Assembly: GCA_000526255.1 (NCBI GenBank) | Contig: JAFS01000001.1 | Span: 248,001 to 312,000 of the forward strand | Length of the DNA: 64,000 bases | DNA from: Verrucomicrobia bacterium LP2A | GTDB lineage: Bacteria; Verrucomicrobiota; Verrucomicrobiia; Methylacidiphilales; Methylacidiphilaceae | Reading direction: 5' to 3' | Shown: piece after piece, positions 1 through 64,000 of the stretch | Layout: every line of letters begins with the position of its first letter | Numbering within the stretch: the stretch's first letter is position 1 | Notes under the pieces: model-generated | What the model saw: only the letters and a program-made list of their open reading frames with translations | The model's database searches: none | Told to the model about the DNA's origin: nothing | Translations under genes and position numbers: made by a program

Positions 1-635
1 CAAGAGTCGGCGGGGAGATCGCGGAAAAAATGGGTTTCCTGCGCAAAAGAAAAGAGGCTCGCGGCGAACATGGTCGGAATGCCCAGCAGAAAGGCAAACT
101 CTGTCGCGGCGGGGCGCTCGACTCCGAAGAGAAGGGCCGTGAGAATGGTGGCTCCCGAACGGGAGAGACCGGGAAAGACGCCGGCGAGCACTTGCGCGAC
201 TCCTACGGCGCATGCGGTCATCCAGCCGATTTGGCTGGTCGGCTCAAGCGAGCGGAGGCGGCTCTCCGCAAGAAAAATCCAAACCGCTCCGGCGAAGACG
301 GCCAGGAGCACCGGGGTGAGTTCGTCGGGCAGCTTCCAACCCGCTTTCTTCGCCGCGAGCCCGAGGATCGAGGTGAGCGCAAAGGCGACCGCAAGCTTCA
401 GGACATAGTCGAGGTTCTGCGGCTTGTGGATCCCCACGACTAGACCGACGATCTTTCGCCAATAGAGCAGAGTCACCGCGAGCACGGCTCCCAGCTGGAT
501 GAAGATATTGAAGGTTTCCGAGCGAGCGCCCATCCAGTGCTCGGTGATCAGAAGGTGGCCGGTGCTCGAAACGGGAAGGAACTCGGTGAGGCCTTCCACG
601 ATGCCCAAGACTGTGCTGGTCAAAAGATCATTCAT
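1..635 (-). CDS. uppP: Undecaprenyl-diphosphatase, C-terminus cut by window edge
   Basis: Integral-membrane enzyme that dephosphorylates undecaprenyl diphosphate, recycling the lipid carrier for peptidoglycan and O-antigen; in some species it gives bacitracin resistance. The frame opens with an ATG at 635 (MNDLLTSTVLG) and runs off the left edge after about 211 residues (family length about 260-280). Both family signatures are visible: the N-terminal acidic motif GIVEGLTEFLPVSSTGH and the downstream PGLSRSGAT. Hydrophobic stretches between them fit the multi-pass topology. It is transcribed leftward like the D,D-carboxypeptidase just upstream, so two cell-wall genes sit together. The C-terminal part is not in the window. 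Confidence 0.93.
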   Translation of the reverse strand, partial: MNDLLTSTVLGIVEGLTEFLPVSSTGHLLITEHWMGARSETFNIFIQLGAVLAVTLLYWRKIVGLVVGIHKPQNLDYVLKLAVAFALTSILGLAAKKAGWKLPDELTPVLLAVFAGAVWIFLAESRLRSLEPTSQIGWMTACAVGVAQVLAGVFPGLSRSGATILTALLFGVERPAATEFAFLLGIPTMFAASLFSFAQETHFFRDLPADS

Positions 636-681
636 CGCCACCACCTATGGGAGATTGCACTCGGCGAGGGGAAGCTCGCGC

Positions 682-1584
682 TCAAAGCGGCTGGGCTGGG
701 GCCGCTGGAATGTTCGATTTCTTTACCTGCTGAAAGCCATAGTTGAAAAGGACGGTCGCATCCTTCCACTTGTCCGGACTATGCAGGAGAACCAGCAGAA
801 GAGGGTGGCCGTCTCGTTGACAGGCTGCGGCGTAGGTGTGGCGCGCTTCGTGCGTCCAACCGGTTTTTGCGGGACCCATCCCAGCGTACTTCCCGAGCAG
901 GCGATTGTGGTTGTGGAGAATCCGGAGTTGATTCCCGCTTCGGGTGGCGACGGTGCGGGTCATGAGCATTTGGCGCAGGGACGGGACGTTCAAAACGGCC
1001 TGAAAGATGCGCAGCAGATCGCGGACGGTCGTCATCTGGCCTTCCCGGAAGGAGGCCAAGCCGTGCGGATCGACGAAGTGGGTGTGAAGGCATCCCATCT
1101 CCCAGGCCTTGCGATTCATCTGGTGCACGAAGGCGGGAACCGAGCCGGAAGTCGAGCGTGCGAGCGCTAGAGCGGCGTCATTGCAGGAGCCGACGAGCAG
1201 ATCCTGAACGAGCTCGGTAACCGAAAGCCGCTGCCCGATCCGCAACGGGACATGGGATGGTTCGACCGCCGTATCGGAGGGAAGAACGCTCACGAAGCCG
1301 TGCAATCCGGTCATCTCGTAGACCAGGAGAGCGGTCATCAACTTGGTCGTGCTGGCGGGGGCCAGGGGAGCATCGAGGTTCCGAGCGAAGAGAACGCGAT
1401 TGGTGACCGGGTCGAACAGGAGGGCTGCCGTGGCCTCCACCAATCGGTCCGCCTCCCACTCGCTCTCTACCTCCAAGTAAGAGGAAGCCGCGCTCGCATG
1501 GTGGTGATGGCGAGCCGCCAGAAGGTTGGTGCCACTGACGACCCAAAGGGCTGCCGTGCAGGCGAGGAGCCATGCGCCGTGCAT
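682..1584 (-). CDS. D-alanyl-D-alanine carboxypeptidase (PBP5/6-like, peptidase S11)
   Basis: Periplasmic serine peptidase that trims the terminal D-Ala from peptidoglycan stem peptides. All three penicillin-binding motifs are present: S78-T-T-K81, S133-C-N135 and K240-T-G. I chose the ATG at 1584 because it opens directly into a signal peptide (MHGAWLLACTAALWVVSG); in-frame starts at 1641 and 1671 only add a polar N-tail. About 300 residues means the catalytic domain is complete, but the long C-terminal domain and amphipathic anchor of classical PBP5 are missing or very short. A natural run of four His follows the signal peptide. Forty-six bases separate it from uppP. Confidence 0.9.
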   Translation of the reverse strand: MHGAWLLACTAALWVVSGTNLLAARHHHHASAASSYLEVESEWEADRLVEATAALLFDPVTNRVLFARNLDAPLAPASTTKLMTALLVYEMTGLHGFVSVLPSDTAVEPSHVPLRIGQRLSVTELVQDLLVGSCNDAALALARSTSGSVPAFVHQMNRKAWEMGCLHTHFVDPHGLASFREGQMTTVRDLLRIFQAVLNVPSLRQMLMTRTVATRSGNQLRILHNHNRLLGKYAGMGPAKTGWTHEARHTYAAACQRDGHPLLLVLLHSPDKWKDATVLFNYGFQQVKKSNIPAAPAQPL

Positions 1585-1822
1585 CGTGTTCTGGATCGCC
1601 TTAGGACGATCGCCGGTAGGTAGGGCAAGTAACCCGCGCATTCCGCCCTTCTTGCATCCGGCCCCCCTCAATCGAGTGGGGCGGGACGTGTCGTATGGTG
1701 CTTGGCTCGTCTCGGGCTGTCGAGGAAATTCTCCAGAAGTATTCCTTCGTTAAATGGAGGCTGGGTGCGTTCTGCGATGATCTTCGCCAACCTCCATCTC
1801 CCGTCCGAAAGGGCGGAGCAGT

Positions 1823-1930
1823 TTAGCCGGTCTTGTAACGGAGCCTCTTCTTGTGACGATTCTCGCGCCTGCGCTTGCGACGCTTGTGCTTGTTCATCTT
1901 CGCCTTGCGGCGTTTCTTGAGCGAACCCAT
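1823..1930 (-). CDS. 35-aa very basic protein, AURKAIP1/COX24-like (bS22-type)
   Basis: A 35-codon gene that is easily missed. The product begins MGSLKKRRKAKMNKHKRRKR and ends RLRYKTG; more than half of its residues are Lys or Arg. This matches the short AURKAIP1/COX24 (Mrp-like) bacterial proteins, whose hallmark is the KKRRK-KMNKHK core and which are thought to associate with the ribosome. An AAGGA Shine-Dalgarno sequence lies about nine bases before the ATG at 1930. It is 31 bases downstream of hisG on the same strand and may be cotranscribed. The family match is from memory of the motif; a ribosomal role here is inference. Confidence 0.8.
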   Translation of the reverse strand: MGSLKKRRKAKMNKHKRRKRRRENRHKKRLRYKTG

Positions 1931-1961
1931 GCCGGTAATCCTTCTTGGCGCTTCCCGCCGG

Positions 1962-2840
1962 TCAATAGATGACCTTGTTCAGCGGGTATTCGATAATTCC
2001 CTCCGCGCCCAGCTCCTTCAGTCGCGGTATCAGGTCGCGGACCTGACTCTCATCGAGAACGGTTTCCACGGCAAACCACTCTCCATCGGCCAGCGGGGAG
2101 ACCGTCGGCCTTCGGAGGGCGGGCAAAACGCCCAGCACCGCCTTGATGCCGTCCTTGGCTACGTTCATCTTCAGCCCCACCTTTTCCTCACCGCGCAGCG
2201 CGGCCAAGAGGAGCAAGGCCAGAGACTCGATCTGCTTCCGCCGCTCTCGCTCCGCCCAGACGGAATGGGAGCAGAGAAACTGCGGATAGCTTTGCAGCAC
2301 GGTGTCGACGACACGCAAGTTGTTTGCCTGGAGAGAGGAGCCCGTTTCAGAAATGTCCACGATGGCATCGACCAGCTCGGGGACCTTGACTTCCGTGGCA
2401 CCCCAGGAGAACTCCACCTCCGCCTTTACGCCATGCCGCTCCAGGTAGCTGGAGACCAGACGCACCGCTTCGGTGGCGATCCGTTTCCCCTGTAGATCCT
2501 TAGGGCTTCGGATCGGCGAGCTCTCGTGAACGGCGAGCACCCAGCGCACGGGAAGCCGAGTCGAACGGTTGTAGGGCAGTTCGCAGACGAGCTGGACGGA
2601 GGCTTCATTTTCCAAGATCCAATCCATCCCGGTGATGCCGCAATCGAGGAAACCCTGGGCGACATAGCGAGCCAATTCCTGCGGCCTGACGAGCCGGACT
2701 TCCATTCCGGGATGATCGATATACGGCCGATAACCTCGGGAGGAACGACTGATGACGTAGCCAGCGCGGCGAAAAAGCTCAACGGTCGCTTCCTCCAGGC
2801 TGCCTTTGGGAAGCCCAATGCGTAGCTTAGTCTCACTCAT
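1962..2840 (-). CDS. hisG: ATP phosphoribosyltransferase, long form
   Basis: Catalyses the first step of histidine biosynthesis, joining ATP and PRPP to give phosphoribosyl-ATP. The 292-residue protein opens with the family start ([18 protein letters not shown]) and carries the substrate-binding stretch around residues 50-75 ([13 protein letters not shown]). Its length and the C-terminal segment of about 80 residues mark the long form with an ACT-like feedback domain, which is normally histidine-inhibited and does not need HisZ. The ATG at 2840 is the only sensible start. No other his genes are nearby, so the pathway is scattered. The small basic gene follows closely downstream. Confidence 0.93.
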
Positions 2841-2895
2841 TGGAAAAGAGTGGCGATGCTACGAAGGAATGGGCACCCCTGTAAAGAGGTTTTCT

Positions 2896-3435
2896 TCACG
2901 ACGATGTCCCCGTGGAAAGGCGGGGGGAATCGGGCGAAACTGAGGAGGGCTCCTCCTGTTGGAGAGAGTCGTGGAGCATGCGATAGACGGTTTCCAGATC
3001 CGACGGATGGACCCGAGTCCCGGCCGTGGTCGTCATGAAGTTGGCGTCATGGCTCCAACGGGGGACCAGATGCCAATGGAGATGCCCTTCGATGCCCGCT
3101 CCGGCTGCCGCTCCCTGATTGAGGCCGATGTTGAACCCGTGCGGTGCAAACGCCCGCTCCAATGCGGCCAGGAGCTTCCGGAGCATCGCCATGGCTTCGA
3201 GCAGCTCGGTCTCCGTCAGCTCATCGAGGCGGGCGACGGACCGGTACGGAACCACCATCGAATGGCCGGCATTGTAGGGAAAGCGGTTGAGCAGGCCGAA
3301 GCTCGTGCGGCCGCGCAGGAGGACGAGGTTTTCCCGATCCCTAGACTCCCTGGCGATTTCTTCGAAAAGGGTGCTCTTCGGAGGGGTGGGATCGTCGAGA
3401 TAAGCCTTGCGCCAGGGTGCCCACAAGTGTTCCAT
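2896..3435 (-). CDS. HIT family hydrolase/transferase
   Basis: Histidine-triad nucleotide-binding protein, likely hydrolysing or transferring nucleoside-phosphate adducts such as diadenosine polyphosphates. The triad is seen as HLHWHLVPRW around residues 110-120, preceded by the helix NQGAAAGAGIEGH typical of the Ap4A phosphorylase-like branch. The N-terminus MEHLWAPWRKAYL is the usual opening of this branch. I chose the ATG at 3435 because an upstream in-frame start would overlap the divergent holA. Only 22 bases separate the two divergent start codons, so their promoters must overlap the coding regions or each other. The last 40 residues are Ser/Pro-rich and unconserved in appearance. Confidence 0.88.
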   Translation of the reverse strand: MEHLWAPWRKAYLDDPTPPKSTLFEEIARESRDRENLVLLRGRTSFGLLNRFPYNAGHSMVVPYRSVARLDELTETELLEAMAMLRKLLAALERAFAPHGFNIGLNQGAAAGAGIEGHLHWHLVPRWSHDANFMTTTAGTRVHPSDLETVYRMLHDSLQQEEPSSVSPDSPRLSTGTSS

Positions 3436-3457
3436 TGCCTGATCCGATCTTATTGCA

Positions 3458-4561
3458 ATGACGCCTCTTGCCGGCAAGAGTAAAGCAATTCATTTCTTCG
3501 GCGGAGAAGACGAATACGAAGCCAAGCGCCTCGCGCGGCTCTTTCTGGAAGAGGAGGGGTTGCGCGAAGATCCTTCCTTCGAGAGCGTTCCTGGAGATGG
3601 GCAGAGCGTGGCGGAGGCGTGCGAGCAGATCGACCGCTTGCGGGACGCCCTCCAATCCGGCTCTCTCTTCGGCCTGCGCAAGGCGGTGCTTTGGAAGGAC
3701 GTCCGTTGTCTCGGGGCCAAGGGGATAGGCCGGGACGAAAGGCTCTCTGCGGCGCTCGCGAGCCTGCTCGCGGTCCTGCGTGGACTCGCTCCCGAAGAAG
3801 TCATCCTGGTGATTCAGGCAGGAGCCGTGGATGAACGGCGACAATTCCTGCGCGGGCTGCGTGAAATCGCTTCCGTTCGTCTCTTCGCCCCTTTGGGAAG
3901 CGATCGAAACGAAGACCGGGCCTTGGGCGAGATCGCCGAGCGGATGCGCAGACGCGGTCTTTCCCCGACGAGCGAGCTCTCCGAGCGTTTGCTCGCCGCT
4001 TCCGGCGGGGACCGTCAGCGCCTCGATTCTCAAATCGAGAAGCTGGCCCTGTATCAGGCCGATGAGCGGCCGGTCGCCCCGGAAGATCTCAGGCTGCTCT
4101 TGGGCGGCGGGGGCGATGGGGTGGTCTGGGACTTCTGCGATGCTGTCGTGGGGGGAAGCGCTTCCGAGGCGCTGCGCGAGCTGCGAACGCTCTTGCGCCA
4201 GGGGGAGAGCGAAGTGGGTCTCCTCTTGGCGTTGGTCCAGAAGATCCGTCTGGCGGCTTTAGGCCTTCTCCTCTGGGAAGGCGGCTGGGTCCACCTGAGC
4301 GGCTCCGGCCGCTTCGTCAAAGCAGAGGTGGCTCCCGAAGCCCAGGACTACTTCCCGAAGAAGAAGAGCGGAGCCCCGGTCAGTCCCTGGCAGCTGGGCA
4401 TGACGGTCGCCGCGGCAAAAACGCGGAGTGCGCGGTTTTGGGTGAACGCCCTTCTTGCCCTTTCGGAGGCGAACCGGAGAATGTTGCGCGGAGGCGAGAA
4501 ACAGGTCGGCTTTGAGCTGGCTCTCTTGCGGCTTCTCCGGGAGAAGCCCGCTTTGCCATGA
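3458..4561 (+). CDS. holA: DNA polymerase III subunit delta
   Basis: Clamp-loader subunit that opens the beta sliding clamp. The 367-residue protein starts with the HolA pattern FFGGEDEYEAKRLARLFLEE, has an AAA+-like but Walker-less N-terminal domain and ends in the helical collar domain (ELALLRLLREK). Family proteins are about 320-350 aa, so it is full length. It overlaps the following glycosyltransferase by four bases (ATGA), which suggests translational coupling. It is divergent from the HIT gene with a very short gap. Sequence identity across HolA is low; the call rests on N-terminal motif, length and overall pattern. Confidence 0.85.
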   Translation: MTPLAGKSKAIHFFGGEDEYEAKRLARLFLEEEGLREDPSFESVPGDGQSVAEACEQIDRLRDALQSGSLFGLRKAVLWKDVRCLGAKGIGRDERLSAALASLLAVLRGLAPEEVILVIQAGAVDERRQFLRGLREIASVRLFAPLGSDRNEDRALGEIAERMRRRGLSPTSELSERLLAASGGDRQRLDSQIEKLALYQADERPVAPEDLRLLLGGGGDGVVWDFCDAVVGGSASEALRELRTLLRQGESEVGLLLALVQKIRLAALGLLLWEGGWVHLSGSGRFVKAEVAPEAQDYFPKKKSGAPVSPWQLGMTVAAAKTRSARFWVNALLALSEANRRMLRGGEKQVGFELALLRLLREKPALP

Positions 4562-5298
4562 GAGACGACCCCGCCAAAAAGGGGGAGCCCGAGTATTCCG
4601 TGGTGGTTCCCTTTCACAACGAATCGGAAAACCTGCCCCAACTGCTTCGGGAGATCGATGCCGCTCTCCAAAAGCTCGGGCGATCGGCCGAAATCCTGCT
4701 CGTCAACGACGGCAGTACCGACCGCTTCGCGCGTCCGCCCACGAGCCCGCGCTTTCCGGTTCGGTGGCTCGATCTCACCTGCCGGTCGGGCCAGAGTGCC
4801 GCGATCTACTACGGAATCCAGGCAGCCGCAGGGCGTTGGGTCATTCTCCTGGATGCCGACCTGCAAAATGATCCGGCCGATATTCCGGAGCTCCTGGGAC
4901 GTCTGCAGGACGAGAAGCTCGACTTGGTCACGGGTTTCCGCCAAAGGAGGCAAGACAGTTGGCAGCGGCGGTGGATGAGCTGGGTCGCCAATCGGGTTCG
5001 CGCCCGACTCCTCGCCGATCAGACGCGAGACTCGGGCTGCTCACTCAAGATCGTCCGCAGCGAGCTGGCGCGGCGGCTGCCGGGATGGAACGGGATGCAT
5101 CGGTTCATTCCCGCTCTTGCGCGCGGCATGGGATATCGGACCGGCGAGCAGCCGGTGCGTCATCGTCCTCGGTATGCCGGCCAAAGCAAGGTTCGCCCTT
5201 GGAGGCGGGCTCTCGCGGCGACGATCGACCTGCTCGGCATGGTCTGGCTCGTCCGGCGCCAATTCCGCGGACGGCTCCGAGGTCCGGAAGCCGATTGA
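4558..5298 (+). CDS. Family 2 glycosyltransferase (dolichol-phosphate-mannose-synthase-like)
   Basis: GT-A fold glycosyltransferase, probably using a nucleotide sugar and a polyprenyl phosphate or lipid acceptor. Visible motifs are the N-terminal SVVVPFHNESENLPQLL, VNDGSTD around residue 50 and the metal-binding LLDADLQNDP near residue 100. At 246 residues it lacks the C-terminal membrane domain of DPM1/ArnC proteins and has only one weakly hydrophobic segment near the C-terminus. The ATG overlaps the holA stop. The acceptor cannot be told from the sequence. Confidence 0.85.
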   Translation: MRDDPAKKGEPEYSVVVPFHNESENLPQLLREIDAALQKLGRSAEILLVNDGSTDRFARPPTSPRFPVRWLDLTCRSGQSAAIYYGIQAAAGRWVILLDADLQNDPADIPELLGRLQDEKLDLVTGFRQRRQDSWQRRWMSWVANRVRARLLADQTRDSGCSLKIVRSELARRLPGWNGMHRFIPALARGMGYRTGEQPVRHRPRYAGQSKVRPWRRALAATIDLLGMVWLVRRQFRGRLRGPEAD

Positions 5299-5321
5299 AC
5301 CGGCAGAGGTCCAAAACCGAG

Positions 5322-5921
5322 CTACGGCAGGGGATCGAGAATCTGCCGGAGCACCTGGTAGGGCAACCGGTTGGCATCGATATCGTGGATGCGATTCGGG
5401 GGAATCCTTCCGAGCAGCGGCTTGGTTTCCGTCTCGTAGACGGAGATCCGCTCGAGGATCACCTTGGGATCGAGGTCGTCGGCCCGGTTCGCCTGCCGAG
5501 CTCGACCGGCGACGCGCTGGATCAAGACCTCCCGATTGGGGCAGCAGAGATGGAAGACGTGCAGGATGTCGACGGAGGCGGAAATCTGCGCGAGCTGGTT
5601 CGCGTTGCGGGGGATGCCGTCGAGCACGAGGAAATCGGTCGAGGGATCGTAGCCGCCGGAGGCAACCAGCCTTCGAACATGTTCCTGCCAGACGCGGATC
5701 GTCAAATCGTCGGGGACGAGCCGTCCGCGATCCGAGTATTCCCGGAAGAGAGTCCCCAACTCCGAGCCGGGACCCAAAGACCGGAAGAGATCGCCCGAGG
5801 AGATGTGAACGAAACCGGGAATTCGGGCGAGGATCTGCCCTTGCGTCCCCTTTCCGGAGCCGGGAGCTCCAAGAAGAAGAAGTGAAGGATATTTCAGGTG
5901 CCCCTCGATGCGCTCATCCAT
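5322..5921 (-). CDS. adk: Adenylate kinase, short-LID type
   Basis: Interconverts ATP + AMP and 2 ADP. The P-loop GAPGSGKGTQ lies at residues 18-27, the AMP-binding SSGDLFR follows, and the LID-flanking GRARQANRADD is present without the long zinc-finger LID, giving 199 residues. The ATG at 5921 (MDERIEGHLKYP) puts the P-loop close to the N-terminus as usual; reading further upstream adds 47 residues with no conserved character. A nearly identical fold occurs in UMP/CMP kinases, so nucleotide preference is not certain. Convergent with the preceding glycosyltransferase, with a 23-base gap. Confidence 0.87.
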   Translation of the reverse strand: MDERIEGHLKYPSLLLLGAPGSGKGTQGQILARIPGFVHISSGDLFRSLGPGSELGTLFREYSDRGRLVPDDLTIRVWQEHVRRLVASGGYDPSTDFLVLDGIPRNANQLAQISASVDILHVFHLCCPNREVLIQRVAGRARQANRADDLDPKVILERISVYETETKPLLGRIPPNRIHDIDANRLPYQVLRQILDPLP

Positions 5922-6062
5922 AGCTACCGCATTTTCCCGGATTGTTCCCCACGAGCCGGCAGATCTACACGGAAATCCGCCCGAGGTGCCGAAACTACTC
6001 CTTTGCTTTTCGGCTCGCAAGACGACTTGGCAAGGATGACGCAAATTCAGTAGCTTAGGCAT

Positions 6063-6068
6063 GATAAT
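6063..6068 (+). promoter_or_regulatory. -10 box directly before the exbB-like gene
   Basis: GATAAT ends five bases before the ATG at 6074, which would place the transcription start on the start codon. No Shine-Dalgarno sequence is visible. No good -35 sits at the expected distance, though a TG precedes it as in some extended -10 elements. Confidence 0.4.
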
Positions 6069-6073
6069 TCCCT

Positions 6074-6838
6074 ATGAGTGACCTTGCGTTCGCAACACCC
6101 GCGCTTTTTCGATCGTTTTTTGCGGCGGCCGTTCCGTCCCAGTCGCCTGGGCTGACGGTCTGGGGGCTGCTCCAGTCTGGGGGATGGGTCATGCTGCCCC
6201 TGCTGCTCGTCTCGGTCATCGCTCTCTGGCTCATCTTCTACTGTCTGGTCTCGCTCCGACAGAGCGTCATCTGGACCCGCGATCTGGAGCGCAGGCTCGA
6301 TGCTGTCTTTCGCCGCGAGGACACGGCTCTTCTTGGCGAGCTCGTGCGGGGCAGGAAGGAAGCCGTCGCCCGAGTCCTCCGAGAGGCGATCGGTCTCTAT
6401 CAACGCCATCCCGCCGCGGACGCGGAGGCCGTGCGGTCCGTGGCGCAAGTCGTCGGTAGCGGGATCGCCGCCGGCCTCAACCAAAGGATCTTGTATCTTC
6501 TGGATGTCGGGGTGATCTCGCCCATGCTCGGACTTTTTGGCACGGTGGTGGGAATTTTGCGTTCCTTCGGATCGATTGCGGCCGATCCGTCTCCCATGCG
6601 AACTCTGCTCCTGGCCGGGGGAGTCTCCCAAGCGCTGATCGCCACGGCCGTTGGCCTTATTGTTGGGATCTCCTCCATGATGTTCTATTCCTTTTTCCGC
6701 GGTCGGCTTCAAGGGCTCCTGTCGGTCTTCGAGGAGCGGTCGGCCATTTGGGTCCAGGAGTTGATCCTCCTTCACCGCTCCCGCGGCATGGAGGCCGCAG
6801 CGAAGGAGCGGGCAAGCGGGGTCGTTGAATCGGCATGA
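6074..6838 (+). CDS. MotA/TolQ/ExbB proton-channel protein
   Basis: Inner-membrane subunit of a proton-driven energy-transducing complex, partner of the ExbD/TolR protein encoded next. The 254 residues show a first membrane helix (MLPLLLVSVIALWLIFYC), a cytoplasmic loop and two C-terminal helices (ISPMLGLFGTVVGILRSF and the segment with LIATAVGLIVGISSMMF), matching the ExbB/TolQ signature GLLGTVxG. It overlaps exbD by four bases. The downstream TPR and OmpA genes suggest a Tol-Pal-like role in envelope integrity rather than siderophore uptake; that is inference. Confidence 0.9.
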   Translation: MSDLAFATPALFRSFFAAAVPSQSPGLTVWGLLQSGGWVMLPLLLVSVIALWLIFYCLVSLRQSVIWTRDLERRLDAVFRREDTALLGELVRGRKEAVARVLREAIGLYQRHPAADAEAVRSVAQVVGSGIAAGLNQRILYLLDVGVISPMLGLFGTVVGILRSFGSIAADPSPMRTLLLAGGVSQALIATAVGLIVGISSMMFYSFFRGRLQGLLSVFEERSAIWVQELILLHRSRGMEAAAKERASGVVESA

Positions 6839-7260
6839 ATTTCCGAAGCCGCGTGCCCAACGAGCAGATCGCGCTGCAGCTGGCGCCGATGATCGACGTC
6901 ATCCTCTTTCTGCTCTCGTTCTTTCTGCTCACCTGGAACTTGGCGCGGTACGAGGCGGATCTCGACGTGCGGGTCCCCAAGGCGAAGCATGGAGAGATTC
7001 CCAAGCGCCTTCCAGGTGAGGTAGTCTTGAACATCCTGAAAGACGGCAAGATCACCCTCAACCGAAGGGCGGTTTCCCCTTCCGAGTTGGAGGAAATCCT
7101 GCACGGCGTCATTCAGCAATATCCGGACCAAGCGGTGGTGATCCGTGCCGACGAGACGACCAGCTACGAGCATGTCGTTCACGTTCTCGATGTCTGTCGG
7201 GCGGCAAACGTCTGGAATATTGCCTTCGCGACGATCCGGCCCGACCTCACGACGCCCTAG
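6835..7260 (+). CDS. ExbD/TolR family biopolymer transport protein
   Basis: Single-pass inner-membrane partner of the ExbB/TolQ channel. The 141 residues contain the signature LAPMIDVILFLLSFFLL near residues 18-35, with the essential Asp (D23 region) at the start of the membrane helix, then a periplasmic domain including the conserved VVIRADETTSYEHVVHVLD. The start ATGA overlaps the exbB stop. About 157 bases, with no recognisable gene, separate it from the TPR gene. Confidence 0.9.
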   Translation: MNFRSRVPNEQIALQLAPMIDVILFLLSFFLLTWNLARYEADLDVRVPKAKHGEIPKRLPGEVVLNILKDGKITLNRRAVSPSELEEILHGVIQQYPDQAVVIRADETTSYEHVVHVLDVCRAANVWNIAFATIRPDLTTP

Positions 7261-7417
7261 GTGTAGCGATGAGATGGCCCGAGAATGTCTTATCCAAGCC
7301 GGTGCCAGGCGGAAGGAGCTGCTGAGCCGTCATGGCGCTGGCTTGCGGGGAAGCCGTCCTTGACCGAAGAGAAAGAAACCCCTTCGGTCGGCGGGCGGCG
7401 GAGGAAAGGCAGGGGAG

Positions 7418-9802
7418 ATGGGTTCGACCAGTCTGATCCAGGTGCGAAAATCGCACGCATTCCCTGGGCTGGGCCGTCTGCTCTCCCTTTCGGGCTTGTG
7501 CCTTTGCTTGTTCGGGCGGATCGAGTCGGCCTGGTCAGCGGACGCGGCGCAAGCTTCCGGAGAGGAGCTCGAGCTGCTCCCCCAAGCGGAGGTGCAATTC
7601 GATCAGGCTGTGGAGCTCTATCGTGATCGCCGCTATTCCGAAGCCCTGCGCCTCCTTTCCGAGGCGCTGCCCTCTCTCGCCCCGCTGAAGAAGGAAGAGG
7701 CCCTCTTCGACATCGGCGAATGTTATCGCTCGCTTGGCCGCACCAAGGATGCCCTCTCGGTCTACCGGACGCTCACGCAAAGCAACCCGAAGAGCCTCTA
7801 CGCTCCGGCCGCCTGGTTCTGGCAGGGCAAGCTCCTGATGGAGGAGGGGCATTATGGAGAAGCGATCCCTCTTCTTCAGTTGGCGATCGATCGGGGAGCC
7901 GGAGAGACCTCCGAAGCGGCTCGTTACCTCATGGCCCTCTCTGAGTTTCACGTGGGGAACGAAACCGCCGGATCGGAACAGCTCCGGATGGTGGCTTCCG
8001 GGTCGTCCCCCTACCGTGGCGAGGCGACTCGGCTGCTCGCGGTTTACCTGGAAAAGAAGCGTGACTGGGCGAGCGCTCTCCATTATTGGCGAACCCTGGC
8101 GGAGCAGGCAAAGGACTCCTCACAAAAATGGCAGGCCACCGCGCGGGCGGGTTGGGCGGCTCTGCGGGGCGGCGATGCAAAAACCGCGGAAGCGCTCTTT
8201 CGCCGCTGTCTCGGTCCGGACGTTCCCGCTGAATGGCAGAACTTGGCTTACGAGGGGCAATTCGAAGAGGCCCTTTTGCAAAAGCGCTTTGAAGAGGCAT
8301 TGACGCTCCTCCAGTCCCAGGCGGCGCGCTTCTCCCTGGAGCGGAAGGTCGGCTTGCTCTTGCAGCTGGGAAATAGCGCACTGCAAGCGGGTGAGCCAGG
8401 GATCGCCTTCCAGGTGTTCGAACAGTGTCTTTCGCTGAACCCGGCGGCGCCCGCGATGGCCCAAGCCGCCTATGGAAGACTGGTCGCCCTGGCAGCACTC
8501 AATCAAAAGGGAGCTCTCGACGAGGCGAACGCCTATCTCGACCGATTCGGCCCTTCCAACCCCTACGCGCTCCGTGTCCGCTTCATCCAGGCGCAGGCGC
8601 TTTCGGCGCGGGGCCGCTTTGCCGATGCCCTCCCGGTTTGGGAATCTCTCGTCTCTCAAAAGCCGGAGGGGGTTCCCCGCTCGTCCGCGCTTCTAGGACT
8701 CGGCCGAGCCTTCTTCGAGTGCGGGAGGTGGAAGGATGCGGCGGAGACCCTGGAGCGGCTCGGAGCGGAATGCCCGGACGCCCCAGAGCTCTTGATCGCT
8801 CGGATGACCGAAGGAGCGGCCTGGGACAAGGCCGGAAACTTCGCCAAGGCCCTCGAAGCGTGGAAGCAGGCGCTCGACCTGGCTCCCAGGGATTCCCCGG
8901 AACGGGAAGCCGCCTTGGCCCAGACGGCCTTGCTGGCCAGGCAGATGAAGCGGCCCGAAGAGATGGAGCGGGCATTTCGAGCTCTCGCGGAGGAATATCC
9001 CAAGGCCAAGCTCCGTCCCCTCGGCTGCCTGCTGCTCGGCCAGTGGGAGCTCGGAGAAAGGAGATACGCCGAGGCGGAAAAGCATCTTCTGGAGGCGAGG
9101 GAAGGGGAGCCGACGCAATTCTTCGGCCCGGCAACGACGATGCTGGTCTGGGTAGCCTACAGCGAGAAGAACTTGGCGAAGACGAGCCGCTATTTGACAG
9201 AGCTCGAGGAAAAGGCTCCGACCGCCGCCGCGCAGCTTCCCGCCGCTCTCTACTACTGGGTCGGCCTCTCGTGGGCAAAGGAAAACCAGCTGGTTCCGGC
9301 GAAGAACGCGCTCCAAAAGGTTTGTTCGCGAACGGATGCCGGTCAATATCGAGCGTCGGCCTACTGGGAATTGGCCGAGGTCGAGCGGAAGCTGCACGAG
9401 TGGCCCGGCGCCATGCAATGCTATCAGGAATTCCGCAAGCTCGACCCCGGTGGTGCGGACAATAGCCCGGTGCTCTTGGGATTTGCGGAGGCCGAGACCG
9501 GCGCGGGAGAGTATGCTTCCGCACAGAAGCATTTGGAGCAGGTGCTTCTGCAGGAACCCGAGGGACGGCGGAACGCGGAAGCGCGCATGCTCCTCGGAAA
9601 CGTCTATTGGGCCCAAAAGAACTATGCGGAAGCCGCCAAGACGTACAGCACGCTTAGCCTCATCTACCAGGACGACGAGATTACCCCGCGCGCCATGGCC
9701 AAGGCCGCTTCGAGCTTCGCTCTCTCGGGAGACGAGGCCCAGGCCGCCAATTGGCGGAGACTCCTGAAGGAAAAGTACCCGGATTTTAAGCCCGATGCCT
9801 GA
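7418..9802 (+). CDS. Secreted tetratricopeptide-repeat protein (CpoB/YbgF-like position)
   Basis: A 794-residue protein with a hydrophobic N-terminal segment (LLSLSGLCLCLFGRIESAWS) consistent with a signal peptide or anchor, then about twenty helical repeats. TPR-type patterns such as YSEALRLLSEALPS, FFECGRWKDAAETLERL and YAEAAKTYSTLSLIYQ recur through the length. It probably acts as a periplasmic scaffold. Its place between exbD and an OmpA-domain gene resembles ybgF/cpoB in tol-pal operons, but it is about three times longer. It overlaps the next gene by eight bases, so the two are cotranscribed. Confidence 0.8.
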   Translation: MGSTSLIQVRKSHAFPGLGRLLSLSGLCLCLFGRIESAWSADAAQASGEELELLPQAEVQFDQAVELYRDRRYSEALRLLSEALPSLAPLKKEEALFDIGECYRSLGRTKDALSVYRTLTQSNPKSLYAPAAWFWQGKLLMEEGHYGEAIPLLQLAIDRGAGETSEAARYLMALSEFHVGNETAGSEQLRMVASGSSPYRGEATRLLAVYLEKKRDWASALHYWRTLAEQAKDSSQKWQATARAGWAALRGGDAKTAEALFRRCLGPDVPAEWQNLAYEGQFEEALLQKRFEEALTLLQSQAARFSLERKVGLLLQLGNSALQAGEPGIAFQVFEQCLSLNPAAPAMAQAAYGRLVALAALNQKGALDEANAYLDRFGPSNPYALRVRFIQAQALSARGRFADALPVWESLVSQKPEGVPRSSALLGLGRAFFECGRWKDAAETLERLGAECPDAPELLIARMTEGAAWDKAGNFAKALEAWKQALDLAPRDSPEREAALAQTALLARQMKRPEEMERAFRALAEEYPKAKLRPLGCLLLGQWELGERRYAEAEKHLLEAREGEPTQFFGPATTMLVWVAYSEKNLAKTSRYLTELEEKAPTAAAQLPAALYYWVGLSWAKENQLVPAKNALQKVCSRTDAGQYRASAYWELAEVERKLHEWPGAMQCYQEFRKLDPGGADNSPVLLGFAEAETGAGEYASAQKHLEQVLLQEPEGRRNAEARMLLGNVYWAQKNYAEAAKTYSTLSLIYQDDEITPRAMAKAASSFALSGDEAQAANWRRLLKEKYPDFKPDA

Positions 9803-10814
9803 CTCGATCAGTGACTCCCGGGAGCACCAGGGGAAGATCGCTCTCGCCGCTCTGCTGCTCTCCTTATTGGCGCATGTTGCGATCCTGGGCGTGGTCGGCC
9901 CGCTCCATGTGAGAGGGAGGATGGCGCTCGCATCCCAGGCCAAGGAGATGTCGCGCACCTTTCACCTGAGACGGGCGGAATTGCCGAACTCCCTTTTCCA
10001 GGCTCGCGCGCAGTCGAGCACTCCCACCATGGCTCCGGTCCCCAACCTGGAGGCTCCCAAGGAGGTGAAGGGGGAGGAGGCGATCGTGCAAAAGCTGGCG
10101 CAGGAAAATCCCGTTCGCGTCCCGCTTCCCGATACGACTCCCGGAGGAGCTCCGGAAGTCGCGGTGCTGGCTCCGACACCGCCGAGCGAAACGAGCCCCT
10201 ATTTACCGGATATGCGAGCCGAAGTGGAAAACGCGACGTCCCAAACCAACGTCGGTCCTGCCACCCCGGGCGCACAGAACGACGCCATCGTTCTCCCCTC
10301 CGGGATCGGGCCGAATTCGCAGCCCGGCGCGAGTGCCGCGGGGCAAGCGGGGACCCATCCGGAAGAAGCCGCAGGGGGAGAGGGGCTGCCGGGAGCGGAC
10401 GACGTCCAAAGCCAATTTCGCGCGGCCGCCAACTTCGATCCGCGCATTCCCCAGCCGATCATGGTGCGGCTTCCCAGCGATATCTTGTTCGATTTCGACT
10501 CTTACCGGCTGCGACCGGACGCGGAGCCTCTCCTCGCTCAAGTGGCCGAGATTTTGAAGCGTTACGGCCGTGCCGATGTCGAAATCGGCGGCCACTCCGA
10601 TACATTCGGGGATGATCAGTACAATCAGAGACTGAGCCAACAGCGTGCCGAATCCGTGCAGCGCTGGTTCGAGCAGCGCTTGGCCGGAGAGCGGCTCACC
10701 TTCCACGCGACCGGCTACGGCCGCCGCAGGCCGATCGTCAACCCGCGCGGGACGATCGAAGAGCAGGCGAAGAATCGACGGGTCGAGATCGTGATCCAAG
10801 CCCTCTCCCAGTGA
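9795..10814 (+). CDS. Inner-membrane-anchored OmpA-domain protein (TolA/Pal hybrid)
   Basis: A 339-residue protein with a short cytoplasmic start, one membrane helix (ALLLSLLAHVAILGVVG), a Pro/Ala-rich linker of about 170 residues and a C-terminal OmpA-like peptidoglycan-binding domain. The domain shows ILFDFDSYRLRPDAEPLL, IGGHSDTFGDDQYNQRLS and NRRVEIVI. The N-terminal part looks like TolA or TonB, whereas OmpA domains of Pal are on lipoproteins; no lipobox Cys is seen here. With exbB, exbD and the TPR gene upstream, it may transmit proton-motive force directly to peptidoglycan. Confidence 0.82.
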   Translation: MPDSISDSREHQGKIALAALLLSLLAHVAILGVVGPLHVRGRMALASQAKEMSRTFHLRRAELPNSLFQARAQSSTPTMAPVPNLEAPKEVKGEEAIVQKLAQENPVRVPLPDTTPGGAPEVAVLAPTPPSETSPYLPDMRAEVENATSQTNVGPATPGAQNDAIVLPSGIGPNSQPGASAAGQAGTHPEEAAGGEGLPGADDVQSQFRAAANFDPRIPQPIMVRLPSDILFDFDSYRLRPDAEPLLAQVAEILKRYGRADVEIGGHSDTFGDDQYNQRLSQQRAESVQRWFEQRLAGERLTFHATGYGRRRPIVNPRGTIEEQAKNRRVEIVIQALSQ

Positions 10815-10820
10815 ATTGCG

Positions 10821-10855
10821 GCTCCGACGGCGGAGCGAAGAAGGCGCCTTTTGTT
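10821..10855. terminator. Possible bidirectional terminator between convergent genes
   Basis: GCTCCG (10821-10826) and CGGAGC (10831-10836) can pair around a four-base loop; the palindrome AAGGCGCC follows and leads into a T-rich run. It lies between the OmpA gene and the convergent lipoprotein gene. The U-tract is offset, so this is weak. Confidence 0.3.
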
Positions 10856-10859
10856 TGGA

Positions 10860-11255
10860 TCAAGTGCGCGAAGCCGCTTCCAATTGCGCCTGGATTGCTT
10901 TCGTGAGCGGAGGGTTGACGCGCCAGCCGCCCGACACGTGAACGATGGCACCGTCGTAACTCTGCTGAAAGATCCGGCCGTTTTGAAAACGGACCATCAC
11001 GGTAACGTGGACGCCAGCTTCCTGTTGACTCGTCCAAGGGTTGATCGTGGGCATCTCCACCTCGTTGACCGTGATTTCGTCCTGGGTGATCCGATATTTT
11101 CTCTTGGCCTCGGCAGAGAAGAGGTCGTGCTCGAAGGCCTTCTGAGCGTTTTTCTTCCCCGGTCCGGTCAGCGAGCCGTACTGCCAGAGATAGACGGCCT
11201 GGTCGCAGCCCGCGAATACGGGGACGAGCAAGAGAAGAAAGAGATAGCGTCGCAT
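10860..11255 (-). CDS. Small lipoprotein of unknown function
   Basis: 131 residues with a clear lipoprotein signal: MRRYLFLLLLVPVFAGC, lipobox VFAGC, so Cys17 should be lipidated. The mature part has a predicted alternating-strand region (DEITVNEVEMPTINPW, VHVTVMVRFQNGRIFQQ). No catalytic or domain signature is recognised. It is the last gene of a minus-strand run behind malQ (45-base gap) and could be cotranscribed with it. Localisation is likely the outer membrane because no Asp follows the Cys (next residue is also Asp-free only at +1 if cleavage is as drawn: C-D-Q), so inner-membrane retention by the +2 Asp rule is in fact possible. Confidence 0.65.
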   Translation of the reverse strand: MRRYLFLLLLVPVFAGCDQAVYLWQYGSLTGPGKKNAQKAFEHDLFSAEAKRKYRITQDEITVNEVEMPTINPWTSQQEAGVHVTVMVRFQNGRIFQQSYDGAIVHVSGGWRVNPPLTKAIQAQLEAASRT

Positions 11256-11300
11256 ACGGCCATCCTTTCTGCCAGGGCTCCGGGAAAAAAGCGAGTCCTC

Positions 11301-12995
11301 TTAGCCGCCCGATCGGCTCGGGCCTCGACCGCTCGCTCCCACCAGAGGGCGAAAGGAAGAGAGAAGCTCGGCAAACGGGGGGACCTGCCGGTAGTACGAG
11401 AGGGGGCGCGGGAGGCGCGCAATCCAGTTCCGACCCGCTCCCGGCTGGTTAAAACGGGTTTCGATTCCCAGCAGATCGCTCACCAAGATGGATGCCATCC
11501 AGCTCGGGGCGTCGAGCAAGACCTGGAGCATGCGGAGGTGGAGATCGCGGGAAAACTCCCGTGGCGGGGTCTCCGGGTTCCAACCGAGGAAGGTCATGAG
11601 CCGCCGCAGCTCGAGCCAGGCGTCATGGCCGCTTGGGCCCAGCCAGCGCTCGACCAGGCCCCGGTAGATGCAGGCGATCGGGGGGTGGTCGTGGGTCGCG
11701 TAGGTCGCGACGCTCAAGTGGGGATAGGAGGAGGCGGGCAGGTAGGAGTGATCTTCCGCCCGCTCGAACATGGGAATCTTGAACCCGGGAATTCCGAGCT
11801 CGCTCAAGGCAGGGCGAACATAGTACGGAACAAATCCCAGATCCTCCGCGATCACCGCGGCGTTCCCCGTCTCCTCGAGGAGGCGGCTCAAGAGCAGGAC
11901 CCCTCGCGCCTCGTTGCGGGAAGCATCCTCGGCGTTCTCGTCGGATGCGGGAATGAAATGGGGCAACCTTCCGCCCGTCCTCCCCTGCGCCTCTTCCTGA
12001 GTCAGTGGGAGAAAGTCCGAGTTTTCTTCCGGCTTCCAGGGAAAGGCGTAGATCCGGAAAAATCCGAGAACATGATCGATGCGAAAGCCGTGAAAGATCT
12101 CGAGCGTTCGAGCGATGCGCTGCTTCCACCACGCGAAGTTCTCCGCCTCATGTCTGTCCCAGAAGTAGAGCGGGATTCCCCAGTTCTGACCCCACTTTTG
12201 GGTGAACGCATCCGACTGAAAAAACTTCTCCGGCGGCGCGCCGCCGCACCAGCTCGTGTCGAAGAGGGGTGGGTTGGTCCAGACATCCGAGCCGTAGCGG
12301 CTGATCCCGAAAGGGATGTCTCCCATGAGCCGGACTCCGCGCAAAGCTGCGTACGTCCGCACTTCCTTCCATTGCCGGTAGCCGATCCACTGGACGAATG
12401 CGTAAAAGGAGCGTTTCCGCAAAAGCTCCCGCGGCCGCTTCGCGCGGAGCCAGGTAAGAGCGCTCCGGTAGTGGGCGATTTCGGCCGGCCACCGATCCCA
12501 ACGCGGATCGCCTCCTTGCTGCTCCAGGAGGGCTCGAAAGAGGGAATATCCCTTGAGCCAGGAAGCGTGGCATCGGCAGAACGCCTGGAACTCCCCCCAA
12601 CCGGGCGGCCTCTGCTCGCAAAAGCGCGCATAGGCACGTTCCAGGAGCGTCTTCTTCCTCTCCTTGACCTGCGGATAGTCGATGACGTCCCGTTCCGAAC
12701 CCTCCTCCAGCCAGGCCTGCGGGATGTCTGCCGCCTCCAGGCCGGGGACCTCCTCGGGCTCCAAGCAGAACAGAGATGGTTCGAGCGCGATCGAGCTGAT
12801 CGCATTGTAGGGGCTGTTGTCGCCGCTTGTCTCGTTGATGGGAAGGAGCTGGAGCCAGCGGATGCCGAACTCCGCGCAGAAGTCGATCGCGTCACGTACC
12901 GCCCGGGCGTCTCCGATCCCGAGATCTCCCGGCCGCCGCAGGGCGGAGACCGGCATCAGCAGCCCGACGACTCGTTCCGAAGGCTCGATCCGCAC
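11301..12995 (-). CDS. malQ: 4-alpha-glucanotransferase (GH77 amylomaltase)
   Basis: Disproportionates alpha-1,4-glucans in glycogen or maltodextrin metabolism. GH77 motifs are intact: LMPVSALRRPGDLGIGD at the N-terminus, GDIPFGISRYGSDVWTNP near residue 226, the nucleophile in FRIDHVLGF (D307), the acid/base in VIAEDLGFVP (E384) and THDHPP. At 564 residues it is close to the usual 500-570. The start is a GTG at 12995, directly in front of the conserved N-terminal motif, 52 bases behind midA. It is part of a minus-strand gene run starting at cbpA. Confidence 0.92.
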   Translation of the reverse strand: MRIEPSERVVGLLMPVSALRRPGDLGIGDARAVRDAIDFCAEFGIRWLQLLPINETSGDNSPYNAISSIALEPSLFCLEPEEVPGLEAADIPQAWLEEGSERDVIDYPQVKERKKTLLERAYARFCEQRPPGWGEFQAFCRCHASWLKGYSLFRALLEQQGGDPRWDRWPAEIAHYRSALTWLRAKRPRELLRKRSFYAFVQWIGYRQWKEVRTYAALRGVRLMGDIPFGISRYGSDVWTNPPLFDTSWCGGAPPEKFFQSDAFTQKWGQNWGIPLYFWDRHEAENFAWWKQRIARTLEIFHGFRIDHVLGFFRIYAFPWKPEENSDFLPLTQEEAQGRTGGRLPHFIPASDENAEDASRNEARGVLLLSRLLEETGNAAVIAEDLGFVPYYVRPALSELGIPGFKIPMFERAEDHSYLPASSYPHLSVATYATHDHPPIACIYRGLVERWLGPSGHDAWLELRRLMTFLGWNPETPPREFSRDLHLRMLQVLLDAPSWMASILVSDLLGIETRFNQPGAGRNWIARLPRPLSYYRQVPPFAELLSSFRPLVGASGRGPSRSGG

Positions 12996-13047
12996 GCTCT
13001 ATTGGTACCGGGGGATGGGCCGGGAGGACAAGAACCAAGCGCGGTCG

Positions 13048-14202
13048 CTATGGACCCCGAGCGAAACGCAGGCAGGAGAGGGAAGACGGATCGTCCACCC
13101 CTTTGGACTGAATGAGCACGCGATGGGTCCTTCCGAGGAAGCCCGGATGGGCGAGCGTCTGAAATCCTGCCGCAGTCAAACCGTCGGGCAGCCTTCCTTC
13201 GGACCGTTCGGCCAACGCGGAGAGAATCCCGACGAAGAAATGGTGCTGGTCGATGAACGCCAGGCTCCGCAATCCGGCCTCGCATCCGCTCTGCACGAGC
13301 ACTCCGAAGTCGACATGCGCGGTGAGATCCTGCTCTCCGGGGTCGGCGAGGAGATCTTCCGCCCACCGGTGGCGGCGATAGGCGCGCAGAGTTCCGCCGG
13401 CCCTCCCGGGAGAAAAGCGCTCCTCCGGAGTCGAGCCATAGTCGAAGGTAAAAACCAAGCCGCGGTCGAGTAGCCTCCCTACCCGTTGCATCCAGGACGG
13501 AGCTTCGGGGCTCACCTCGACGACCCATCCTTCCGGCAGATCGGGCTCCTGCTCCCCCAGAGGGTCGCTCCACGGGCTTCCGCCGCGCAGGGGTTGCTCT
13601 TCGAGTCGGAGGTGCCCATCCTTGAGAGTCACGCAACTCTCCGTCCAGCCGGTTCCCCGACGGACGAGACGGCGGACCGGAAAGCTGTCCACCAACTCGT
13701 TGGAAAAGAAGATGCCGACGATCCTTTCCGTCTCGTCCCAGGAATCAATCCAGCGGAACCGATCGGCAAGCCGCGCCTTGCCCACCCGCTCCTGCTGCTC
13801 TCGGCGCGCTCGGGCTCTCGGCTCGACGATGGTGTAGCGGAGCCGTCCCGCAAGACCCGGGTCTCGCCGCCGGAGAGAATCGACCAGGTCGCAGGCGAGC
13901 CAGCCCGCCCCGGCCCCTTGCTCCCAGAGATCGATCGTCTCGGGCCGTCCCAGCAGGCGCCAGACCTCGGCCACCGTTTCGGAAAAGAGCCGGCCGAAGG
14001 CCGACCCGGCGCTCGGTCCCGTATAGTAGTCCCCGTTTTTCCCGATCCGCAGGGAAGGGGCTTGCGCATAATACCCGTGCTCTGGGTGATAGAGGGCAAT
14101 CTCCATGAAGCGCCTGAAGGAGATCGAACCCTCTTGCTCCAAAAGCGCGCGGAGGAGTGCGGCGAGCGGCGCCTCGCCTTCCGGAATCGGCCCGCCCCTC
14201 AT
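13048..14202 (-). CDS. SAM-dependent methyltransferase, MidA/NDUFAF7 family
   Basis: Homologues include mitochondrial MidA/NDUFAF7, an arginine methyltransferase needed for complex I assembly; bacterial roles are little known. The family opening ISFRRFMEIALYHPEHGYYA is near residue 25, followed by the GDYYTGPSAGSAFGRLF loop and the SAM-binding LWEQGAGAGWLACDLVD. About 384 residues is full length. I chose the ATG at 14202 because it forms an ATGA overlap with the cbpM stop; another ATG lies nine bases upstream. The target protein cannot be told from the sequence. Confidence 0.85.
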   Translation of the reverse strand: MRGGPIPEGEAPLAALLRALLEQEGSISFRRFMEIALYHPEHGYYAQAPSLRIGKNGDYYTGPSAGSAFGRLFSETVAEVWRLLGRPETIDLWEQGAGAGWLACDLVDSLRRRDPGLAGRLRYTIVEPRARARREQQERVGKARLADRFRWIDSWDETERIVGIFFSNELVDSFPVRRLVRRGTGWTESCVTLKDGHLRLEEQPLRGGSPWSDPLGEQEPDLPEGWVVEVSPEAPSWMQRVGRLLDRGLVFTFDYGSTPEERFSPGRAGGTLRAYRRHRWAEDLLADPGEQDLTAHVDFGVLVQSGCEAGLRSLAFIDQHHFFVGILSALAERSEGRLPDGLTAAGFQTLAHPGFLGRTHRVLIQSKGVDDPSSLSCLRFARGP

Positions 14203-14495
14203 CCTTCCCATGAGCGCAAGGCCTGGGCGAGAAGACGGAGCGCTCTCAGGGAAAGACCGTAATCCCTTCGGAGCTGCTCCAGCCGCTTGAGGAGGAAGAG
14301 CGCATCGTCATCGAAGCGGGGGCTTTCTTCCTCTTCCTCTTCCGCACGGAGAAGCCCGAGCCTCCAGTAGCAGAGGACCATCTCCGGATGGACCCTGGCG
14401 AGCTCGGCCAGGGACGATACGGAATATCTCGGCCGAGTGCTTCGGTAGAGAACCAGCTCGAGCGACGGGGCAGGATCCATTTCTGACGATGCCAT
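14199..14495 (-). CDS. cbpM: CbpM-like chaperone modulator (MerR-like helix-turn-helix fold)
   Basis: 98 residues. The pattern YSVSSLAELARVHPEMVLCYWRLGLL near residues 24-50 followed by DDALFLLKRLEQLRRDYGLSLRALRLL is typical of CbpM, a small protein that binds and inhibits the co-chaperone CbpA. An acidic run of five Glu lies between the halves. It sits 24 bases behind the DnaJ-like cbpA gene and overlaps midA, which is the usual cbpA-cbpM arrangement and supports the call. Confidence 0.8.
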   Translation of the reverse strand: MASSEMDPAPSLELVLYRSTRPRYSVSSLAELARVHPEMVLCYWRLGLLRAEEEEEESPRFDDDALFLLKRLEQLRRDYGLSLRALRLLAQALRSWEG

Positions 14496-14519
14496 GGCTC
14501 GCTCTCCGTTTCCGAGGCT

Positions 14520-15488
14520 TCAGCCGCTCTTGTTTGCCCCGGGCTGCGAAGCCCGACCAAGCTTTTCCCAAAGCTCCTTCTGTTCCGCCGTCGGCGCATT
14601 CGGCATCCGGATGGTCAGCGTTACGTAGAGGTCACCTCGCCCTCCCTCCTTTCGCAGAAGCCCGAGCCCGGCCAGTCGGAACCTTTGGCCCGAGCTCGAT
14701 CCGCCGGGAATCCGCAGGCGAACCCTTCCCGTCAGCGTCGGAATGTCGACCTGCGTGCCCAGGGCGGCGGACCAAGGGGGAAGCTCGAGCTCGTAGAGGA
14801 GGTCGCTTCCCTCTACGCGAAAATAGGGATGGCGGGCATAGCGGATTCGGAGGAAAAGATCGCCCGGGCGGCCGCCGGGCGGAGCGGGTTGACCCTGGCC
14901 GGCCAGCCGGATCCGTTGGCCTTCCCGGACTCCGGCGGGAATGGAGACATGATAAGTCTGCGTACGGAAGCCCGGCTTGCCGGGTTCCTGCCGACGCAGG
15001 TTGATTCCCTTGGACGTCCCCTGCATCGCCTCCTCGAGCGTAATGGCCAAGTCCGCCTCTGCGTCAGCCCCTGCGCGCGGATTGCTCATTGCCGAGGAGC
15101 GGCGGCGTCCAAAGAGAGAGCCCATGCCTCCCCCACCGGAAAAGAACGCTTCGAAGAAATCGCTGTAGCCCGTCCCTCCAACGTGGAAGCCATACTCTTC
15201 CGGAGTCTGCGTCCATCGGGCTCCGCCCCGCCATTGCGGTGGCGGCTGAAATGCCTGGCCCTCCTCCCATGTCGAGCCGAGCTGGTCGTAGCGTTTTCGC
15301 TTCTCGGGATCGCCGAGGACCTCGTAGGCTTCGTTGATCTCGCGGAATTTGTCCTCGGCTTTCTTCTTATCCTTGGCGACGTCGGGATGATATTGACGCG
15401 CCAGCTTGCGAAACGCGGAGCGAATCTCATCGGCGGAGGCGCCTCGCGGCACGCCCAAAACCTTGTAGTAATCGCGAAAGTCCATCAT
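14520..15488 (-). CDS. cbpA: DnaJ-class co-chaperone (CbpA type)
   Basis: 322 residues: an N-terminal J domain (DYYKVLGVPRGASADEIRSA, HPD motif in ARQYHPDVAKDKKK), a Gly/Phe-rich linker and the C-terminal substrate-binding domains with SIPAGVREGQRIRLAGQG. The cysteine-rich zinc domain of DnaJ itself is absent, which marks the CbpA class. It would stimulate DnaK ATPase and bind unfolded clients. An AAGGGA Shine-Dalgarno sequence precedes the ATG at 15488. It is divergent from the glycosylase gene with a 28-base gap. Confidence 0.92.
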   Translation of the reverse strand: MMDFRDYYKVLGVPRGASADEIRSAFRKLARQYHPDVAKDKKKAEDKFREINEAYEVLGDPEKRKRYDQLGSTWEEGQAFQPPPQWRGGARWTQTPEEYGFHVGGTGYSDFFEAFFSGGGGMGSLFGRRRSSAMSNPRAGADAEADLAITLEEAMQGTSKGINLRRQEPGKPGFRTQTYHVSIPAGVREGQRIRLAGQGQPAPPGGRPGDLFLRIRYARHPYFRVEGSDLLYELELPPWSAALGTQVDIPTLTGRVRLRIPGGSSSGQRFRLAGLGLLRKEGGRGDLYVTLTIRMPNAPTAEQKELWEKLGRASQPGANKSG

Positions 15489-15516
15489 TTTCCCTTACAA
15501 TCGGACAGAAGAGAAT

Positions 15517-16479
15517 ATGTCCAAAACAGGCTCAGACCCAATCGAGAAAACATCGGCTGCGGCTCCGGGTGTGGACGCCGGCTGGAAAAGGCTCGGAAGC
15601 ATCGCCTGCGCCGAGATCGATTGCGAGCGATCCCTCTCATGCGGACAAACCTTTTCCTGGGCCCGATTGCACGACGGCTCGTGGATCGGGGTCGTCGGCC
15701 GCGCGGCCTATCGGATCACTCCTGAAGGGGAGCACTATGCCGTCGAAAGCCTCCGAGGAAGTCGGCAAGCCCTTCTCGACTACTTTTCCTCCTCCGTCGA
15801 TTGGAGTCAAGTGGCCCATGCTCTCCCATCGGATCCTGCTCTCGCCGCCGCTCGGGTCGCCGGTCAAGGCATCCGCATCCTCGCTCAGGACCCCTGGGAA
15901 GCATTGGCGAGTTTTCTCTGCTCGCCGGTCAAGCCGATCCCCGAGATCCGCCGGATCACCTGGATGCTTCGGGCGGAATGGGGGAGGCCCATTGCCGGGA
16001 GCCGCCTTTGTACCTTTCCGGCGCCGGAAGCGCTCGCCTCCGCCCCGCGGGAAGAGCTTCTGGCTTGCCGCTTGGGCTTCCGCGCCCGTTCCCTCCAAGC
16101 GACCGCTCGTCTTCTCGCCGAAGACCCAGGCTTTTTCCCTCGTCTCCGGACCCAGCCCACCCGGGAAGCCCGCACCTGCCTCTGCGAGCTGCCCGGCGTA
16201 GGGAGCAAGATCGCCGACTGCGTTCTCCTCTTCGGACTCGGGAGGTATGATGCCTTTCCGATCGATATCTGGATGGAACGGCTTCTTCGGAAGCTCTACT
16301 TTGCCCATCGGAGACGGGTTTCGGCCCGGAAGATCACGGAATTTGCCGCCGCTCATTTTGGTCCGTACGGGGGCTACGCGCAGCAGCTTCTCTATTTCTG
16401 GTATCGGCGATCGGCGGGCCGAAACCCCGCCCGGGAACTGGCGCTGAGCCCGGAAGAGGAGGCGCAGCTCGCTCTCTAG
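15517..16479 (+). CDS. 8-oxoguanine DNA glycosylase-like HhH-GPD protein (OGG family)
   Basis: Bifunctional base-excision glycosylase/AP lyase of the OGG1 type. The helix-hairpin-helix ELPGVGSKIADCVLLF contains the catalytic Lys231, and Asp250 in AFPIDIWMERLL follows 19 residues later, the same spacing as K249/D268 of human OGG1. The N-terminal OGG domain is present (CGQTFSWARLHDGSWIGVV), as is the DPWEALASFLCSP segment. 320 residues is full length. Its stop overlaps the stop of the convergent aminotransferase gene by four bases. Confidence 0.87.
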   Translation: MSKTGSDPIEKTSAAAPGVDAGWKRLGSIACAEIDCERSLSCGQTFSWARLHDGSWIGVVGRAAYRITPEGEHYAVESLRGSRQALLDYFSSSVDWSQVAHALPSDPALAAARVAGQGIRILAQDPWEALASFLCSPVKPIPEIRRITWMLRAEWGRPIAGSRLCTFPAPEALASAPREELLACRLGFRARSLQATARLLAEDPGFFPRLRTQPTREARTCLCELPGVGSKIADCVLLFGLGRYDAFPIDIWMERLLRKLYFAHRRRVSARKITEFAAAHFGPYGGYAQQLLYFWYRRSAGRNPARELALSPEEEAQLAL

Positions 16480-17888
16480 ACGGAGAGCGGCTGTTCGGCG
16501 CCGTTGCGCATCGCCTTGACGAAGTTGGTCCCCATGTCCCACAAGGGACCCGGAAACTTGCGTAGATCGGTCAGGACCGAGCCGAGAGCGCCCAAGAAAT
16601 AGTCGATCTCCTTGGGACCGACGATCAGCGGGGGGAGAGCCTTGATCACATCGGCGTTGTTCGCGGCGACTTGCGTCAGGATGCGGTGCTTCGCCATGAG
16701 ATGCGAGACCACGAGCTGAGGAAAAAGCCCCGGATCGAGCGCATGCACGGTCTTCCAGGCCATCTTGAGGCGTAAGGATCGCGGCTCGGCGAATTCGACA
16801 GCCATCATAAGCCCCTTGACCCGAACCTCCTTGACAATTTCGTGCTGCTTTTGGAGAGCCAGGAGGCCCTGCTCCAGCCGTTCTCCCATCCGGGCCGCGT
16901 TTTCGACGAGCTTCTCCTCTTCCAGGACGGAGAGCGCGGCCAATCCGCAGACACAGGCGAGGTTGTTCCTTCCGAAGGTCGACGAATGAATGATGCACCG
17001 GTCGAGCCGGCTGAAGACTTTCTGGTAGATCGAGCGGCGCGTCAGGATGGCCCCACAGGGCACATACCCTGCGGAGAGCGCCTTGGCCAGCGTGACAATA
17101 TCGGGTTCGAGCCCCCAGTGCTCGAAGGCAAACCATTTGCCCGTTCGTCCAAGCCCCGATTGCACCTCGTCGCAGACCAGAAGTGTTCCATACCGCCGGC
17201 AAAGGGCCTGCGCCTGCACAAAGTAATCGTCTCTGGGAAACTGAACCCCTTTCCCTTGTACCGCCTCGATGATCAAGGCCGCCACGTCCCCCTTTTGGAG
17301 CTCGTGCTCCAGTAGTCCCAGGTCTCCCAACGGGACGGTCTGACATCCCGGAAGGAAGGGCGCAAAGCCTTCATGAAAGAAGGGGTTGCCTGTCAGGGAG
17401 AGCGATCCCATCGAGAGGCCGTGGAAGGAGTTTTGCAGCGAAAGGAGCCGTGGCCGTCCTGTTCCGGCGCGCGCAAACTTGATCGCCCCCTCCACCGCTT
17501 CGGTCCCGCTGTTGCAGAGAAAGACCGCATCGAGATGCGAGGCGCCCTGGGAGGCGAAGCGCTTGACCAGCGCTTCCGACAAGAGCCCGCTCAGAAGGGC
17601 GGAATCCATCTGGACCATGTTCGGCAGGTCCAGATCGAGGGCGTCGCGAATCGCCTTTTGGGGCACCGGATGGTTCCGTCCGATCGAAAAGACCCCGAAT
17701 CCACTCAGGAAATCGAGATACTCGTTGTCTTCGCGATCGTAGAGATAGGCCCCCTTGGCTCGTGCATAGACCTTGTCGAAGCCGATGATCTGCTGCACTC
17801 GGACCAGCGTCCGGTTCAAATGCTTCTGGTGCAGGGAGTAGTTTTCCCCCATGCGGGAACGGACGATTCCCGGAAGATCGAAAGGCAT
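16476..17888 (-). CDS. Class III pyridoxal-phosphate aminotransferase
   Basis: 470 residues of the acetylornithine/putrescine aminotransferase superfamily. PLP-binding features: the FLCNSGTEAVEGAIKFAR loop near residues 123-140, Asp240 in LLVCDEVQSGLGRTG and the Schiff-base Lys269 in IVTLAKALSAGYVPCG. The N-terminus (Y-x-x-x-GAYLYDREDNEYLDFLSG) is standard for the class. The amino donor and acceptor are not evident; no biosynthetic neighbours hint at a pathway. An AAGGAAAC Shine-Dalgarno sequence precedes the ATG. Confidence 0.87.
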   Translation of the reverse strand: MPFDLPGIVRSRMGENYSLHQKHLNRTLVRVQQIIGFDKVYARAKGAYLYDREDNEYLDFLSGFGVFSIGRNHPVPQKAIRDALDLDLPNMVQMDSALLSGLLSEALVKRFASQGASHLDAVFLCNSGTEAVEGAIKFARAGTGRPRLLSLQNSFHGLSMGSLSLTGNPFFHEGFAPFLPGCQTVPLGDLGLLEHELQKGDVAALIIEAVQGKGVQFPRDDYFVQAQALCRRYGTLLVCDEVQSGLGRTGKWFAFEHWGLEPDIVTLAKALSAGYVPCGAILTRRSIYQKVFSRLDRCIIHSSTFGRNNLACVCGLAALSVLEEEKLVENAARMGERLEQGLLALQKQHEIVKEVRVKGLMMAVEFAEPRSLRLKMAWKTVHALDPGLFPQLVVSHLMAKHRILTQVAANNADVIKALPPLIVGPKEIDYFLGALGSVLTDLRKFPGPLWDMGTNFVKAMRNGAEQPLSV

Positions 17889-18147
17889 AAGAGATTTGTT
17901 TCCTTAAAACGAGGCGCAGAATCTTTTCATCCGCTCCCGATGCTGATCGAAGATCGGAACGTTTTTGCATACTCCCGCAGATCGTTCCCGACAAGGGAAA
18001 ACTCACCGCAAGAGCATGCGGAGATCTCGCGCGAGCTTCTGGCACGTTCGGTCGAGGGTGCGCTCATGGCAACGCTCCGGCCAATCCCGCGGGAATTTGC
18101 TCGAATGCCTTGACCCGTGTACGTTCATCCAAACCGGAGGATATGAC

Positions 18148-18372
18148 ATGTTAGTCAATGAAGGAAAAACGGAGCGTGTTCTCCGAGTGCTGGCCGGCTT
18201 GGCTCTTCTCATCGGACTGCCGCTGGTGCTCTCTGGGCCCGCCAAATGGTGGGGATTGATCGGGTTACTCCCCCTCATCACCGGGCTGGTCGGATACTGT
18301 CCCGCTTGGTCCCTCTTCGGGATCAACACCTGCCGGGTGAAGGGGGCCCACGACGCGCCCCATCGCGGATAG
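18148..18372 (+). CDS. DUF2892 small membrane protein (YgaP-like)
   Basis: 74 residues with the DUF2892 pattern: N-EGKTERVLRVLAGLALLIG, one helix, a short turn with GPAKWWGLIGLLPLITGLVGYCP, and the conserved terminal CPAWSLFGINTC. Two membrane helices are predicted. In other proteins this module is fused to rhodanese domains; here it stands alone. A GGAGG Shine-Dalgarno sequence seven bases before the ATG at 18148 fixes the start. The 259 bases upstream hold no gene I can support. Confidence 0.83.
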   Translation: MLVNEGKTERVLRVLAGLALLIGLPLVLSGPAKWWGLIGLLPLITGLVGYCPAWSLFGINTCRVKGAHDAPHRG

Positions 18373-18478
18373 GGTCTTGCGCTGCGGGATTGAGTGCGTG
18401 AAGAGGCCGCAGAAGCTTTTTCTCGGCTCTTGCCTAAAGGAGCTATCCGTTATTCCGACGTCGCCAGACGTCTCTTGC

Positions 18479-18507
18479 TTGGCAATGGTGGCAAAAGTTC
18501 CTAATAA
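18479..18507 (+). promoter_or_regulatory. Promoter of the cmr operon
   Basis: TTGGCA (18479-18484) and TAATAA (18502-18507) are separated by 17 bases, a near-consensus housekeeping promoter. The -10 ends eight bases before the cmr2 ATG at 18516, so transcription should start at or within a few bases of the start codon; no Shine-Dalgarno sequence is present. This suggests a leaderless cmr transcript. Confidence 0.6.
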
Positions 18508-18515
18508 TCTCCGCC

Positions 18516-21500
18516 ATGAAATTCTGGCGGCGGAAGCTCCTGGCTCTTCTGCACGATCCCCCAAGCAAGGCCTTCAATCTCCGAGAGCATGAGGAGATTG
18601 CGGCTTCCCATCTGCGTGCAGCCGGCTTCCATCTGCAAAGCGATCGCTCGTTTTTTGATAAGGTCTGCGATCATGCAGCCGCCGCAGCGGATCGGATCAT
18701 CTTCCCGAAACCATCCGTCCTAAGTTCCCCATTCCAGGGCCGATTCCACCATCCCTTGGGGGAAGGGAGGCTCGTTTTTAGCCCGCCGATCGAGCCAGAC
18801 GATGCGGAAGCGAAGGTGGCGAAAGGCCAGCCTCAGTACGAAGGGATTAGCAATGTGGAGGACCAGCAGTTTCCGGGTTTCCCCGCCCGATCGGGCAGGG
18901 ACTGGGCCAACTTCTTCCTCCACTGGCGGCTCTGGCCATACTTCGCAGCGGAGCAAGACCCAAGGCTTTCCTTCTTGCCAGCGGATACCCGAATCCCGGA
19001 TCACACCATTTGGACCCATTGCGCGATTACCAGCGCCCTCCAGGGATGCGTGGAGGTCACGGGAGACGGTCCGGATGCAGGAGTGTGTTTTAGTCCCGCC
19101 TTCCTCCTCATGCAGGTCGGCCCGGTCCAGGAATTTATTGCCCAAGCTCGGAAGACGCGCGACCTATGGAGCGGAAGCTATCTCCTCTCTTTTTTGATGG
19201 CACACGGGCTCAAGGCGATCACCGACCGCATCGGCCCGGATGCGATTCTTTTTCCATCCCTGCGCGGCCAGCCCCTCTTTGACTGGCTCCACAAGAAGGA
19301 ACTGTACGATCGAGTGAGCCCTGAACTCTGGCAGGACCTCTGTGTAACCAAACGTCAGATCCGCACCCCCAATCTTCCCAACCGCTTTCTTGCGCTCGTT
19401 CCTTCGGAAAGCGCCAAGGCCCTGGCCGAGGCTGCCGAGGCATCGATCCGGCAATGCCTCAAGGACATCTCCGAGAAGTGCCTGGACTGGTTTGATAAGA
19501 AGCAAGGCAATCCGCTCGACCCCAAGGGACAGGGGAGGTGGCGAGAGCAGGTCGACCATTTTCTTTCGATCCATTGGCAGACCTGGCCCTGGGCCGCGTC
19601 TCCGGAGCAGGCTCGCTTGGAGCATGAGGCCCTTTTTGGAGAGGATCCTGAGAAGAATGGCCTTGCCAAGCGGTTCCGCGCCTACCACCGCGCCGCTCAG
19701 GAGGGAATTCCTCGAGATCATCTCGATCCCCGCAACTATCGCCATCGCAGTTGGAAGGAGGGGAATCAGTGGACATCGGAAATCCTGTTCAATGCGGATG
19801 GGCTTCCCGAGGTTGAGAACCCCGGATTTGCCTGGTCGATCCATTACTCGATGGTCGACTCCCATCTCGCTGCTCGACGGAATACCCGGGACTTTCCCTT
19901 TTGGGGGAAGCCCGAAGAGCTCGCGCGGCGCTCCGGTCTCCCCAAAGACGTCCTCTCGGGGAAGGAGGAGTCGGTTGGAGGAAAGGAGTGGCTGGAGCGC
20001 TTGGAGAAGATCCCGGGGCATCTCTTCCGGCCTGGGGAGATCCTGGGTGCCATGAACCTCATCAAGCGGGTCTGGCACAAGGCGTATTTGGAACCCGGTT
20101 CTGAGGAAAGACCAAAGATTGATGTCTCTGATGCCTCTGCTCGCTTCGACTCAGTTCCCGACGTGGCTGCTGCCGATTGGGTCGAGGAGCTTCGGGAAAG
20201 GCTGGAAGGGGAACCAGAGGAAAGTCGGATTCGTAACTCGCTCGACCAATTCGGGCAATCGCTGGATGTGGCGAAGGAGGAAGTGGATTTACCCGATTAT
20301 CGCCCCTATTCGGAATGCAAGGACAGCAAGAAATGGATTGACGAAAACTGTCCTTCTCTTTTCCACGAGTCGGAGATCCGACGCTGGATCCGGGATCGGC
20401 GGGAGAAGGCGGAGTCCTCGAGGTGCAGTGAGGCTGCACGGAATCTCAAGAGGCTCTATGACGAAGTAGGGAGCTCTCCACGCCGCTACGTCGCGGTCCT
20501 TGCGCTCGATGGCGACTCGATGGGCAAGTGGTTGAGCGGCGAAAATCTGCCACCGCTAAAGAGCCAGTTGTCCTCCGAGTCCTTGAATCATTTTAGCAAA
20601 GAGCAGCCAAATGCGAAGGATCCAAAAGCCTTATCAGAGCTTAAAGAAGACAAACGGCTTCTGACCCCAAGCTTCCACCTCGAGTTGAGCACGGCGCTCG
20701 CCAACTTTGCGATCTACCTCGCTCGGCCAATCGTCGAATCCTTTCAAGGAGAGCTCATCTATGCTGGAGGCGATGATGTCCTTGCCATGCTCCCCGCCCG
20801 CAATGCGCTGCGTTGCGCTTCCTTGCTCCGGAAGGCGTTCCGAGGGGATCCGGAGCTTCACTCCCAGTTTCCAGGCGTTCTCAAAGCGAGGAAGGAGCAG
20901 TGGGGTTTCGTCGGCCTCGATGCCTCCTGGAAGGGCTGGAAAAGTATCCAGCCTCCTCGAGATTACCACATCCTCGTGCCCGGAAGGCGGGCGGATCTCT
21001 CCGCAGGGATTGCCATTGGCCATATGTATAGCCCGCTGCAGAACCTCATGGAAGCGGCAAGGGCCGCTGAGAAGAGGGCCAAAAGCAAATTGGGGTACGG
21101 CAGGTCGGCCTTCGCGATCAGCCTCTTTAAGCGGTCAGGGGAGATTCTGCAGTGGGGAGCAAAGTGGGAGTCGTCTGCGATCGGGCTTAGCGAAGAGTTT
21201 GCGAGGCTTTCGCGAAAGGAGAGAGAGAAGAAGCGGAAGCTCTCGGGACGCTTTCCCTATGCGCTAGCCGCTCTCTTGCGCACTTATTCGCTAGCGGAGC
21301 CGGCGGGTCGCATGAGGATCGATGACTTGATCGCCCCCCTCTGTCGGGCCGATCTAGAGTACGTTGTGAGCCGCCAAGCGGCTCAAGAGTGGGACCAAGC
21401 CGAACGGAATGCGTTTTTCTCGCTTGCCTCTCGGTATCTGGAGGAATGTCGCGAGGAAAATAGGCTTCTGGACGACTTCCTTGGACCGTTCCTGACCGAG

Positions 21501-21527
21501 GCCTTTTTGGAGGATCAACGGGACTGA
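18516..21527 (+). CDS. cmr2: Type III-B Cas10 (Cmr2), cyclase and HD domains present
   Basis: Large subunit of the Cmr RNA-targeting complex. 1003 residues. The N-terminus carries the Cmr2 HD-type motif LLALLHDPPSKAF with a second histidine helix CDHAAAAADR, as in type III ssDNA nuclease domains. The first palm domain shows ALDGDSMGKWLSG, and the second carries the cyclase motif GGDD at residues 751-754 (YAGGDDVLAMLP), so synthesis of cyclic oligoadenylate on target RNA binding is expected. It heads the eight-gene cmr-card1-csx3 set; cmr3 follows after two bases. Both enzymatic sites look intact by eye. Confidence 0.95.
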   Translation: MKFWRRKLLALLHDPPSKAFNLREHEEIAASHLRAAGFHLQSDRSFFDKVCDHAAAAADRIIFPKPSVLSSPFQGRFHHPLGEGRLVFSPPIEPDDAEAKVAKGQPQYEGISNVEDQQFPGFPARSGRDWANFFLHWRLWPYFAAEQDPRLSFLPADTRIPDHTIWTHCAITSALQGCVEVTGDGPDAGVCFSPAFLLMQVGPVQEFIAQARKTRDLWSGSYLLSFLMAHGLKAITDRIGPDAILFPSLRGQPLFDWLHKKELYDRVSPELWQDLCVTKRQIRTPNLPNRFLALVPSESAKALAEAAEASIRQCLKDISEKCLDWFDKKQGNPLDPKGQGRWREQVDHFLSIHWQTWPWAASPEQARLEHEALFGEDPEKNGLAKRFRAYHRAAQEGIPRDHLDPRNYRHRSWKEGNQWTSEILFNADGLPEVENPGFAWSIHYSMVDSHLAARRNTRDFPFWGKPEELARRSGLPKDVLSGKEESVGGKEWLERLEKIPGHLFRPGEILGAMNLIKRVWHKAYLEPGSEERPKIDVSDASARFDSVPDVAAADWVEELRERLEGEPEESRIRNSLDQFGQSLDVAKEEVDLPDYRPYSECKDSKKWIDENCPSLFHESEIRRWIRDRREKAESSRCSEAARNLKRLYDEVGSSPRRYVAVLALDGDSMGKWLSGENLPPLKSQLSSESLNHFSKEQPNAKDPKALSELKEDKRLLTPSFHLELSTALANFAIYLARPIVESFQGELIYAGGDDVLAMLPARNALRCASLLRKAFRGDPELHSQFPGVLKARKEQWGFVGLDASWKGWKSIQPPRDYHILVPGRRADLSAGIAIGHMYSPLQNLMEAARAAEKRAKSKLGYGRSAFAISLFKRSGEILQWGAKWESSAIGLSEEFARLSRKEREKKRKLSGRFPYALAALLRTYSLAEPAGRMRIDDLIAPLCRADLEYVVSRQAAQEWDQAERNAFFSLASRYLEECREENRLLDDFLGPFLTEAFLEDQRD

Positions 21528-21529
21528 GC

Positions 21530-22885
21530 ATGGAAAGCTTTGATTTGATTCCAATCGATACCCTCTTCTTCCGAGATGCACGGCCTCTTGCTGCCGGTAG
21601 CGCCTATGGTCGAGGGGCCCGTTGGCCGTTGCCCCCGGCCCTTCATAGCGCCTTGCGGACCGCCCTGCTCTCGAAAGCGGGGACTCTGCCCGCCGCATAT
21701 CGGCCTGGTGCCTTACGCAGGGGAGTTCCCCGCGGTCGAATGGGGAGCGATGCCTTTCAATGGCTCCACATGCACGGGCCCTTTCCCGTTCTTAGAAAGA
21801 AAACCTACTTTCCGCGTCCTGCCGATCTGGTGGTGGACCAAGGCAAGGCAGGCTTCCTATTCCCCGTAAGGCCGATCAATAGAGAAAACGATCTCTTGCC
21901 TGGAGAAAACAATCTGCCGCGTCCACTTCTCTACGCCTGTGCCAGAGCCAAGGCAGCAAAGGAGGAGCACCCGGTTCAATGGATCGAGCATGCCTCCTTT
22001 GAGAAATATCTGGCTGATAAGCCATTCGACTTGCCGGGCGAGGAAGAGCTTTGGGACTCTGAGAAAAGAATCGGGGTTTCGATCGATCCCGGGACACAAA
22101 CCGCCGCAGAGGGGCAGCTCTATGTTGCCGAGCATCTGCGGCTGCGGGATGGGGCTCGGCTTCGATTTGCGGTCAACGCCCCTCCTGCTCACAAGGAGCG
22201 GCATCCGGAAGAGGATGGGCTGCTCGTGAACGATCTGGCGGAATCGACCATCTGCTTTGGCGGAGAGGGGCGCTTTGTTTGCGTGAGGAAGGCCCCAAGC
22301 CCATTGCAACTGCCGCGGATCGATCTAGCTGGGCAGCGGGTGAAGTGGGTTCTTCTGACTCCCGCTGTCTTCCTTTACGGCTGGCGTCCCGGCTGGGTAG
22401 ACGAAGCGGGGCGGGTCCGCTTGCGGGTGATCGACAAGGAGGTTCGTCGGGAGTTTCGGAGAAGGCGCCGAAGCGACCCTGCTTGGCAATACAACGAAGA
22501 CGAAGAGACCGCTCCTCGGATTTCCGCCCGGCTTGTGGCCGCCTGTCTAGGGAAGCCCGAGCCCGTGAGCGGCTGGGCTCTTCTCCCCCGCATTGGCAAT
22601 GGCAGCGAAGGCGATGGGACACCAGGGGCTGGGTCCAAGCCGACCATGCTGGCTGTTCCGGCAGGCTCCGTCTACTACTTCGAGGCGGAAAACGAGAGGG
22701 AGGCTCAAAACCTCGCCGAGGCTCTCCACGGACGCTGCCGCTCTGATTTCCTAGGGGAGAAGGGCCTTGGCCTCGGAGTTTGCGGCTCCTGGCAGCTTTT
22801 GGAAGCCTCAAAGCGGCATGAGCCAGAGAGCGACGTCGATGGACGTCAGGGGAGGAGTGCGAGCGGAGAAGAAAGGATAAGCTGA
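21530..22885 (+). CDS. cmr3: Type III-B RAMP protein Cmr3
   Basis: Subunit that sits at the crRNA 5-prime tag with Cas10. 451 residues, somewhat longer than the usual 320-400. The opening DLIPIDTLFFRDARPLAAGS is the Cmr3 signature, followed by GARWPLPPALHSALRTALL. The C-terminal glycine-rich segment (FLGEKGLGLGVCGSWQLL) matches the terminal RAMP loop. It is two bases behind cmr2 and 16 before cmr4, clearly the same transcript. Confidence 0.93.
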   Translation: MESFDLIPIDTLFFRDARPLAAGSAYGRGARWPLPPALHSALRTALLSKAGTLPAAYRPGALRRGVPRGRMGSDAFQWLHMHGPFPVLRKKTYFPRPADLVVDQGKAGFLFPVRPINRENDLLPGENNLPRPLLYACARAKAAKEEHPVQWIEHASFEKYLADKPFDLPGEEELWDSEKRIGVSIDPGTQTAAEGQLYVAEHLRLRDGARLRFAVNAPPAHKERHPEEDGLLVNDLAESTICFGGEGRFVCVRKAPSPLQLPRIDLAGQRVKWVLLTPAVFLYGWRPGWVDEAGRVRLRVIDKEVRREFRRRRRSDPAWQYNEDEETAPRISARLVAACLGKPEPVSGWALLPRIGNGSEGDGTPGAGSKPTMLAVPAGSVYYFEAENEREAQNLAEALHGRCRSDFLGEKGLGLGVCGSWQLLEASKRHEPESDVDGRQGRSASGEERIS

Positions 22886-22901
22886 CCAAGGAGAGAAAAA
22901 G

Positions 22902-23885
22902 ATGACCGAGGCGATAGAACCGGAAGCAAAAGGACCGAATGGCAGGGAGGGAGCCAAAGAAGAATCGCTCTGCTCCCCTTTGTACATCTTCACACGAACG
23001 CCCCTTCATGTCGGAGCCGGAGCATCCGTCGGAGCCATCGATCTGCCGATCCAGCGAGAGCGCCATACCGGTTTTCCGATCATTCCCGGGAGCACGCTCA
23101 AGGGCGTCTTTGCCGATTGCTGCTATGAACAAAAGGGTGACGGCAGTCCAACGACAACTCGAAGCAGCGACGGGAAGTGGCTTTTTGGTTCCGATGACGC
23201 TGAGAACGCTGCGGCTGGCGCGCTCCAGTTTTCGGAGGCGAAGCTCTTGGCCTTCCCGATCCGATCGGCCAAAGGCTGCTTTGCCTGGATCACTTGCCCT
23301 CTGATCTTGAAGCGCTATGCCAGGGATCTTGGGAAGGAGTCGCTCGTGGCAAGCCTGCCGGACGTGAAGGATGAAGAGGCTCGCTTCGATACGGGAACCC
23401 TTGGGATCGGAAAAAAGGTGATCCTTGAGGAGTATGCCTTTACCCACGTTGGCGACCCGTCCTCGGAGATTGGGGAAGCCCTAGCCGCGCTGCTCCCAGA
23501 GGATCCAATCTGGACCAATATCTGGACTAAGGAGAAAAAGCGGCTTGTCATCCTCTCCGATGCTTCAATGAGCTTCTTTGCCCGCTCCTCCTGCGAGGTC
23601 GCGCAGCACGTGAAGATTAGCGACGAAACCGGGGCAGCGGAAGAGGGGGCGCTCTTTAATCAGGAGAACGTGCCGAGCGAAACCATGTTCTACTCCCTCG
23701 TCCGTGCCTCCCAGGAGCGGCGGGGGGGCGAGGCTTCCGAGAGACGGCCTCCCCGCGCCGCCCGGTCCGCCTTTCGAAGGCTTCTCGAACAGGAGAAGGG
23801 GGTCTTCCAGTTCGGCGCCGACGCGGGAACCGGGCTCGGTTTCTGCACGGTCCGGTTGGGGGAAGAGGCTGAGAGGCAATCCTAA
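22902..23885 (+). CDS. cmr4: Type III-B RAMP protein Cmr4 (backbone RNase)
   Basis: Repeating backbone subunit of the Cmr filament, which cuts target RNA every six bases. 327 residues. The core sequence PLYIFTRTPLHVGAGASVGA leads into D47, at the position of the catalytic Asp of characterised Cmr4, followed by LPIQRERHTGFPIIPGSTLKG. The C-terminus (FGADAGTGLGFCTVRL) has the RAMP glycine loop. The first 25 residues are a charged extension. A GGAGAG sequence precedes the ATG. Confidence 0.94.
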   Translation: MTEAIEPEAKGPNGREGAKEESLCSPLYIFTRTPLHVGAGASVGAIDLPIQRERHTGFPIIPGSTLKGVFADCCYEQKGDGSPTTTRSSDGKWLFGSDDAENAAAGALQFSEAKLLAFPIRSAKGCFAWITCPLILKRYARDLGKESLVASLPDVKDEEARFDTGTLGIGKKVILEEYAFTHVGDPSSEIGEALAALLPEDPIWTNIWTKEKKRLVILSDASMSFFARSSCEVAQHVKISDETGAAEEGALFNQENVPSETMFYSLVRASQERRGGEASERRPPRAARSAFRRLLEQEKGVFQFGADAGTGLGFCTVRLGEEAERQS

Positions 23886-23903
23886 AGAGGAGGATTAGGA
23901 CCT

Positions 23904-24266
23904 ATGCACAACCTCGAGCAGGAGCGGGCCAAGCATGCGTTGGAGAAGAGCAAGGAGCTCGAGCGACAAGCCGTCAACAAGCTTCCGGCCTTGATCATGA
24001 ATAACGGGCTTTTGGCGACCATCGCCTTTGCCACCGACGGAGACTCCCGAGGCGGGATGGCTAAGGCGATGGATGCGATCGCCGACCATTTGGCTAAGCG
24101 CCAGCTTATTGAGGAGGTCACCGCCAAGAAGATGCTCGAGGCGCTCGCAGGGAAAGATTCGGTGCAGCTTCGGTTAGCCACAGAGGAAGCGCTGGCCTAT
24201 CTGGTCTATCTCAAGCGGTATGCTCAAAAGAAAACCAAAGAAAACCAAAAGGGGGGAATGAGGTGA
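23904..24266 (+). CDS. cmr5: Type III-B small subunit Cmr5
   Basis: All-helical small subunit forming the minor filament of the Cmr complex. 120 residues, the usual size. LEQERAKHALEKSKELERQA at the N-terminus, then LPALIMNNGLLATIAFATDG and the C-terminal YLVYLKRYAQ match the Cmr5 pattern. The Lys-rich tail overlaps cmr6 by four bases. Confidence 0.92.
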   Translation: MHNLEQERAKHALEKSKELERQAVNKLPALIMNNGLLATIAFATDGDSRGGMAKAMDAIADHLAKRQLIEEVTAKKMLEALAGKDSVQLRLATEEALAYLVYLKRYAQKKTKENQKGGMR

Positions 24267-25519
24267 GCGCTCAGCGCACAAGCCACTCACGCTGGCTCTT
24301 GCCGAGCGACACGGCCAGGGTGTTGGTGGAGGGAAATGATCCGCCTTTTAGTCAATGTACATCCCGATCCCTGCTTTTGGAGCGCTTTGCCGATCCTGAG
24401 CTCAAAAACGACACCTACTGGCAAGCGGCAATCAAGACCAAGCCATGTCTGGCGGAGGAGAGGCGAAATGCCTGGCTGGGATTCATCAACACCGCTTGCA
24501 AGCCCTGCGATCTCTTGTTTGGCCGTCTTCGATCCCGTCTTATGGTCAATATGGCGGGAGGGGTCATGGAAAATGCGGGCCTCTGCCTCGACCGCTTTGG
24601 GCTCCCCTACATCCCAGGGAGTGCCGTCAAGGGATGCGCGCGGCGAGCGGCAATCCATGCGCTTAGGCATACACCTGTAGAGCACAAGGTCGACCGGCTC
24701 GTAGAGATTGCCTTGGTCTTCGGATGGAGCGATGGCGACTGGTCCGATTCCTCTGACTTTGCTTATGGGTGCCAGGATGGGAAATCGGCGGCAATTCGAA
24801 AGACGGCCGCGGAAAAGCTCTGGCAACGAATTTATGGAGATCGTCAGCCTAAAGGCAAGTTGCCGCAAGCGCTTCCCAACTTCGCAGGAAGCGTCCACTT
24901 CCTTCCGGCCCACCCCTACCGTCTAGCCGAGCGTGACCTGGAACTCGACGTGGTGACCTGTCACCATCCAGAATACTATCAAGGAAAGAAGAAGACTGCC
25001 TTTGACTGTGAATATCCGATCCCAGTGCTTTTTCTCACCGTGGCACCTGGGTCCATTTTCGTGTTTCCCTTGCAAGCGGCTCGACACGGCGGAGAGGAGT
25101 GGACGGCGAAGGCACAAGCTTGGCTGAAAAGAGGCCTAGAGACGATGGGTATCGGCGCTAAGACGGGGGCAGGTTACGGTTGGTGTGATTGTTCGGAACA
25201 AGTCCAGAAGAAGCATCAAGAGGAGATAGTGCAGCAGCGAGAAGAGCACGAACGCGCTCAGAAACGGGCCAGCCTTGAGCCGGATCCGGAGCGCCTGAAT
25301 TCCTTTAAGAGCCTTAAAGAGAGCGATCTTCGAGGGAAAATTAAAAAATTCAGCGAAGAAGAATGGATGGAAGGGGATGAAGTGTACCAACTCTCGCTTT
25401 TTCACTATTTAACGACGATTGATACACAAATTTACGAAAAAGAGCGGAATAACCCAAAGGGCAGAATTTTCAGGGCCCTGAAAAATCTCGCCACAAAATT
25501 TGGAAAGACCCCGCCGTGA
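24263..25519 (+). CDS. cmr6: Type III-B RAMP protein Cmr6 with charged C-terminal extension
   Basis: Filament-capping RAMP subunit. 418 residues, whereas Cmr6 is usually about 230-330. The RAMP core is visible as GLPYIPGSAVKGCARRAA near residue 110 and the terminal glycine loop MGIGAKTGAGYGWCDC near residue 305. About 110 residues follow: a Glu/Gln/Lys-rich probable coiled coil (QKKHQEEIVQQREEHERAQK) and a basic helical end. The start is a GTG forming a GTGA overlap with cmr5. The base composition of the extension is more AT-rich than the core. Confidence 0.92.
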   Translation: MSAQRTSHSRWLLPSDTARVLVEGNDPPFSQCTSRSLLLERFADPELKNDTYWQAAIKTKPCLAEERRNAWLGFINTACKPCDLLFGRLRSRLMVNMAGGVMENAGLCLDRFGLPYIPGSAVKGCARRAAIHALRHTPVEHKVDRLVEIALVFGWSDGDWSDSSDFAYGCQDGKSAAIRKTAAEKLWQRIYGDRQPKGKLPQALPNFAGSVHFLPAHPYRLAERDLELDVVTCHHPEYYQGKKKTAFDCEYPIPVLFLTVAPGSIFVFPLQAARHGGEEWTAKAQAWLKRGLETMGIGAKTGAGYGWCDCSEQVQKKHQEEIVQQREEHERAQKRASLEPDPERLNSFKSLKESDLRGKIKKFSEEEWMEGDEVYQLSLFHYLTTIDTQIYEKERNNPKGRIFRALKNLATKFGKTPP

Positions 25520-26340
25520 ATCCCGTCCCCTACGACTTTGAGTTTCTGACCCCATGCTTTTACCGTGGTGATGATCCCGCCAAAGCCGAGCTTCGAGCCT
25601 CGTCGATTCGCGGGGCGCTCCGCTGGTGGTTTCGCGCCCTTGGAGGGACGCAAGAACAAGAAGAGCAGATCTTTGGAACCGTGAGGGATAAGGCGAAAGC
25701 CTCCTCGGTGGTGATTCGGGTGGAAGCTCTTGAACCACCAGCAGAGTCAGAAGAGCTCCAAGACGGAAATCCGCATATGTGGAAGTTCATACCACGCAAG
25801 GCGCTCCTTCCTGGAACCAAGGCTGCTGTTTATGTTTTGCTCCGCCCGCTTTTCGATGATGCCAGTGAAAAGGCACAAGATCTCTGGAGGTTAGCCTTTG
25901 AAGCTTTTTGTCGCTTCGGTTCCATCGGTTATCGAGCGACCCGTGCTGCTGGCGCATTTCGTGTGAAGCAATTTTCCGGCGGGTTAGAAGACTATCGGTG
26001 CACAGCGGAAACGATTCTCAAGCCCGCCGGATTTGCTTTCAGGTTTTTTGAAAGTGATTTAAAGGCGCGTTGGCGAGATACTGTTGGTTTGGCAGACCAG
26101 AAGTTATGGAAGTACCGTAAGAAGATCAGAGAGAAATTGGCGCAAGAAGGACGTCCATTGGAGTCTAGTCCTCTGGGCAGAGCGAAAGGCGCACGCCAGA
26201 CGAGTGCCGTTTATTTCCGACCCTTGAAGATCACCGATAACGAATACTGTCTCGTGGTCTTCGAGGCTCCCCAGGAGCGGGTGGTGGCAAAAGAGAACCG
26301 GTTATCTTGGACTGATTCCGTATTAAGGTGGTGCGAATGA
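25516..26340 (+). CDS. cmr1: Type III-B RAMP protein Cmr1
   Basis: Capping RAMP subunit near the crRNA 3-prime end. 274 residues, shorter than many Cmr1 proteins (300-480). The family opening is clear: YDFEFLTPCFYRGDDPAKAE, then LRASSIRGALRWWFRALGG with the conserved RG-LRWWFR. The second half contains FCRFGSIGYRATRAAGAF. It overlaps cmr6 and the next gene by four bases each. Confidence 0.9.
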   Translation: MNPVPYDFEFLTPCFYRGDDPAKAELRASSIRGALRWWFRALGGTQEQEEQIFGTVRDKAKASSVVIRVEALEPPAESEELQDGNPHMWKFIPRKALLPGTKAAVYVLLRPLFDDASEKAQDLWRLAFEAFCRFGSIGYRATRAAGAFRVKQFSGGLEDYRCTAETILKPAGFAFRFFESDLKARWRDTVGLADQKLWKYRKKIREKLAQEGRPLESSPLGRAKGARQTSAVYFRPLKITDNEYCLVVFEAPQERVVAKENRLSWTDSVLRWCE

Positions 26341-27542
26341 CAGCGTACGCTTCTCCGATAGAAGGCCGAACATTGCTAACCCTGGCTAGCCGCCAGATCT
26401 GGCCGCAGATCCTTGCCGTCTTGCATATCGGGCCAACGAACGTGCTCTTGCTCCACAGCGAGAATAGGCCCGAGTCAAAGGATCCTGCGCAGCGGCTTAA
26501 GCGCTTTTTTGATGCCTCCGGGCTTGTTTCCAAGGGACGGACCAGAATGCAAGAGATTCCCTACAACCATTTCAAGGGCATTCTCAATGTACTCCGCGGA
26601 CTAAAAGTCGATCCGCAAAAGAGTTTCCTTCACTTCACTGGGGGGAACAAGCTTATGGCGATGGCGGCTTTCGAATGGGCGAGCCGCCAGAGGATAAAGT
26701 CGTTCTATCTCGAAAAGGAAAAGCTGCTGATCCAGTTTACCTTCCCTGAGGGGGAAATGGAGATACGTGAGGAGCCTTTGGATGGCCATATCGCCGATGA
26801 GCTGGAGCCACTGGAGTTGCTTCGCTGCCAAATCGATGCTTCCGAGCTGGAGAGGAGCGGTGAGCTCCTTAAGCTTAACGAAACCGGGCGTAGTCTTTCC
26901 TTAGACGAAGTGGCTCGTCTCCATCGGTGTGGAGAGGATCTGAGCAGCCTTTTATCAATCGAAGATCGGCACGAAGCCGATTCACGACCAAAGGCAGGCG
27001 ATCGGCTCGAATACAATACAGCCGCTGTGCTCCTTAAGCTCGGGGTCCATTGTGTACGACGAAGCCTCCGTCTCAAGGTCAAGAGCGCATTCGGAGTTTC
27101 GACCTCCAAGCCTCACGAGGAGATCGATCTGCTCTTTACCTACGGAGGCAAGCTCTGGCTTGTGGACTGCAAAGACGAACAACCGGTCGAAGGATTGGTC
27201 GACAATCTGGAGAGAGAATTGGAAAGGAGAGGTATTAGGACCGAAGAGAAAGAACTTGCCGATCGGCTCAGCCGAATTCGGGATGAGCTTCACATGGGGC
27301 AGGTCAAGACGTTGAAACTTGATCTTTTGGCGGTCCAGGATGCTGGGGGATTGCTCGGGCAAACCATCTGCGTTCGGAGGAGCGCTATGCCCGAAGAGGT
27401 TGCGGCCTATGCCAAGCAAAAGAGGATCGAGGTGGTTCTCTCCTCTCAGTTGGTCCCCGGCCTAGAGGCGCTGCTGAAGCCCAAAAGTCTTGCGAAACCT
27501 GAGGATCTGCAGGACCTTCAAAAGACATTTAGGCAGCGATGA
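26337..27542 (+). CDS. card1: CARF-domain nuclease of the Card1/Can2 type
   Basis: Probable cyclic-oligoadenylate-activated nuclease effector of this type III system. 401 residues. The N-terminal CARF-like domain (about 1-150) has FTGGNKLMAMAAFEWASRQ at residues 100-118, the ligand-loop pattern of DUF1887 proteins. The C-terminal PD-(D/E)xK nuclease shows E225 (GDRLEYNTAA), D264 (EEIDLLF) and D277-C-K279 (LWLVDCKDE), the spacing expected for an active site. I chose the ATG at 26337, which overlaps the cmr1 stop (ATGA), over a GTG nine bases upstream. Characterised relatives bind cA4 and cut ssDNA, dsDNA or RNA; the ligand here is inferred. Confidence 0.88.
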   Translation: MTAYASPIEGRTLLTLASRQIWPQILAVLHIGPTNVLLLHSENRPESKDPAQRLKRFFDASGLVSKGRTRMQEIPYNHFKGILNVLRGLKVDPQKSFLHFTGGNKLMAMAAFEWASRQRIKSFYLEKEKLLIQFTFPEGEMEIREEPLDGHIADELEPLELLRCQIDASELERSGELLKLNETGRSLSLDEVARLHRCGEDLSSLLSIEDRHEADSRPKAGDRLEYNTAAVLLKLGVHCVRRSLRLKVKSAFGVSTSKPHEEIDLLFTYGGKLWLVDCKDEQPVEGLVDNLERELERRGIRTEEKELADRLSRIRDELHMGQVKTLKLDLLAVQDAGGLLGQTICVRRSAMPEEVAAYAKQKRIEVVLSSQLVPGLEALLKPKSLAKPEDLQDLQKTFRQR

Positions 27543-27616
27543 CCGATGTTTCCCCTGCCTCGTGCAGCGCGGCCGGATCAAAGTGGGACACGACGCTCTA
27601 GATATCGAGAAGTTTT

Positions 27617-28552
27617 ATGCAAAACCTAAGCCTCTCCCTTCTATCTCCTCCTGAGCCATTTCAGATCCTCGTTATCCATCTGCCTGGAAACGGGATTGCC
27701 GACCCCAAGGAGCTTGCCGGAGTCTCCTTGCCAGAAGGCGTGGACCATCAAAAGGGGCTGATTCTTTATGGGAGGGGCCCCATTTGGCTTTACGCCTATT
27801 TGATCCACTTATCCCATCCCTCGCGTTGGGCGGCCATCTACGATCCGCGCTTCGGAGGAATCGTCGTGCAAGCTCATCATCCAGAAGCTCCTTCCGTAGG
27901 TGCGATCATACCCCGGGAGTCGATCGAGCGCTATGTGCCGCGCCAGACGGAATCCGCTCTTACAAAGAGGAGCGCGGCGGAAAGCCCAAGGCATCGGGTC
28001 ATTGCGATCGTGGGTCCGCCGCATAGCGGGAAATCGGTCTTTCTGTGGTGGTTATACAATACGCTGTCCAAGCGAGTGCCGGCGGAAGTCTTCCACGACC
28101 AAGTCTTCACCGTCCGGGCCTGCCCAGATGGAGAAGGCAACTGGTTTCATGAAATCTCGGGGAGTAACGAGACACTCCGCTTCAAGAATCAATGGGACGC
28201 GGATTTTGTGGCTAAGATCGTGGAACACATTCGGGGGCTATCTCTCGCAAAGGTTCTTCTTCTGGTGGATTGCGGCGGAAAGATTGACCGATTCAATCAA
28301 GCCATTCTCAATGCCTGCACGGATGCCCTCATTGTTTCCAGGGAGGACGAGGCGATCGCGGAGTGGCGCGGTGTTGCAAAGTCTTGCGAGTTGCGGATCA
28401 TTGCGGAAGTCAAGTCGATCCTAGAGCCCGGCAGCTCGGTTTTGTCCGAGAGCCCCCTTCGCCTCCGTATCGGTGGCCTCATTCGGGGCGCGTCCCCTGG
28501 CGAGGTTCCTGAGCCGCTGATCGCGCACGTAATCTCCATGGTCAATCCGTAG
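27617..28552 (+). CDS. csx3: Csx3 ring nuclease fused to a P-loop ATPase
   Basis: 311 residues. Residues 1-105 match Csx3/Crn3: LPGNGIADPKELAGVSLPEG, GPIWLYAYLIHLSHPSRWAA and YDPRFGGIVVQAHHP. His67, Asp76 and Arg78 have the spacing of the residues reported as important in archaeal Csx3, which degrades cA4. Residues 125-311 form a P-loop NTPase: Walker A GPPHSGKS at 133-140, and KVLLLVDCGG with D218 as a Walker-B-like strand. It lies 74 bases behind card1 and ends the operon, so the signal-removing enzyme is made with the effector. What the ATPase domain does is unknown to me. Confidence 0.85.
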   Translation: MQNLSLSLLSPPEPFQILVIHLPGNGIADPKELAGVSLPEGVDHQKGLILYGRGPIWLYAYLIHLSHPSRWAAIYDPRFGGIVVQAHHPEAPSVGAIIPRESIERYVPRQTESALTKRSAAESPRHRVIAIVGPPHSGKSVFLWWLYNTLSKRVPAEVFHDQVFTVRACPDGEGNWFHEISGSNETLRFKNQWDADFVAKIVEHIRGLSLAKVLLLVDCGGKIDRFNQAILNACTDALIVSREDEAIAEWRGVAKSCELRIIAEVKSILEPGSSVLSESPLRLRIGGLIRGASPGEVPEPLIAHVISMVNP

Positions 28553-29229
28553 CAACTGGGCTAGACCCGCTTTCTTCTCTAGGGTTGGAGGAGAGATGCC
28601 AGGCTGGCCTCTCACAAAGGCCACGTCTTCTGCAGATTGGGTGAGGATGCCGCCAAGCCTCTGACAGGCACCCTCAAGCAGGGATGCGCTGGCGGCGTGC
28701 GCAATGGGCTTTGCGAAGCAAGCCCAATGGCCGCCCATCGTCGGCCTAAGGGACGCAGGATTGGGGCTTGACCAGAGCCCTATGCGGTTGGCGCGTTCCT
28801 CGGCCGTGGAGGACCTGGAAACCAACCAGCGGCTTGGGCCCTGATCGTTTCAACGGAAGCAGCCAGGATTTGAGTGGGCTCATGGGTCCCATATGGCTTT
28901 GCCGTTCCGGATCAATCGCCAGAATGCCGCTGCCGGGCTTCATCTGGCTCCAGCTTGCAGGGAAGCTGGAGCCCGCATTGGATTGCCCCTCTGGCGTGCA
29001 ATGACCCCGCCTCCTGTTGTCCCATAGCAGCTCATCACCGCTGTAGCTTCAACTCGCTCCGCTTTGCCGTTTTCTCACGGGGATCTCCCTCGCCGCCTTT
29101 GCGTTCAAGCAGTGCGGAGGCCAATCGGCCATGTTCCCAGGTAGGTCCCTCTACTCCAACGGTCAGGACAGGCATGGTTCTCCACTGATCAGGGGTCAAC
29201 TCTTCGTGCCGCCAGGATGATCCTTTTTC
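28553..29229. other. 677-base stretch without a supported gene, between csx3 and the CRISPR array
   Basis: Only short open frames occur, on both strands, and none has a ribosome-binding site plus recognisable motif. It holds a perfect 11-bp hairpin (28946-28973) and an imperfect inverted repeat near 28698-28725. A minus-strand frame from inside the degenerate repeat to 29035 reads like protein (HEELTPDQWRTMPVLTVGVE) but has no convincing start. It may be a decayed gene or the tail of the array transcript. Confidence 0.5.
28946..28973. repeat. Perfect 11-bp hairpin
   Basis: GGCTCCAGCTT (28946-28956), a six-base loop, and AAGCTGGAGCC (28963-28973) are exact reverse complements. No U-tract follows on either strand. 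It may end either the rightward cmr transcript or the leftward CRISPR transcript, or be a REP-like element. Confidence 0.6.
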
Positions 29230-30856
29230 GCCGTTGCCGCCTTCTAGCATCTCCGTCACTCCAGACCTCCCGTCCATCCCGAGCCAGTAAGGGAGACCCG
29301 GGTTGCGTCTCCATTGCCTTTCGGCATTTCCGTCACTCCAGACAATCAGGCCAACCGAAGCCATCATGGAAGAGATGGGTCTCCATTGCCTTTCGGCATT
29401 TCCGTCACTCCAGACACATGCAAACTGAAATCGAACGACTCAAGAGGGAGGTGATGTCTCCATTGCCTTTCGGCATTTCCGTCACTCCAGACGGTAAGAT
29501 GAAAGAATACATCATGAAGGAAGCGTCGAGTCTCCATTGCCTTTCGGCATTTCCGTCACTCCAGACCCTCCGATTATATCGCGATGCCCAAGCTTGAGCG
29601 ATTCAGGTCTCCATTGCCTTTCGGCATTTCCGTCACTCCAGACATGGCGAGCAGTGGGGTCATGGTGCAGACGACGAAGGAAGAGTCTCCATTGCCTTTC
29701 GGCATTTCCGTCACTCCAGACGGTGTAGGCATGATGAACGAACCAAATGCAGTGAAGAAAATTGGTCTCCATTGCCTTTCGGCATTTCCGTCACTCCAGA
29801 CACAACTCCTACTCGCTACAAAAAATGATCCAGCTTGGCTAGTCTCCATTGCCTTTCGGCATTTCCGTCACTCCAGACAAGGACACTCCGGGACTGGAGC
29901 GCTTCTGGCATGAACTTGTCTCCATTGCCTTTCGGCATTTCCGTCACTCCAGACAAATACAAGAGCTACAATTTTAAGGTGCCGTTCTCGTGTCTCCATT
30001 GCCTTTCGGCATTTCCGTCACTCCAGACGGAATGGAAGAGTAATGAAGCGCGAAACGGAGAGTGATGTCTCCATTGCCTTTCGGCATTTCCGTCACTCCA
30101 GACTGGAGTGGATAGACGCAAGGCTCGTCTCAATGCTTCATTGGTCTCCATTGCCTTTCGGCATTTCCGTCACTCCAGACAAGTACATCACTCTGAGGGA
30201 TGTGTGTTTATCGTTGGGGGGTCTCCATTGCCTTTCGGCATTTCCGTCACTCCAGACTGAGCAGGAGCTTCATGTTTCCTCGATTTGCCCCACGGTCTCC
30301 ATTGCCTTTCGGCATTTCCGTCACTCCAGACACGGCCGCAGCATGGAGGCGGAGTTGCGATTTATCCTGTCTCCATTGCCTTTCGGCATTTCCGTCACTC
30401 CAGACGCGTAGGTGATTCAGAAGATTCAAACCGGTCGCGGTGGGTCTCCATTGCCTTTCGGCATTTCCGTCACTCCAGACTTTTTGTACATCCCTTGAAG
30501 CGGTTCGGCGCGTGCGTTTGGTCTCCATTGCCTTTCGGCATTTCCGTCACTCCAGACCGCAGCGTGCCGGGATGGATGGCTTGACCGCCACGCATCGTCT
30601 CCATTGCCTTTCGGCATTTCCGTCACTCCAGACCCCCGGATACTCCCGAGGGTTGGAAAGAGATCTGGGTGTCTCCATTGCCTTTCGGCATTTCCGTCAC
30701 TCCAGACACCGCCACGCATCACGCGAGGCGGATTTGCTGGAAACGTCTCCATTGCCTTTCGGCATTTCCGTCACTCCAGACTTGATGGTCATGGAACTCA
30801 GGAGATTGGAAATTGGAAAGTCTCCATTGCCTTTCGGCATTTCCGTCACTCCAGAC
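29230..30856 (-). CRISPR. CRISPR array: 21 intact 37-bp repeats, 20 spacers, plus a degenerate repeat at the leader-distal end
   Basis: Intact repeats begin at 29307, 29379, 29456, 29530, 29607, 29685, 29765, 29842, 29918, 29992, 30067, 30144, 30221, 30295, 30369, 30444, 30521, 30597, 30671, 30745 and 30820, and appear identical. On the plus strand each starts GTCTCCATTGCC and ends CACTCCAGAC; a short TGCC/GGCA hairpin sits in the middle. Spacers are 35-43 bases. The unit at 29230-29266 keeps the right half but is mutated in the left half, so the left end is the old end. The minus-strand repeat ends ATGGAGAC, like the usual ATTGAAAC crRNA tag. Both facts say transcription runs leftward. Confidence 0.97.
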
Positions 30857-31063
30857 TGCGGCCTTGCAAGTGCTTGACTATCAAGATCGGTAACGCCGAA
30901 TAGGTCGGGAGCACAAAAACGTGTATATCGACTTTCCAAGAAAAGAGAAACGTCCAAATTGAGTTTGTTCGTAACAGATTGATGAACAATAGTATGCAAC
31001 CTAGGTCGGCAAGTGCCTGAAGAAGGACTGGAACGAGTCGCGACCTGGAGGAGAGACTCGGCG
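30857..31063 (-). promoter_or_regulatory. Probable CRISPR leader
   Basis: 207 bases between the newest repeat and the end of cas2, clearly more AT-rich than the surroundings. On the minus strand TATACA (complement of 30922-30927) lies 17 bases behind TTTCTC, a weak promoter match about 60 bases before the first repeat. No gene is seen in it. Confidence 0.6.
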
Positions 31064-31339
31064 TCATACCAGATAACAGACCACTCGCTCGGAGCAGACC
31101 ATGGTCCCTGCGGTGCGGATCTTCTTGGCGCACTTGGCGTCAAGGCAATAGGCAACGATACGATCTTCATCCAGGTCGAGCTCGTTTTGGACCTTGCCCC
31201 AAAATGCATCGAATTGCTCTGGCTCAAAATAGCACTCGAAGACGCTGTACTGCACGCGCATCCCATGATCCTCGCAAATCCGCGCGATTCGCGTGAGGCG
31301 GCGCGGATCGGAGACATCGTAAGCAATCACCGTTAACAT
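31064..31339 (-). CDS. cas2: CRISPR adaptation endoribonuclease-fold protein Cas2
   Basis: Partner of Cas1 in spacer acquisition. 91 residues from the ATG at 31339: MLTVIAYDVSDPRRLTRIAR carries the conserved Asp8, followed by VQYSVFECYFEPEQFDAFWG, the typical Cas2 pattern. GGAG lies about eight bases before this start. A GTG at 31435, with its own AGGAG overlapping the cas1 stop, would add 32 residues in frame; family length favours the shorter form. It lies behind cas1 and directly before the leader. Confidence 0.93.
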   Translation of the reverse strand: MLTVIAYDVSDPRRLTRIARICEDHGMRVQYSVFECYFEPEQFDAFWGKVQNELDLDEDRIVAYCLDAKCAKKIRTAGTMVCSERVVCYLV

Positions 31340-31446
31340 CTGCTTTTCTCCGGGCGGGGAGCTTTTGTAGGGGAGGGGAGCGAAGGCTTCCTCCCACCAG
31401 CCCATGCCTTGCGGATCCTTGGAATCGCCCGTCACCTGGCTTGCTC

Positions 31447-32457
31447 CTAGTTCATCAGGAAGGGCTCGAACTTTTCCGGAGCGTCCAACGCGGCCTTGTA
31501 GGCTGTGGCTTGACGCTCCAGTTCCGTCCGCAGCGTAGTGCGGCAGTTGACGGCTTCGGAGAGAAATTGGCGCTCCATCCGGCGTTCGTATTGGAGAAGA
31601 AATTTCTTCTTGCCCTCGGAAGCCAGATAGACCCCGCCAAGATCCCGCTTTTCAAAGAGGTCTCGGTTGAGGATCTGATGGCTGAATAGGTCAAGGGCAA
31701 GGGCTTCCACGAGCACGGGCCGGAAGGGTTCGATCAGGTCAAGGGCAAGAGACCAGCGGCCGTCTTCGGTGACATGGAGGAGCCCCAAGGCTGGATCGAG
31801 CCCGTGGGCGTGAAGGAAGTTCACCGCTTCGGCGTAGAGAAGCACCGCTCCATAGGAGATACAGGCGTTGACCACATTGAGAGGGGGCCGTGTCGACCGC
31901 CGCTCAAAGGGATAGTCAGGAGGCAGAAAAGTGGCCCAGGCATCGAAGTAGCGAGCGGTCGAGGCTCCTTCCAAGCCCCGGAGCTCGGCAATGGATGTGG
32001 CACGACCCGCTTGCGCAAGTATACGCTCAAGGGCGCTCAAGGCCGAGGTGGCATCCGAGTCGCGGTTGGCCGCAAGGCGCTGGATCAAGCGGCGCTGGTT
32101 GTAGATCTTTGCGGTTACGATTCGGCCGGCCATCGCTAGGGCAAAGGCGGGATCGAGCGTCTTGGCATATTGCTTGAGGCGCCGCTGGCCATGATCGTTT
32201 TGTGCCGGAAGAAAGCCGCCGAGAAAGCGGCCGTTGGTTCCTAAAACACTAATGGGGATCCCTCGGCGCAAGAGTTCCGCCAAAGCCGGGGAGGTGAAGG
32301 AAACGGTCTCCTCGATCGTAAGCCGGTCGAGATCGGCGATTGGAATTTCCCGCAGCACCTCCGGGTTGCCGGCTCCGTTTCCAGAGCCGAGAACGACCAG
32401 CCGTTCGGAGAGGAGCCCGATCTTCGTATAGCTTTGAACGATACAGGCGCTGGGCAT
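31447..32457 (-). CDS. cas1: CRISPR adaptation integrase Cas1
   Basis: Metal-dependent integrase that inserts new spacers. 336 residues, normal length. Catalytic residues are visible: E163 in LRGLEGASTARYF, H228 in LGLLHVTEDGRW and the acidic D240/E243 in LALDLIEPFRP. The N-terminal strand domain ends and the helical domain begins around residue 90. Start is the ATG at 32457. The gene pairs with cas2 on the minus strand, opposite to the cmr operon, so adaptation and interference modules have separate promoters. Confidence 0.95.
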   Translation of the reverse strand: MPSACIVQSYTKIGLLSERLVVLGSGNGAGNPEVLREIPIADLDRLTIEETVSFTSPALAELLRRGIPISVLGTNGRFLGGFLPAQNDHGQRRLKQYAKTLDPAFALAMAGRIVTAKIYNQRRLIQRLAANRDSDATSALSALERILAQAGRATSIAELRGLEGASTARYFDAWATFLPPDYPFERRSTRPPLNVVNACISYGAVLLYAEAVNFLHAHGLDPALGLLHVTEDGRWSLALDLIEPFRPVLVEALALDLFSHQILNRDLFEKRDLGGVYLASEGKKKFLLQYERRMERQFLSEAVNCRTTLRTELERQATAYKAALDAPEKFEPFLMN

Positions 32458-32620
32458 GGGGAGTCGTCCGTCCTGGAATTTTCGCTTTTAGGGAAGCTCG
32501 GGGCTTCCGCCTTCCCCGTTTACTCCTTACGTTAAGCTCGAGGGAGAGCTTTCGCCGCTTCGGTGACGTCCGAGGACATCGGGACTCGCTATCCAGGAGG
32601 ACGGCTCGGAGATTGCAGGA

Positions 32621-33826
32621 TCAAGCTGGGATGACATCGATGCCGAAGGATCCGCGGCGGGGCAAGAGGTAATCCAGCTCCGCGGTAAAACCAGCAGCCT
32701 TCAGCTTCCGTCGCAAGGAGCTGAGGAGCTTCCGGAGATCCTCGGTGTCGCATTTTTCCCATCCGCGCGCCGCCTGGTGCTGGAAGGATCCCTCGGGATG
32801 GTCTTTGGCCCACCGGCTCCGGAATTGGTTCAGGGCATCGATCGCGTTCTTCTGTGCGAGAAATGGACGTGTGCCCTTCCGGGGGCAGTCGAGGAGGAAC
32901 GCATAGAGAAGATGCTCCCGTCCGGAAAGACCAACAAGGCTCCCATTGACCTCGAGCGTGGGTCGATCGTGGCCAAGGGTAATGCGAGGTTTCTGGGTCA
33001 AAGAGGCAAGTTGTTGCGAGCAAGAACGAACCAAAGCGGTGAAGTGACCGGGAAAGGAGCCGATTTGGCGCGGGAAGAGCAGGCGGAGGGGAACAAAAGG
33101 AAGATCGGCAAGCTCAATGCGAGCAGCATCGGAAGATACAGCTTGAACGCCCCCGGTCTTGGGATCCCGATAGGTGTGCTCGAGCGGCGGCTTGGTGGGA
33201 AAGAAGAACGAGGGGGAAAGCCCGGGGGAATCGAATGGTTCGCTGACGAGGACATGGGTGATGCGGTCTTCGGGCCTGCCCAAGAGCGAGACACAGGCAT
33301 AAAGGAGCGCGCTCATGCTCTTCCTTCCGCCGGCGACCGACGCGATGAGGAGCGTATCGGGGTTTTCTGTGATCCCGCGAATCTCTTCCAGGAGAGCGTC
33401 GGCAAGGGCCTCGTTGTCCAAAGCGGTGCGAACGTCCTCGATCCCGCGCATTCTGCCTTCATCGGCTACAGGCCGTCCCAAGACCTGGATCTCCTCAAGG
33501 ATCAGCAGATGAGACTGCTGACGCCGATCGCGCAAGAGGCTCCGACGAAGCGTCTCCCACACCGAACGCTCGCCGAAAGCGGGGGATACGGAATGAAGCT
33601 GCTCCTCCGCGCAACGCTTTCCCGCGGCGGTGGTGAGGATCCGAACTCGATGGGGGATGAGGGCGGGCTGCTCGTGCGCTAAGGCCCAGACGGTTTCGGT
33701 CACGACGGCGGGCGTCATTCCGGTTACCGCAAGCAAGACGATCTCCTTCGGCGGCCTGTGGGGAGCCGTTGGGGCGGGGTGGAGCCGGATCGATTGGTGT
33801 CCGGCATCGGATCGGGGCGGGGTCAT
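32621..33826 (-). CDS. CARF-domain protein of NE0113/TIGR02584 type with winged-helix-like C-terminus
   Basis: 401 residues. The N-terminal 28-215 region reads as a CARF fold: IVLLAVTGMTPAVVTETVWA, then SVAGGRKSMSALLYACVSLL and ITHVLVSEP. This is the CRISPR-associated NE0113 family, often annotated automatically as a Csm6-like ring nuclease. The last 110 residues resemble an OmpR-type winged helix: ITLGHDRPTLEVNGSLVGLS, then LRKLLSSLRRKLKAAGF and a closing hairpin. I see no HEPN or PD-(D/E)xK motif in the C-terminal half. It could degrade the signal, or be a signal-controlled DNA-binding protein. It precedes cas1 on the same strand by 163 bases. Confidence 0.78.
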   Translation of the reverse strand: MTPPRSDAGHQSIRLHPAPTAPHRPPKEIVLLAVTGMTPAVVTETVWALAHEQPALIPHRVRILTTAAGKRCAEEQLHSVSPAFGERSVWETLRRSLLRDRRQQSHLLILEEIQVLGRPVADEGRMRGIEDVRTALDNEALADALLEEIRGITENPDTLLIASVAGGRKSMSALLYACVSLLGRPEDRITHVLVSEPFDSPGLSPSFFFPTKPPLEHTYRDPKTGGVQAVSSDAARIELADLPFVPLRLLFPRQIGSFPGHFTALVRSCSQQLASLTQKPRITLGHDRPTLEVNGSLVGLSGREHLLYAFLLDCPRKGTRPFLAQKNAIDALNQFRSRWAKDHPEGSFQHQAARGWEKCDTEDLRKLLSSLRRKLKAAGFTAELDYLLPRRGSFGIDVIPA

Positions 33827-33912
33827 GCTCGGAAATTGGAGGAGCGCGATCGCCTAAGAGGCAAGCCTTATTCTCCGTCCTCGTCTAGGTTCAACGCAGC
33901 CGATCGAGCGCC

Positions 33913-34662
33913 TCATTTTCCGCTCGGCCCAGGGCCCGCCAGCACCCCGATCGCGGTGTAGTTGTCGTCGTCCAGTAGGGCCCGCGCTCTTTCCTGGCGA
34001 AGCGCTTCCATCCGGTGGAGCCAATCGGAGGCGGTTGCGCTCCGCCCGAGCTCCCGCTCCATCTCCTCTTCGGGAAGAGGACCCCAAAAGCCATCGCTGC
34101 AGAGGAGGAGCGCATCTCCAGGCTCGATCTCCCCTTCCTGCGAGACGATCGGATTCGGGGGCTCAGGACTGCCGAGGCAGCACAAGAGGATGTTCCGGCG
34201 GGGGTGGGAGCGGATCTCCTCGGGCCGGAGGATCCCGGCATCGCAGAGCGCCTGCGGGACGCTCTGATCCTTCGATTGGAAGAAGACTCTCTTTTCCCGA
34301 AACCAGTAGAAGCGCGAGTCGCCGAGGTGGACCGCGCGGAGGAGGCGGCCGTCGCAGACGGCGGCCACGATCGTCGATCCCATTCGCCTGAGCGCCGGTT
34401 CGGCGGCCTGCCGTTCGTGAATCGCCCGATCGGCTTGGAGGACAGACTCCGAGAGGGCGGCGGAGGATAGGGAGGGATGGTCTCGGAACGCCTGGAGGAA
34501 GCGGCTCACCGCCAGCCGGGAAGCCTCTTCGCCTCCTCGCTCCCCTCCGAGGCCGTCGGCCACTACCCAGGCGGTCAAGCCGCTGCAGCTCTCCCATCCC
34601 CAGGAGTCTTCGTTGTGCGCCCTCCCGCCCCGATCGGTGAGGAAAGCGGTGTCGAGGTTCAT
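33913..34662 (-). CDS. PP2C-family Ser/Thr protein phosphatase
   Basis: Metal-dependent phosphatase of 249 residues. Motifs: LTDRGGRAHNEDSWGWE at the N-terminus (the metal-binding RxxNEDS), VVADGLGGERGGEEAS, LLLCSDGFWGPLPEEEM and DDDNYTAIGVL near the end. These carry the four conserved Asp residues of the family. The ATG at 34662 overlaps the stop of the upstream methyltransferase gene (ATGA), which fixes the start. No Ser/Thr kinase gene is nearby in the window. Confidence 0.9.
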   Translation of the reverse strand: MNLDTAFLTDRGGRAHNEDSWGWESCSGLTAWVVADGLGGERGGEEASRLAVSRFLQAFRDHPSLSSAALSESVLQADRAIHERQAAEPALRRMGSTIVAAVCDGRLLRAVHLGDSRFYWFREKRVFFQSKDQSVPQALCDAGILRPEEIRSHPRRNILLCCLGSPEPPNPIVSQEGEIEPGDALLLCSDGFWGPLPEEEMERELGRSATASDWLHRMEALRQERARALLDDDNYTAIGVLAGPGPSGK

Positions 34663-35483
34663 GGGGGCAAGTCGGGCGGAGTGGTTTCGGGAGGGGAGGT
34701 CCCGCTGGCCGGCTTCTCCGCGGTAACGAGCCTCGGCGTCACTCCGAGGACTCCGAACCAGAAGCGCCAACCGAGCGGGCGGCAGGAGACGGCGCGCAGC
34801 CCCGCTTCCTCGAGCCGCTGGACGTACTCCTCTGTCCGAAAGAGGTCTGCGATCAAGATCCTCCCGCCGGGCTTGAGTACCCGGATCGCTTCGTCGATCG
34901 CCTCTCTCCGGCTATCCTTCTCGGGAATGTTGTGGATGGCGAGGTTGCTGACGACCAGGTCGAAGGAGGCGTCCGGAAAGGGCAAGGCCCGCATGTCCCC
35001 CGTGTGGAGCTCGCAGCGATCGGCTACGCCTTCGCTCACGAGGTTCGTCCGGGCCGATTCGAGGGAGTTGCCCGACTGGTCCTCTGTCCGCCAGAGGTCG
35101 AGGCCGACCGCTCGTCCCTCGGGCAGCAGCTTGCCCAGCATGGCCAGGATGGCTCCGCGGCCGCAGCCTATCTCCAGAATCCGCTCGTTTCCGCGCAGGT
35201 CGAGTCCCGCGAGCAGCTCCGCCCAGACGGCAAACTTTCCCCGTATCGTGGAATAGAAGAAGCTTGCGGGCACTTGAAGCAGTGCTGCTCCGGCAAGGAA
35301 CTCGAGCGCTCGCTGGAGGAGCGGTTTTGGGGACATAGGGAGGAGAGAGAGGCCGAGGAGAAGGAGCCCGCCTCCCGCAGGCCAGAGAAGGCCCGCCAGG
35401 GCTCTCCCCCCTCCGTCGATCCCGTACTGTCCGCGGTGGGAAGCGAGCTGTCGTGAGAGCGCTTGTTTCGAACCCGGATTCAT
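34659..35483 (-). CDS. Class I SAM-dependent methyltransferase with N-terminal membrane segments
   Basis: 274 residues. Two hydrophobic stretches (LLWPAGGGLLLLGLSLLP and ALEFLAGAALLQVPASFF) precede a Rossmann methyltransferase domain: ERILEIGCGRGAILAML (motif I), GDMRALPFPDASFDLVVS and EAIRVLKPGGRILIAD. This combination suggests a lipid or quinone-like substrate at the membrane; inference only. The ATG at 35483 shares its bases with a possible ATG of the divergent gene. Confidence 0.82.
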   Translation of the reverse strand: MNPGSKQALSRQLASHRGQYGIDGGGRALAGLLWPAGGGLLLLGLSLLPMSPKPLLQRALEFLAGAALLQVPASFFYSTIRGKFAVWAELLAGLDLRGNERILEIGCGRGAILAMLGKLLPEGRAVGLDLWRTEDQSGNSLESARTNLVSEGVADRCELHTGDMRALPFPDASFDLVVSNLAIHNIPEKDSRREAIDEAIRVLKPGGRILIADLFRTEEYVQRLEEAGLRAVSCRPLGWRFWFGVLGVTPRLVTAEKPASGTSPPETTPPDLPP

Positions 35484-35634
35484 GCAGGAAGAGAGCTATC
35501 GTAACCGATCCGCCGCGTTTTCTCCATGCTTTCCGCTCGCCGAGTCATGGGCCATCTCCCCGCCTCGGAGGGAAAAGATCATCGAGGCGGCGGCTCGACC
35601 CCGTCTCGAAGGAGAGGTAGGAATCGGAGACGTG

Positions 35635-36384
35635 ATGCGGCCTTTCGAGATGAACTCCTTCGCCGGGAAACGGCTCCTGGCGCTCGTGCGGGACGGGGAT
35701 TACGCCCATGCTGGGGAAGAGGAGGCGATCGACCGGGTCTTCGGGGATCTTCCGAAGCGTTCCGACCGATGGCTCCTGGACGTTGGCTGCGGGCGGGGAG
35801 GGACGGCCGATTACCTGCGGAAACGGGGGTGGGGCCAGGTTGTGGGGATCGACCGGGATGGCGATTCCCTCGCCTATGCCCGCGCCCGGTACCCGGGGGT
35901 CGAGTGGGTCGAGGGCGATGTCTGCGCTGCTCCCCGGTACCTCTCGAGAAAATTCATCCAGATCTACCTGCTGAACGTCTATTATGCCTTGGAAGCGCAG
36001 CGCGACGCCCTGCTCGCCTTGCGCCAGGTGGCCGAAGAGGGAACAGAGCTTCGGATCTTCGACTACCTCGATCGAGGCGGATTTGCGGAGGATCCGCTGG
36101 AGGTCGGCGGAGAGAGAATCGTTCCCCATCCGGTCGTGACGGAGAGAGTCTCTCGGGATCTCGCGACGACGGGCTGGCGGCTTCTTTCGATGGAGCCGCT
36201 TTCCGAGGAGTACCGCCGCTGGTACGCCGCTCTGGCTCGCCGCATCGAGGAGAGGGCTCCGGAGATCGTCGCCCGGGGAGGCGAGGAAGCCTTGGACTAT
36301 CTTTGCACCGTCTATCGGGGCATCCTGGGCAAGATCGAGGAGGGACTGCTGGGTGGCGTGCTGGTGCGGGCCGCGGCAGCCTGA
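35635..36384 (+). CDS. Class I SAM-dependent methyltransferase
   Basis: 249 residues from the ATG at 35635 (MRPFEMNSFAGKRLLALV), which has GGAG just upstream. The SAM-binding motif is WLLDVGCGRGGTADYLRKRG, followed by GIDRDGDSLAYARARYPG and the acidic loop EGDVCAAP. The frame is open back to an ATG at 35482, but that would overlap the divergent gene start, and the added 51 residues look unconserved. The arrangement of motifs resembles small-molecule methyltransferases of the sarcosine/glycine or ubiE type; the substrate is unknown. Confidence 0.78.
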   Translation: MRPFEMNSFAGKRLLALVRDGDYAHAGEEEAIDRVFGDLPKRSDRWLLDVGCGRGGTADYLRKRGWGQVVGIDRDGDSLAYARARYPGVEWVEGDVCAAPRYLSRKFIQIYLLNVYYALEAQRDALLALRQVAEEGTELRIFDYLDRGGFAEDPLEVGGERIVPHPVVTERVSRDLATTGWRLLSMEPLSEEYRRWYAALARRIEERAPEIVARGGEEALDYLCTVYRGILGKIEEGLLGGVLVRAAAA

Positions 36385-36504
36385 AGGGGGAGGGGCGCGC
36401 GACCAGATCCAGCATGGAGAGTGGGCGCGGCCCTGAGCGAAAGATGGTTCTTCGTCATGGTCAAGAGGGGAGAAGTGAGTTAAGCTCTCGGCGTAGACAC
36501 GCCC

Positions 36505-38448
36505 GTGAAGCGGATCCTGATTTTTACGGCTGGATTCGGGGAAGGCCATAACACGGCTGCGCGCAACATCCAGGACGCGCTCGAATGGGTCGCTCCGGAG
36601 GAGGCGCACGTCGAGATCGTCGATCTCTTCGAATCGTGCTACGGGCGATTCAACGGGGTGCTGCGCCAGGCCTATCTGACTGCGATCAATCGGACCCCGC
36701 TTCTCTGGAAGGGGATCTATTCGCTCTTCGATCGGACGACCTTTCTGGAAGACGGCATCTCGGCCTTGGCTCGGATGCAGCGGTCCCTCGACTGGCTGCT
36801 GCGCGAGGTAGAGCCCGACGCGGTGCTCTGCACCTACCCCATCTACAATTACCTGATCGAGCAAATCTTCCGGGACGGAAGGCGCAAGAACTTCTCCCAT
36901 ATCACGGTCGTCACCGATTCGATTAGCGTCAACTCGTTCTGGCACCGGGGCCCGAGCGACGTCTTCGTGGTCCCCAACGAGGAGACGGCGGTGGTGCTTC
37001 GCGCGGCAGGGGTGGAGGAGGCGCGCATCCAGGTGTTCGGCTTTCCGGTGCATCTCGATTTTCTGGAAGCCAAGGAGATCGGCTTGGCCGAGGAGCTCGG
37101 AGAGGAACCTCGAATCCTCTACATCATCAACTCGGGAAAGAAGAAGGCGACCAGGATCATTCGGCTTTTGCTCCATCATCCGCGTTGGCGTGCCACCGTG
37201 GTCGTCGGTCGGGATCGAGCGCTCCTCGAGGAGATTCGCGGGCTCGTCGAGGGGTCTGAGGAGAAGATCCGGGTGCTCGGCTGGACCGACAAGATCCCGG
37301 AGCTCCTGATGACCCATCATGCTCTCATCAGCAAGGCGGGGGGTGCCACCGTCCAGGAAGCCGTGGCGGCTCGCTGCCCGATGGTGGTCACGCAGGTCGT
37401 GCCGGGACAGGAAGAGGGAAATTTTGATCTCCTGCGCCGGCGCGGAGTGGCGCTCTACGCGGAGAAGCCGCAGCAGATCATTCAGGCCCTGGAAGAGCTC
37501 TTCGCCGATGAGGGAAGGCTTTGGAGGCGAATGCGGTCGGCTCTGACGGGGATCAGCCGTCCGGATGCCTCGATGCAGATTGCGCGGTTTGTTCTCGATC
37601 GGGCGGCGATCGAAAATGCCGCGCCGGACAACCTGCCCGGGTTTCCCCGAAGAGCTCAGGATCTGCTGCCGAATGGAGCTCTGGAGCCAGCGGAAGCGGC
37701 CCAGGTGCTTCTCTGCGATTTCCACATCCATAGCACCTATTCGGACGGCCGCCTCTCCATAGGGGAGATCGTCGATTTTTATGGGCAGCGAGGCTTCGAT
37801 TGCATCTGCATCACCGATCATATCGTCGATCGGACGCGATTCATCGGGCGAGTCTGCCAGCTTACGGGTCTCGTGCTTTCTCCCGATCTGGTCGGAGAGT
37901 ATTTCGACGTCCTCCGGAGGGAAAAGGAGAGGGCGTGGCGCAAGTACCGGATGATTCTCTTCGCGGGCCTCGAGTTCAACAAGGACGGGTACCGGGCGAA
38001 GAGCTCGGCCCATCTGCTGGGGATCGATCTCCAGGGGCTGATCGATCCGTGCCTCTCCCTACCGGAAATCATCGCGGAGATTCGTGCGCAAGAGGGGCTT
38101 TCGGTGGCCTCTCACCCCCACAAGTTCCAGAGCGTCTGGGGTCCGAACACGCTCTATCTTTGGGAGAACCAGAAGCAGTTCGCCCCGCTGCTCGATGCGT
38201 GGGAGATCGCCAATCGCGACGACCTCTTCGCCCCGATCGGGCTCAAGCGGCTGCCGTTCATCGCCAACAGCGACTTTCACAAGCCCAAGCACATCGATTC
38301 CTGGAAGACGGTGCTCTTTTGCGAGAAGGATCCTCAGGCGATCAAGGAGTGCGTGCGGGTCAATCGCAATGTCGCCCTCACCTTGTACCGCCGCCATCGG
38401 TTCGGATCGCTGCTTCGCTGCCCGGAGGAGGAGCTTCTGCAAGTCTAG
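36505..38448 (+). CDS. Fusion: GT28 (MGDG-synthase-like) glycosyltransferase + PHP phosphoesterase
   Basis: 647 residues with two enzyme domains. Residues 1-370 match processive diacylglycerol glycosyltransferases: FTAGFGEGHNTAARNIQDAL, ITVVTDSISVNSFWHRGPSD, and the donor-binding LISKAGGATVQEAVAARCPM. Residues about 405-640 are a PHP metal-dependent phosphoesterase: CDFHIHSTYSDGRLSIGEIV (HxH), DCICITDHIVD, and FIANSDFHKPK. The start is a GTG at 36505 with TAGACA five bases before it. Possibly a glycolipid synthase combined with a hydrolase acting on its donor or product. The two halves are not usually found in one chain in my knowledge. Confidence 0.83.
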   Translation: MKRILIFTAGFGEGHNTAARNIQDALEWVAPEEAHVEIVDLFESCYGRFNGVLRQAYLTAINRTPLLWKGIYSLFDRTTFLEDGISALARMQRSLDWLLREVEPDAVLCTYPIYNYLIEQIFRDGRRKNFSHITVVTDSISVNSFWHRGPSDVFVVPNEETAVVLRAAGVEEARIQVFGFPVHLDFLEAKEIGLAEELGEEPRILYIINSGKKKATRIIRLLLHHPRWRATVVVGRDRALLEEIRGLVEGSEEKIRVLGWTDKIPELLMTHHALISKAGGATVQEAVAARCPMVVTQVVPGQEEGNFDLLRRRGVALYAEKPQQIIQALEELFADEGRLWRRMRSALTGISRPDASMQIARFVLDRAAIENAAPDNLPGFPRRAQDLLPNGALEPAEAAQVLLCDFHIHSTYSDGRLSIGEIVDFYGQRGFDCICITDHIVDRTRFIGRVCQLTGLVLSPDLVGEYFDVLRREKERAWRKYRMILFAGLEFNKDGYRAKSSAHLLGIDLQGLIDPCLSLPEIIAEIRAQEGLSVASHPHKFQSVWGPNTLYLWENQKQFAPLLDAWEIANRDDLFAPIGLKRLPFIANSDFHKPKHIDSWKTVLFCEKDPQAIKECVRVNRNVALTLYRRHRFGSLLRCPEEELLQV

Positions 38449-38482
38449 CTCCCGTTTTCGCGACGGGAAGCATTGTGCAAGG

Positions 38483-39517
38483 ATGTTCTGTACTCGATCC
38501 GATCCGCGCGTGCGCGTCTTGCGGGCGTTCTTGACCTCTCCTTCGCTTTGCGGCTCCCGCGAGGCGCTCTCGATGCAGAGCGGCCTGAGCCCCGCCGAGG
38601 TGGAGGAGGCGATCTCTTCTCTGCGCAAGATCGGTCTCCCGCTGACTGCGTCGGCAGAGGACCGGTGGCGTCTGGAGCGACCGCTTCCTGATCTTCTCTC
38701 CGCGGAAGAGCTAATCGCGAGAACCGAGGAGGATCGGGTTGCCTGGTCGGCCGTCGTCTACGATCAGGTCGAATCGACGAGCGACCTTCTCTTGCGCGAG
38801 GAGGTCGCCGGCGCTCCGGAGGGGTTGGTCGTGACGGCGGAGCGGCAGAGCCGGGGCCGAGGGCGTCTGGGCCGCCGCTGGGAATCCGATTCGCCGGGCG
38901 GAATTTACACGAGCCTCCTGCTCCGACCCGAGCTGGGCTTGCCCCAGGCGCACCGATTGACGATCCTCACGACCGTCGCGGTTGCCGAAGCGGTGGAGGA
39001 GATCACCGGCTTCTCTCCCAAGATCAAGTGGCCCAACGACCTGATCGGTCCCCGAGGCAAGCTCGGGGGCATCTTGACCGAGGTTGCTGCGAAAGGGGGG
39101 CGCGTCCGAGGGGGAGTGATCGGAATCGGCCTCAATGTCTCCCAGGAGCTCGAATCCTTTCCGGAGGAGATCCGCGGCCGGGCCTCCTCCCTTCGGATCG
39201 AAACGGGATCTCTTTTTCGCCGCGTCGAGATCCTGGCGGCCCTTCTCCGGCGGATCGCGATCCGATACCGAGGCGACTTTGCGGAAATCCGGCGGCTCTG
39301 GGAATGGCGCTGCGAGAGCCTGGGGAAGATGCTTCGGGTCCGGCAGGGAGAGGGGGTCGTCGAAGGCTATGCCCTCGGATTGGATGAGGATGGGCTCTTG
39401 CTGTTGCGAACCGAGGCGGGAGCGGTCGTGCCCCTTCTCGCCGGAGAGCTGCTGGGAGCCGGGGAGCCTGCCGGGGCCAACCGGCCTTGCGATGCCGGCG
39501 GCGGTTGGCTTAGATAG
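38483..39517 (+). CDS. birA: Biotin--[acetyl-CoA-carboxylase] ligase / BirA
   Basis: Attaches biotin to the carboxyl-carrier protein. 344 residues. An N-terminal winged-helix-like part (LSPAEVEEAISSLRKIGLPL) precedes the ligase domain with ERQSRGRGRLGRRWES (biotinyl-AMP loop), GGIYTSLLLRP, KIKWPNDLIGPRGKLGGIL and a C-terminal SH3-like cap. The N-terminal domain suggests it could also repress biotin genes, as in E. coli, but none are in the window. Start ATG at 38483; no strong Shine-Dalgarno sequence. Confidence 0.9.
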   Translation: MFCTRSDPRVRVLRAFLTSPSLCGSREALSMQSGLSPAEVEEAISSLRKIGLPLTASAEDRWRLERPLPDLLSAEELIARTEEDRVAWSAVVYDQVESTSDLLLREEVAGAPEGLVVTAERQSRGRGRLGRRWESDSPGGIYTSLLLRPELGLPQAHRLTILTTVAVAEAVEEITGFSPKIKWPNDLIGPRGKLGGILTEVAAKGGRVRGGVIGIGLNVSQELESFPEEIRGRASSLRIETGSLFRRVEILAALLRRIAIRYRGDFAEIRRLWEWRCESLGKMLRVRQGEGVVEGYALGLDEDGLLLLRTEAGAVVPLLAGELLGAGEPAGANRPCDAGGGWLR

Positions 39518-40334
39518 GCGCGTGGTTCCTCTCGAGGATGGCTTTCAGGACGTGATCGGAAAGGCGGCGCGTGGACTCGGGCTTGCGGACGAGGCGCTGG
39601 CTCGGGACGCCGGCGTGAGCTTGGAGGAGGTGCGCCGGAGCATGCGGGGAGAGTTTGACGAGGGGGTGATCCGGCGGCTGGCGCCCGTCTTGCACCTGGG
39701 CGGCGATGCTCTCGTCGCCTTGGGGAAGGGGGACTACCGGCCGCGCGATCCGGGGCCGATCCCCGGGTTTTTGGCCTTGCACACGCGCTGGACCGATATG
39801 ATTGTCAATGCGTATCTGGCATGGGATCTTCGGAGCCAGGAAGCCGCGGCCTTCGACACCGGAGGCGACTGCGACGAAATGCTCGGTGCGATCCGGGATC
39901 GCGGGTTGCGGCTGCGCGCGATCTTCCTGACGCATACCCATGGGGATCACATCGCCGCCTTGGCCCGGCTCAAGGAAGAGACGGGGGCCCGGTCCTACGT
40001 TGGCGACCGGGAGCCGATCCCGGGGGCGGAACCCTTTGCCGCCGGTGCTGAGTTTTGCCTCGGCTCGCTCTCGATCCGGACACTTCTGACGAGCGGCCAT
40101 TCTCCGGGCGGCATCACCTACCTGGTTTCCGGAGGCTCACGGCTGCTGGCGATCGTCGGCGATTCGCTCTTTGCGGGCTCGATGGGGGGCGGGAATGTTT
40201 CGTACGCCGAGGCCTTGCGGAACAACAGGGAGAAGGTGCTTGCCCTTCCTGCCGAGACTGTGATCTGCCCGGGGCATGGACCGCTGACGAGCGTGGCCGA
40301 GGAGAGGGAGCACAATCCCTTCTTCGCTTCCTAG
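39492..40334 (+). CDS. MBL-fold hydrolase with N-terminal helix-turn-helix-like domain
   Basis: 280 residues. Residues about 10-75 look like an XRE-type helical domain (GLADEALARDAGVSLEEVRR), followed by a glyoxalase-II-like metallo-beta-lactamase domain: IFLTHTHGDHIAALARLKEE, TSGHSPGGITYLV and IVGDSLFAGSMGGG, ending with CPGHGPLT. These carry the usual zinc ligands. The ATG at 39492 overlaps birA by 26 bases; a GTG at 39522 is an alternative. Relatives are hydroxyacylglutathione hydrolase-like, but the substrate is not known. Confidence 0.83.
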   Translation: MPAAVGLDRRVVPLEDGFQDVIGKAARGLGLADEALARDAGVSLEEVRRSMRGEFDEGVIRRLAPVLHLGGDALVALGKGDYRPRDPGPIPGFLALHTRWTDMIVNAYLAWDLRSQEAAAFDTGGDCDEMLGAIRDRGLRLRAIFLTHTHGDHIAALARLKEETGARSYVGDREPIPGAEPFAAGAEFCLGSLSIRTLLTSGHSPGGITYLVSGGSRLLAIVGDSLFAGSMGGGNVSYAEALRNNREKVLALPAETVICPGHGPLTSVAEEREHNPFFAS

Positions 40335-40364
40335 CAGCCCAGGAGGCGACGGCTCTGTTTGTTC

Positions 40365-40392
40365 TTGTCAGCCGGATCGCTCTCGTTATGGT
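40365..40392 (+). promoter_or_regulatory. Promoter upstream of the DUF5069 gene
   Basis: TTGTCA (40365-40370) and TATGGT (40387-40392) with a 16-base spacer. It would give a 5-prime leader of about 160 bases containing the GNRA-type hairpin GGCTC-GAAA-GAGCC at 40513-40526. Confidence 0.45.
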
Positions 40393-40561
40393 AGCCGATG
40401 CCCTGCTCGGTGGCGAGCGTGGGAGGGGGGAGAGCGGGAGAAGCGCTGAGAGGCAACGGCAACGGCAGCGGCTGTCAGCGTCGTCCTCGTCTGTCCCTCG
40501 GTTGGAACGGAAGGCTCGAAAGAGCCGCCTGGAAATCTAGCAACAAGGAGATAAGTCGCTA

Positions 40562-41002
40562 ATGAAACTGGTACCACTGATTAGTTCCGGAGTGGCTGGC
40601 CCGCTCGGGGTCCTTCATCTACCCCGGTTTTGGCTGAAAGTCGTTCTCGCGGCCAAGGGGAAGCTCGCGGACGGGTATCCCGACTGCGGCAGGGGCTTCG
40701 ACAAGATGACCCTCGATGCGTTGGGCTTGGACGAAGCGGAGACCCTCCACCATCTGCGGAGCGAGTGCCCGAGCTATCCCCAGTTCGAGGCCTGGATCTT
40801 GAAGAAGAAGGGCGGGAAGATCGAGAAGGCGGCCATCATCAAGCACAACTGCGCCGTCCTCGGGTATATCCATGATGCGGAGACCCGGCGGTCGATCGTT
40901 TCGGCGGCGGGTCTTCCCGACGACGGATCGATTCCGGATGCGGTCAATCTGAACAACTTGGACGATTGGACCGAGTTCCATCATTGGCTGAAGAACCAGT
41001 AG
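40562..41002 (+). CDS. DUF5069 domain protein
   Basis: 146 residues of a family common in Verrucomicrobia and related groups, function unknown. Recognised by ARFW-like RFWLKVVLAAKGKLADGYPD, DKMTLDALGLD, the segment with FEAWI and the closing DDWTEFHHWL. AAGGAG lies 11 bases before the ATG at 40562. A monocistronic unit: a promoter lies about 170 bases upstream and a strong terminator follows at 41083. Confidence 0.78.
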   Translation: MKLVPLISSGVAGPLGVLHLPRFWLKVVLAAKGKLADGYPDCGRGFDKMTLDALGLDEAETLHHLRSECPSYPQFEAWILKKKGGKIEKAAIIKHNCAVLGYIHDAETRRSIVSAAGLPDDGSIPDAVNLNNLDDWTEFHHWLKNQ

Positions 41003-41082
41003 TCGTCGTGTTCCGGTCCTGACCGGGACGAGCTTGGCCATTCCCGGAGAGGCGAGGGCCTCTTCGGGAAGCGGCGGCAGAA

Positions 41083-41118
41083 AGGGGCCCCGCTCGAAAG
41101 GAGAGGGCCCCCTTTTTT
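41083..41118 (+). terminator. Rho-independent terminator after the DUF5069 gene
   Basis: AGGGGCCC (41083-41090) pairs with GGGCCCC at 41105-41111, with a C/T overhang, followed by a run of eight T at 41113-41120. A clear intrinsic terminator, placed between the DUF5069 gene and the metal importer operon. Confidence 0.8.
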
Positions 41119-41165
41119 TTGAATTTCGACTGGCATCGCTCCCAGGGCTCGCCATCCTTGAGACA

Positions 41166-42119
41166 ATGAAGGGTCGGTATCAGCATTGGGGGATGCGGTC
41201 AGCACTCGGGCTTCTTCTCGCCTGGGGGATGCCGGCCGTTTGCGGCTGGTCGAGTCCGATGCCTCCCGCCCGGCCCCTTCGGGTGGTCACCACGATCGCT
41301 CCGCTCTACTCCTTTGTGAGGAGCATTGCCGGGGAGACGGTGGAGCTTTCCAATCTCCTGCCGCCCAATGCGGAGCCTCATGACTACGTGTTGAGCCCGG
41401 GGGATGCGCGCCGCCTGGCGGATGCCGACCTGATCATCCGAAACGGATTGGGGCTGGAGGGGTTCTTGGAAGGGGTCCTTGCCCAGATCGATCGGTCGAA
41501 GCTGCTCGATGCGAGCGTCGGGATCGTTCCGCTGCCGGAATGGACGCCGCCGGGCTCGTCCTCGGCGCGGGGGCGGGCGGGAGGGGCTCCTCCGAACCCG
41601 CACGTCTGGCTCGATCCCCTGAACGCCATGACAGAGGTGGAAACCATCGCACGCGAGATCTGCCGGCGCGACCCGGAAAAGGCGCGCGAGCACCGGGCGC
41701 GCGCAGAGCGACTGCTTGCCCTGCTGCGGCGGATCGACGATCGCTATCGCTCTTCGCTGGAGCCTTTGCCCGACAAGAAGATGGTCTCGGATCACCAGGC
41801 GTTCGCCTACCTGGCGGCGAGGTATGGGATCCGGGTGATCGCCTTCCTGGATGCGAGGGGGCATGCGGGGCTTTCCCCGAGGCTCTTGGCCTGGGCGATG
41901 GCGGCGATCGTTCGCGAACGGGTTCCGGTTCTCTTCAGCGAGGTCAATCAGGTGAGCTCCGAGCTCGCGAGCCTCTCGCGTGATATCGGAATCCCGATCC
42001 TCCCGCTCGATTCGATGGAGAGCGGTGCCTTGCGCTCGGATCTCTACGAGCGGGTGGCGGAAGGCAACCGGCAGGCCCTGGTGCGTGCTTTCCAAGGGCA
42101 TGCTGCGACACAGCCGTAG
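41166..42119 (+). CDS. znuA: Metal ABC transporter substrate-binding protein (ZnuA/TroA family)
   Basis: Periplasmic metal-binding lipoprotein-like or secreted protein of 317 residues. A signal peptide (MRSALGLLLAWGMPAVCGW) leads to the TroA fold: VVTTIAPLYSFVRSIAGETV, first ligand His in NAEPHDYVLSP, second in NPHVWLDP, third in VSDHQAFAYLAARYG, and a late Asp in PILPLDSM. A His at the third position is typical of zinc-type binders, whereas many Mn binders have Glu. The His-rich loop of enterobacterial ZnuA is absent. The ATPase gene follows after seven bases. Confidence 0.88.
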   Translation: MKGRYQHWGMRSALGLLLAWGMPAVCGWSSPMPPARPLRVVTTIAPLYSFVRSIAGETVELSNLLPPNAEPHDYVLSPGDARRLADADLIIRNGLGLEGFLEGVLAQIDRSKLLDASVGIVPLPEWTPPGSSSARGRAGGAPPNPHVWLDPLNAMTEVETIAREICRRDPEKAREHRARAERLLALLRRIDDRYRSSLEPLPDKKMVSDHQAFAYLAARYGIRVIAFLDARGHAGLSPRLLAWAMAAIVRERVPVLFSEVNQVSSELASLSRDIGIPILPLDSMESGALRSDLYERVAEGNRQALVRAFQGHAATQP

Positions 42120-42126
42120 GAGGACC

Positions 42127-42891
42127 ATGGAGCCGGAGGAGGGAGAGGAGACGGGGAGCGAGCGAGCGACCGTGACGATGCGTCGCTCCTCCGATCCGGG
42201 GTGGCTCTTGCAGACACGCGGCCTGGCGGCCGGCTATGGGGACGAAGCGGCTTTCGAGGACGTTTCGCTCGAGGTCTTCGGGCGCGAGATCGTTTCACTC
42301 ATCGGGCCGAACGGAGCGGGGAAGACCACCTTGCTGCGCTGCCTGGCCGGCATCCTGCCTCCGCGCGAAGGGAGTGTCGAGAAGGCTCCCGGTCTCCGCG
42401 TCAGCTATCTGCCGCAAAAGCTTGCACTCGATCGGCTCCTTCCCGTCACCGTGGCGGAATTCCTCTCGCTGCGGCTGGGCCACTCTCTTTTTCGGTGCGA
42501 CTGGAAGGGAGGAGAACAAGCCGAAAGCCTGGAGGAGCTCGGGGTCTTGAATCTCCTCGATCGCCGCCTTGGGGAACTTTCCGGAGGGGAGCTCCAGCGG
42601 GTGCTCGTTGCCTCGGCTCTGGCGAAGCGGCCGCAGCTCCTGCTGCTGGATGAACCGGCGACCGGAGTCGATCTCTTGGGGGCGGCCGCGTTCGACGCCC
42701 TGCTCCACCGGCTCCGAGATCGCGACGGGCTGGGGATCCTTCTGGTCTCCCACGATCTCCATCTGGTCCACCACATTTCGGATTGGATCTATTTCCTCAA
42801 CCGGAGGATCCTCGCCAGCGGCCCGCCGAAGGAAGTCTTGCGCGAAGAGCGTCTGGCGGCCGCCTACCAGCGCTTTCCCCATCCGGGTTGA
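42127..42891 (+). CDS. znuC: Metal ABC transporter ATP-binding protein
   Basis: 254 residues. Walker A GPNGAGKTTLLRC, Q-loop SYLPQKLALD, signature ELSGGELQRVLVASALA, Walker B LLLLDEPATGVDLLG and the switch His in VSHDLHLVHH. The pattern matches the cluster-9 (zinc/manganese) importer ATPases. It starts with the ATG at 42127; the first 25 residues are a charged tail. A 136-base gap without a gene lies before the permease. Confidence 0.9.
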   Translation: MEPEEGEETGSERATVTMRRSSDPGWLLQTRGLAAGYGDEAAFEDVSLEVFGREIVSLIGPNGAGKTTLLRCLAGILPPREGSVEKAPGLRVSYLPQKLALDRLLPVTVAEFLSLRLGHSLFRCDWKGGEQAESLEELGVLNLLDRRLGELSGGELQRVLVASALAKRPQLLLLDEPATGVDLLGAAAFDALLHRLRDRDGLGILLVSHDLHLVHHISDWIYFLNRRILASGPPKEVLREERLAAAYQRFPHPG

Positions 42892-43027
42892 ATGCGGGAG
42901 TGGGTGCAGCGAAGGGCTTGCGATCGGAGTCGGCGCAACGGGAGGAGAACGCAACCGGGACCAAGAAGAAGCCTTTCCGGCGGGGAAGGGTTCCGGCAAA
43001 GAAGAAGCGAGAACCAAAGGTGAAACG

Positions 43028-43927
43028 GTGATCCTCGATTTTCTCTCCTATGATTTTCTGCGGAGGTCGCTTTCCGCCGCCGCGCTGGCCGGGCCGGTCT
43101 GCGGATTTCTGGGCGTTTTTCTCACGGCGCGGGGCATGGCCTTTTTCAGCGATGCTCTGGCCCATACGGCGATTACCGGAGTCGCCTTGGGATTGCTCGG
43201 GCAGGAAGCAGTCGAGCTCTGGCTCGGTCTCAAGATCCCCCTGGGGATCTCTTCCGGGCTTTTAGTCCTCTGGTGTCTGGCTGCGGCGTGGGTGATGGAC
43301 TCGCTCTTTGCCAGCGCGCGCTGGCGTCCCGACACCGTGATGGCCTTCTGCTTCACGGGAAGCGTCGCCTTCGGGGTGCTGATCCTAGGCAAGCTCGGCC
43401 GCTATGGCTTCCTCGAGCAGACGCTCTTCGGCGACATCAACGCGAACTCTTGGGGGGACGTGGCGCTGCTCGGCGCCGTAGCCGGGGGCGCGGCGGTTGT
43501 GATCCGGATGCGACTGCGGGAGTTTCTCCTGATCGTCCTGGATGAGGATCTCGCTGCGGCCGACGGAATCCCCGTCCGCCGACTCAACCGGGTCCTGGTG
43601 CTCTTGGTCGCCGCGGTGGTTGCCGTCGCCCTGAAGCTGCTGGGAGCCCTGCTCGTGAGCGCCCTGCTGGTCGTGCCTGCGGCGGCGGCCCGGCTGATCG
43701 CCCCCAATCTTCGCCTCCTGCTCGTTTTCGCAGCGGCGGGAGGGTTTCTCAGCTCCGTGGGCGGGGTGATCCTCTCCTTCAATCTCGATTTGGCAACGGG
43801 GCCGACGATCGTTCTGGCCCAATTGGCTTTCCTGCTCGTCGCCCTCGGCTTGCAACCGCTCTTCCGGCGCGGGAGAACGGCTCAGAGCAGAGGGAGCAGC
43901 CTGCCGACCGACTCCCAGTCGAGCTGA
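43028..43927 (+). CDS. znuB: Metal ABC transporter permease
   Basis: 299 residues with about eight membrane helices. The ABC-3 family pattern is visible: LGVFLTARGMAFFSDALAHT, LWCLAAAWVMDSLF, LLVSALLVVPAAAARLI and TGPTIVLAQLAFLLVALGL. The start is a GTG at 43028 right before the first helix. Its 3-prime end overlaps the convergent SOD-like gene by 46 bases, an unusual amount. With znuA and znuC it forms a complete importer. Confidence 0.9.
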   Translation: MILDFLSYDFLRRSLSAAALAGPVCGFLGVFLTARGMAFFSDALAHTAITGVALGLLGQEAVELWLGLKIPLGISSGLLVLWCLAAAWVMDSLFASARWRPDTVMAFCFTGSVAFGVLILGKLGRYGFLEQTLFGDINANSWGDVALLGAVAGGAAVVIRMRLREFLLIVLDEDLAAADGIPVRRLNRVLVLLVAAVVAVALKLLGALLVSALLVVPAAAARLIAPNLRLLLVFAAAGGFLSSVGGVILSFNLDLATGPTIVLAQLAFLLVALGLQPLFRRGRTAQSRGSSLPTDSQSS

Positions 43928-44484
43928 CCGAGCAGCGAATCGACGTAAGCCGCCCGATCCCAGCCGAAATCGAGAAGGAAGGCATGATCTTCCATGTCGA
44001 CGGCGAGGAGCGGGGAACTTCCCCAAAAAGGGACCGCGCCCCGGGGATCGCCAAGGAGGTTGATGAGCCGACCGCTTGCCTGGTCAAGGCAAGTCCATGC
44101 CCACGAGTCCGAAGCCAATGCTGTGGCTCGGAGATCGCGCAAGAAGCGATCGAGAGAACCGAAGTCGCGATCGATCCATTCCCGGAGGGTCCCTTGCGGC
44201 GAGCCTCCGGCTCCCCCAAGGACGTGGAAGTAGAGCTCATGGCTCTTCGCCGCCGAGAGGCAATAGGAGAGATCGAGCTTCCGGGCCCGGAAAGGAGAGC
44301 CGCCTATCTGGTCCTCGCTCGGAGGCTCGTCTTTCTCGATGGAGGACAAGAGCTCCTTCGCCCTCCGGACTTGGATGGCGTAGAGGCCAAGATGCATCTC
44401 CAAGGTCTTCTCGGAAATCTTTCCGGTCTTTCCAAGGAGCTTCTTGCGAAACAGGTCGGTGCAATCGGCAATGGTGGACGCCAT
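43882..44484 (-). CDS. Iron/manganese superoxide dismutase-like protein, divergent active site
   Basis: 200 residues of the Fe/Mn SOD fold. All four metal ligands can be placed: H31 (SEKTLEMHLG), H82 (AAKSHELYFHVLGG), D163 and H167 (AVDMEDHAFLLDFGWDRAAY). However, the second-shell residues equivalent to E. coli His30 and the gateway Tyr34 are Tyr35 and Val39 here. SDSWAWTCL replaces the usual GSGWAWL. It may be an active SOD with altered kinetics or a SOD-like binding protein. It is convergent with the metal importer and divergent from a zinc-ribbon gene. Confidence 0.8.
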   Translation of the reverse strand: MASTIADCTDLFRKKLLGKTGKISEKTLEMHLGLYAIQVRRAKELLSSIEKDEPPSEDQIGGSPFRARKLDLSYCLSAAKSHELYFHVLGGAGGSPQGTLREWIDRDFGSLDRFLRDLRATALASDSWAWTCLDQASGRLINLLGDPRGAVPFWGSSPLLAVDMEDHAFLLDFGWDRAAYVDSLLGQLDWESVGRLLPLL

Positions 44485-44490
44485 GGTCCT

Positions 44491-44518
44491 TATTTACACG
44501 AGGATCCTCCCTTGGCAA
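44491..44518 (-). promoter_or_regulatory. Promoter of the SOD-like gene
   Basis: On the minus strand TTGCCA (complement of 44513-44518) and TAAATA (complement of 44491-44496) are 16 bases apart. The -10 ends six bases before the ATG at 44484, so the transcript would begin at the start codon. Confidence 0.55.
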
Positions 44519-44551
44519 GGGTTTGCACAGGGGGCAGAGCGAGGCTTGCGG

Positions 44552-44579
44552 TTGAAGAGTCGCGCGGGAGTCGTAATAT
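44552..44579 (+). promoter_or_regulatory. Promoter of the zinc-ribbon gene
   Basis: TTGAAG (44552-44557) and TAATAT (44574-44579) are 16 bases apart. The -10 ends seven bases before the GTG at 44587 and no Shine-Dalgarno sequence is present, which suggests a leaderless transcript. It is back to back with the SOD promoter. Confidence 0.55.
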
Positions 44580-44586
44580 ATTCGCG

Positions 44587-44817
44587 GTGACCGAATCAGA
44601 ATTGGAAGAACGAGCAAAGCGAGCCACGGAGATTCTGAAAGCCCCGACCGAGTACAAGGTCTGCGAAGGCTGCGAGTCGATCGTGCGGAAGAAGGCGGTC
44701 TTTTGCCCCAATTGCCATGGCTACCGCTTTGACGCCGACCCGGCTCGCGTGGTCGAGCAGGCGCGGGTGCTCGGGGCGCGACCGGCAAACTCGATCTCCC
44801 AACAGGATTATAGTTAA
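44587..44817 (+). CDS. Small zinc-ribbon protein
   Basis: 76 residues from a GTG at 44587. A four-cysteine zinc ribbon is clear: VCEGCESIVRKKAVFCPNCHG, with CxxC pairs 13 residues apart, preceded by a charged helix (SELEERAKRATEILKAPTEY). Similar short proteins occur in Verrucomicrobia; the function is unknown. The promoter places the transcription start on the GTG. The 102 bases before the convergent tonB gene hold nothing I recognise. Confidence 0.72.
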   Translation: MTESELEERAKRATEILKAPTEYKVCEGCESIVRKKAVFCPNCHGYRFDADPARVVEQARVLGARPANSISQQDYS

Positions 44818-44919
44818 GGGAGAGGGGAGTTTAGGGATAATCGGTCGGGCCAGCCTTGATGGTCCGGCGGCTTCTCGATGCCGTCGAAAAAGCCTCTGCG
44901 GCAGGGCGTCGAGAAGCGA

Positions 44920-45600
44920 TCAGACCCCATCCAAGCTGAAGACCACCGCTTCGGTGAAAGAACCCGCGGCGATTCCGGGGAATCGCCAGTGGTGGAGCGC
45001 CCACTGCTTCGCACTTCCGTCCAGGACGGAGTGGCCCGAGCTCGAAAGCACTTCAACCCAGGCGGCGCGACCCTCCTGCACGAAGACTTGCAAGGTCACC
45101 TTGCCCTGCCATCCTTGCCGCCGCGCCTCGAGCGGGTAGGGGGGTTCGGAGAGGACGAGGCCCCCACCTAAGGCGGGAACCCGATTTTGGCGGGTTTGCC
45201 GCGCGTGGGAGGTTTGAGGGACTGCGGGGCGGTTGGTGTGTTGAACCACCAGCAGCTTCTCCGCAAGGGGTTGCGTCGGAATCGGGAACGGCTCCGGCTC
45301 CTTGAGCGTGCGCTCCTCGGCCTGGGGAGCGGCCGTGCTCGGAACCGCAGGGGCTTCCTCGATCAACTCGACGGTTGTGGAGCTCGAAGAGAATTGGGGC
45401 TCGAGCGGAGCGATCGCCGGGACGGGGCTGCCGGGAACTCCAGGCAGGATCAGACAGGCCAGCCCCGCATGAAAGAGGATGGCCAGGGTGATCGCAGGCC
45501 AGATTCCCCAACTGGCGGGCTGGTCGACCTTGGGCTGGATCCCCAAAGCTTTGGTTGTTTTCAACCCTCTTCCCGGACCTTCGAGCAGTGTCGCTGTCAT
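44920..45600 (-). CDS. TonB-family energy transducer
   Basis: 226 residues. One membrane helix near residues 32-50 (GIWPAITLAILFHAGLACLI), a Pro/Glu-rich periplasmic spacer and a TonB C-terminal domain: PPYPLEARRQGWQGKVTLQV, then VEVLSSSGHSVLDGSAKQWA and HHWRFPG. It would link the ExbB/ExbD proton channel to outer-membrane receptors. No exbB/exbD copy is adjacent; the nearest pair is at 6-7 kb. AGGGA lies about eight bases before the ATG at 45600. Confidence 0.88.
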   Translation of the reverse strand: MTATLLEGPGRGLKTTKALGIQPKVDQPASWGIWPAITLAILFHAGLACLILPGVPGSPVPAIAPLEPQFSSSSTTVELIEEAPAVPSTAAPQAEERTLKEPEPFPIPTQPLAEKLLVVQHTNRPAVPQTSHARQTRQNRVPALGGGLVLSEPPYPLEARRQGWQGKVTLQVFVQEGRAAWVEVLSSSGHSVLDGSAKQWALHHWRFPGIAAGSFTEAVVFSLDGV

Positions 45601-45844
45601 GGTTCGCTTCCCTGGTTGGATAAAGCAGAAACTGTGCCAGTAATGAGGCATTCGCGGATCGCTCCACTCGATCCGAAGAGTCTTCCTCTTCCACTAAAAA
45701 ATTCTCGCTCCTTCCGTTCTCGAGCGGGAATCAAAAGAGGGGATGGGCAGGTCAAAAAGGGGTCAACGAGAGGATCTTTCCGGAAAGGATCCGGGCTTGT
45801 TCCGGCGCCCGTCGTCCCTGTAAGTGGAAGAGGGAGGGGAACGC

Positions 45845-46354
45845 ATGCGGAGAAAGGGAGTGTGGAGGCGGGAGGGATGGGCGGGCTTGGCTCTGTTGTT
45901 GCTCCTGGGTTGCAGCCCGGTTCCGGAGCCGGTGCGGATCGCCGCGGAGAGCCAGGGATCGTTTGCCTCGATCCGGAGGCATCCCGCAGCCTACCGAGGG
46001 GAGCCGGCTCTTCTGGGCGGAAGGATCGTCCGGGTAGGGAGTGTCGGCGGTAGGACCCGGATCGAAATCGACTGCTTGCCTTTGGATGATCAGGATCGCC
46101 CGCGCAGCGGGGCCAAAGGGGAAGGGCATTTTCTCGCGGAGATCCCGGAAACGGTCGAGCCGAGCGCCTACCCGTGGGGACGGGTGGCCACGGTCTGGGG
46201 AGAGTTTGCGGGAGTGGCGGAAGGCCATCCGCTGGTGGCGGCGAAGAGGGTCTATCTTTGGCCTCGCCGATATGGCAAGGAGCCGCTCTACTCGCCCGCT
46301 CCCTACCAGGAAGGCAACGTCGGAGCCGGCTGGGACCCTGGCTGGTGGTGGTGA
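45845..46354 (+). CDS. Slp-like outer-membrane lipoprotein
   Basis: 169 residues. Lipoprotein signal LALLLLLGCSPVPEP with lipobox LLGC. The mature domain resembles the Slp/YeaY family: ASIRRHPAAYRGEPALLGGR, IEIDCLPLDDQDRP, then VATVWGEFAG and a Tyr/Trp-rich tail with YLWPRRYG and GWWW. In E. coli Slp is a starvation- and acid-related lipoprotein. A strong GGAGGGG Shine-Dalgarno sequence precedes the ATG at 45845. The 244-base gap to the divergent tonB gene shows no other gene. Confidence 0.78.
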   Translation: MRRKGVWRREGWAGLALLLLLGCSPVPEPVRIAAESQGSFASIRRHPAAYRGEPALLGGRIVRVGSVGGRTRIEIDCLPLDDQDRPRSGAKGEGHFLAEIPETVEPSAYPWGRVATVWGEFAGVAEGHPLVAAKRVYLWPRRYGKEPLYSPAPYQEGNVGAGWDPGWWW

Positions 46355-46385
46355 GACCGCGCCAGGACGCCGTTAAAGAACGCGG

Positions 46386-47552
46386 TTAATAGACGTCCTT
46401 GTGATAGCGCTTCTCTTCCTTCGCCAGGGCGACGTTGACGTAGTGGGCGGCATCTTCCGGGCTCATGCCGCCGAAGCGCTGCGCGATCTCGATGAGCGCC
46501 TGATGCACGTCCTTGGCCATCCGATGGGCATCGCCGCAGACGTAGAGGTGTGCTCCCTCCTGCAGCCAGGCCCAGAGCTGAGCACCCTGTTCGATCATCC
46601 GATGCTGGACGTAGACCTTCTGGGCCTGGTCCCGGGAGAACGCCGTGTCGAGGCGGGAAAGCACTCCTTTGCGTTGGAGCTCGAGGAACTCCTCTTCATA
46701 GAAGAAGTCGGTCGCCCGATGCTGCTCTCCGAAGAAGAGCCAGTTTCTTCCCGTATGGCCCAGGGCGCCCCGCTGCTGGAGAAAGGCGCGAAAGGGGGCT
46801 ACCCCCGTGCCGGGACCGATCATGATCAGGGAAGCGGCTGGATCTTCCGGAAGCCGGAAATGCTTGGCTGGCTGCACATAGACCGGCAGCTCGTGGGGCT
46901 CGGATGGCTGCTGTCGGGAGAGATGGCCGGAAGCGAGCCCGAGCTTTTCCCGGCCGTGGGCGTGAAAGCGGACGACCGCGACCGTCAGATGGATCTCTTC
47001 GGGATAGACCGCGGGGCCCGATGCGATCGAGTAGAGCCGGGGAAGGGCTCGGCCGAGAAGGCCGAGGAGCTCATCGGCTCCGAAAGAGACATCGGGATAG
47101 CTTCGCAGAAGGTCGATGTAATCCTTGCCATGCAGGTAGGCGTCGAGCTCGGATTCGTTTTGGCAGAGGGCCTGGAGTTGGACGCGGCTCTCTCCGGGGC
47201 TGAGCTTTTCCGCAAGAGACCGGACAAACTTCTTGGTCGGTCGATTGAGAACGAACTGTCGAGCGAGGAGCTCTCGGAGAGAAGCGGTTTGGCCTGCGAG
47301 GGAGACGGTCTCTTCCCCAGACAGCCCGAGGGCTTGGAGCAGCTCGTCTACGATCTCGGCCGGATTACGCGCAAAGATCCCCAAGGAATCCCCCACCTGA
47401 TACGAGAGCCCGCTGCCGCGGATGTCCACCACGATATGCCGCGTCTCCTTTTCCGAGCCCGCGAGGGTCAGAGGTCGATTTTCCGCGACTCGGGCGGGAA
47501 ACGGGTTGGCTCGTGTGTAGGGATTGGTTGGGGAAGGGGTTGTGGCGGTCAT
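46386..47552 (-). CDS. Sulfite reductase-type flavoprotein (FAD/NADPH part only)
   Basis: 388 residues of the CysJ/CPR-like diflavin reductase family without its flavodoxin domain. FAD-binding: LPRLYSIASGP near residue 190; NADP-binding: MIGPGTGVAPFRAFLQQR near residue 250, WLFFGEQHRATDFFYEEE and YVCGDAHRMAKDVHQAL; the C-terminus is YHKDVY. The start is the ATG at 47552 (MTATTPSPTNPYTRANPF); the frame stays open far upstream but that part overlaps real genes. It needs a separate electron acceptor; no sulfite reductase haemoprotein is in the window. Confidence 0.87.
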   Translation of the reverse strand: MTATTPSPTNPYTRANPFPARVAENRPLTLAGSEKETRHIVVDIRGSGLSYQVGDSLGIFARNPAEIVDELLQALGLSGEETVSLAGQTASLRELLARQFVLNRPTKKFVRSLAEKLSPGESRVQLQALCQNESELDAYLHGKDYIDLLRSYPDVSFGADELLGLLGRALPRLYSIASGPAVYPEEIHLTVAVVRFHAHGREKLGLASGHLSRQQPSEPHELPVYVQPAKHFRLPEDPAASLIMIGPGTGVAPFRAFLQQRGALGHTGRNWLFFGEQHRATDFFYEEEFLELQRKGVLSRLDTAFSRDQAQKVYVQHRMIEQGAQLWAWLQEGAHLYVCGDAHRMAKDVHQALIEIAQRFGGMSPEDAAHYVNVALAKEEKRYHKDVY

Positions 47553-47678
47553 CGGTTGGTAAAGATAGCCAAAAAAGAGTTTATTAGCTACCGCAAGGGG
47601 AAGCAAAGAGACAAGCCGAAAGTCCGCGGATCGCCGGGTTCGGCGTAGTAGGATGATGCTGGGGAGTCGAGGGGCAAA

Positions 47679-48395
47679 ATGAAGGAAGAACGATTCCGGG
47701 ATCGGAAGGAGGCCGGGAGGCTTCTGGCCGAGGAGCTGCTCGAGTATGGGGGCCGGAAGGATGCGGTCATCCTGGCTCTCCCCCGCGGAGGAGTCGCCGT
47801 AGGGGCGGAGATGGCGCGGATTCTCCATCTTCCGCTCGATGTCTTTACGGTCCGGAAGCTTGGGGTGCCGGGACAGGAAGAGCTGGCCATGGGAGCGATC
47901 GCGACCGGAGGCGGGAGGGTGTTGAATCCTGCCGTGGTCGCAAACCTGGGAATCGACGAACGGACGATCGAGGATGTGGCCAGGAGGGAGGAGCGGGAGC
48001 TCAAGAGGCGCGAGGCGCTCTTTCGCAAGGGGCTGCCTCCGCTTGCCATCCGTGGCAAGATCGCCATCTTCGTGGACGACGGGATCGCGACCGGGGCGAC
48101 GATGCGGGTGGCGGTGGAGGCGGCCCGAAAGCTCGAGCCGGCGTCCGTCTTCGCTGCGGTCCCCGTCGCTCCTCCCTCGGTAGCCGAGAGGATTGCCGAG
48201 CTGGTCGACCGGTGCATCGTGCTCCTCACCCCCGATTCCTTTTTCGGCGTGGGTCAGTGGTACGAGGAGTTTCCCCAGCTCGGGGATGAAGAGGTCTGCG
48301 CCCTTCTCCACGCGGCGGCGGGCGCTAAGGGAGGAGCCGTGAAACGAGGGCGCCGGCAACCGCCGGAAGAGGCGGCGGGGGAGCATCGCGGATGA
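47679..48395 (+). CDS. PRPP-type phosphoribosyltransferase
   Basis: 238 residues. The PRPP loop [20 protein letters not shown] is near residue 130, and the N-terminal [19 protein letters not shown] is typical of stand-alone, poorly characterised phosphoribosyltransferases often annotated only by domain. The base substrate is unknown. GAGGGG precedes the ATG. It overlaps uvrB by four bases, so the two are coupled. Confidence 0.87.
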
Positions 48396-50506
48396 CGGAG
48401 GCGAAGGGAACGGTCTTTCAGCTTCGGGCACCCTACGCCCCGTGTGGCGACCAACCCCAAGCCATCGAGGAGATCGTGCGCCGGACGGAGGGGGGGGAGC
48501 CGCACACCGTGCTCCTGGGCGTGACCGGATCGGGAAAAACCTTTACGGTTGCTAGCGTCATCGCGCGGCTCGATCGCCCCGCTCTGGTCATCTCCCACAA
48601 CAAGACCCTCGCTGCCCAGCTCTACAGCGAGCTCAAGCAGTTTTTTCCGGAGGCCGCCGTCGAGTATTTCGTCTCCTACTTCGACTACTACCAGCCCGAG
48701 GCCTACATCCCGAGCACCGACACCTATATCGAAAAGGATTCCAGCGTGAATGAAGAGATCGAGCGGCTGCGGCTCTCGGCGACAATCTCCCTGCTTTCGC
48801 GCCGGGATGTGATCGTCGTCGCGAGCGTCTCCTGCATCTACGGGCTGGGTTCTCCCGAGGACTACGAAGGGCTCGCCTTTGCGCTGCGGGTCGGGATGGA
48901 GCTGCGGCGAGAGGAGCTGCTGTCCCGCTTGGTCGAAATGCAGTACGAGCGGAACGACGTGGCACTGGCTCGCGGCCGGTTCCGGGTTCGGGGCGATGTG
49001 GTCGAGGTCTGCCACCGTTCGGCCGATGAGGGCTTGCGGATCGAGTTCCTGGGGGATCAGATCGACCGGATCAGTGAATTTCAGCTCTTGACCGGGAACG
49101 TGCTCACCCGGTTGCAGAAAGAGATGATCTTCCCGGCCCGCCACTTCGTGACTCCGTACGACAAGATGAAAAAGGCGGTCGGTTCGATCCGAGCGGAGGT
49201 GGAAGAGCGGGTGACCGAGCTCGAAGGACAAGGAAAGCTGCTCGAAGCCCAGCGCCTGCGGCTGCGGACGACCTACGATCTGGAACTCCTTGAGGAGCTC
49301 GGCTTCTGCAGCGGAATCGAGAACTACTCCCGCCATCTGAGCGGGCGCGCGCCCGGATCGCGTCCCTATACGCTTCTCGATTTCTTTCCGAAGGACTTTC
49401 TGACGGTGATCGACGAGTCGCACGTCACGGTCCCGCAGATCCGGGGCATGTATGCCGGAGACATCGCCCGTAAGCGGGTGCTCGTCCAGCACGGATTTCG
49501 GCTCCCGTCGGCGCTCGACAACCGGCCCCTCAACTTCACCGAATTCTGCTCGATGGTCGGGCAGACGCTCTATGTCTCGGCGACGCCGGGCGACTATGAG
49601 CTCGGCCTTTGCGGCGGAAAGGCGGTGGAGCAGATCATCCGGCCCACCGGGCTCTTGGATCCCATGGTCGAGGTCCGCCCTCTTTCGGGGCAGATCGATG
49701 ACGTGATGGAGGAGATCCGCAAGCGGGAGGCCGACAAGGAGCGCTCGCTGGTGCTTACCTTGACCAAGCAGACGGCGGAGGACCTGGCCGACTATCTGCG
49801 CGAGCTGGGCCTGCGTGTCCGCTACCTCCATTCCGAGCTCGACGCGATCGAGCGGGTCGAGATCCTCCGCGGGCTGCGCGCGGGAGATTTCGATGTGCTC
49901 GTCGGAATCAACCTGCTCCGCGAGGGGCTCGACCTGCCGGAGGTCTCGCTGGTTGCGATCCTCGACGCCGACAAGGAGGGATACCTCCGCTCGGAGAAGT
50001 CGTTGATCCAGATTGCCGGACGGGCCGCCCGCCATCTCCACGGCACCGTGCTGCTCTATGCCGAGCGGAGGACCCCGGCAATCGAGAAGCTCCTGGAGGT
50101 GACGGCCTACCGACGGAGCAAGCAGATCGCCTACAATCAGGCCCATGGGATTACGCCCCGCGGCGTGCAGCGCGGGGTCCAGGAGAGTCTACGAGGGCTG
50201 CTGCGGGCCGAGGCGCATGCGGTGGAGCGGCTGCACGAGGAGGAATCCCGGTTCGATGTGGAAGAGGTGCTCCTCGATCTCCAGCGCGAGATGGTGGAGG
50301 CTGCGGGCGCGCTCAACTACGAGAAGGCGGCTCTCCTTCGGGATCAGATCGAAGAGCTCCGCCGGAGATCCGGGGTCGCCTCCCTCCGGCCTTCGGGATC
50401 GGGAAGGCGTGCGGGTGCGGGCAAGCCGAAAGGGAGAAGGCGGCCCTCCCTCACGGAGCGGAGAAATGGTCGAGGCCTCCCCGGGAAGTCGGACTCGGCC
50501 GCGTGA
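48392..50506 (+). CDS. uvrB: Excinuclease ABC subunit B
   Basis: Damage-verifying helicase of nucleotide excision repair. 704 residues. Walker A GVTGSGKT at 43-50, the beta-hairpin [26 protein letters not shown], helicase motif QIAGRAARH and a C-terminal UVR domain ([20 protein letters not shown]) that binds UvrC/UvrA. Full length. It overlaps its neighbours on both sides (ATGA and GTGA), which puts DNA repair and lipid acyltransferase genes in one operon. Confidence 0.97.
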
Positions 50507-51555
50507 GCCCTTGCGCGGATAAAGCAATGGCAGACCGCTCTTCCGCCCGGGGCACGGCCGGGTCCCGACCCAGGCAAGAGATCTTCCGGCCCCTCTACGG
50601 ATCGACCTGGTTTGCGCTCGGGGTTCTCGCCGGCCGCTTCCTCCCGAGAGCGGTAGCGCGCGGAATCGGAGCCGTTGCGGCCCTGGCCTTCGCCCTGTTC
50701 CGGCGGTCGCATGCGGCGGTCGTCGTCCGGAATCTGGGCCTGATCCTCGATCGGCCCGTCCGGGAGGCTGATTCCCGGAGGGTCTACGCCCGTTTCGGCA
50801 GGACGATCGGGGACTACTTCTATCTGGGCGGCCGGTCGGCGGAGCGGGCGCGGGAGCTGATCGGAGAGCGGGTCGGCTACGAGGGGCTTGCGGCGGCGCA
50901 CCGCGAAGGGAAGGGGGCGCTCCTCCTGACGGGCCATCTCGGCTTCTTCGAGTTGGGCGGGGTCCTCCTGTCGGGTTTTGGCTATCCGACCGTAATTCTT
51001 ACCTTTCCGGAGCCGGACGAGGAGTTCTCCCGATGGCGGTCGGCCTATCGCCGCCGATGGGGAATGGAGACGCTCGAGGTCGGGGAAGATGCGTTTTCGT
51101 TCCTGTCGGTTCGGAACGAGCTCTCCCGTGGGAAATTCGTGGCGGCCCTGGTCGATCGTCCCTCGCCGAGCAGCCGCGTTTCGGTCCGCCTGCCGCAAGG
51201 ACGCCTGCCGGTCTCAACCGGAATCCTCTATCTGGCCATCCTCGAAGAGGTTCCGGTCTTCGTCGCGACAGTAACCGAAAGAGCCGACCGGCGCTATCGA
51301 GTCTGGTGCAGCCCCGCCTTGCGCTTTCCGGGCGGACGGCCGAACGAAACGATCTTGGCGGCGGCAAGCCAGCGAGTCTTCGATCTGCTGGTTCCTGAAA
51401 TCACGGCCGCTTGGAGCCAATGGTACCAGTTTGTCCCCTTGGAAGGGGTGGGGAACCCTGCCGACCAAGGCCGCTGCGCGGAGGGGTCGGGCGAGCCGCC
51501 TTTGGCGGGGCGCCCATCGCTTCGGCGCTTTACGACTGGGGAGGGAGCGCATTAG
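50503..51555 (+). CDS. LpxL/HtrB-type lysophospholipid acyltransferase
   Basis: 350 residues. An N-terminal membrane helix ([18 protein letters not shown]) precedes the acyltransferase domain: [18 protein letters not shown] holds the HX4-E form of the catalytic motif, and [20 protein letters not shown] the second conserved region. It likely acylates lipid A or another lipid at the inner face of the membrane. The GTG start at 50503 overlaps the uvrB stop; an ATG follows at 50527. The C-terminal 30 residues are an unconserved tail. Confidence 0.83.
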
Positions 51556-51586
51556 AGTGGCTCCCGTTCAACAGAGGAACGGGTCG

Positions 51587-52423
51587 GTGAAAGGTTACGC
51601 GGGAATGGAGGCTCGCCTTTTACTGCCATGCCCCGAGGCCCATCGGGGCGGAGGCGGGAGTCTATGGGCTCGGCTCGCGCAGGGAGCCGACTATGCCCGC
51701 TTCACCTGGGGGATCGCCTTTTTCTGGCTGGGGAGCCTGATCGGGAGCCTCGCTGCCGGGCTCTTGAACCTCCTGCTTCCGGCTCGTGTCGGGGCGCGCT
51801 TGGGCCAGCTCCTGATCATGGCGGGCTTCCGGATCTTCCTGTCTCATATGAGGTTTCTCGGCCTCTTCCATTGCGATCTCACCGAGCTCGATCGGCTGCG
51901 AGAAGAGGGACCTCTGCTCCTTGCCGCCAACCATCCGGGCCTGCTCGATGCGGTATTAGTGATCTCCCGCCTGCCGCGCGTCGTCTGCCTGACGAAGGCG
52001 GGACTCTGGGGCAATCCTTTCTTGGGGGGATGCATCCGGCTCGCCCGGTATATCCGGAGCGATTCTCCGCTCCGGCTGGTGCGGGAGGCGAAGGCGGCGA
52101 TCCTCCGCGGCGAGCAGATCTTGATCTTTCCGGAAGGGACGCGGACGTGCGCCGAACCGGTCAACCCGTTCAAAGGAGGGATCGCGGTTGTCGCCCGCGC
52201 GACCGGAATTCCCGTCCAGACCGTCTTCCTGGAGGGGAGCTCCCCCTACCTCGCGAAGGGATGGCCCCTGTTCCGCAAGCCAGAGTTTCCCCTGGTCTAT
52301 CGAGCTCGGCTCGGAGAGCGGTTTTCCGCTCGGGGAGAGACCCACGAATTTGTCGAGGAGCTCGAGGGCTACTACCGGCAGAAGCTTTCCCGGAGCCCGT
52401 CGATCGCCGCCCGATGCCCATAG
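51587..52423 (+). CDS. PlsC-type 1-acylglycerol-3-phosphate acyltransferase
   Basis: 278 residues. Motif I is LLLAANHPGLLDAVLVISRL (NHX4D form HPGLLD), and motif III is LIFPEGTRT near residue 185, followed by GGIAVVARATGIPVQTVFLE. Two hydrophobic segments lie near the N-terminus. I chose the GTG at 51587 because AGAGGA sits eight bases before it; an ATG at 51605 is the alternative. It lies between another acyltransferase and a glycosyltransferase, suggesting synthesis of one complex lipid. Confidence 0.85.
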   Translation: MKGYAGMEARLLLPCPEAHRGGGGSLWARLAQGADYARFTWGIAFFWLGSLIGSLAAGLLNLLLPARVGARLGQLLIMAGFRIFLSHMRFLGLFHCDLTELDRLREEGPLLLAANHPGLLDAVLVISRLPRVVCLTKAGLWGNPFLGGCIRLARYIRSDSPLRLVREAKAAILRGEQILIFPEGTRTCAEPVNPFKGGIAVVARATGIPVQTVFLEGSSPYLAKGWPLFRKPEFPLVYRARLGERFSARGETHEFVEELEGYYRQKLSRSPSIAARCP

Positions 52424-53157
52424 GGAAACCCCTCTCGCTCGTGTTGATCCCGAGTTATAATACGGGACCAAAGCTCCTGGAGACCGTCGAGGAGGCGCGC
52501 CGCTTCTGGAAGCCCGTCTGGGTGGTCGTCGATGGAAGCAGCGATGGATCTGAGGAGAGGCTCTGCCGGAGGGCGGAAGACGACCCCGGGCTCCGGGTGC
52601 TTTCTCTCTCTCGGAACCATGGCAAAGGGGCGGCAATCCTCCACGGCCTGCGGGAAGCGGCGAAGCTCGGGTTCACGCATGCCTTGACGATGGACGCGGA
52701 CGGTCAGCACCCCGCTTCCGCGATTCCGGAGTTCCAGGCCGCCTCCGCCGCCTCCCCCGACGCGATGGTGCTCGGGCTCCCAATCTTTGATCGAAGCGCT
52801 CCCCCCTTGCGCGTCGGAGGACGGAAGATCTCCAACTGGCTCGCTCGCATCGAGACGTTGGGGGGGGACGTCGGAGATGTGCTCTTCGGCTTTCGGGTCT
52901 ATCCGATTCTCCCCCTCCTGGAGGTCATGGAGTCGTGCCGGACGATGCGAAGGTTCGACTTCGATCCCGAAGCGGTCGTCCGGCTCTTGTGGAAGGGGGT
53001 GGCGCCGGTCCACCTGCCGGCGCGCGTCCGCTATTTTTCCCCCCAGGAGGGGGGAGTCTCCCAATTCCGCTATCTCCGGGACAACCTGCTCCTGGCCCGG
53101 ATGCATGTCCGCTTTTTGGCGGGTCTCCTGCCGCGGCTTTTCCGCGGAGGCGGCTAA
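52414..53157 (+). CDS. Family 2 glycosyltransferase
   Basis: 247 residues of the GT-A fold: LVLIPSYNTGPKLLETVEEA, VVVDGSSDGSEE near residue 38, SRNHGKGAAILHGLREA and the metal-binding MDADGQHPA near residue 95. The family resembles polyprenyl-phosphate or lipid glycosyltransferases. It overlaps the plsC-like gene by ten bases and ends four bases into the convergent deacetylase gene. It is the last gene of the phosphoribosyltransferase-uvrB operon. Confidence 0.86.
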   Translation: MPIGKPLSLVLIPSYNTGPKLLETVEEARRFWKPVWVVVDGSSDGSEERLCRRAEDDPGLRVLSLSRNHGKGAAILHGLREAAKLGFTHALTMDADGQHPASAIPEFQAASAASPDAMVLGLPIFDRSAPPLRVGGRKISNWLARIETLGGDVGDVLFGFRVYPILPLLEVMESCRTMRRFDFDPEAVVRLLWKGVAPVHLPARVRYFSPQEGGVSQFRYLRDNLLLARMHVRFLAGLLPRLFRGGG

Positions 53158-54020
53158 GCGTCCGGCGTATTCCCCATCGCCATCGGCAGGGAGACCGCGC
53201 GAAGACCCTGAGCGCCGAGAAGGGGGAGAAGGGCCGAGAGGACCCGGACGCTCACGGGCTCCCCCTCGACGGTGCATGCGCTCGACCCGTCGTGCAGAAG
53301 CAGAATGTCGCCTGCGGCCAGGTTCCGGGTCAGGCGGCGGAGGACGATTTCGGGCTCTCGGCAGGCCGTGTCGAAGCCCCTGCGGGTCCAGGAGACGTAG
53401 CGGAGTGGTATTCGGGCGAGCACCGGATCGAGGAAGGGATTGCGAAAGCCCATCGGTGCGCGGAAGAAGCGGGGAGGCGTGCCGGAGCGGGCAGCGATCA
53501 CCGACTGCGCCCTTTCGATCTCGCGCCGGAGGGCGCCCGGGCTGTAGCAGGCGAAAAGGTTGGAGTGGCGGAAGCTGTGGTTTTCCACGCTGTGGCCTCG
53601 CCGCGCAATCTCCTCGACGAGACCCGCGTGCCGCTCCGCCCGGTTCCCGATGCAGAAGAAGCTCGCCTTGGCTCCATAGGCGTCCAGCAGGTCGAGGATC
53701 GCAGGTGTGATCTGCGGATCGGGGCCGTCGTCGAAGGTGAGGGCGACTAGGCCCCTCCCCGTGGCAGAGGGGGAAAGGCGGACAAGATTGGGGCCGAGCA
53801 GCGAGCTCCGCGGCCAGAGGACAGCCAGCGTCAGGACGGCTTGGTCGGCGAGGCAGAGGGCGAGGAACCAGGGCCAGAGCTTGGGAAAGAGCGGAAGGGC
53901 AGACAGGAGAGCCCCGTTCAGCCAAGCGGAGAGGAGGACGGTCCGCGATGGCCGCCAGCGCCCCATGCGGTGTGCGAGCCCGGAATCTCGATCCGGGGTC
54001 GGGAGTTGCGGGCGGATCAT
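53154..54020 (-). CDS. Polysaccharide deacetylase (CE4), membrane-anchored
   Basis: 288 residues. Two hydrophobic helices (LSAWLNGALLSALPLF, LCLADQAVLTLAVLW) anchor a NodB-homology domain: VALTFDDGPDPQITPAILDL (motif 1 with both Asp), HSVENHSFRHSN (HxxxH metal ligands), RFFRAPMGFRNPF, and DILLLHDGS. It probably deacetylates a cell-envelope sugar. The start is the ATG at 54020; the DUF218 gene lies four bases upstream on the same strand. Confidence 0.87.
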   Translation of the reverse strand: MIRPQLPTPDRDSGLAHRMGRWRPSRTVLLSAWLNGALLSALPLFPKLWPWFLALCLADQAVLTLAVLWPRSSLLGPNLVRLSPSATGRGLVALTFDDGPDPQITPAILDLLDAYGAKASFFCIGNRAERHAGLVEEIARRGHSVENHSFRHSNLFACYSPGALRREIERAQSVIAARSGTPPRFFRAPMGFRNPFLDPVLARIPLRYVSWTRRGFDTACREPEIVLRRLTRNLAAGDILLLHDGSSACTVEGEPVSVRVLSALLPLLGAQGLRAVSLPMAMGNTPDA

Positions 54021-54024
54021 GGCT

Positions 54025-54855
54025 TTAGCTGATTTGGTCGAGCATGCGCTGGTTGCGGGTCCAGCGGGCGTAGGTTCGGCCCACCAAGTACCAGTGAGCA
54101 AGAAAGGCTTCGTGCAGGAGGCGCAGGATCTCCCCTGAGCGAAACGTCCAGCGGTCTTCCGCCCCGCAAAGGATATGAGGAATGTGGAGGCCGGAAGCGA
54201 GAAGCGAGCTCCGGGCGAGATGAAAGCGGCTGGTGACCAGAGCATCGGGCTGCCCGTCCGACGCAGCGGGGGCGCAGCGGGAGAAGCGGAGATTTTCCAA
54301 GGTGTGGCGGGAGCGCTCCTCGCGGACGAGGGCGCCTTCGGGGACCCCCCGGGCCAGCAGGTAGTGCGCCCCCACCGCTGCCTCGGTGGGGGCTCCCTCC
54401 GCCGTGCTTCCGCCCAGGAGAAAGATCCTTGCCTTGGGCGCACGCTCGAAGAGCTGGAGGGCTCGCTCCAATCGCGAGCGGTAGGTCGGCGTCGGTCGGC
54501 CTTCGGGGTCGAGGCGTGAGCCCAGGATCAGGATTCGGGAAGGGGTGTCCGCCGAGGTGCCGCTGCGGCGGGCGATGCGGAGGACGTAACCCAGGACGAG
54601 CCAGAAGCTCAGCGTGCCAGAGGCAAGGACGACGAGGATCGAAAGAGCCAGCATCGAAAGCCCGTCGGCCCCGAGGAAGAACGAGTCCAACTCGGGACTG
54701 CCGCTGCGGCCCCGCTGCCGGAGCCGGTTTCCTCCTCGCCGACGGAAGAGCCATAGGGAGGAGCTCGCCATCGGTCCGATGTTGCCCGATTTCCTTCCGG
54801 GAGAAAATCCGCTTGTCGCGCCGGAGGCGGCTTGGCTTCCTATGGAGCCGGGCAT
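54025..54855 (-). CDS. YdcF/DUF218 family protein
   Basis: 276 residues. A membrane helix near residues 68-90 (ALSILVVLASGTLSFWLVLG) is followed by the DUF218 domain: ILILGSRLDPEGRPTPTYRS, IFLLGGSTAEGAPTEAAVG and REERSRHTLENLRFS. Members such as SanA, YdcF and ElyC affect envelope integrity, possibly through lipid-carrier metabolism. AGAGGG lies shortly before the ATG at 54855. It forms a pair with the deacetylase gene and is close to the lipid acyltransferase operon. Confidence 0.85.
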   Translation of the reverse strand: MPGSIGSQAASGATSGFSPGRKSGNIGPMASSSLWLFRRRGGNRLRQRGRSGSPELDSFFLGADGLSMLALSILVVLASGTLSFWLVLGYVLRIARRSGTSADTPSRILILGSRLDPEGRPTPTYRSRLERALQLFERAPKARIFLLGGSTAEGAPTEAAVGAHYLLARGVPEGALVREERSRHTLENLRFSRCAPAASDGQPDALVTSRFHLARSSLLASGLHIPHILCGAEDRWTFRSGEILRLLHEAFLAHWYLVGRTYARWTRNQRMLDQIS

Positions 54856-54977
54856 GTTCCCTCTTCTTTTCTATCCCAGCGGCCGGAGGACGGACCGAAA
54901 GCGGCTCGCGATCGCAGCGGCACCGAGGCGAGCGGACCGCGAGGATCGGCCGGCTAATCCGTGAGCCAGGGCGAGCA

Positions 54978-55754
54978 ATGCGTCCGATGGAAAAACGAGT
55001 CGTGCGTCATCTCCTTCTCGCGCCGAGCCTGCTGGCTCTTGGCGGGTGGCTCCTCTCCTCCTGGCTCGGGCCGGGATCCGCGTGGGCGGACCCGGGGGAA
55101 GCGGAGCGGATCGTCCACCGGCTGGCCGAGCAGGACAAGCGGCTGGCGCTTCGCCGCCGCCAGTTCGATTACGATCTCCTGATCGTCCGGGAGAAGCTCG
55201 ATGCCGACCGCCGCGTCGTTTCCGAGAGCAAGGAGCGCCAGGTGGTCTACGCCGACCGGGCACCCGATTATGGCTCGCGCCCGGAGAAGGGGCCGGAGGG
55301 GGAGACCGCCAAGGCGGCTCAGGAAGAGCCCTTCGAGGTCCTCAACCTGATCGACCACTACTTCTATGCGATGGACGGCAGCGAAATGGTCAACGGGGTC
55401 GACACGTACCGGATTCGCTTTACCCCGAAGCCGAACATGCCCTACCGGAACCGGGAGGAGAAGGTCTGCAACGCGGTCTGGGGCCACCTGTGGGTTTCCA
55501 AGGAGGACGCCTCGCTCATGCGAAACGAGGGCTTCCTCGACCATCCGGTTTCCGTGGCCTGGTTCTTTGCGCGCCTCTACGAGCTGGAGTTTCATTGGGA
55601 ATCGCAGCAGCTCCCGAACGGAGACTGGGGTCCCAAGGAGGTCCGCTACCGGTATGCGGTTCACATTCCTTTCGGTTGGCTGAGGGAGAGGGTGATCCGC
55701 CAATATGGCGATTTCCGATATCACGGTGCCGCCAGGAGGTCCTCCATACGCTAG
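54978..55754 (+). CDS. Secreted protein of unknown function, LolA-like superfamily possible
   Basis: 258 residues with a signal peptide ([18 protein letters not shown], cleavage near SAWA-DP). The mature part has a charged helical region ([20 protein letters not shown]) and then segments such as [40 protein letters not shown] and [15 protein letters not shown]. This pattern recalls LolA/outer-membrane lipoprotein-sorting-like folds, but I do not recognise a specific family. It precedes pyrH by 85 bases on the same strand. Confidence 0.6.
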
Positions 55755-55839
55755 CCAAGGGATCGGAAAGAGCCATTCCATGCCCGAGCAGGGAAGCATT
55801 GACAAGCGCAGCGAGAGAAGGGAAGGTGCCCTAGCTTTC

Positions 55840-56574
55840 ATGGAACCGCCCGCGGATCACCGACGCCCCCCGGCCTATCGACGGGTTCTGTTGAAGCTGA
55901 GCGGAGAGGTGCTCGGCGGCCCGGAAGCCCCAATCTCGATGGAGGTCACGCTCAAGATCGCGCGCCAGGTGGCGGAGGTCTACGGCTCGGGAATCCAGAT
56001 TGCGATCGTCATCGGCGGGGGGAATATCTGGCGAGGAACGACGGGCCTCAAGAGCGGACTCGATCGACCAACGGCCGATTACATGGGGATGCTGGCGACG
56101 ATCATCGACGGCCTGGCTCTGCAAGGCGCCCTCGAAAGCATCGGGATTCCGACCCGGGTGCAGACCGCGATCGAGGTGCGGAACGTGGCGGAGCCCTTCA
56201 TTCGGAGAAGGGCGATTCGCCACTTGGAAAAAGGCCGGATCGTGATTTTCGTGGGTGGCACCGGCAATCCCTTCTTCTCGACCGATACGACGGCCGCCCT
56301 GCGGGCGAGCGAGATCGAGGCGGAGGTGATCCTCAAAGGGACGAAGGTCGACGGGGTCTACGACAGCGATCCCTATCTCAATCCCGAGGCCAAGCGGTTC
56401 ACGCAGCTCCGCTATATCGACGCGATCCAGAAGCGGCTCTCCGTCATGGATTCGACCGCTTTCACGCTCTGCATGGATAATAACATCCCGATTGTCGTCT
56501 TCAACGTCTTTGCTTCGGGCAACCTACGGGCCGCGGTCTACGGCGAGCCGATCGGCACGCGGGTCTGCGCGTAG
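55840..56574 (+). CDS. pyrH: UMP kinase
   Basis: Phosphorylates UMP to UDP. 244 residues. The amino-acid-kinase fold shows [50 protein letters not shown] and the ATP region [20 protein letters not shown] (near residue 145), plus [14 protein letters not shown] chose the ATG at 55840, just before the conserved core; the frame is open further upstream. It pairs with frr as in many bacteria, but rpsB and tsf, which usually come first, are not here. Confidence 0.93.
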
Positions 56575-56589
56575 CGCCGAGTTCTCTTA

Positions 56590-56618
56590 TTGCAGCGGGA
56601 ACCCTCTCCCCTCAGAAT
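56590..56618 (+). promoter_or_regulatory. Possible promoter before frr
   Basis: TTGCAG (56590-56595) and CAGAAT (56613-56618) are 17 bases apart. An AAAGG Shine-Dalgarno-like sequence follows before the frr ATG at 56637. Confidence 0.35.
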
Positions 56619-56636
56619 GAACCAGAAAGGCAGGGC

Positions 56637-57200
56637 ATGAGCAGCTTCGAAGAGATTCTCTTCCATACCGAAGAACGCATGGAGAAGGCCATCGAGCATC
56701 TCCGCGAGGAGTTTGCCTCGGTCCGATCGGGCAAGGCCTCACCAGAGCTCGTGGCGAACATCTCGGTCGACGCCTACGGCTCTCCGATGCGCCTCCGCGA
56801 GCTGGCGGCCATCACCGCACCCGACGCCCATCTTCTTCTCGTCCAGCCTTGGGATCCGAGCGTCGTCGATGCGGTGCGGAAGGCGATCGAAGAGGCGAAG
56901 ATCGGGATCAATCCCATCGTCGACAGCAAGTTGATTCGCCTGCCGGTCCCCCCGCTTTCCGAAGAGCGCCGCCATGAATTGATTCGCGTGGTGCGGAAGA
57001 TGGCCGAAGAGGGCCGCGTGGCCCTCCGGGGCGTACGTCGGCATGGGCTCGAAGAGGCGAAGACCTTCCAGAAGGAGTCGGAGGTGAGCGAGGATGATCT
57101 CACCCGCGCCGAAAAGGAGGTGCAAAAGCTGACCGACCGGTTCATCGCCGAGGTCGACCGGCTCCTCCAGACCAAGGAAGCCGAGCTCCTGAAGGTTTAA
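56637..57200 (+). CDS. frr: Ribosome recycling factor
   Basis: Splits post-termination ribosomes with EF-G. 187 residues, the standard length. Family patterns: [60 protein letters not shown] and [20 protein letters not shown]. It follows pyrH by 62 bases. Confidence 0.96.
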
Positions 57201-57219
57201 GCACGGGGGACCAGGTGCG

Positions 57220-57801
57220 TTGAGCGCCAAGACGATCCTGCTTCTGGTCGGCGATTTCGTCGAGGACTACGAGGCGATGGTGCCCTTCCAGGCCTTGCGG
57301 ATGGTCGGCCATCGGGTGGATGCCGTCTGTCCCGGAAAGCGGGCCGGGGAGAAGGTCAAAACGGCAATTCACGATTTTGAAGGCGATCAGACCTATTCGG
57401 AGAAACCCGGTCACTGGTTCACCTTGAACGCCACCTTCGCCGAGATCGACCCGAGGCACTACGACGCCCTGGTGATCCCCGGGGGGCGAGCTCCAGAATA
57501 TCTGCGGCTCGATCCGGCGGTCTTGGATCTCGTCCGACAGTTCCTGGATGCGGGCAAGCCGATTGCGGCCATCTGTCACGGCGCCCAGCTGCTCGCCGCC
57601 GCCGGGGGCCTGAAGGGCCGGCGGGCATCGGCCTATCCCGCGGTTGGAACTGAGGTCAAGGCGGCGGGAGGAACCTATGTCGATCTTCCGCCGACCGGGG
57701 CCCTGGTCGACGGCAACCTCGTCACCGCCCCCGCTTGGCCAGCCCATCCGGAATGGCTCGCCCGCTTTCTGGAGCTTCTGGGGACCCGGGTGATCCCCTG
57801 A
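57220..57801 (+). CDS. DJ-1/PfpI family protein
   Basis: 193 residues of the glutamine-amidotransferase-like fold. [20 protein letters not shown] at the N-terminus, [19 protein letters not shown] with the conserved Glu, and the nucleophile elbow [14 protein letters not shown] with its Cys. Relatives act as deglycases, chaperones or cysteine proteases; the exact role is unknown. The start is a TTG at 57220, with AGGTG just upstream; no ATG fits the conserved N-terminus. Confidence 0.86.
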
Positions 57802-57836
57802 GTCCGCACCGCTCCGTGGAAGAAAGGAGCTTGACC

Positions 57837-58268
57837 GTGCAAAGAACGGTGAAAATGCCCGCTTGGGCCCGCTGGGGCCTCATCCTGCTCGCAGGCCTGC
57901 TCGGCGCCTGCGCCAATGTCGGCTACATGCCGACCGAAGGCCCGGGGCTCCTCCTCCCCGCCAAGCCCGGCACCAAGCGGGTCGTCGACGGCATGGACGT
58001 CTGGACGCGCGGCGGCCCAGACCGTCCCGCCTGGGTCCTGGGAACGGTCATGGAGACCCGGGGCAAGGGACCGATCGGCGGGGGGGGAACCTTGCGTGGG
58101 CTCGTCAAGCAGGCGAAGAAGCGCCACGCCGATGCCGTCGTCCTCCTGCAGAAGCAGAGCCAGTGGGTAGGCGATGCCGTGGAGGAGTTCGTCCTGCCCG
58201 ATTGGGAGGTCAACCGGGAGGCCCTGCTCATCCGCTACCGGCATCCCAAGAAGGCCTTGAGGCATTGA
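57837..58268 (+). CDS. Small lipoprotein of unknown function
   Basis: 143 residues. Lipoprotein signal WGLILLAGLLGACANVGYMP with lipobox LGAC. The mature part has DGMDVWTRGGPDRPAWVLGT and KKRHADAVVLLQKQS, which suggests the small YdgA/heavy-metal-binding-like beta fold, but I do not identify a family. The GTG at 57837 is preceded by AAAGGAG at seven bases, better placed than the TTG at 57831. It follows the DJ-1 gene by 35 bases. Confidence 0.65.
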   Translation: MQRTVKMPAWARWGLILLAGLLGACANVGYMPTEGPGLLLPAKPGTKRVVDGMDVWTRGGPDRPAWVLGTVMETRGKGPIGGGGTLRGLVKQAKKRHADAVVLLQKQSQWVGDAVEEFVLPDWEVNREALLIRYRHPKKALRH

Positions 58269-58740
58269 GCCCGCAGGATGCTCCGTTAGAAGAGATCGGT
58301 CATTGCCCCTTGGGGGCCGTCATCGACCCGCTCCGGGCAATCGATGGGCGTCGATGTTCCCGAGCTTTGTCTCCCGGCCATCGGCTGTCTTGAGGGCTTC
58401 CTGCCCGTCGGCTGACGGACGATGTCTGGCGAGCTGAGGGAAGGCCTCTCTAGAAAATCTACTGACACCAACTCTCACTGATTGCAAACTCCGTGAGTTG
58501 CCTAAGGTGCAATGACAGGAAAGTTGCCTTCCCGGCAGAAAGGTGCTTCCGATGAAGGAAAGGTGAAGCGACGTCTTGACCCTTGAAGAGTTGTCTACCT
58601 ATCGGGAGGCTCTTCAATCTTTCTCGGAGAGGCAAGATCGGATGCCAGAAGATGGTCGCCATCGGTGCTTCGGTAAGGTTGACGCGGACTGATCGGTTGG
58701 AAAAGGCAGGCAGACCTGCGAAAGGTGGAGGAAACGAGTC
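58269..58740. other. 472-base stretch without a supported gene, left flank of the helicase cassette
   Basis: Frames are short on both strands. One reading at 58576-58692 (TTG start, TLEELSTYREALQSFSERQD, 38 codons) looks protein-like but has no Shine-Dalgarno sequence. No transposase, tRNA or attachment site is recognised. The last bases carry the GGAGGAAAC ribosome-binding site of the 159-aa gene. Confidence 0.5.
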
Positions 58741-59220
58741 ATGGCGGAGCGCTTGGCGGATCCGGCCTCGCGAAAGAGAGGAGAGGGCCAGGAGCTCTAT
58801 GGCCGCTTGATCCTGATGGCAGGCCTGGCAAGAAGCGGGAAGATATCCGCGCTGCAGGAGGAGTTGGCTCCCTCTTCTGCACAGCGGTTAAACGTGAATC
58901 CTCAGCCGTCTTGGTGGGCTCCTCATCCCACCGAGCGCCAGCGGACGCTGCAGGATTTGCGCCTCTTAGGCGAAAATGTGGGTGAAGCCAGCGGCAAGGT
59001 GGTCTTCGCCGAGTTCATCGCGATCCTCTTCGCTACCCATCGGAAGCAGAACGCCTGGGATATGCTTCCGAAATTCTCCCGGAACCGGGCGGTCGTGGTC
59101 CCCTGGAATGAATCCATCGTGGATGGTGAGGCGTCTTACGCCATCCCGGACCACCTTGAATACCGCCGCTACCCGATTGGCGGTTTTCTGGCGGCCAGTC
59201 CGGAGGTGGAGGAACCGTGA
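58741..59220 (+). CDS. Unrecognised 159-aa protein, first gene of a helicase-nuclease cassette
   Basis: I do not recognise a family. The sequence has a helical middle (TERQRTLQDLRLLGENVGEA), a hydrophobic stretch KVVFAEFIAILFATHRKQNA and an acidic, aromatic end with HLEYRRYPIGGF. There is no signal peptide or metal motif. A strong GGAGGAAAC sequence precedes the ATG, and the stop overlaps the GTG of the helicase gene by four bases, so the two proteins are made together. A role as a regulator, sensor or partner of the helicase is inference from this coupling. Confidence 0.7.
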   Translation: MAERLADPASRKRGEGQELYGRLILMAGLARSGKISALQEELAPSSAQRLNVNPQPSWWAPHPTERQRTLQDLRLLGENVGEASGKVVFAEFIAILFATHRKQNAWDMLPKFSRNRAVVVPWNESIVDGEASYAIPDHLEYRRYPIGGFLAASPEVEEP

Positions 59221-62200
59221 ACGCAAGCTCGCGCAAGACGGCTGCGCTGCTCCACTTTCTCCAAGCGACGGCTACTCTTCACCGGAAACGGATCCCAGCT
59301 TATCGGGAGGAGGAGAAGGTTCTCTGGTTTGCGGATCTCCCTCGGAATCTGCCTCAAACATGGAAAGACGCATGTAAGTCCGCTTTTCTAGCGGACAACC
59401 CGACGGATCTCCCCGATCTCTGGCTCGAGGTTCGCAAGAAGCGAAAGCCGACGTTTCCGGCGCTGTCCAAGGCGCTTGAGGACTGGGTCCCGCAGAAATT
59501 TCAGGCTGATCCAGACAAATACGTGGATAAGAGACTAGATGACCTTGTCGGCCTGCTCAATCCGCAGATCACTATCCTTGTCGAAAAGAGAGTGCCAGAC
59601 CCTGGCACCCTGCGGGGAGCGGGCCGCCCACAGACTGCGAGAGTTCCGTGGGAACGGCGCCTAGAGGATCACCGTGAGATAAAGACTGCCTGGCGCGAAT
59701 ACCTCCTGAATGACTGGCAGGCTTGGGCAGAGCAGATGCGCCGTTGGCAGGTAGTTCAGCGCGTCTACGAAGACGTTGACTTCATGCGTCGGCGGCTCGA
59801 GGAAGCGGAGGAGCGTTATGAACTGCTCCTGGCGGTAGGGCTCCTGCAGTGGCGCGATTCGACTGGGGTGACCGTGAAGCGGCACTTACTCACGGCTCCC
59901 GCTGAAATCACTCTCGAGGCCGCAAGAGACGTTCTCAAAGTAACGCCGGCCGCTTCCTTTGAGAAGTTCCGTGTTGACCTGGACATGTTGGAGCACCAAG
60001 CCCGGCCCCGGCTGGACGGAACCGACCTTGAAGATCGGTTGGAGGAACTGGATGTTCGGGCCTGGGACAAGGTAAGCGTCGCCAAGGTTCTTCGCATCAT
60101 CGCTAACAAGGCGAGCGGCGATAGCGAAGTCAGCGAAGACGTCTGGACTCCACTTGAACGAGCGGACCAAAGGTTGCGAATTCTCTACGCACCGGCGCTC
60201 GTCCTCCGCGAGAGGCGCCCCACGGCATACGAAGAATTGATCAACAAGCTTCTGAACGCTTGTGAGCGGGAGCCGGCGCTTTCAACGATAGCCCCTTGGG
60301 AACGTTTCGTCAGTGAAGGCGAAGCAGCGAGCAGACCGGCCGTCGGAGGAACCGACGCCTCTTTCGATTTTACCAACGCGGGCGATCGCCTTTACTTCCC
60401 CCGACCAACAAACGAGGAGCAACGACGGATCATCGAGCGTCTTGGGGCTCGCCCTTATGTGCTCGTCAAGGGACCGCCCGGAACCGGGAAAAGCCATGCT
60501 ATCGCCAATTTGATCTGTCACCTCCTAGCAACAGGTGAACGTGTCCTTGTCACGGCCCACGCATCCAAAGCGTTGGGGGTGCTGCGGCATCTCTTGCCGG
60601 AGGACGTCCGTAACCTCTGCGTCACGGCTTTCGGCTCAGGCCGCGAGGACCACCGGCTTCTGGAAAATAGCGTCCGGGGCATCCTTTCCCGGAAGAACGA
60701 ATGGAGGGGGGCAGAGCAAGCGCAGAGCGAGATCGACCGATGGGAGGAGGAACTCCGTCAACTCGAAGATGAGACTGCCGCAGTTGTCCGCCAACTTCGG
60801 GAATTACGAGAAGCCGAGACTCACTCGCACGCCCTCATTGGGGGATATCAGGGAACTGCTGCGCAGATTGCAAGGCAGGTCGAGCAAGAACTCGAAAGGT
60901 ACGAGTGGTTTCCACCATTGCCAGACGAGCAGAGCCGCTGTCCCCTCGGGCCTGACGATATCGCGTTCCTCGCCGACGTTCACGTAGCGATGACTAACGA
61001 GCATTTAAGCGGCCTCCGCCTGGAGGTCGGCACGTTTCCCCTTCCCGATCCCGGTGAGTTCGCGCAAGCGCTTCAGAGCCTTCGTGCCGCAGAAGATGCA
61101 GCCGAGTCCATGCGTGGCGGGTTGCCCGATGAGTACTTGCCTGCGCTGCGAGCGGTTTGTCTGGCGAACCTCGATGCGTGCCGGAACTTTCTGAAGAATC
61201 TCGAGGCACACGCGGCGCGGGCGGAGTCCATTCTCGGTGACCTAACCCGTCAAATCGTGAAGGACTTGCTGATGAATCGAGATGCTCGTTGGGATCGATT
61301 CCAACAGGAGGTCACGGACCTCGTTGAGCAGATGCGCGCAGCACGGGAGCGCGCCACTACCTTCCAGATCGACGTGCCGTCCGACGTCGAGGGCGGGACG
61401 CTGTTGGCCGACACTCGGCAACGGCTTGAGCACTTGAGAAACGGCGGCCGGCGAGGCTGGGGTTTTCTTGCTCCTCGCGTCGTACGGGAAACCCGCTACA
61501 TCGAGAAACGCTGTAGGGTCAATGGAGAGGCCCCTTGCGAGGAGAAGTCGCTCGACGTGCTATTGGGGTTCCTCGAACTAAAGAGGCTGCTTCAGGAGTT
61601 CCAAACACTATGGCCCAGACCGGTGGCAATCCCTCATAGCGATCCCGCACGTGCGGTAGATCAGGTGGCGGATCTTGGTCAAGAGCTTACCCGTCTGGTG
61701 GAACACTTCAGAGTCTCTGATCGCAAGGCCCTCGATATCGTTCCCATCGAAAAGAGAGTGGCCCTGGCGGAACCCGATGAGCGCACAAGGTGGCAACGCG
61801 CTCTCGACGCCGAACAAGCCCTTCGCCTTGCGCAGCGGGTACGGGCGCAATTCGAGGCGCATTACGGCGCAATCCGTGGGGTTGCGAATAGTGCGGTGCA
61901 TCCCTGCATGGCTGAGCTTGCGCAGGCCATCGAGGATCGTGACCCCGCGAGGTGGACCGCCGCGTGGCAGACGCGGCAACGCTTCATGGAGGCGAGAGAT
62001 CACTTTCGCCGCTACCGTGAGCTGCTGGATCAGCTTCGAGGGTCATGTCCCGAGCTCACAAGCCTCCTGCAGGCAACCCAAGGCAATCCGGAGTGGAAGG
62101 ATCGATTGCGTCGGCTCGAACGGGCATGGGCTTGGGCCGCTGCAAGGACGTGGCTTCGCAAGGTGGCGGATCTGAGGCGCTACGAGGAGCTCACCGAAAG

Positions 62201-63743
62201 AGGACAGCGGCTGCAAGATAAGAAAGAGGAGAAGCTCAAGAAACTGGTGGCGCTCAAAGCCTGGCACGCCTTCTTTCTGCGACTTGACGACCGGACGGAA
62301 CAGAATCTCATGGCTTGGACACAGGCAATCGCGCGGATCGGAAAGGGAACGGGCAAGTACGCCTATCGGCACCGGGGGACATCCCGCAAATATCTGATAG
62401 AGTGCCTCCCCAAGATGCCATGCTGGATTATGCCGCTCCACAAGCTGTGGGAGACCACGGACCCAACGCCGGGGGTTTTCGACACGGTGATCGTGGATGA
62501 GGCTTCACAAGCTGGAATCGGGGCCCTGGCGTTGCTTCTCCTGGCCAAGCGAATCGTCGTCGTCGGAGACGATAAGCAGAATAGCCCCGAAGGGGTAGGT
62601 ATCCTCGAAGATGACATTGCCCGCCTCGCGCGCGATCATCTTCATGAGTTTCGATTCCGGGACGAATTCCGGCCTGACACAAGTCTCTACGACCATGCCG
62701 AGCGAGCTTTTGGACACCCTATCTCCCTTCGCGAGCATTTTCGCTGCGTGCCCGAGATTATTCGCTTCAGCAACGACCTCTGTTACACAGACGTCCCCTT
62801 GATCCCCTTGCGTCAGCCGCCTCCCAATCGATTGGAACCGCTGCAATCCATCTTTGTGCCGCAAGGCGCCTGCGAAGGCAGTGGGGAGCGTATCCTTAAC
62901 CGTGCGGAGGCAGAGGCAATCGTGGAGGGAATCCGCGCGTGTATCGATGACGATACCTATGACGAGAAGACCATGGGGGTGATCGTCCTGCAGGGACACG
63001 CCCAAGCGGAGTTGATTGAAAAGAAACTGGCCGAGGTCCTCGAGTCCGAGGTTCGTGAGAAGAGAAAACTGCGCTGCGGAGTGCCTGCTTCCTTCCAGGG
63101 GGACCAGAGGGATGTGATTTTTTTGTCGCTGATCGTCGCCCCCGATCATCAGTTTAGGGCATTGACGGAGATCGAAGCTCAGCGGCGCTTCAATGTCGCC
63201 ATGAGCCGGGCGCGAGATCAGGTGTGGCTTTTCCATAGCGTCCAGCCGCATGACCTCAGTCGTGAAGATCTGCGCTGGCGCCTCTTGCAATTTTTTTCGA
63301 GCCCCGAGCAGATCCAGCCGGTCTATCAGGAGCTCGAGCGACTCGAGCACGAAGCACTACGGACCCATAGACGACCAGGCAGCCAGCCGGACCCATACGA
63401 AAGTTGGTTCGAAGTCGATGTCGCCTTAGAGCTGCTTCGTAAGAATTATAGGGTTTATCCACAGTATGAAGTCGCGGGCTACCGCATTGATCTCGTGGTC
63501 GAGGGATTGTCCAATCGGCTCGCCGTGGAGTGTGACGGTGACGCTTGGTATGGGCCCGAGAGATTTGAATCCGACATGGCGAGGCAGCGGCAGCTTGAGC
63601 GGGCAGGATGGAAGTTCGTGCGTGTTCGGGAGTCGGAGTGGTATGCCGATCGAAATCGCACGGTATGCCTCCTTGAGCGTGAATTGCAAAGGATCGGTAT
63701 TCGGCCGGTTCGAGAAGAAGTTGGGCAAGAGGAAGTGGAGTAA
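59217..63743 (+). CDS. SF1 (UPF1/DNA2-like) helicase with C-terminal Vsr-like nuclease
   Basis: 1508 residues, GTG start at 59217. Residues 1-400 are an unrecognised charged N-terminal region. Walker A GPPGTGKS is at 419-426; a long coiled-coil-rich insertion follows; Walker B IVDEASQ has D1094-E1095; then VVVGDDKQNSP, the motif-V region ASFQGDQRDVIFLSL and FNVAMSRARDQVWLF (motif VI). The last 110 residues form a PD-(D/E)xK/Vsr-type (DUF559/MTES_1575-like) nuclease: E1399, D1425 in GYRIDLVV, and E1438-C-D1440 in LAVECDGDAWYG. The architecture is common in antiviral systems; function here is inferred. Confidence 0.85.
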   Translation: MNASSRKTAALLHFLQATATLHRKRIPAYREEEKVLWFADLPRNLPQTWKDACKSAFLADNPTDLPDLWLEVRKKRKPTFPALSKALEDWVPQKFQADPDKYVDKRLDDLVGLLNPQITILVEKRVPDPGTLRGAGRPQTARVPWERRLEDHREIKTAWREYLLNDWQAWAEQMRRWQVVQRVYEDVDFMRRRLEEAEERYELLLAVGLLQWRDSTGVTVKRHLLTAPAEITLEAARDVLKVTPAASFEKFRVDLDMLEHQARPRLDGTDLEDRLEELDVRAWDKVSVAKVLRIIANKASGDSEVSEDVWTPLERADQRLRILYAPALVLRERRPTAYEELINKLLNACEREPALSTIAPWERFVSEGEAASRPAVGGTDASFDFTNAGDRLYFPRPTNEEQRRIIERLGARPYVLVKGPPGTGKSHAIANLICHLLATGERVLVTAHASKALGVLRHLLPEDVRNLCVTAFGSGREDHRLLENSVRGILSRKNEWRGAEQAQSEIDRWEEELRQLEDETAAVVRQLRELREAETHSHALIGGYQGTAAQIARQVEQELERYEWFPPLPDEQSRCPLGPDDIAFLADVHVAMTNEHLSGLRLEVGTFPLPDPGEFAQALQSLRAAEDAAESMRGGLPDEYLPALRAVCLANLDACRNFLKNLEAHAARAESILGDLTRQIVKDLLMNRDARWDRFQQEVTDLVEQMRAARERATTFQIDVPSDVEGGTLLADTRQRLEHLRNGGRRGWGFLAPRVVRETRYIEKRCRVNGEAPCEEKSLDVLLGFLELKRLLQEFQTLWPRPVAIPHSDPARAVDQVADLGQELTRLVEHFRVSDRKALDIVPIEKRVALAEPDERTRWQRALDAEQALRLAQRVRAQFEAHYGAIRGVANSAVHPCMAELAQAIEDRDPARWTAAWQTRQRFMEARDHFRRYRELLDQLRGSCPELTSLLQATQGNPEWKDRLRRLERAWAWAAARTWLRKVADLRRYEELTERGQRLQDKKEEKLKKLVALKAWHAFFLRLDDRTEQNLMAWTQAIARIGKGTGKYAYRHRGTSRKYLIECLPKMPCWIMPLHKLWETTDPTPGVFDTVIVDEASQAGIGALALLLLAKRIVVVGDDKQNSPEGVGILEDDIARLARDHLHEFRFRDEFRPDTSLYDHAERAFGHPISLREHFRCVPEIIRFSNDLCYTDVPLIPLRQPPPNRLEPLQSIFVPQGACEGSGERILNRAEAEAIVEGIRACIDDDTYDEKTMGVIVLQGHAQAELIEKKLAEVLESEVREKRKLRCGVPASFQGDQRDVIFLSLIVAPDHQFRALTEIEAQRRFNVAMSRARDQVWLFHSVQPHDLSREDLRWRLLQFFSSPEQIQPVYQELERLEHEALRTHRRPGSQPDPYESWFEVDVALELLRKNYRVYPQYEVAGYRIDLVVEGLSNRLAVECDGDAWYGPERFESDMARQRQLERAGWKFVRVRESEWYADRNRTVCLLERELQRIGIRPVREEVGQEEVE

Positions 63744-64000
63744 CTAACGGCCAGCGCTTAAGCAAAAGCGGGGCTGCTTGGGCATGAGCACGAGGGAAGG
63801 AGAACGATGCCGAACGGCGCCAACCTCAGCACAGAGTTCCCTATGATACGAGAAACGAGTCAGGGCTCGTGTCTTCCGCTGAGTGCTTGTGGGAAGCCGA
63901 GGGTCCTTTTTAAATTGAAGCCATCGAGGCCACTCAGGCGGAGACTAAAGAACTGAACTTCCAGGAGCAGTCGATCCTGGATAAGGCTGTTCTGGCGAAG
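63744..64000. other. Right-edge stretch; possible gene start or relic
   Basis: 257 bases after the helicase gene. From 63914 a frame opens directly behind a TAA and reads IEAIEATQAETKELNFQEQS to the window edge, which looks like protein sequence but has no ATG, GTG or TTG near its beginning. It may be a broken gene or one with a frameshift. No terminator or attachment site is clear. Confidence 0.35.

Follow-up and report, generated by a model that had tools for sequence, protein, structure and literature searches.

Comparative analysis of a glycosyltransferase-PHP phosphoesterase fusion protein in Verrucomicrobiota

Both halves of the protein considered here have described counterparts. For plant MGD1, excerpts of one study name H155 as the catalytic base (PMC7419546). 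For PHP-type enzymes, excerpts of another describe members that split phosphodiesters and list nine metal ligands for one of them, the diesterase No-PDE (PMC11656708); papers on TM0559 of Thermotoga maritima give its structure and call it a protein of unknown function. A further point of reference is PlcP-Agt, by which proteobacterial methanotrophs free diacylglycerol from phospholipid and glycosylate it (PMC9239053). The excerpts of that study use LpxH as an outgroup for PlcP, compare Agt with enzymes of the GT4 group and report PlcP to be absent from verrucomicrobial methanotrophs.

The stretch of DNA analysed here, in the following called the window, comprises 64,000 nucleotides of contig JAFS01000001.1 from Verrucomicrobia bacterium LP2A. 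It carries a gene that joins a putative glycosyltransferase (GT) and a putative PHP phosphoesterase on one chain.

Domain layout of the fusion protein

The reading frame runs uninterrupted on the forward strand from a GTG start at 36505 to a TAG stop ending at 38448 and encodes 647 amino acids; close homologues align from residue 1. The earlier note had described one chain consisting of a GT28 MGDG-synthase-like domain and a PHP domain with HxH and NSDFH motifs, and our analysis bore this out for the chain and for both domains. Independent genomes carry this architecture in a single frame as well, so the fusion is no sequencing slip.

The GT domain (residues 1-368, 36505..37608, forward strand) matches PF06925 (MGDG_synth) over residues 15-182 with 62.1 bits (cut-off 25). 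By sequence, it also matches MGD1 (4wyi) over residues 2-372 and a processive diacylglycerol glucosyltransferase (9wde) over residues 93-362. The AF2 model, of GT-B type in this half, superposes on 4wyi over residues 1-370 with a Z-score of 34.0 (rmsd 2.7, 318 residues aligned), and plant MGD1 is the closest of the solved structures in predicted fold. H15 (36547..36549, +) aligns in sequence with H155 of MGD1. Alignments of relatives further delineate the motifs KAGGATVQEA (residues 277-286, 37333..37362, +) and PGQEEGN (residues 300-306, 37402..37422, +), both intact in the window, where the residues H15, G279, G280, G301, Q302 and E303 represent the catalytic histidine and the glycine-rich loops. 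The NCBIfam equivalog model for diglucosyl diacylglycerol synthase (PRK13609) was not reached, with 154.5 bits against a cut-off of 500. By these comparisons the GT half agrees in predicted fold and in conserved sites with UgtP/MGD1-type glycolipid synthases, and in the window it is probably an active one.

A linker of about 30 residues follows (369-397, 37609..37695, +), which is predicted to be flexible, with a pLDDT below 50 for residues 371-396. The stretch corresponding to residues 368-401 measures 28-48 amino acids in 53 of 55 relatives, the outliers being L033 with 67 and L050 with 108. The model of the whole window protein (mean pLDDT 82.5, pTM 0.58) does not predict how the two domains are placed relative to each other.

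The PHP domain (residues 398-640, 37696..38424, +) matches PF02811 over residues 405-440 with 28.3 bits (cut-off 26.4). Much stronger is its match to TM0559 (2anu), which covers residues 400-636 by sequence (203 bits) and residues 399-629 in the AF2 model (Z 31.5, rmsd 1.7, 219 residues aligned), consistent with the PHP barrel fold. When the PDB was searched with the PHP profile, 2anu was the single strong relative with 253 bits, followed by the next match at 29 bits. Nine metal ligands are predicted, H407, H409, D414, H439, E490, H503, H537, D590 and H592, all of them found in the window and in the same order as those of No-PDE when mapped by motif rather than by superposition. The HxH ligands H407 and H409 (37723..37731, +) are present in 56 of 56 aligned fusions, and the NSDFH motif (residues 588-592, 38266..38280, +) with the ligands D590 and H592 in all 55 that extend that far.

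We compared the PHP half with NCBIfam function models, and all scored below their cut-offs (given second): HisJ (17.4 versus 90.2 bits), 3',5'-nucleoside bisphosphate phosphatase (22.5 versus 400), RNase RNM (22.3 versus 375), PolX (29.6 versus 426) and cyclic phosphate dihydrolase (13.6 versus 500). We therefore assigned no substrate. From the alignments a complete, TM0559-type PHP metal site is predicted, and the domain is very likely an active hydrolase; that its substrate is related to lipids is a tentative suggestion. With the conserved sites intact in both halves, the window protein looks competent on both sides.

Distribution and genomic context

The closest named loci, with 89-90% identity, belong to Methylacidimicrobium tartarophylax, a Candidatus Methylacidiphilaceae MAG and M. 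cyclopophantes, which suggests that the genome is closely related to those of the verrucomicrobial methanotrophs. Our homology search yielded 56 related loci, one from a record titled Planctomycetota and most others from Verrucomicrobia. Within the own order of the window, 46 of 62 genomes contain the PHP subfamily, as do 64 of 293 in a second verrucomicrobial order (that of L007). A few of these matches lie in shorter frames; among those that we read, six look truncated at contig ends, one is L052 with its deleted GT and one is a broken frame. In a sample of 387 genomes from the phylum, nine contained the PHP subfamily (E 1e-10), every match lying in a frame of at least 646 amino acids, and it was not found at this threshold in the other 378. 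Of the 194 genomes in another phylum sample, 66 gave a match to the complete fusion query (1e-20); seven of these matches span both halves, and in the remaining 59 genomes no match extends beyond residue 407.

Among 199 genomes of Planctomycetota there was no full-length PHP relative. Ten matched at 1e-6, none of them over more than 55 of 243 positions and with about 30 bits; matches this short and weak do not belong to this PHP subfamily. We also considered whether the PHP half came from a mobile element or a virus and rejected this, as searches with this half gave no match among plasmids and no confirmed relative among viral contigs.

Two variants of the architecture were noted. One genome (G693) encodes two different fusion copies (L230 and L231), with the GT and PHP sites intact in both. 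L063 (genome G078, positions 1498-4392, reverse strand) is a 994-aa frame with about 310 extra residues ahead of the GT that have no Pfam hit; G608 (L285) has a 43% identical stretch ahead of its GT, in a different frame.

As to whether this is a common and known architecture with an assigned role, it is common in two orders, and the open-access literature yielded no paper that describes the GT-PHP architecture or its evolution, or assigns it a role.

We compared the neighbours at 52 of the 56 related loci, those holding all or part of the fusion, after removing frames that overlap the fusion gene. No neighbour family occurred in more than nine of the 52 loci, and a shared operon or pathway indicated by neighbours was therefore rejected. 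Smaller groups do exist: a biotin-protein ligase and a metallo-beta-lactamase-type protein lie nearby in four Methylacidiphilaceae loci, quinolinate synthase occurs in four loci and an ABC ATPase in five. A frame of about 614 amino acids without a Pfam hit lies downstream of the fusion in six loci (L040, positions 2043-3884; L009, L033, L036, L042 and L049).

In the window itself, two divergent SAM-dependent methyltransferase genes (34659-36384), whose listed starts overlap by 2 bases, are located just upstream of the fusion. A few genes downstream, at 41094-43927, lie zinc/manganese-type ABC transporter genes for the binding protein and the ATPase, and a frame that follows resembles the permease by eye. 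Further upstream (29239-33826), a CRISPR array with 21 copies of one repeat (29290-30856) is followed on the reverse strand by cas2 (31064-31435) and cas1 (31447-32457), and by a gene for a Csm6/NE0113-type ring nuclease (32621-33826, reverse strand).

Erosion of the glycosyltransferase and persistence of the single halves

For comparison of the two halves, we scored 15 GT key sites, picked from motif regions already seen to be conserved in alignments, together with the nine PHP ligands. The set comprised 104 distinct fusions, obtained after removal of 51 near-identical copies (≥99.5%) and eight partial loci, six of which are apparently cut by a contig end; the other two are L170, which is the GT-deleted L052 again, and L238 with its broken frame. 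As a control we used 24 GT-only relatives, excluding the own-genome paralogue L002 (26-28% identical), and all 24 carry one identical residue at each of the 15 sites.

Among the fusions, 75 keep all 15 GT sites, four have lost one or two and 25 have lost four to nine. These 25 eroded fusions show changes at 152 of 375 GT sites versus none of 225 PHP ligands, and each of them has at least one altered scored site within the KAGGATVQEA motif. The other 79 show changes at 6 of 1185 GT sites and 3 of 711 PHP ligands. Two of these three PHP changes are in L039, which is cut by a contig end, and the third is E490V in L019; all nine ligands are kept in the remaining 102 of the 104 fusions. L019, the sole fusion with a changed PHP ligand besides that truncated one, has an intact GT, and either a sequencing error or a reverse case is possible. 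In L052, the GT half is deleted save for about 30 residues and the PHP half is kept.

The eroded members are spread over two families of the window's order, f86 (genus g205) and f87, and several lines in the order of L007. On a tree of 103 PHP domains (24 eroded, one deleted, 78 intact), erosion corresponds to five changes, or six with the GT deletion, and at least four of the erosion changes are forced by well-supported branches. Parsimony on this unrooted tree counts changes rather than losses; we infer that the erosion changes are losses. Identical GT substitutions are shared across assemblies, namely by L035/L051, by L040/L042, by L011/L023/L037/L054/L148 and by fourteen f87 genomes. Most relatives are MAGs, in which the absence of a gene is weak evidence and substitutions within open frames are stronger.

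We considered a hidden second, intact fusion in the eroded genomes, and none was found at E 1e-10 in nine (G194-G202) of the 17 genomes searched. Four of these (G194, G195, G198 and G202) contain besides the fusion only a 26-28% identical paralogue, and in the other five (G196, G197, G199, G200 and G201) no second GT was seen at E 1e-10.

The eroded GT sequences remain under constraint. Their dN/dS was 0.08-0.25 in nine pairs (L035/L051, L040/L042, L011/L054, L023/L054, L011/L023, L011/L037, L023/L037, L037/L054 and L033/L040) and 0.036-0.113 in seven f87 pairs, values that are rough because several dS exceed 1 in both sets. Since dN/dS is well below 1, the eroded GT looks like a retained pseudo-glycosyltransferase. 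The ratio of dN in the GT to dN in the PHP half, where defined, was 3.7-7.3 in eight of the nine eroded pairs, versus 1.5-2.8 in 15 of 16 intact pairs, the last one (L013/L045) reaching 5.06; it ranged from 1.4 to 5 in the f87 pairs, with some at 1.4-2.7. This ratio separates the eroded and intact classes imperfectly. The model of the eroded L037 (pLDDT 78.8) again matches MGD1 4wyi best (Z 33.3, rmsd 2.4, 316 residues aligned), a match that is not independent because the alignment behind the model includes intact relatives.

Family f87 additionally contains free-standing GTs. All 15 that we read have 15 of 15 sites intact, and they are nearer to the fused GT, with 35-40% identity to that of the window, than to the own-genome paralogue, with 26-29%. 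In 14 f87 genomes we read an eroded fusion, and ten of these (G638, G639, G648, G649 and G651-G656) also gave an intact free GT; both functions can therefore persist on separate chains, with the fused GT as a pseudoenzyme. In a quick GT tree, the free f87 GT lies near GT-only relatives of other orders, on a long stem and with weak support, which does not decide between duplication and import.

The PHP half is not indispensable either, as relatives have an intact GT without it. Nine genomes of the window's own order (G607, G608 and G610-G616) contain the GT family and no PHP match at E 1e-10, and the five of their GTs that we read are all intact. In G608, which shares its genus code with the fused G078 and G609, the frame ends just past the GT, and its GT groups beside fused members of its own genus, whereas four PHP-less GTs of families f83/f84 group beside the fused L161; support for the two groupings is modest, with SH-aLRT values of 84 and 87. 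Among the 16 own-order genomes without a PHP match, seven (G620, G624, G625 and G643-G646) have a completeness of 65-83%, and the gene may just be lacking from these incomplete sequences.

The earlier note had also taken the fusion to imply a shared pathway, perhaps leading to a new glycolipid. Because each half is kept without the other (GT eroded with PHP ligands intact in 25 of 104 fusions, GT deleted in L052, GT without PHP in nine genomes), the idea of a one-chain pathway is weakened, and a new glycolipid finds no support here.

Possible functions and relation to known systems

We favour, with some reserve, a two-headed protein in which a glycolipid synthase is tethered to an independently useful membrane phosphoesterase. 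The GT half would sit on the inner membrane and glycosylate diacylglycerol or a comparable lipid, and the tethered PHP half would cleave a phosphate ester on the membrane or close to it, perhaps that of a lipid or of a lipid precursor. Several lineages appear to have turned the GT into a conserved pseudo-glycosyltransferase, and comparative evidence thereby supports a PHP activity that is useful without catalysis by the fused GT. The PHP half is probably what many relatives keep the protein for. From the retention of the pseudo-GT we infer that this domain serves the PHP enzyme in some way other than catalysis, for instance by docking or sensing; it presumably persists as a membrane- or ligand-binding docking module, and a docking or regulatory role of some kind is somewhat favoured.

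A more specific reading, for which we see a limited chance, is that the GT half is or becomes a sensor, its glycolipid-synthase fold being reused to sense membrane, lipid or UDP-sugar and to position or gate a new class of membrane phosphoesterase (TM0559 type). If so, the window copy would represent the ancestral, bifunctional state and about five lineages the state of a pure sensor, and lipid glycosyltransferases would have turned into regulatory pseudoenzymes repeatedly and independently.

It is doubtful that two unrelated enzymes were joined by chance and kept by inertia, with neither a common pathway nor docking. The loss or retention of each half alone and the variable neighbourhood (at most nine of 52 loci) would fit such a history, but useless baggage would not show a dN/dS well below 1 in the eroded GT, nor would a single deletion of the GT (L052) be expected of it, and all nine PHP hits in the sample of 387 genomes lie within frames of at least 646 amino acids.

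A lipid-remodelling enzyme would be a one-chain analogue of PlcP-Agt, its PHP half releasing diacylglycerol from phospholipid (or phosphatidate) for glycosylation by the GT half. The reported absence of PlcP from verrucomicrobial methanotrophs, the existence of phosphodiester-splitting PHP enzymes and the nearest relatives of the window, Methylacidimicrobium and Methylacidiphilum, speak for it. Yet about five lineages combine an eroded fused GT with an intact PHP half, the nine own-order genomes mentioned above have the GT family without a PHP being found, and no common neighbour hints at phosphate or lipid metabolism, so that we consider this analogue unlikely.

That the PHP half serves the fused GT by clearing its by-product or controlling its substrate, through hydrolysis of UDP, UMP or sugar-nucleotide, recalls the pyrophosphate hydrolysis proposed for polymerase PHP domains. 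This idea is nearly excluded because each half is kept without the other: the PHP half stays conserved in fusions whose GT no longer has its conserved sites, and GT-only relatives manage without a fused PHP. Finally, although the eroded members come from MAG-titled records or many-contig genomes, their open frames, the same substitutions in different assemblies and the low dN/dS make it hardly credible that the pseudo-GT proteins are assembly artefacts.

Related bacteria carry a single gene in intact, pseudo-GT, GT-deleted and PHP-less form, which constitutes a natural experiment. It offers a way to test what an uncharacterised PHP subfamily does, whose TM0559 crystal structure was released in 2005, bears on the membrane lipids of verrucomicrobial methanotrophs and cautions against annotating all fusion proteins as glycolipid synthases.

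Both halves belong to known superfamilies, and it is their joining and its evolution that we did not find in the open-access literature. On the GT side, the UgtP-type glucosyltransferase (9wde) and plant MGD1 (4wyi, 4x1t), both detected by the GT profile, share the GT-B fold, the catalytic histidine and the glycine-rich loops and lack a PHP half. The GT-only Verrucomicrobiota relatives (L065-L087) are 35-46% identical in the GT half and have all 15 key sites, but their match ends with the GT. PlcP-Agt would follow the same logic if the PHP half releases diacylglycerol; it differs in being encoded by separate genes. The phosphoesterase half of the window protein is of the PHP type. On the PHP side, the diesterases Sb-PDE and No-PDE have nine metal ligands in the same order, as mapped by motif from excerpts of PMC11656708. 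They possess no GT, and by sequence only the N-terminal PHP motif (residues 400-443) aligns with their homologue 3e38. TM0559 is free-standing, without a GT, and its unknown function lends no assignment. It is nevertheless about 41% identical across the whole PHP half, with the same predicted fold, and has the ITDHIVDR, DAWEIANRDDLF, NSDFH and SWKT blocks in common with the PHP half of the window.
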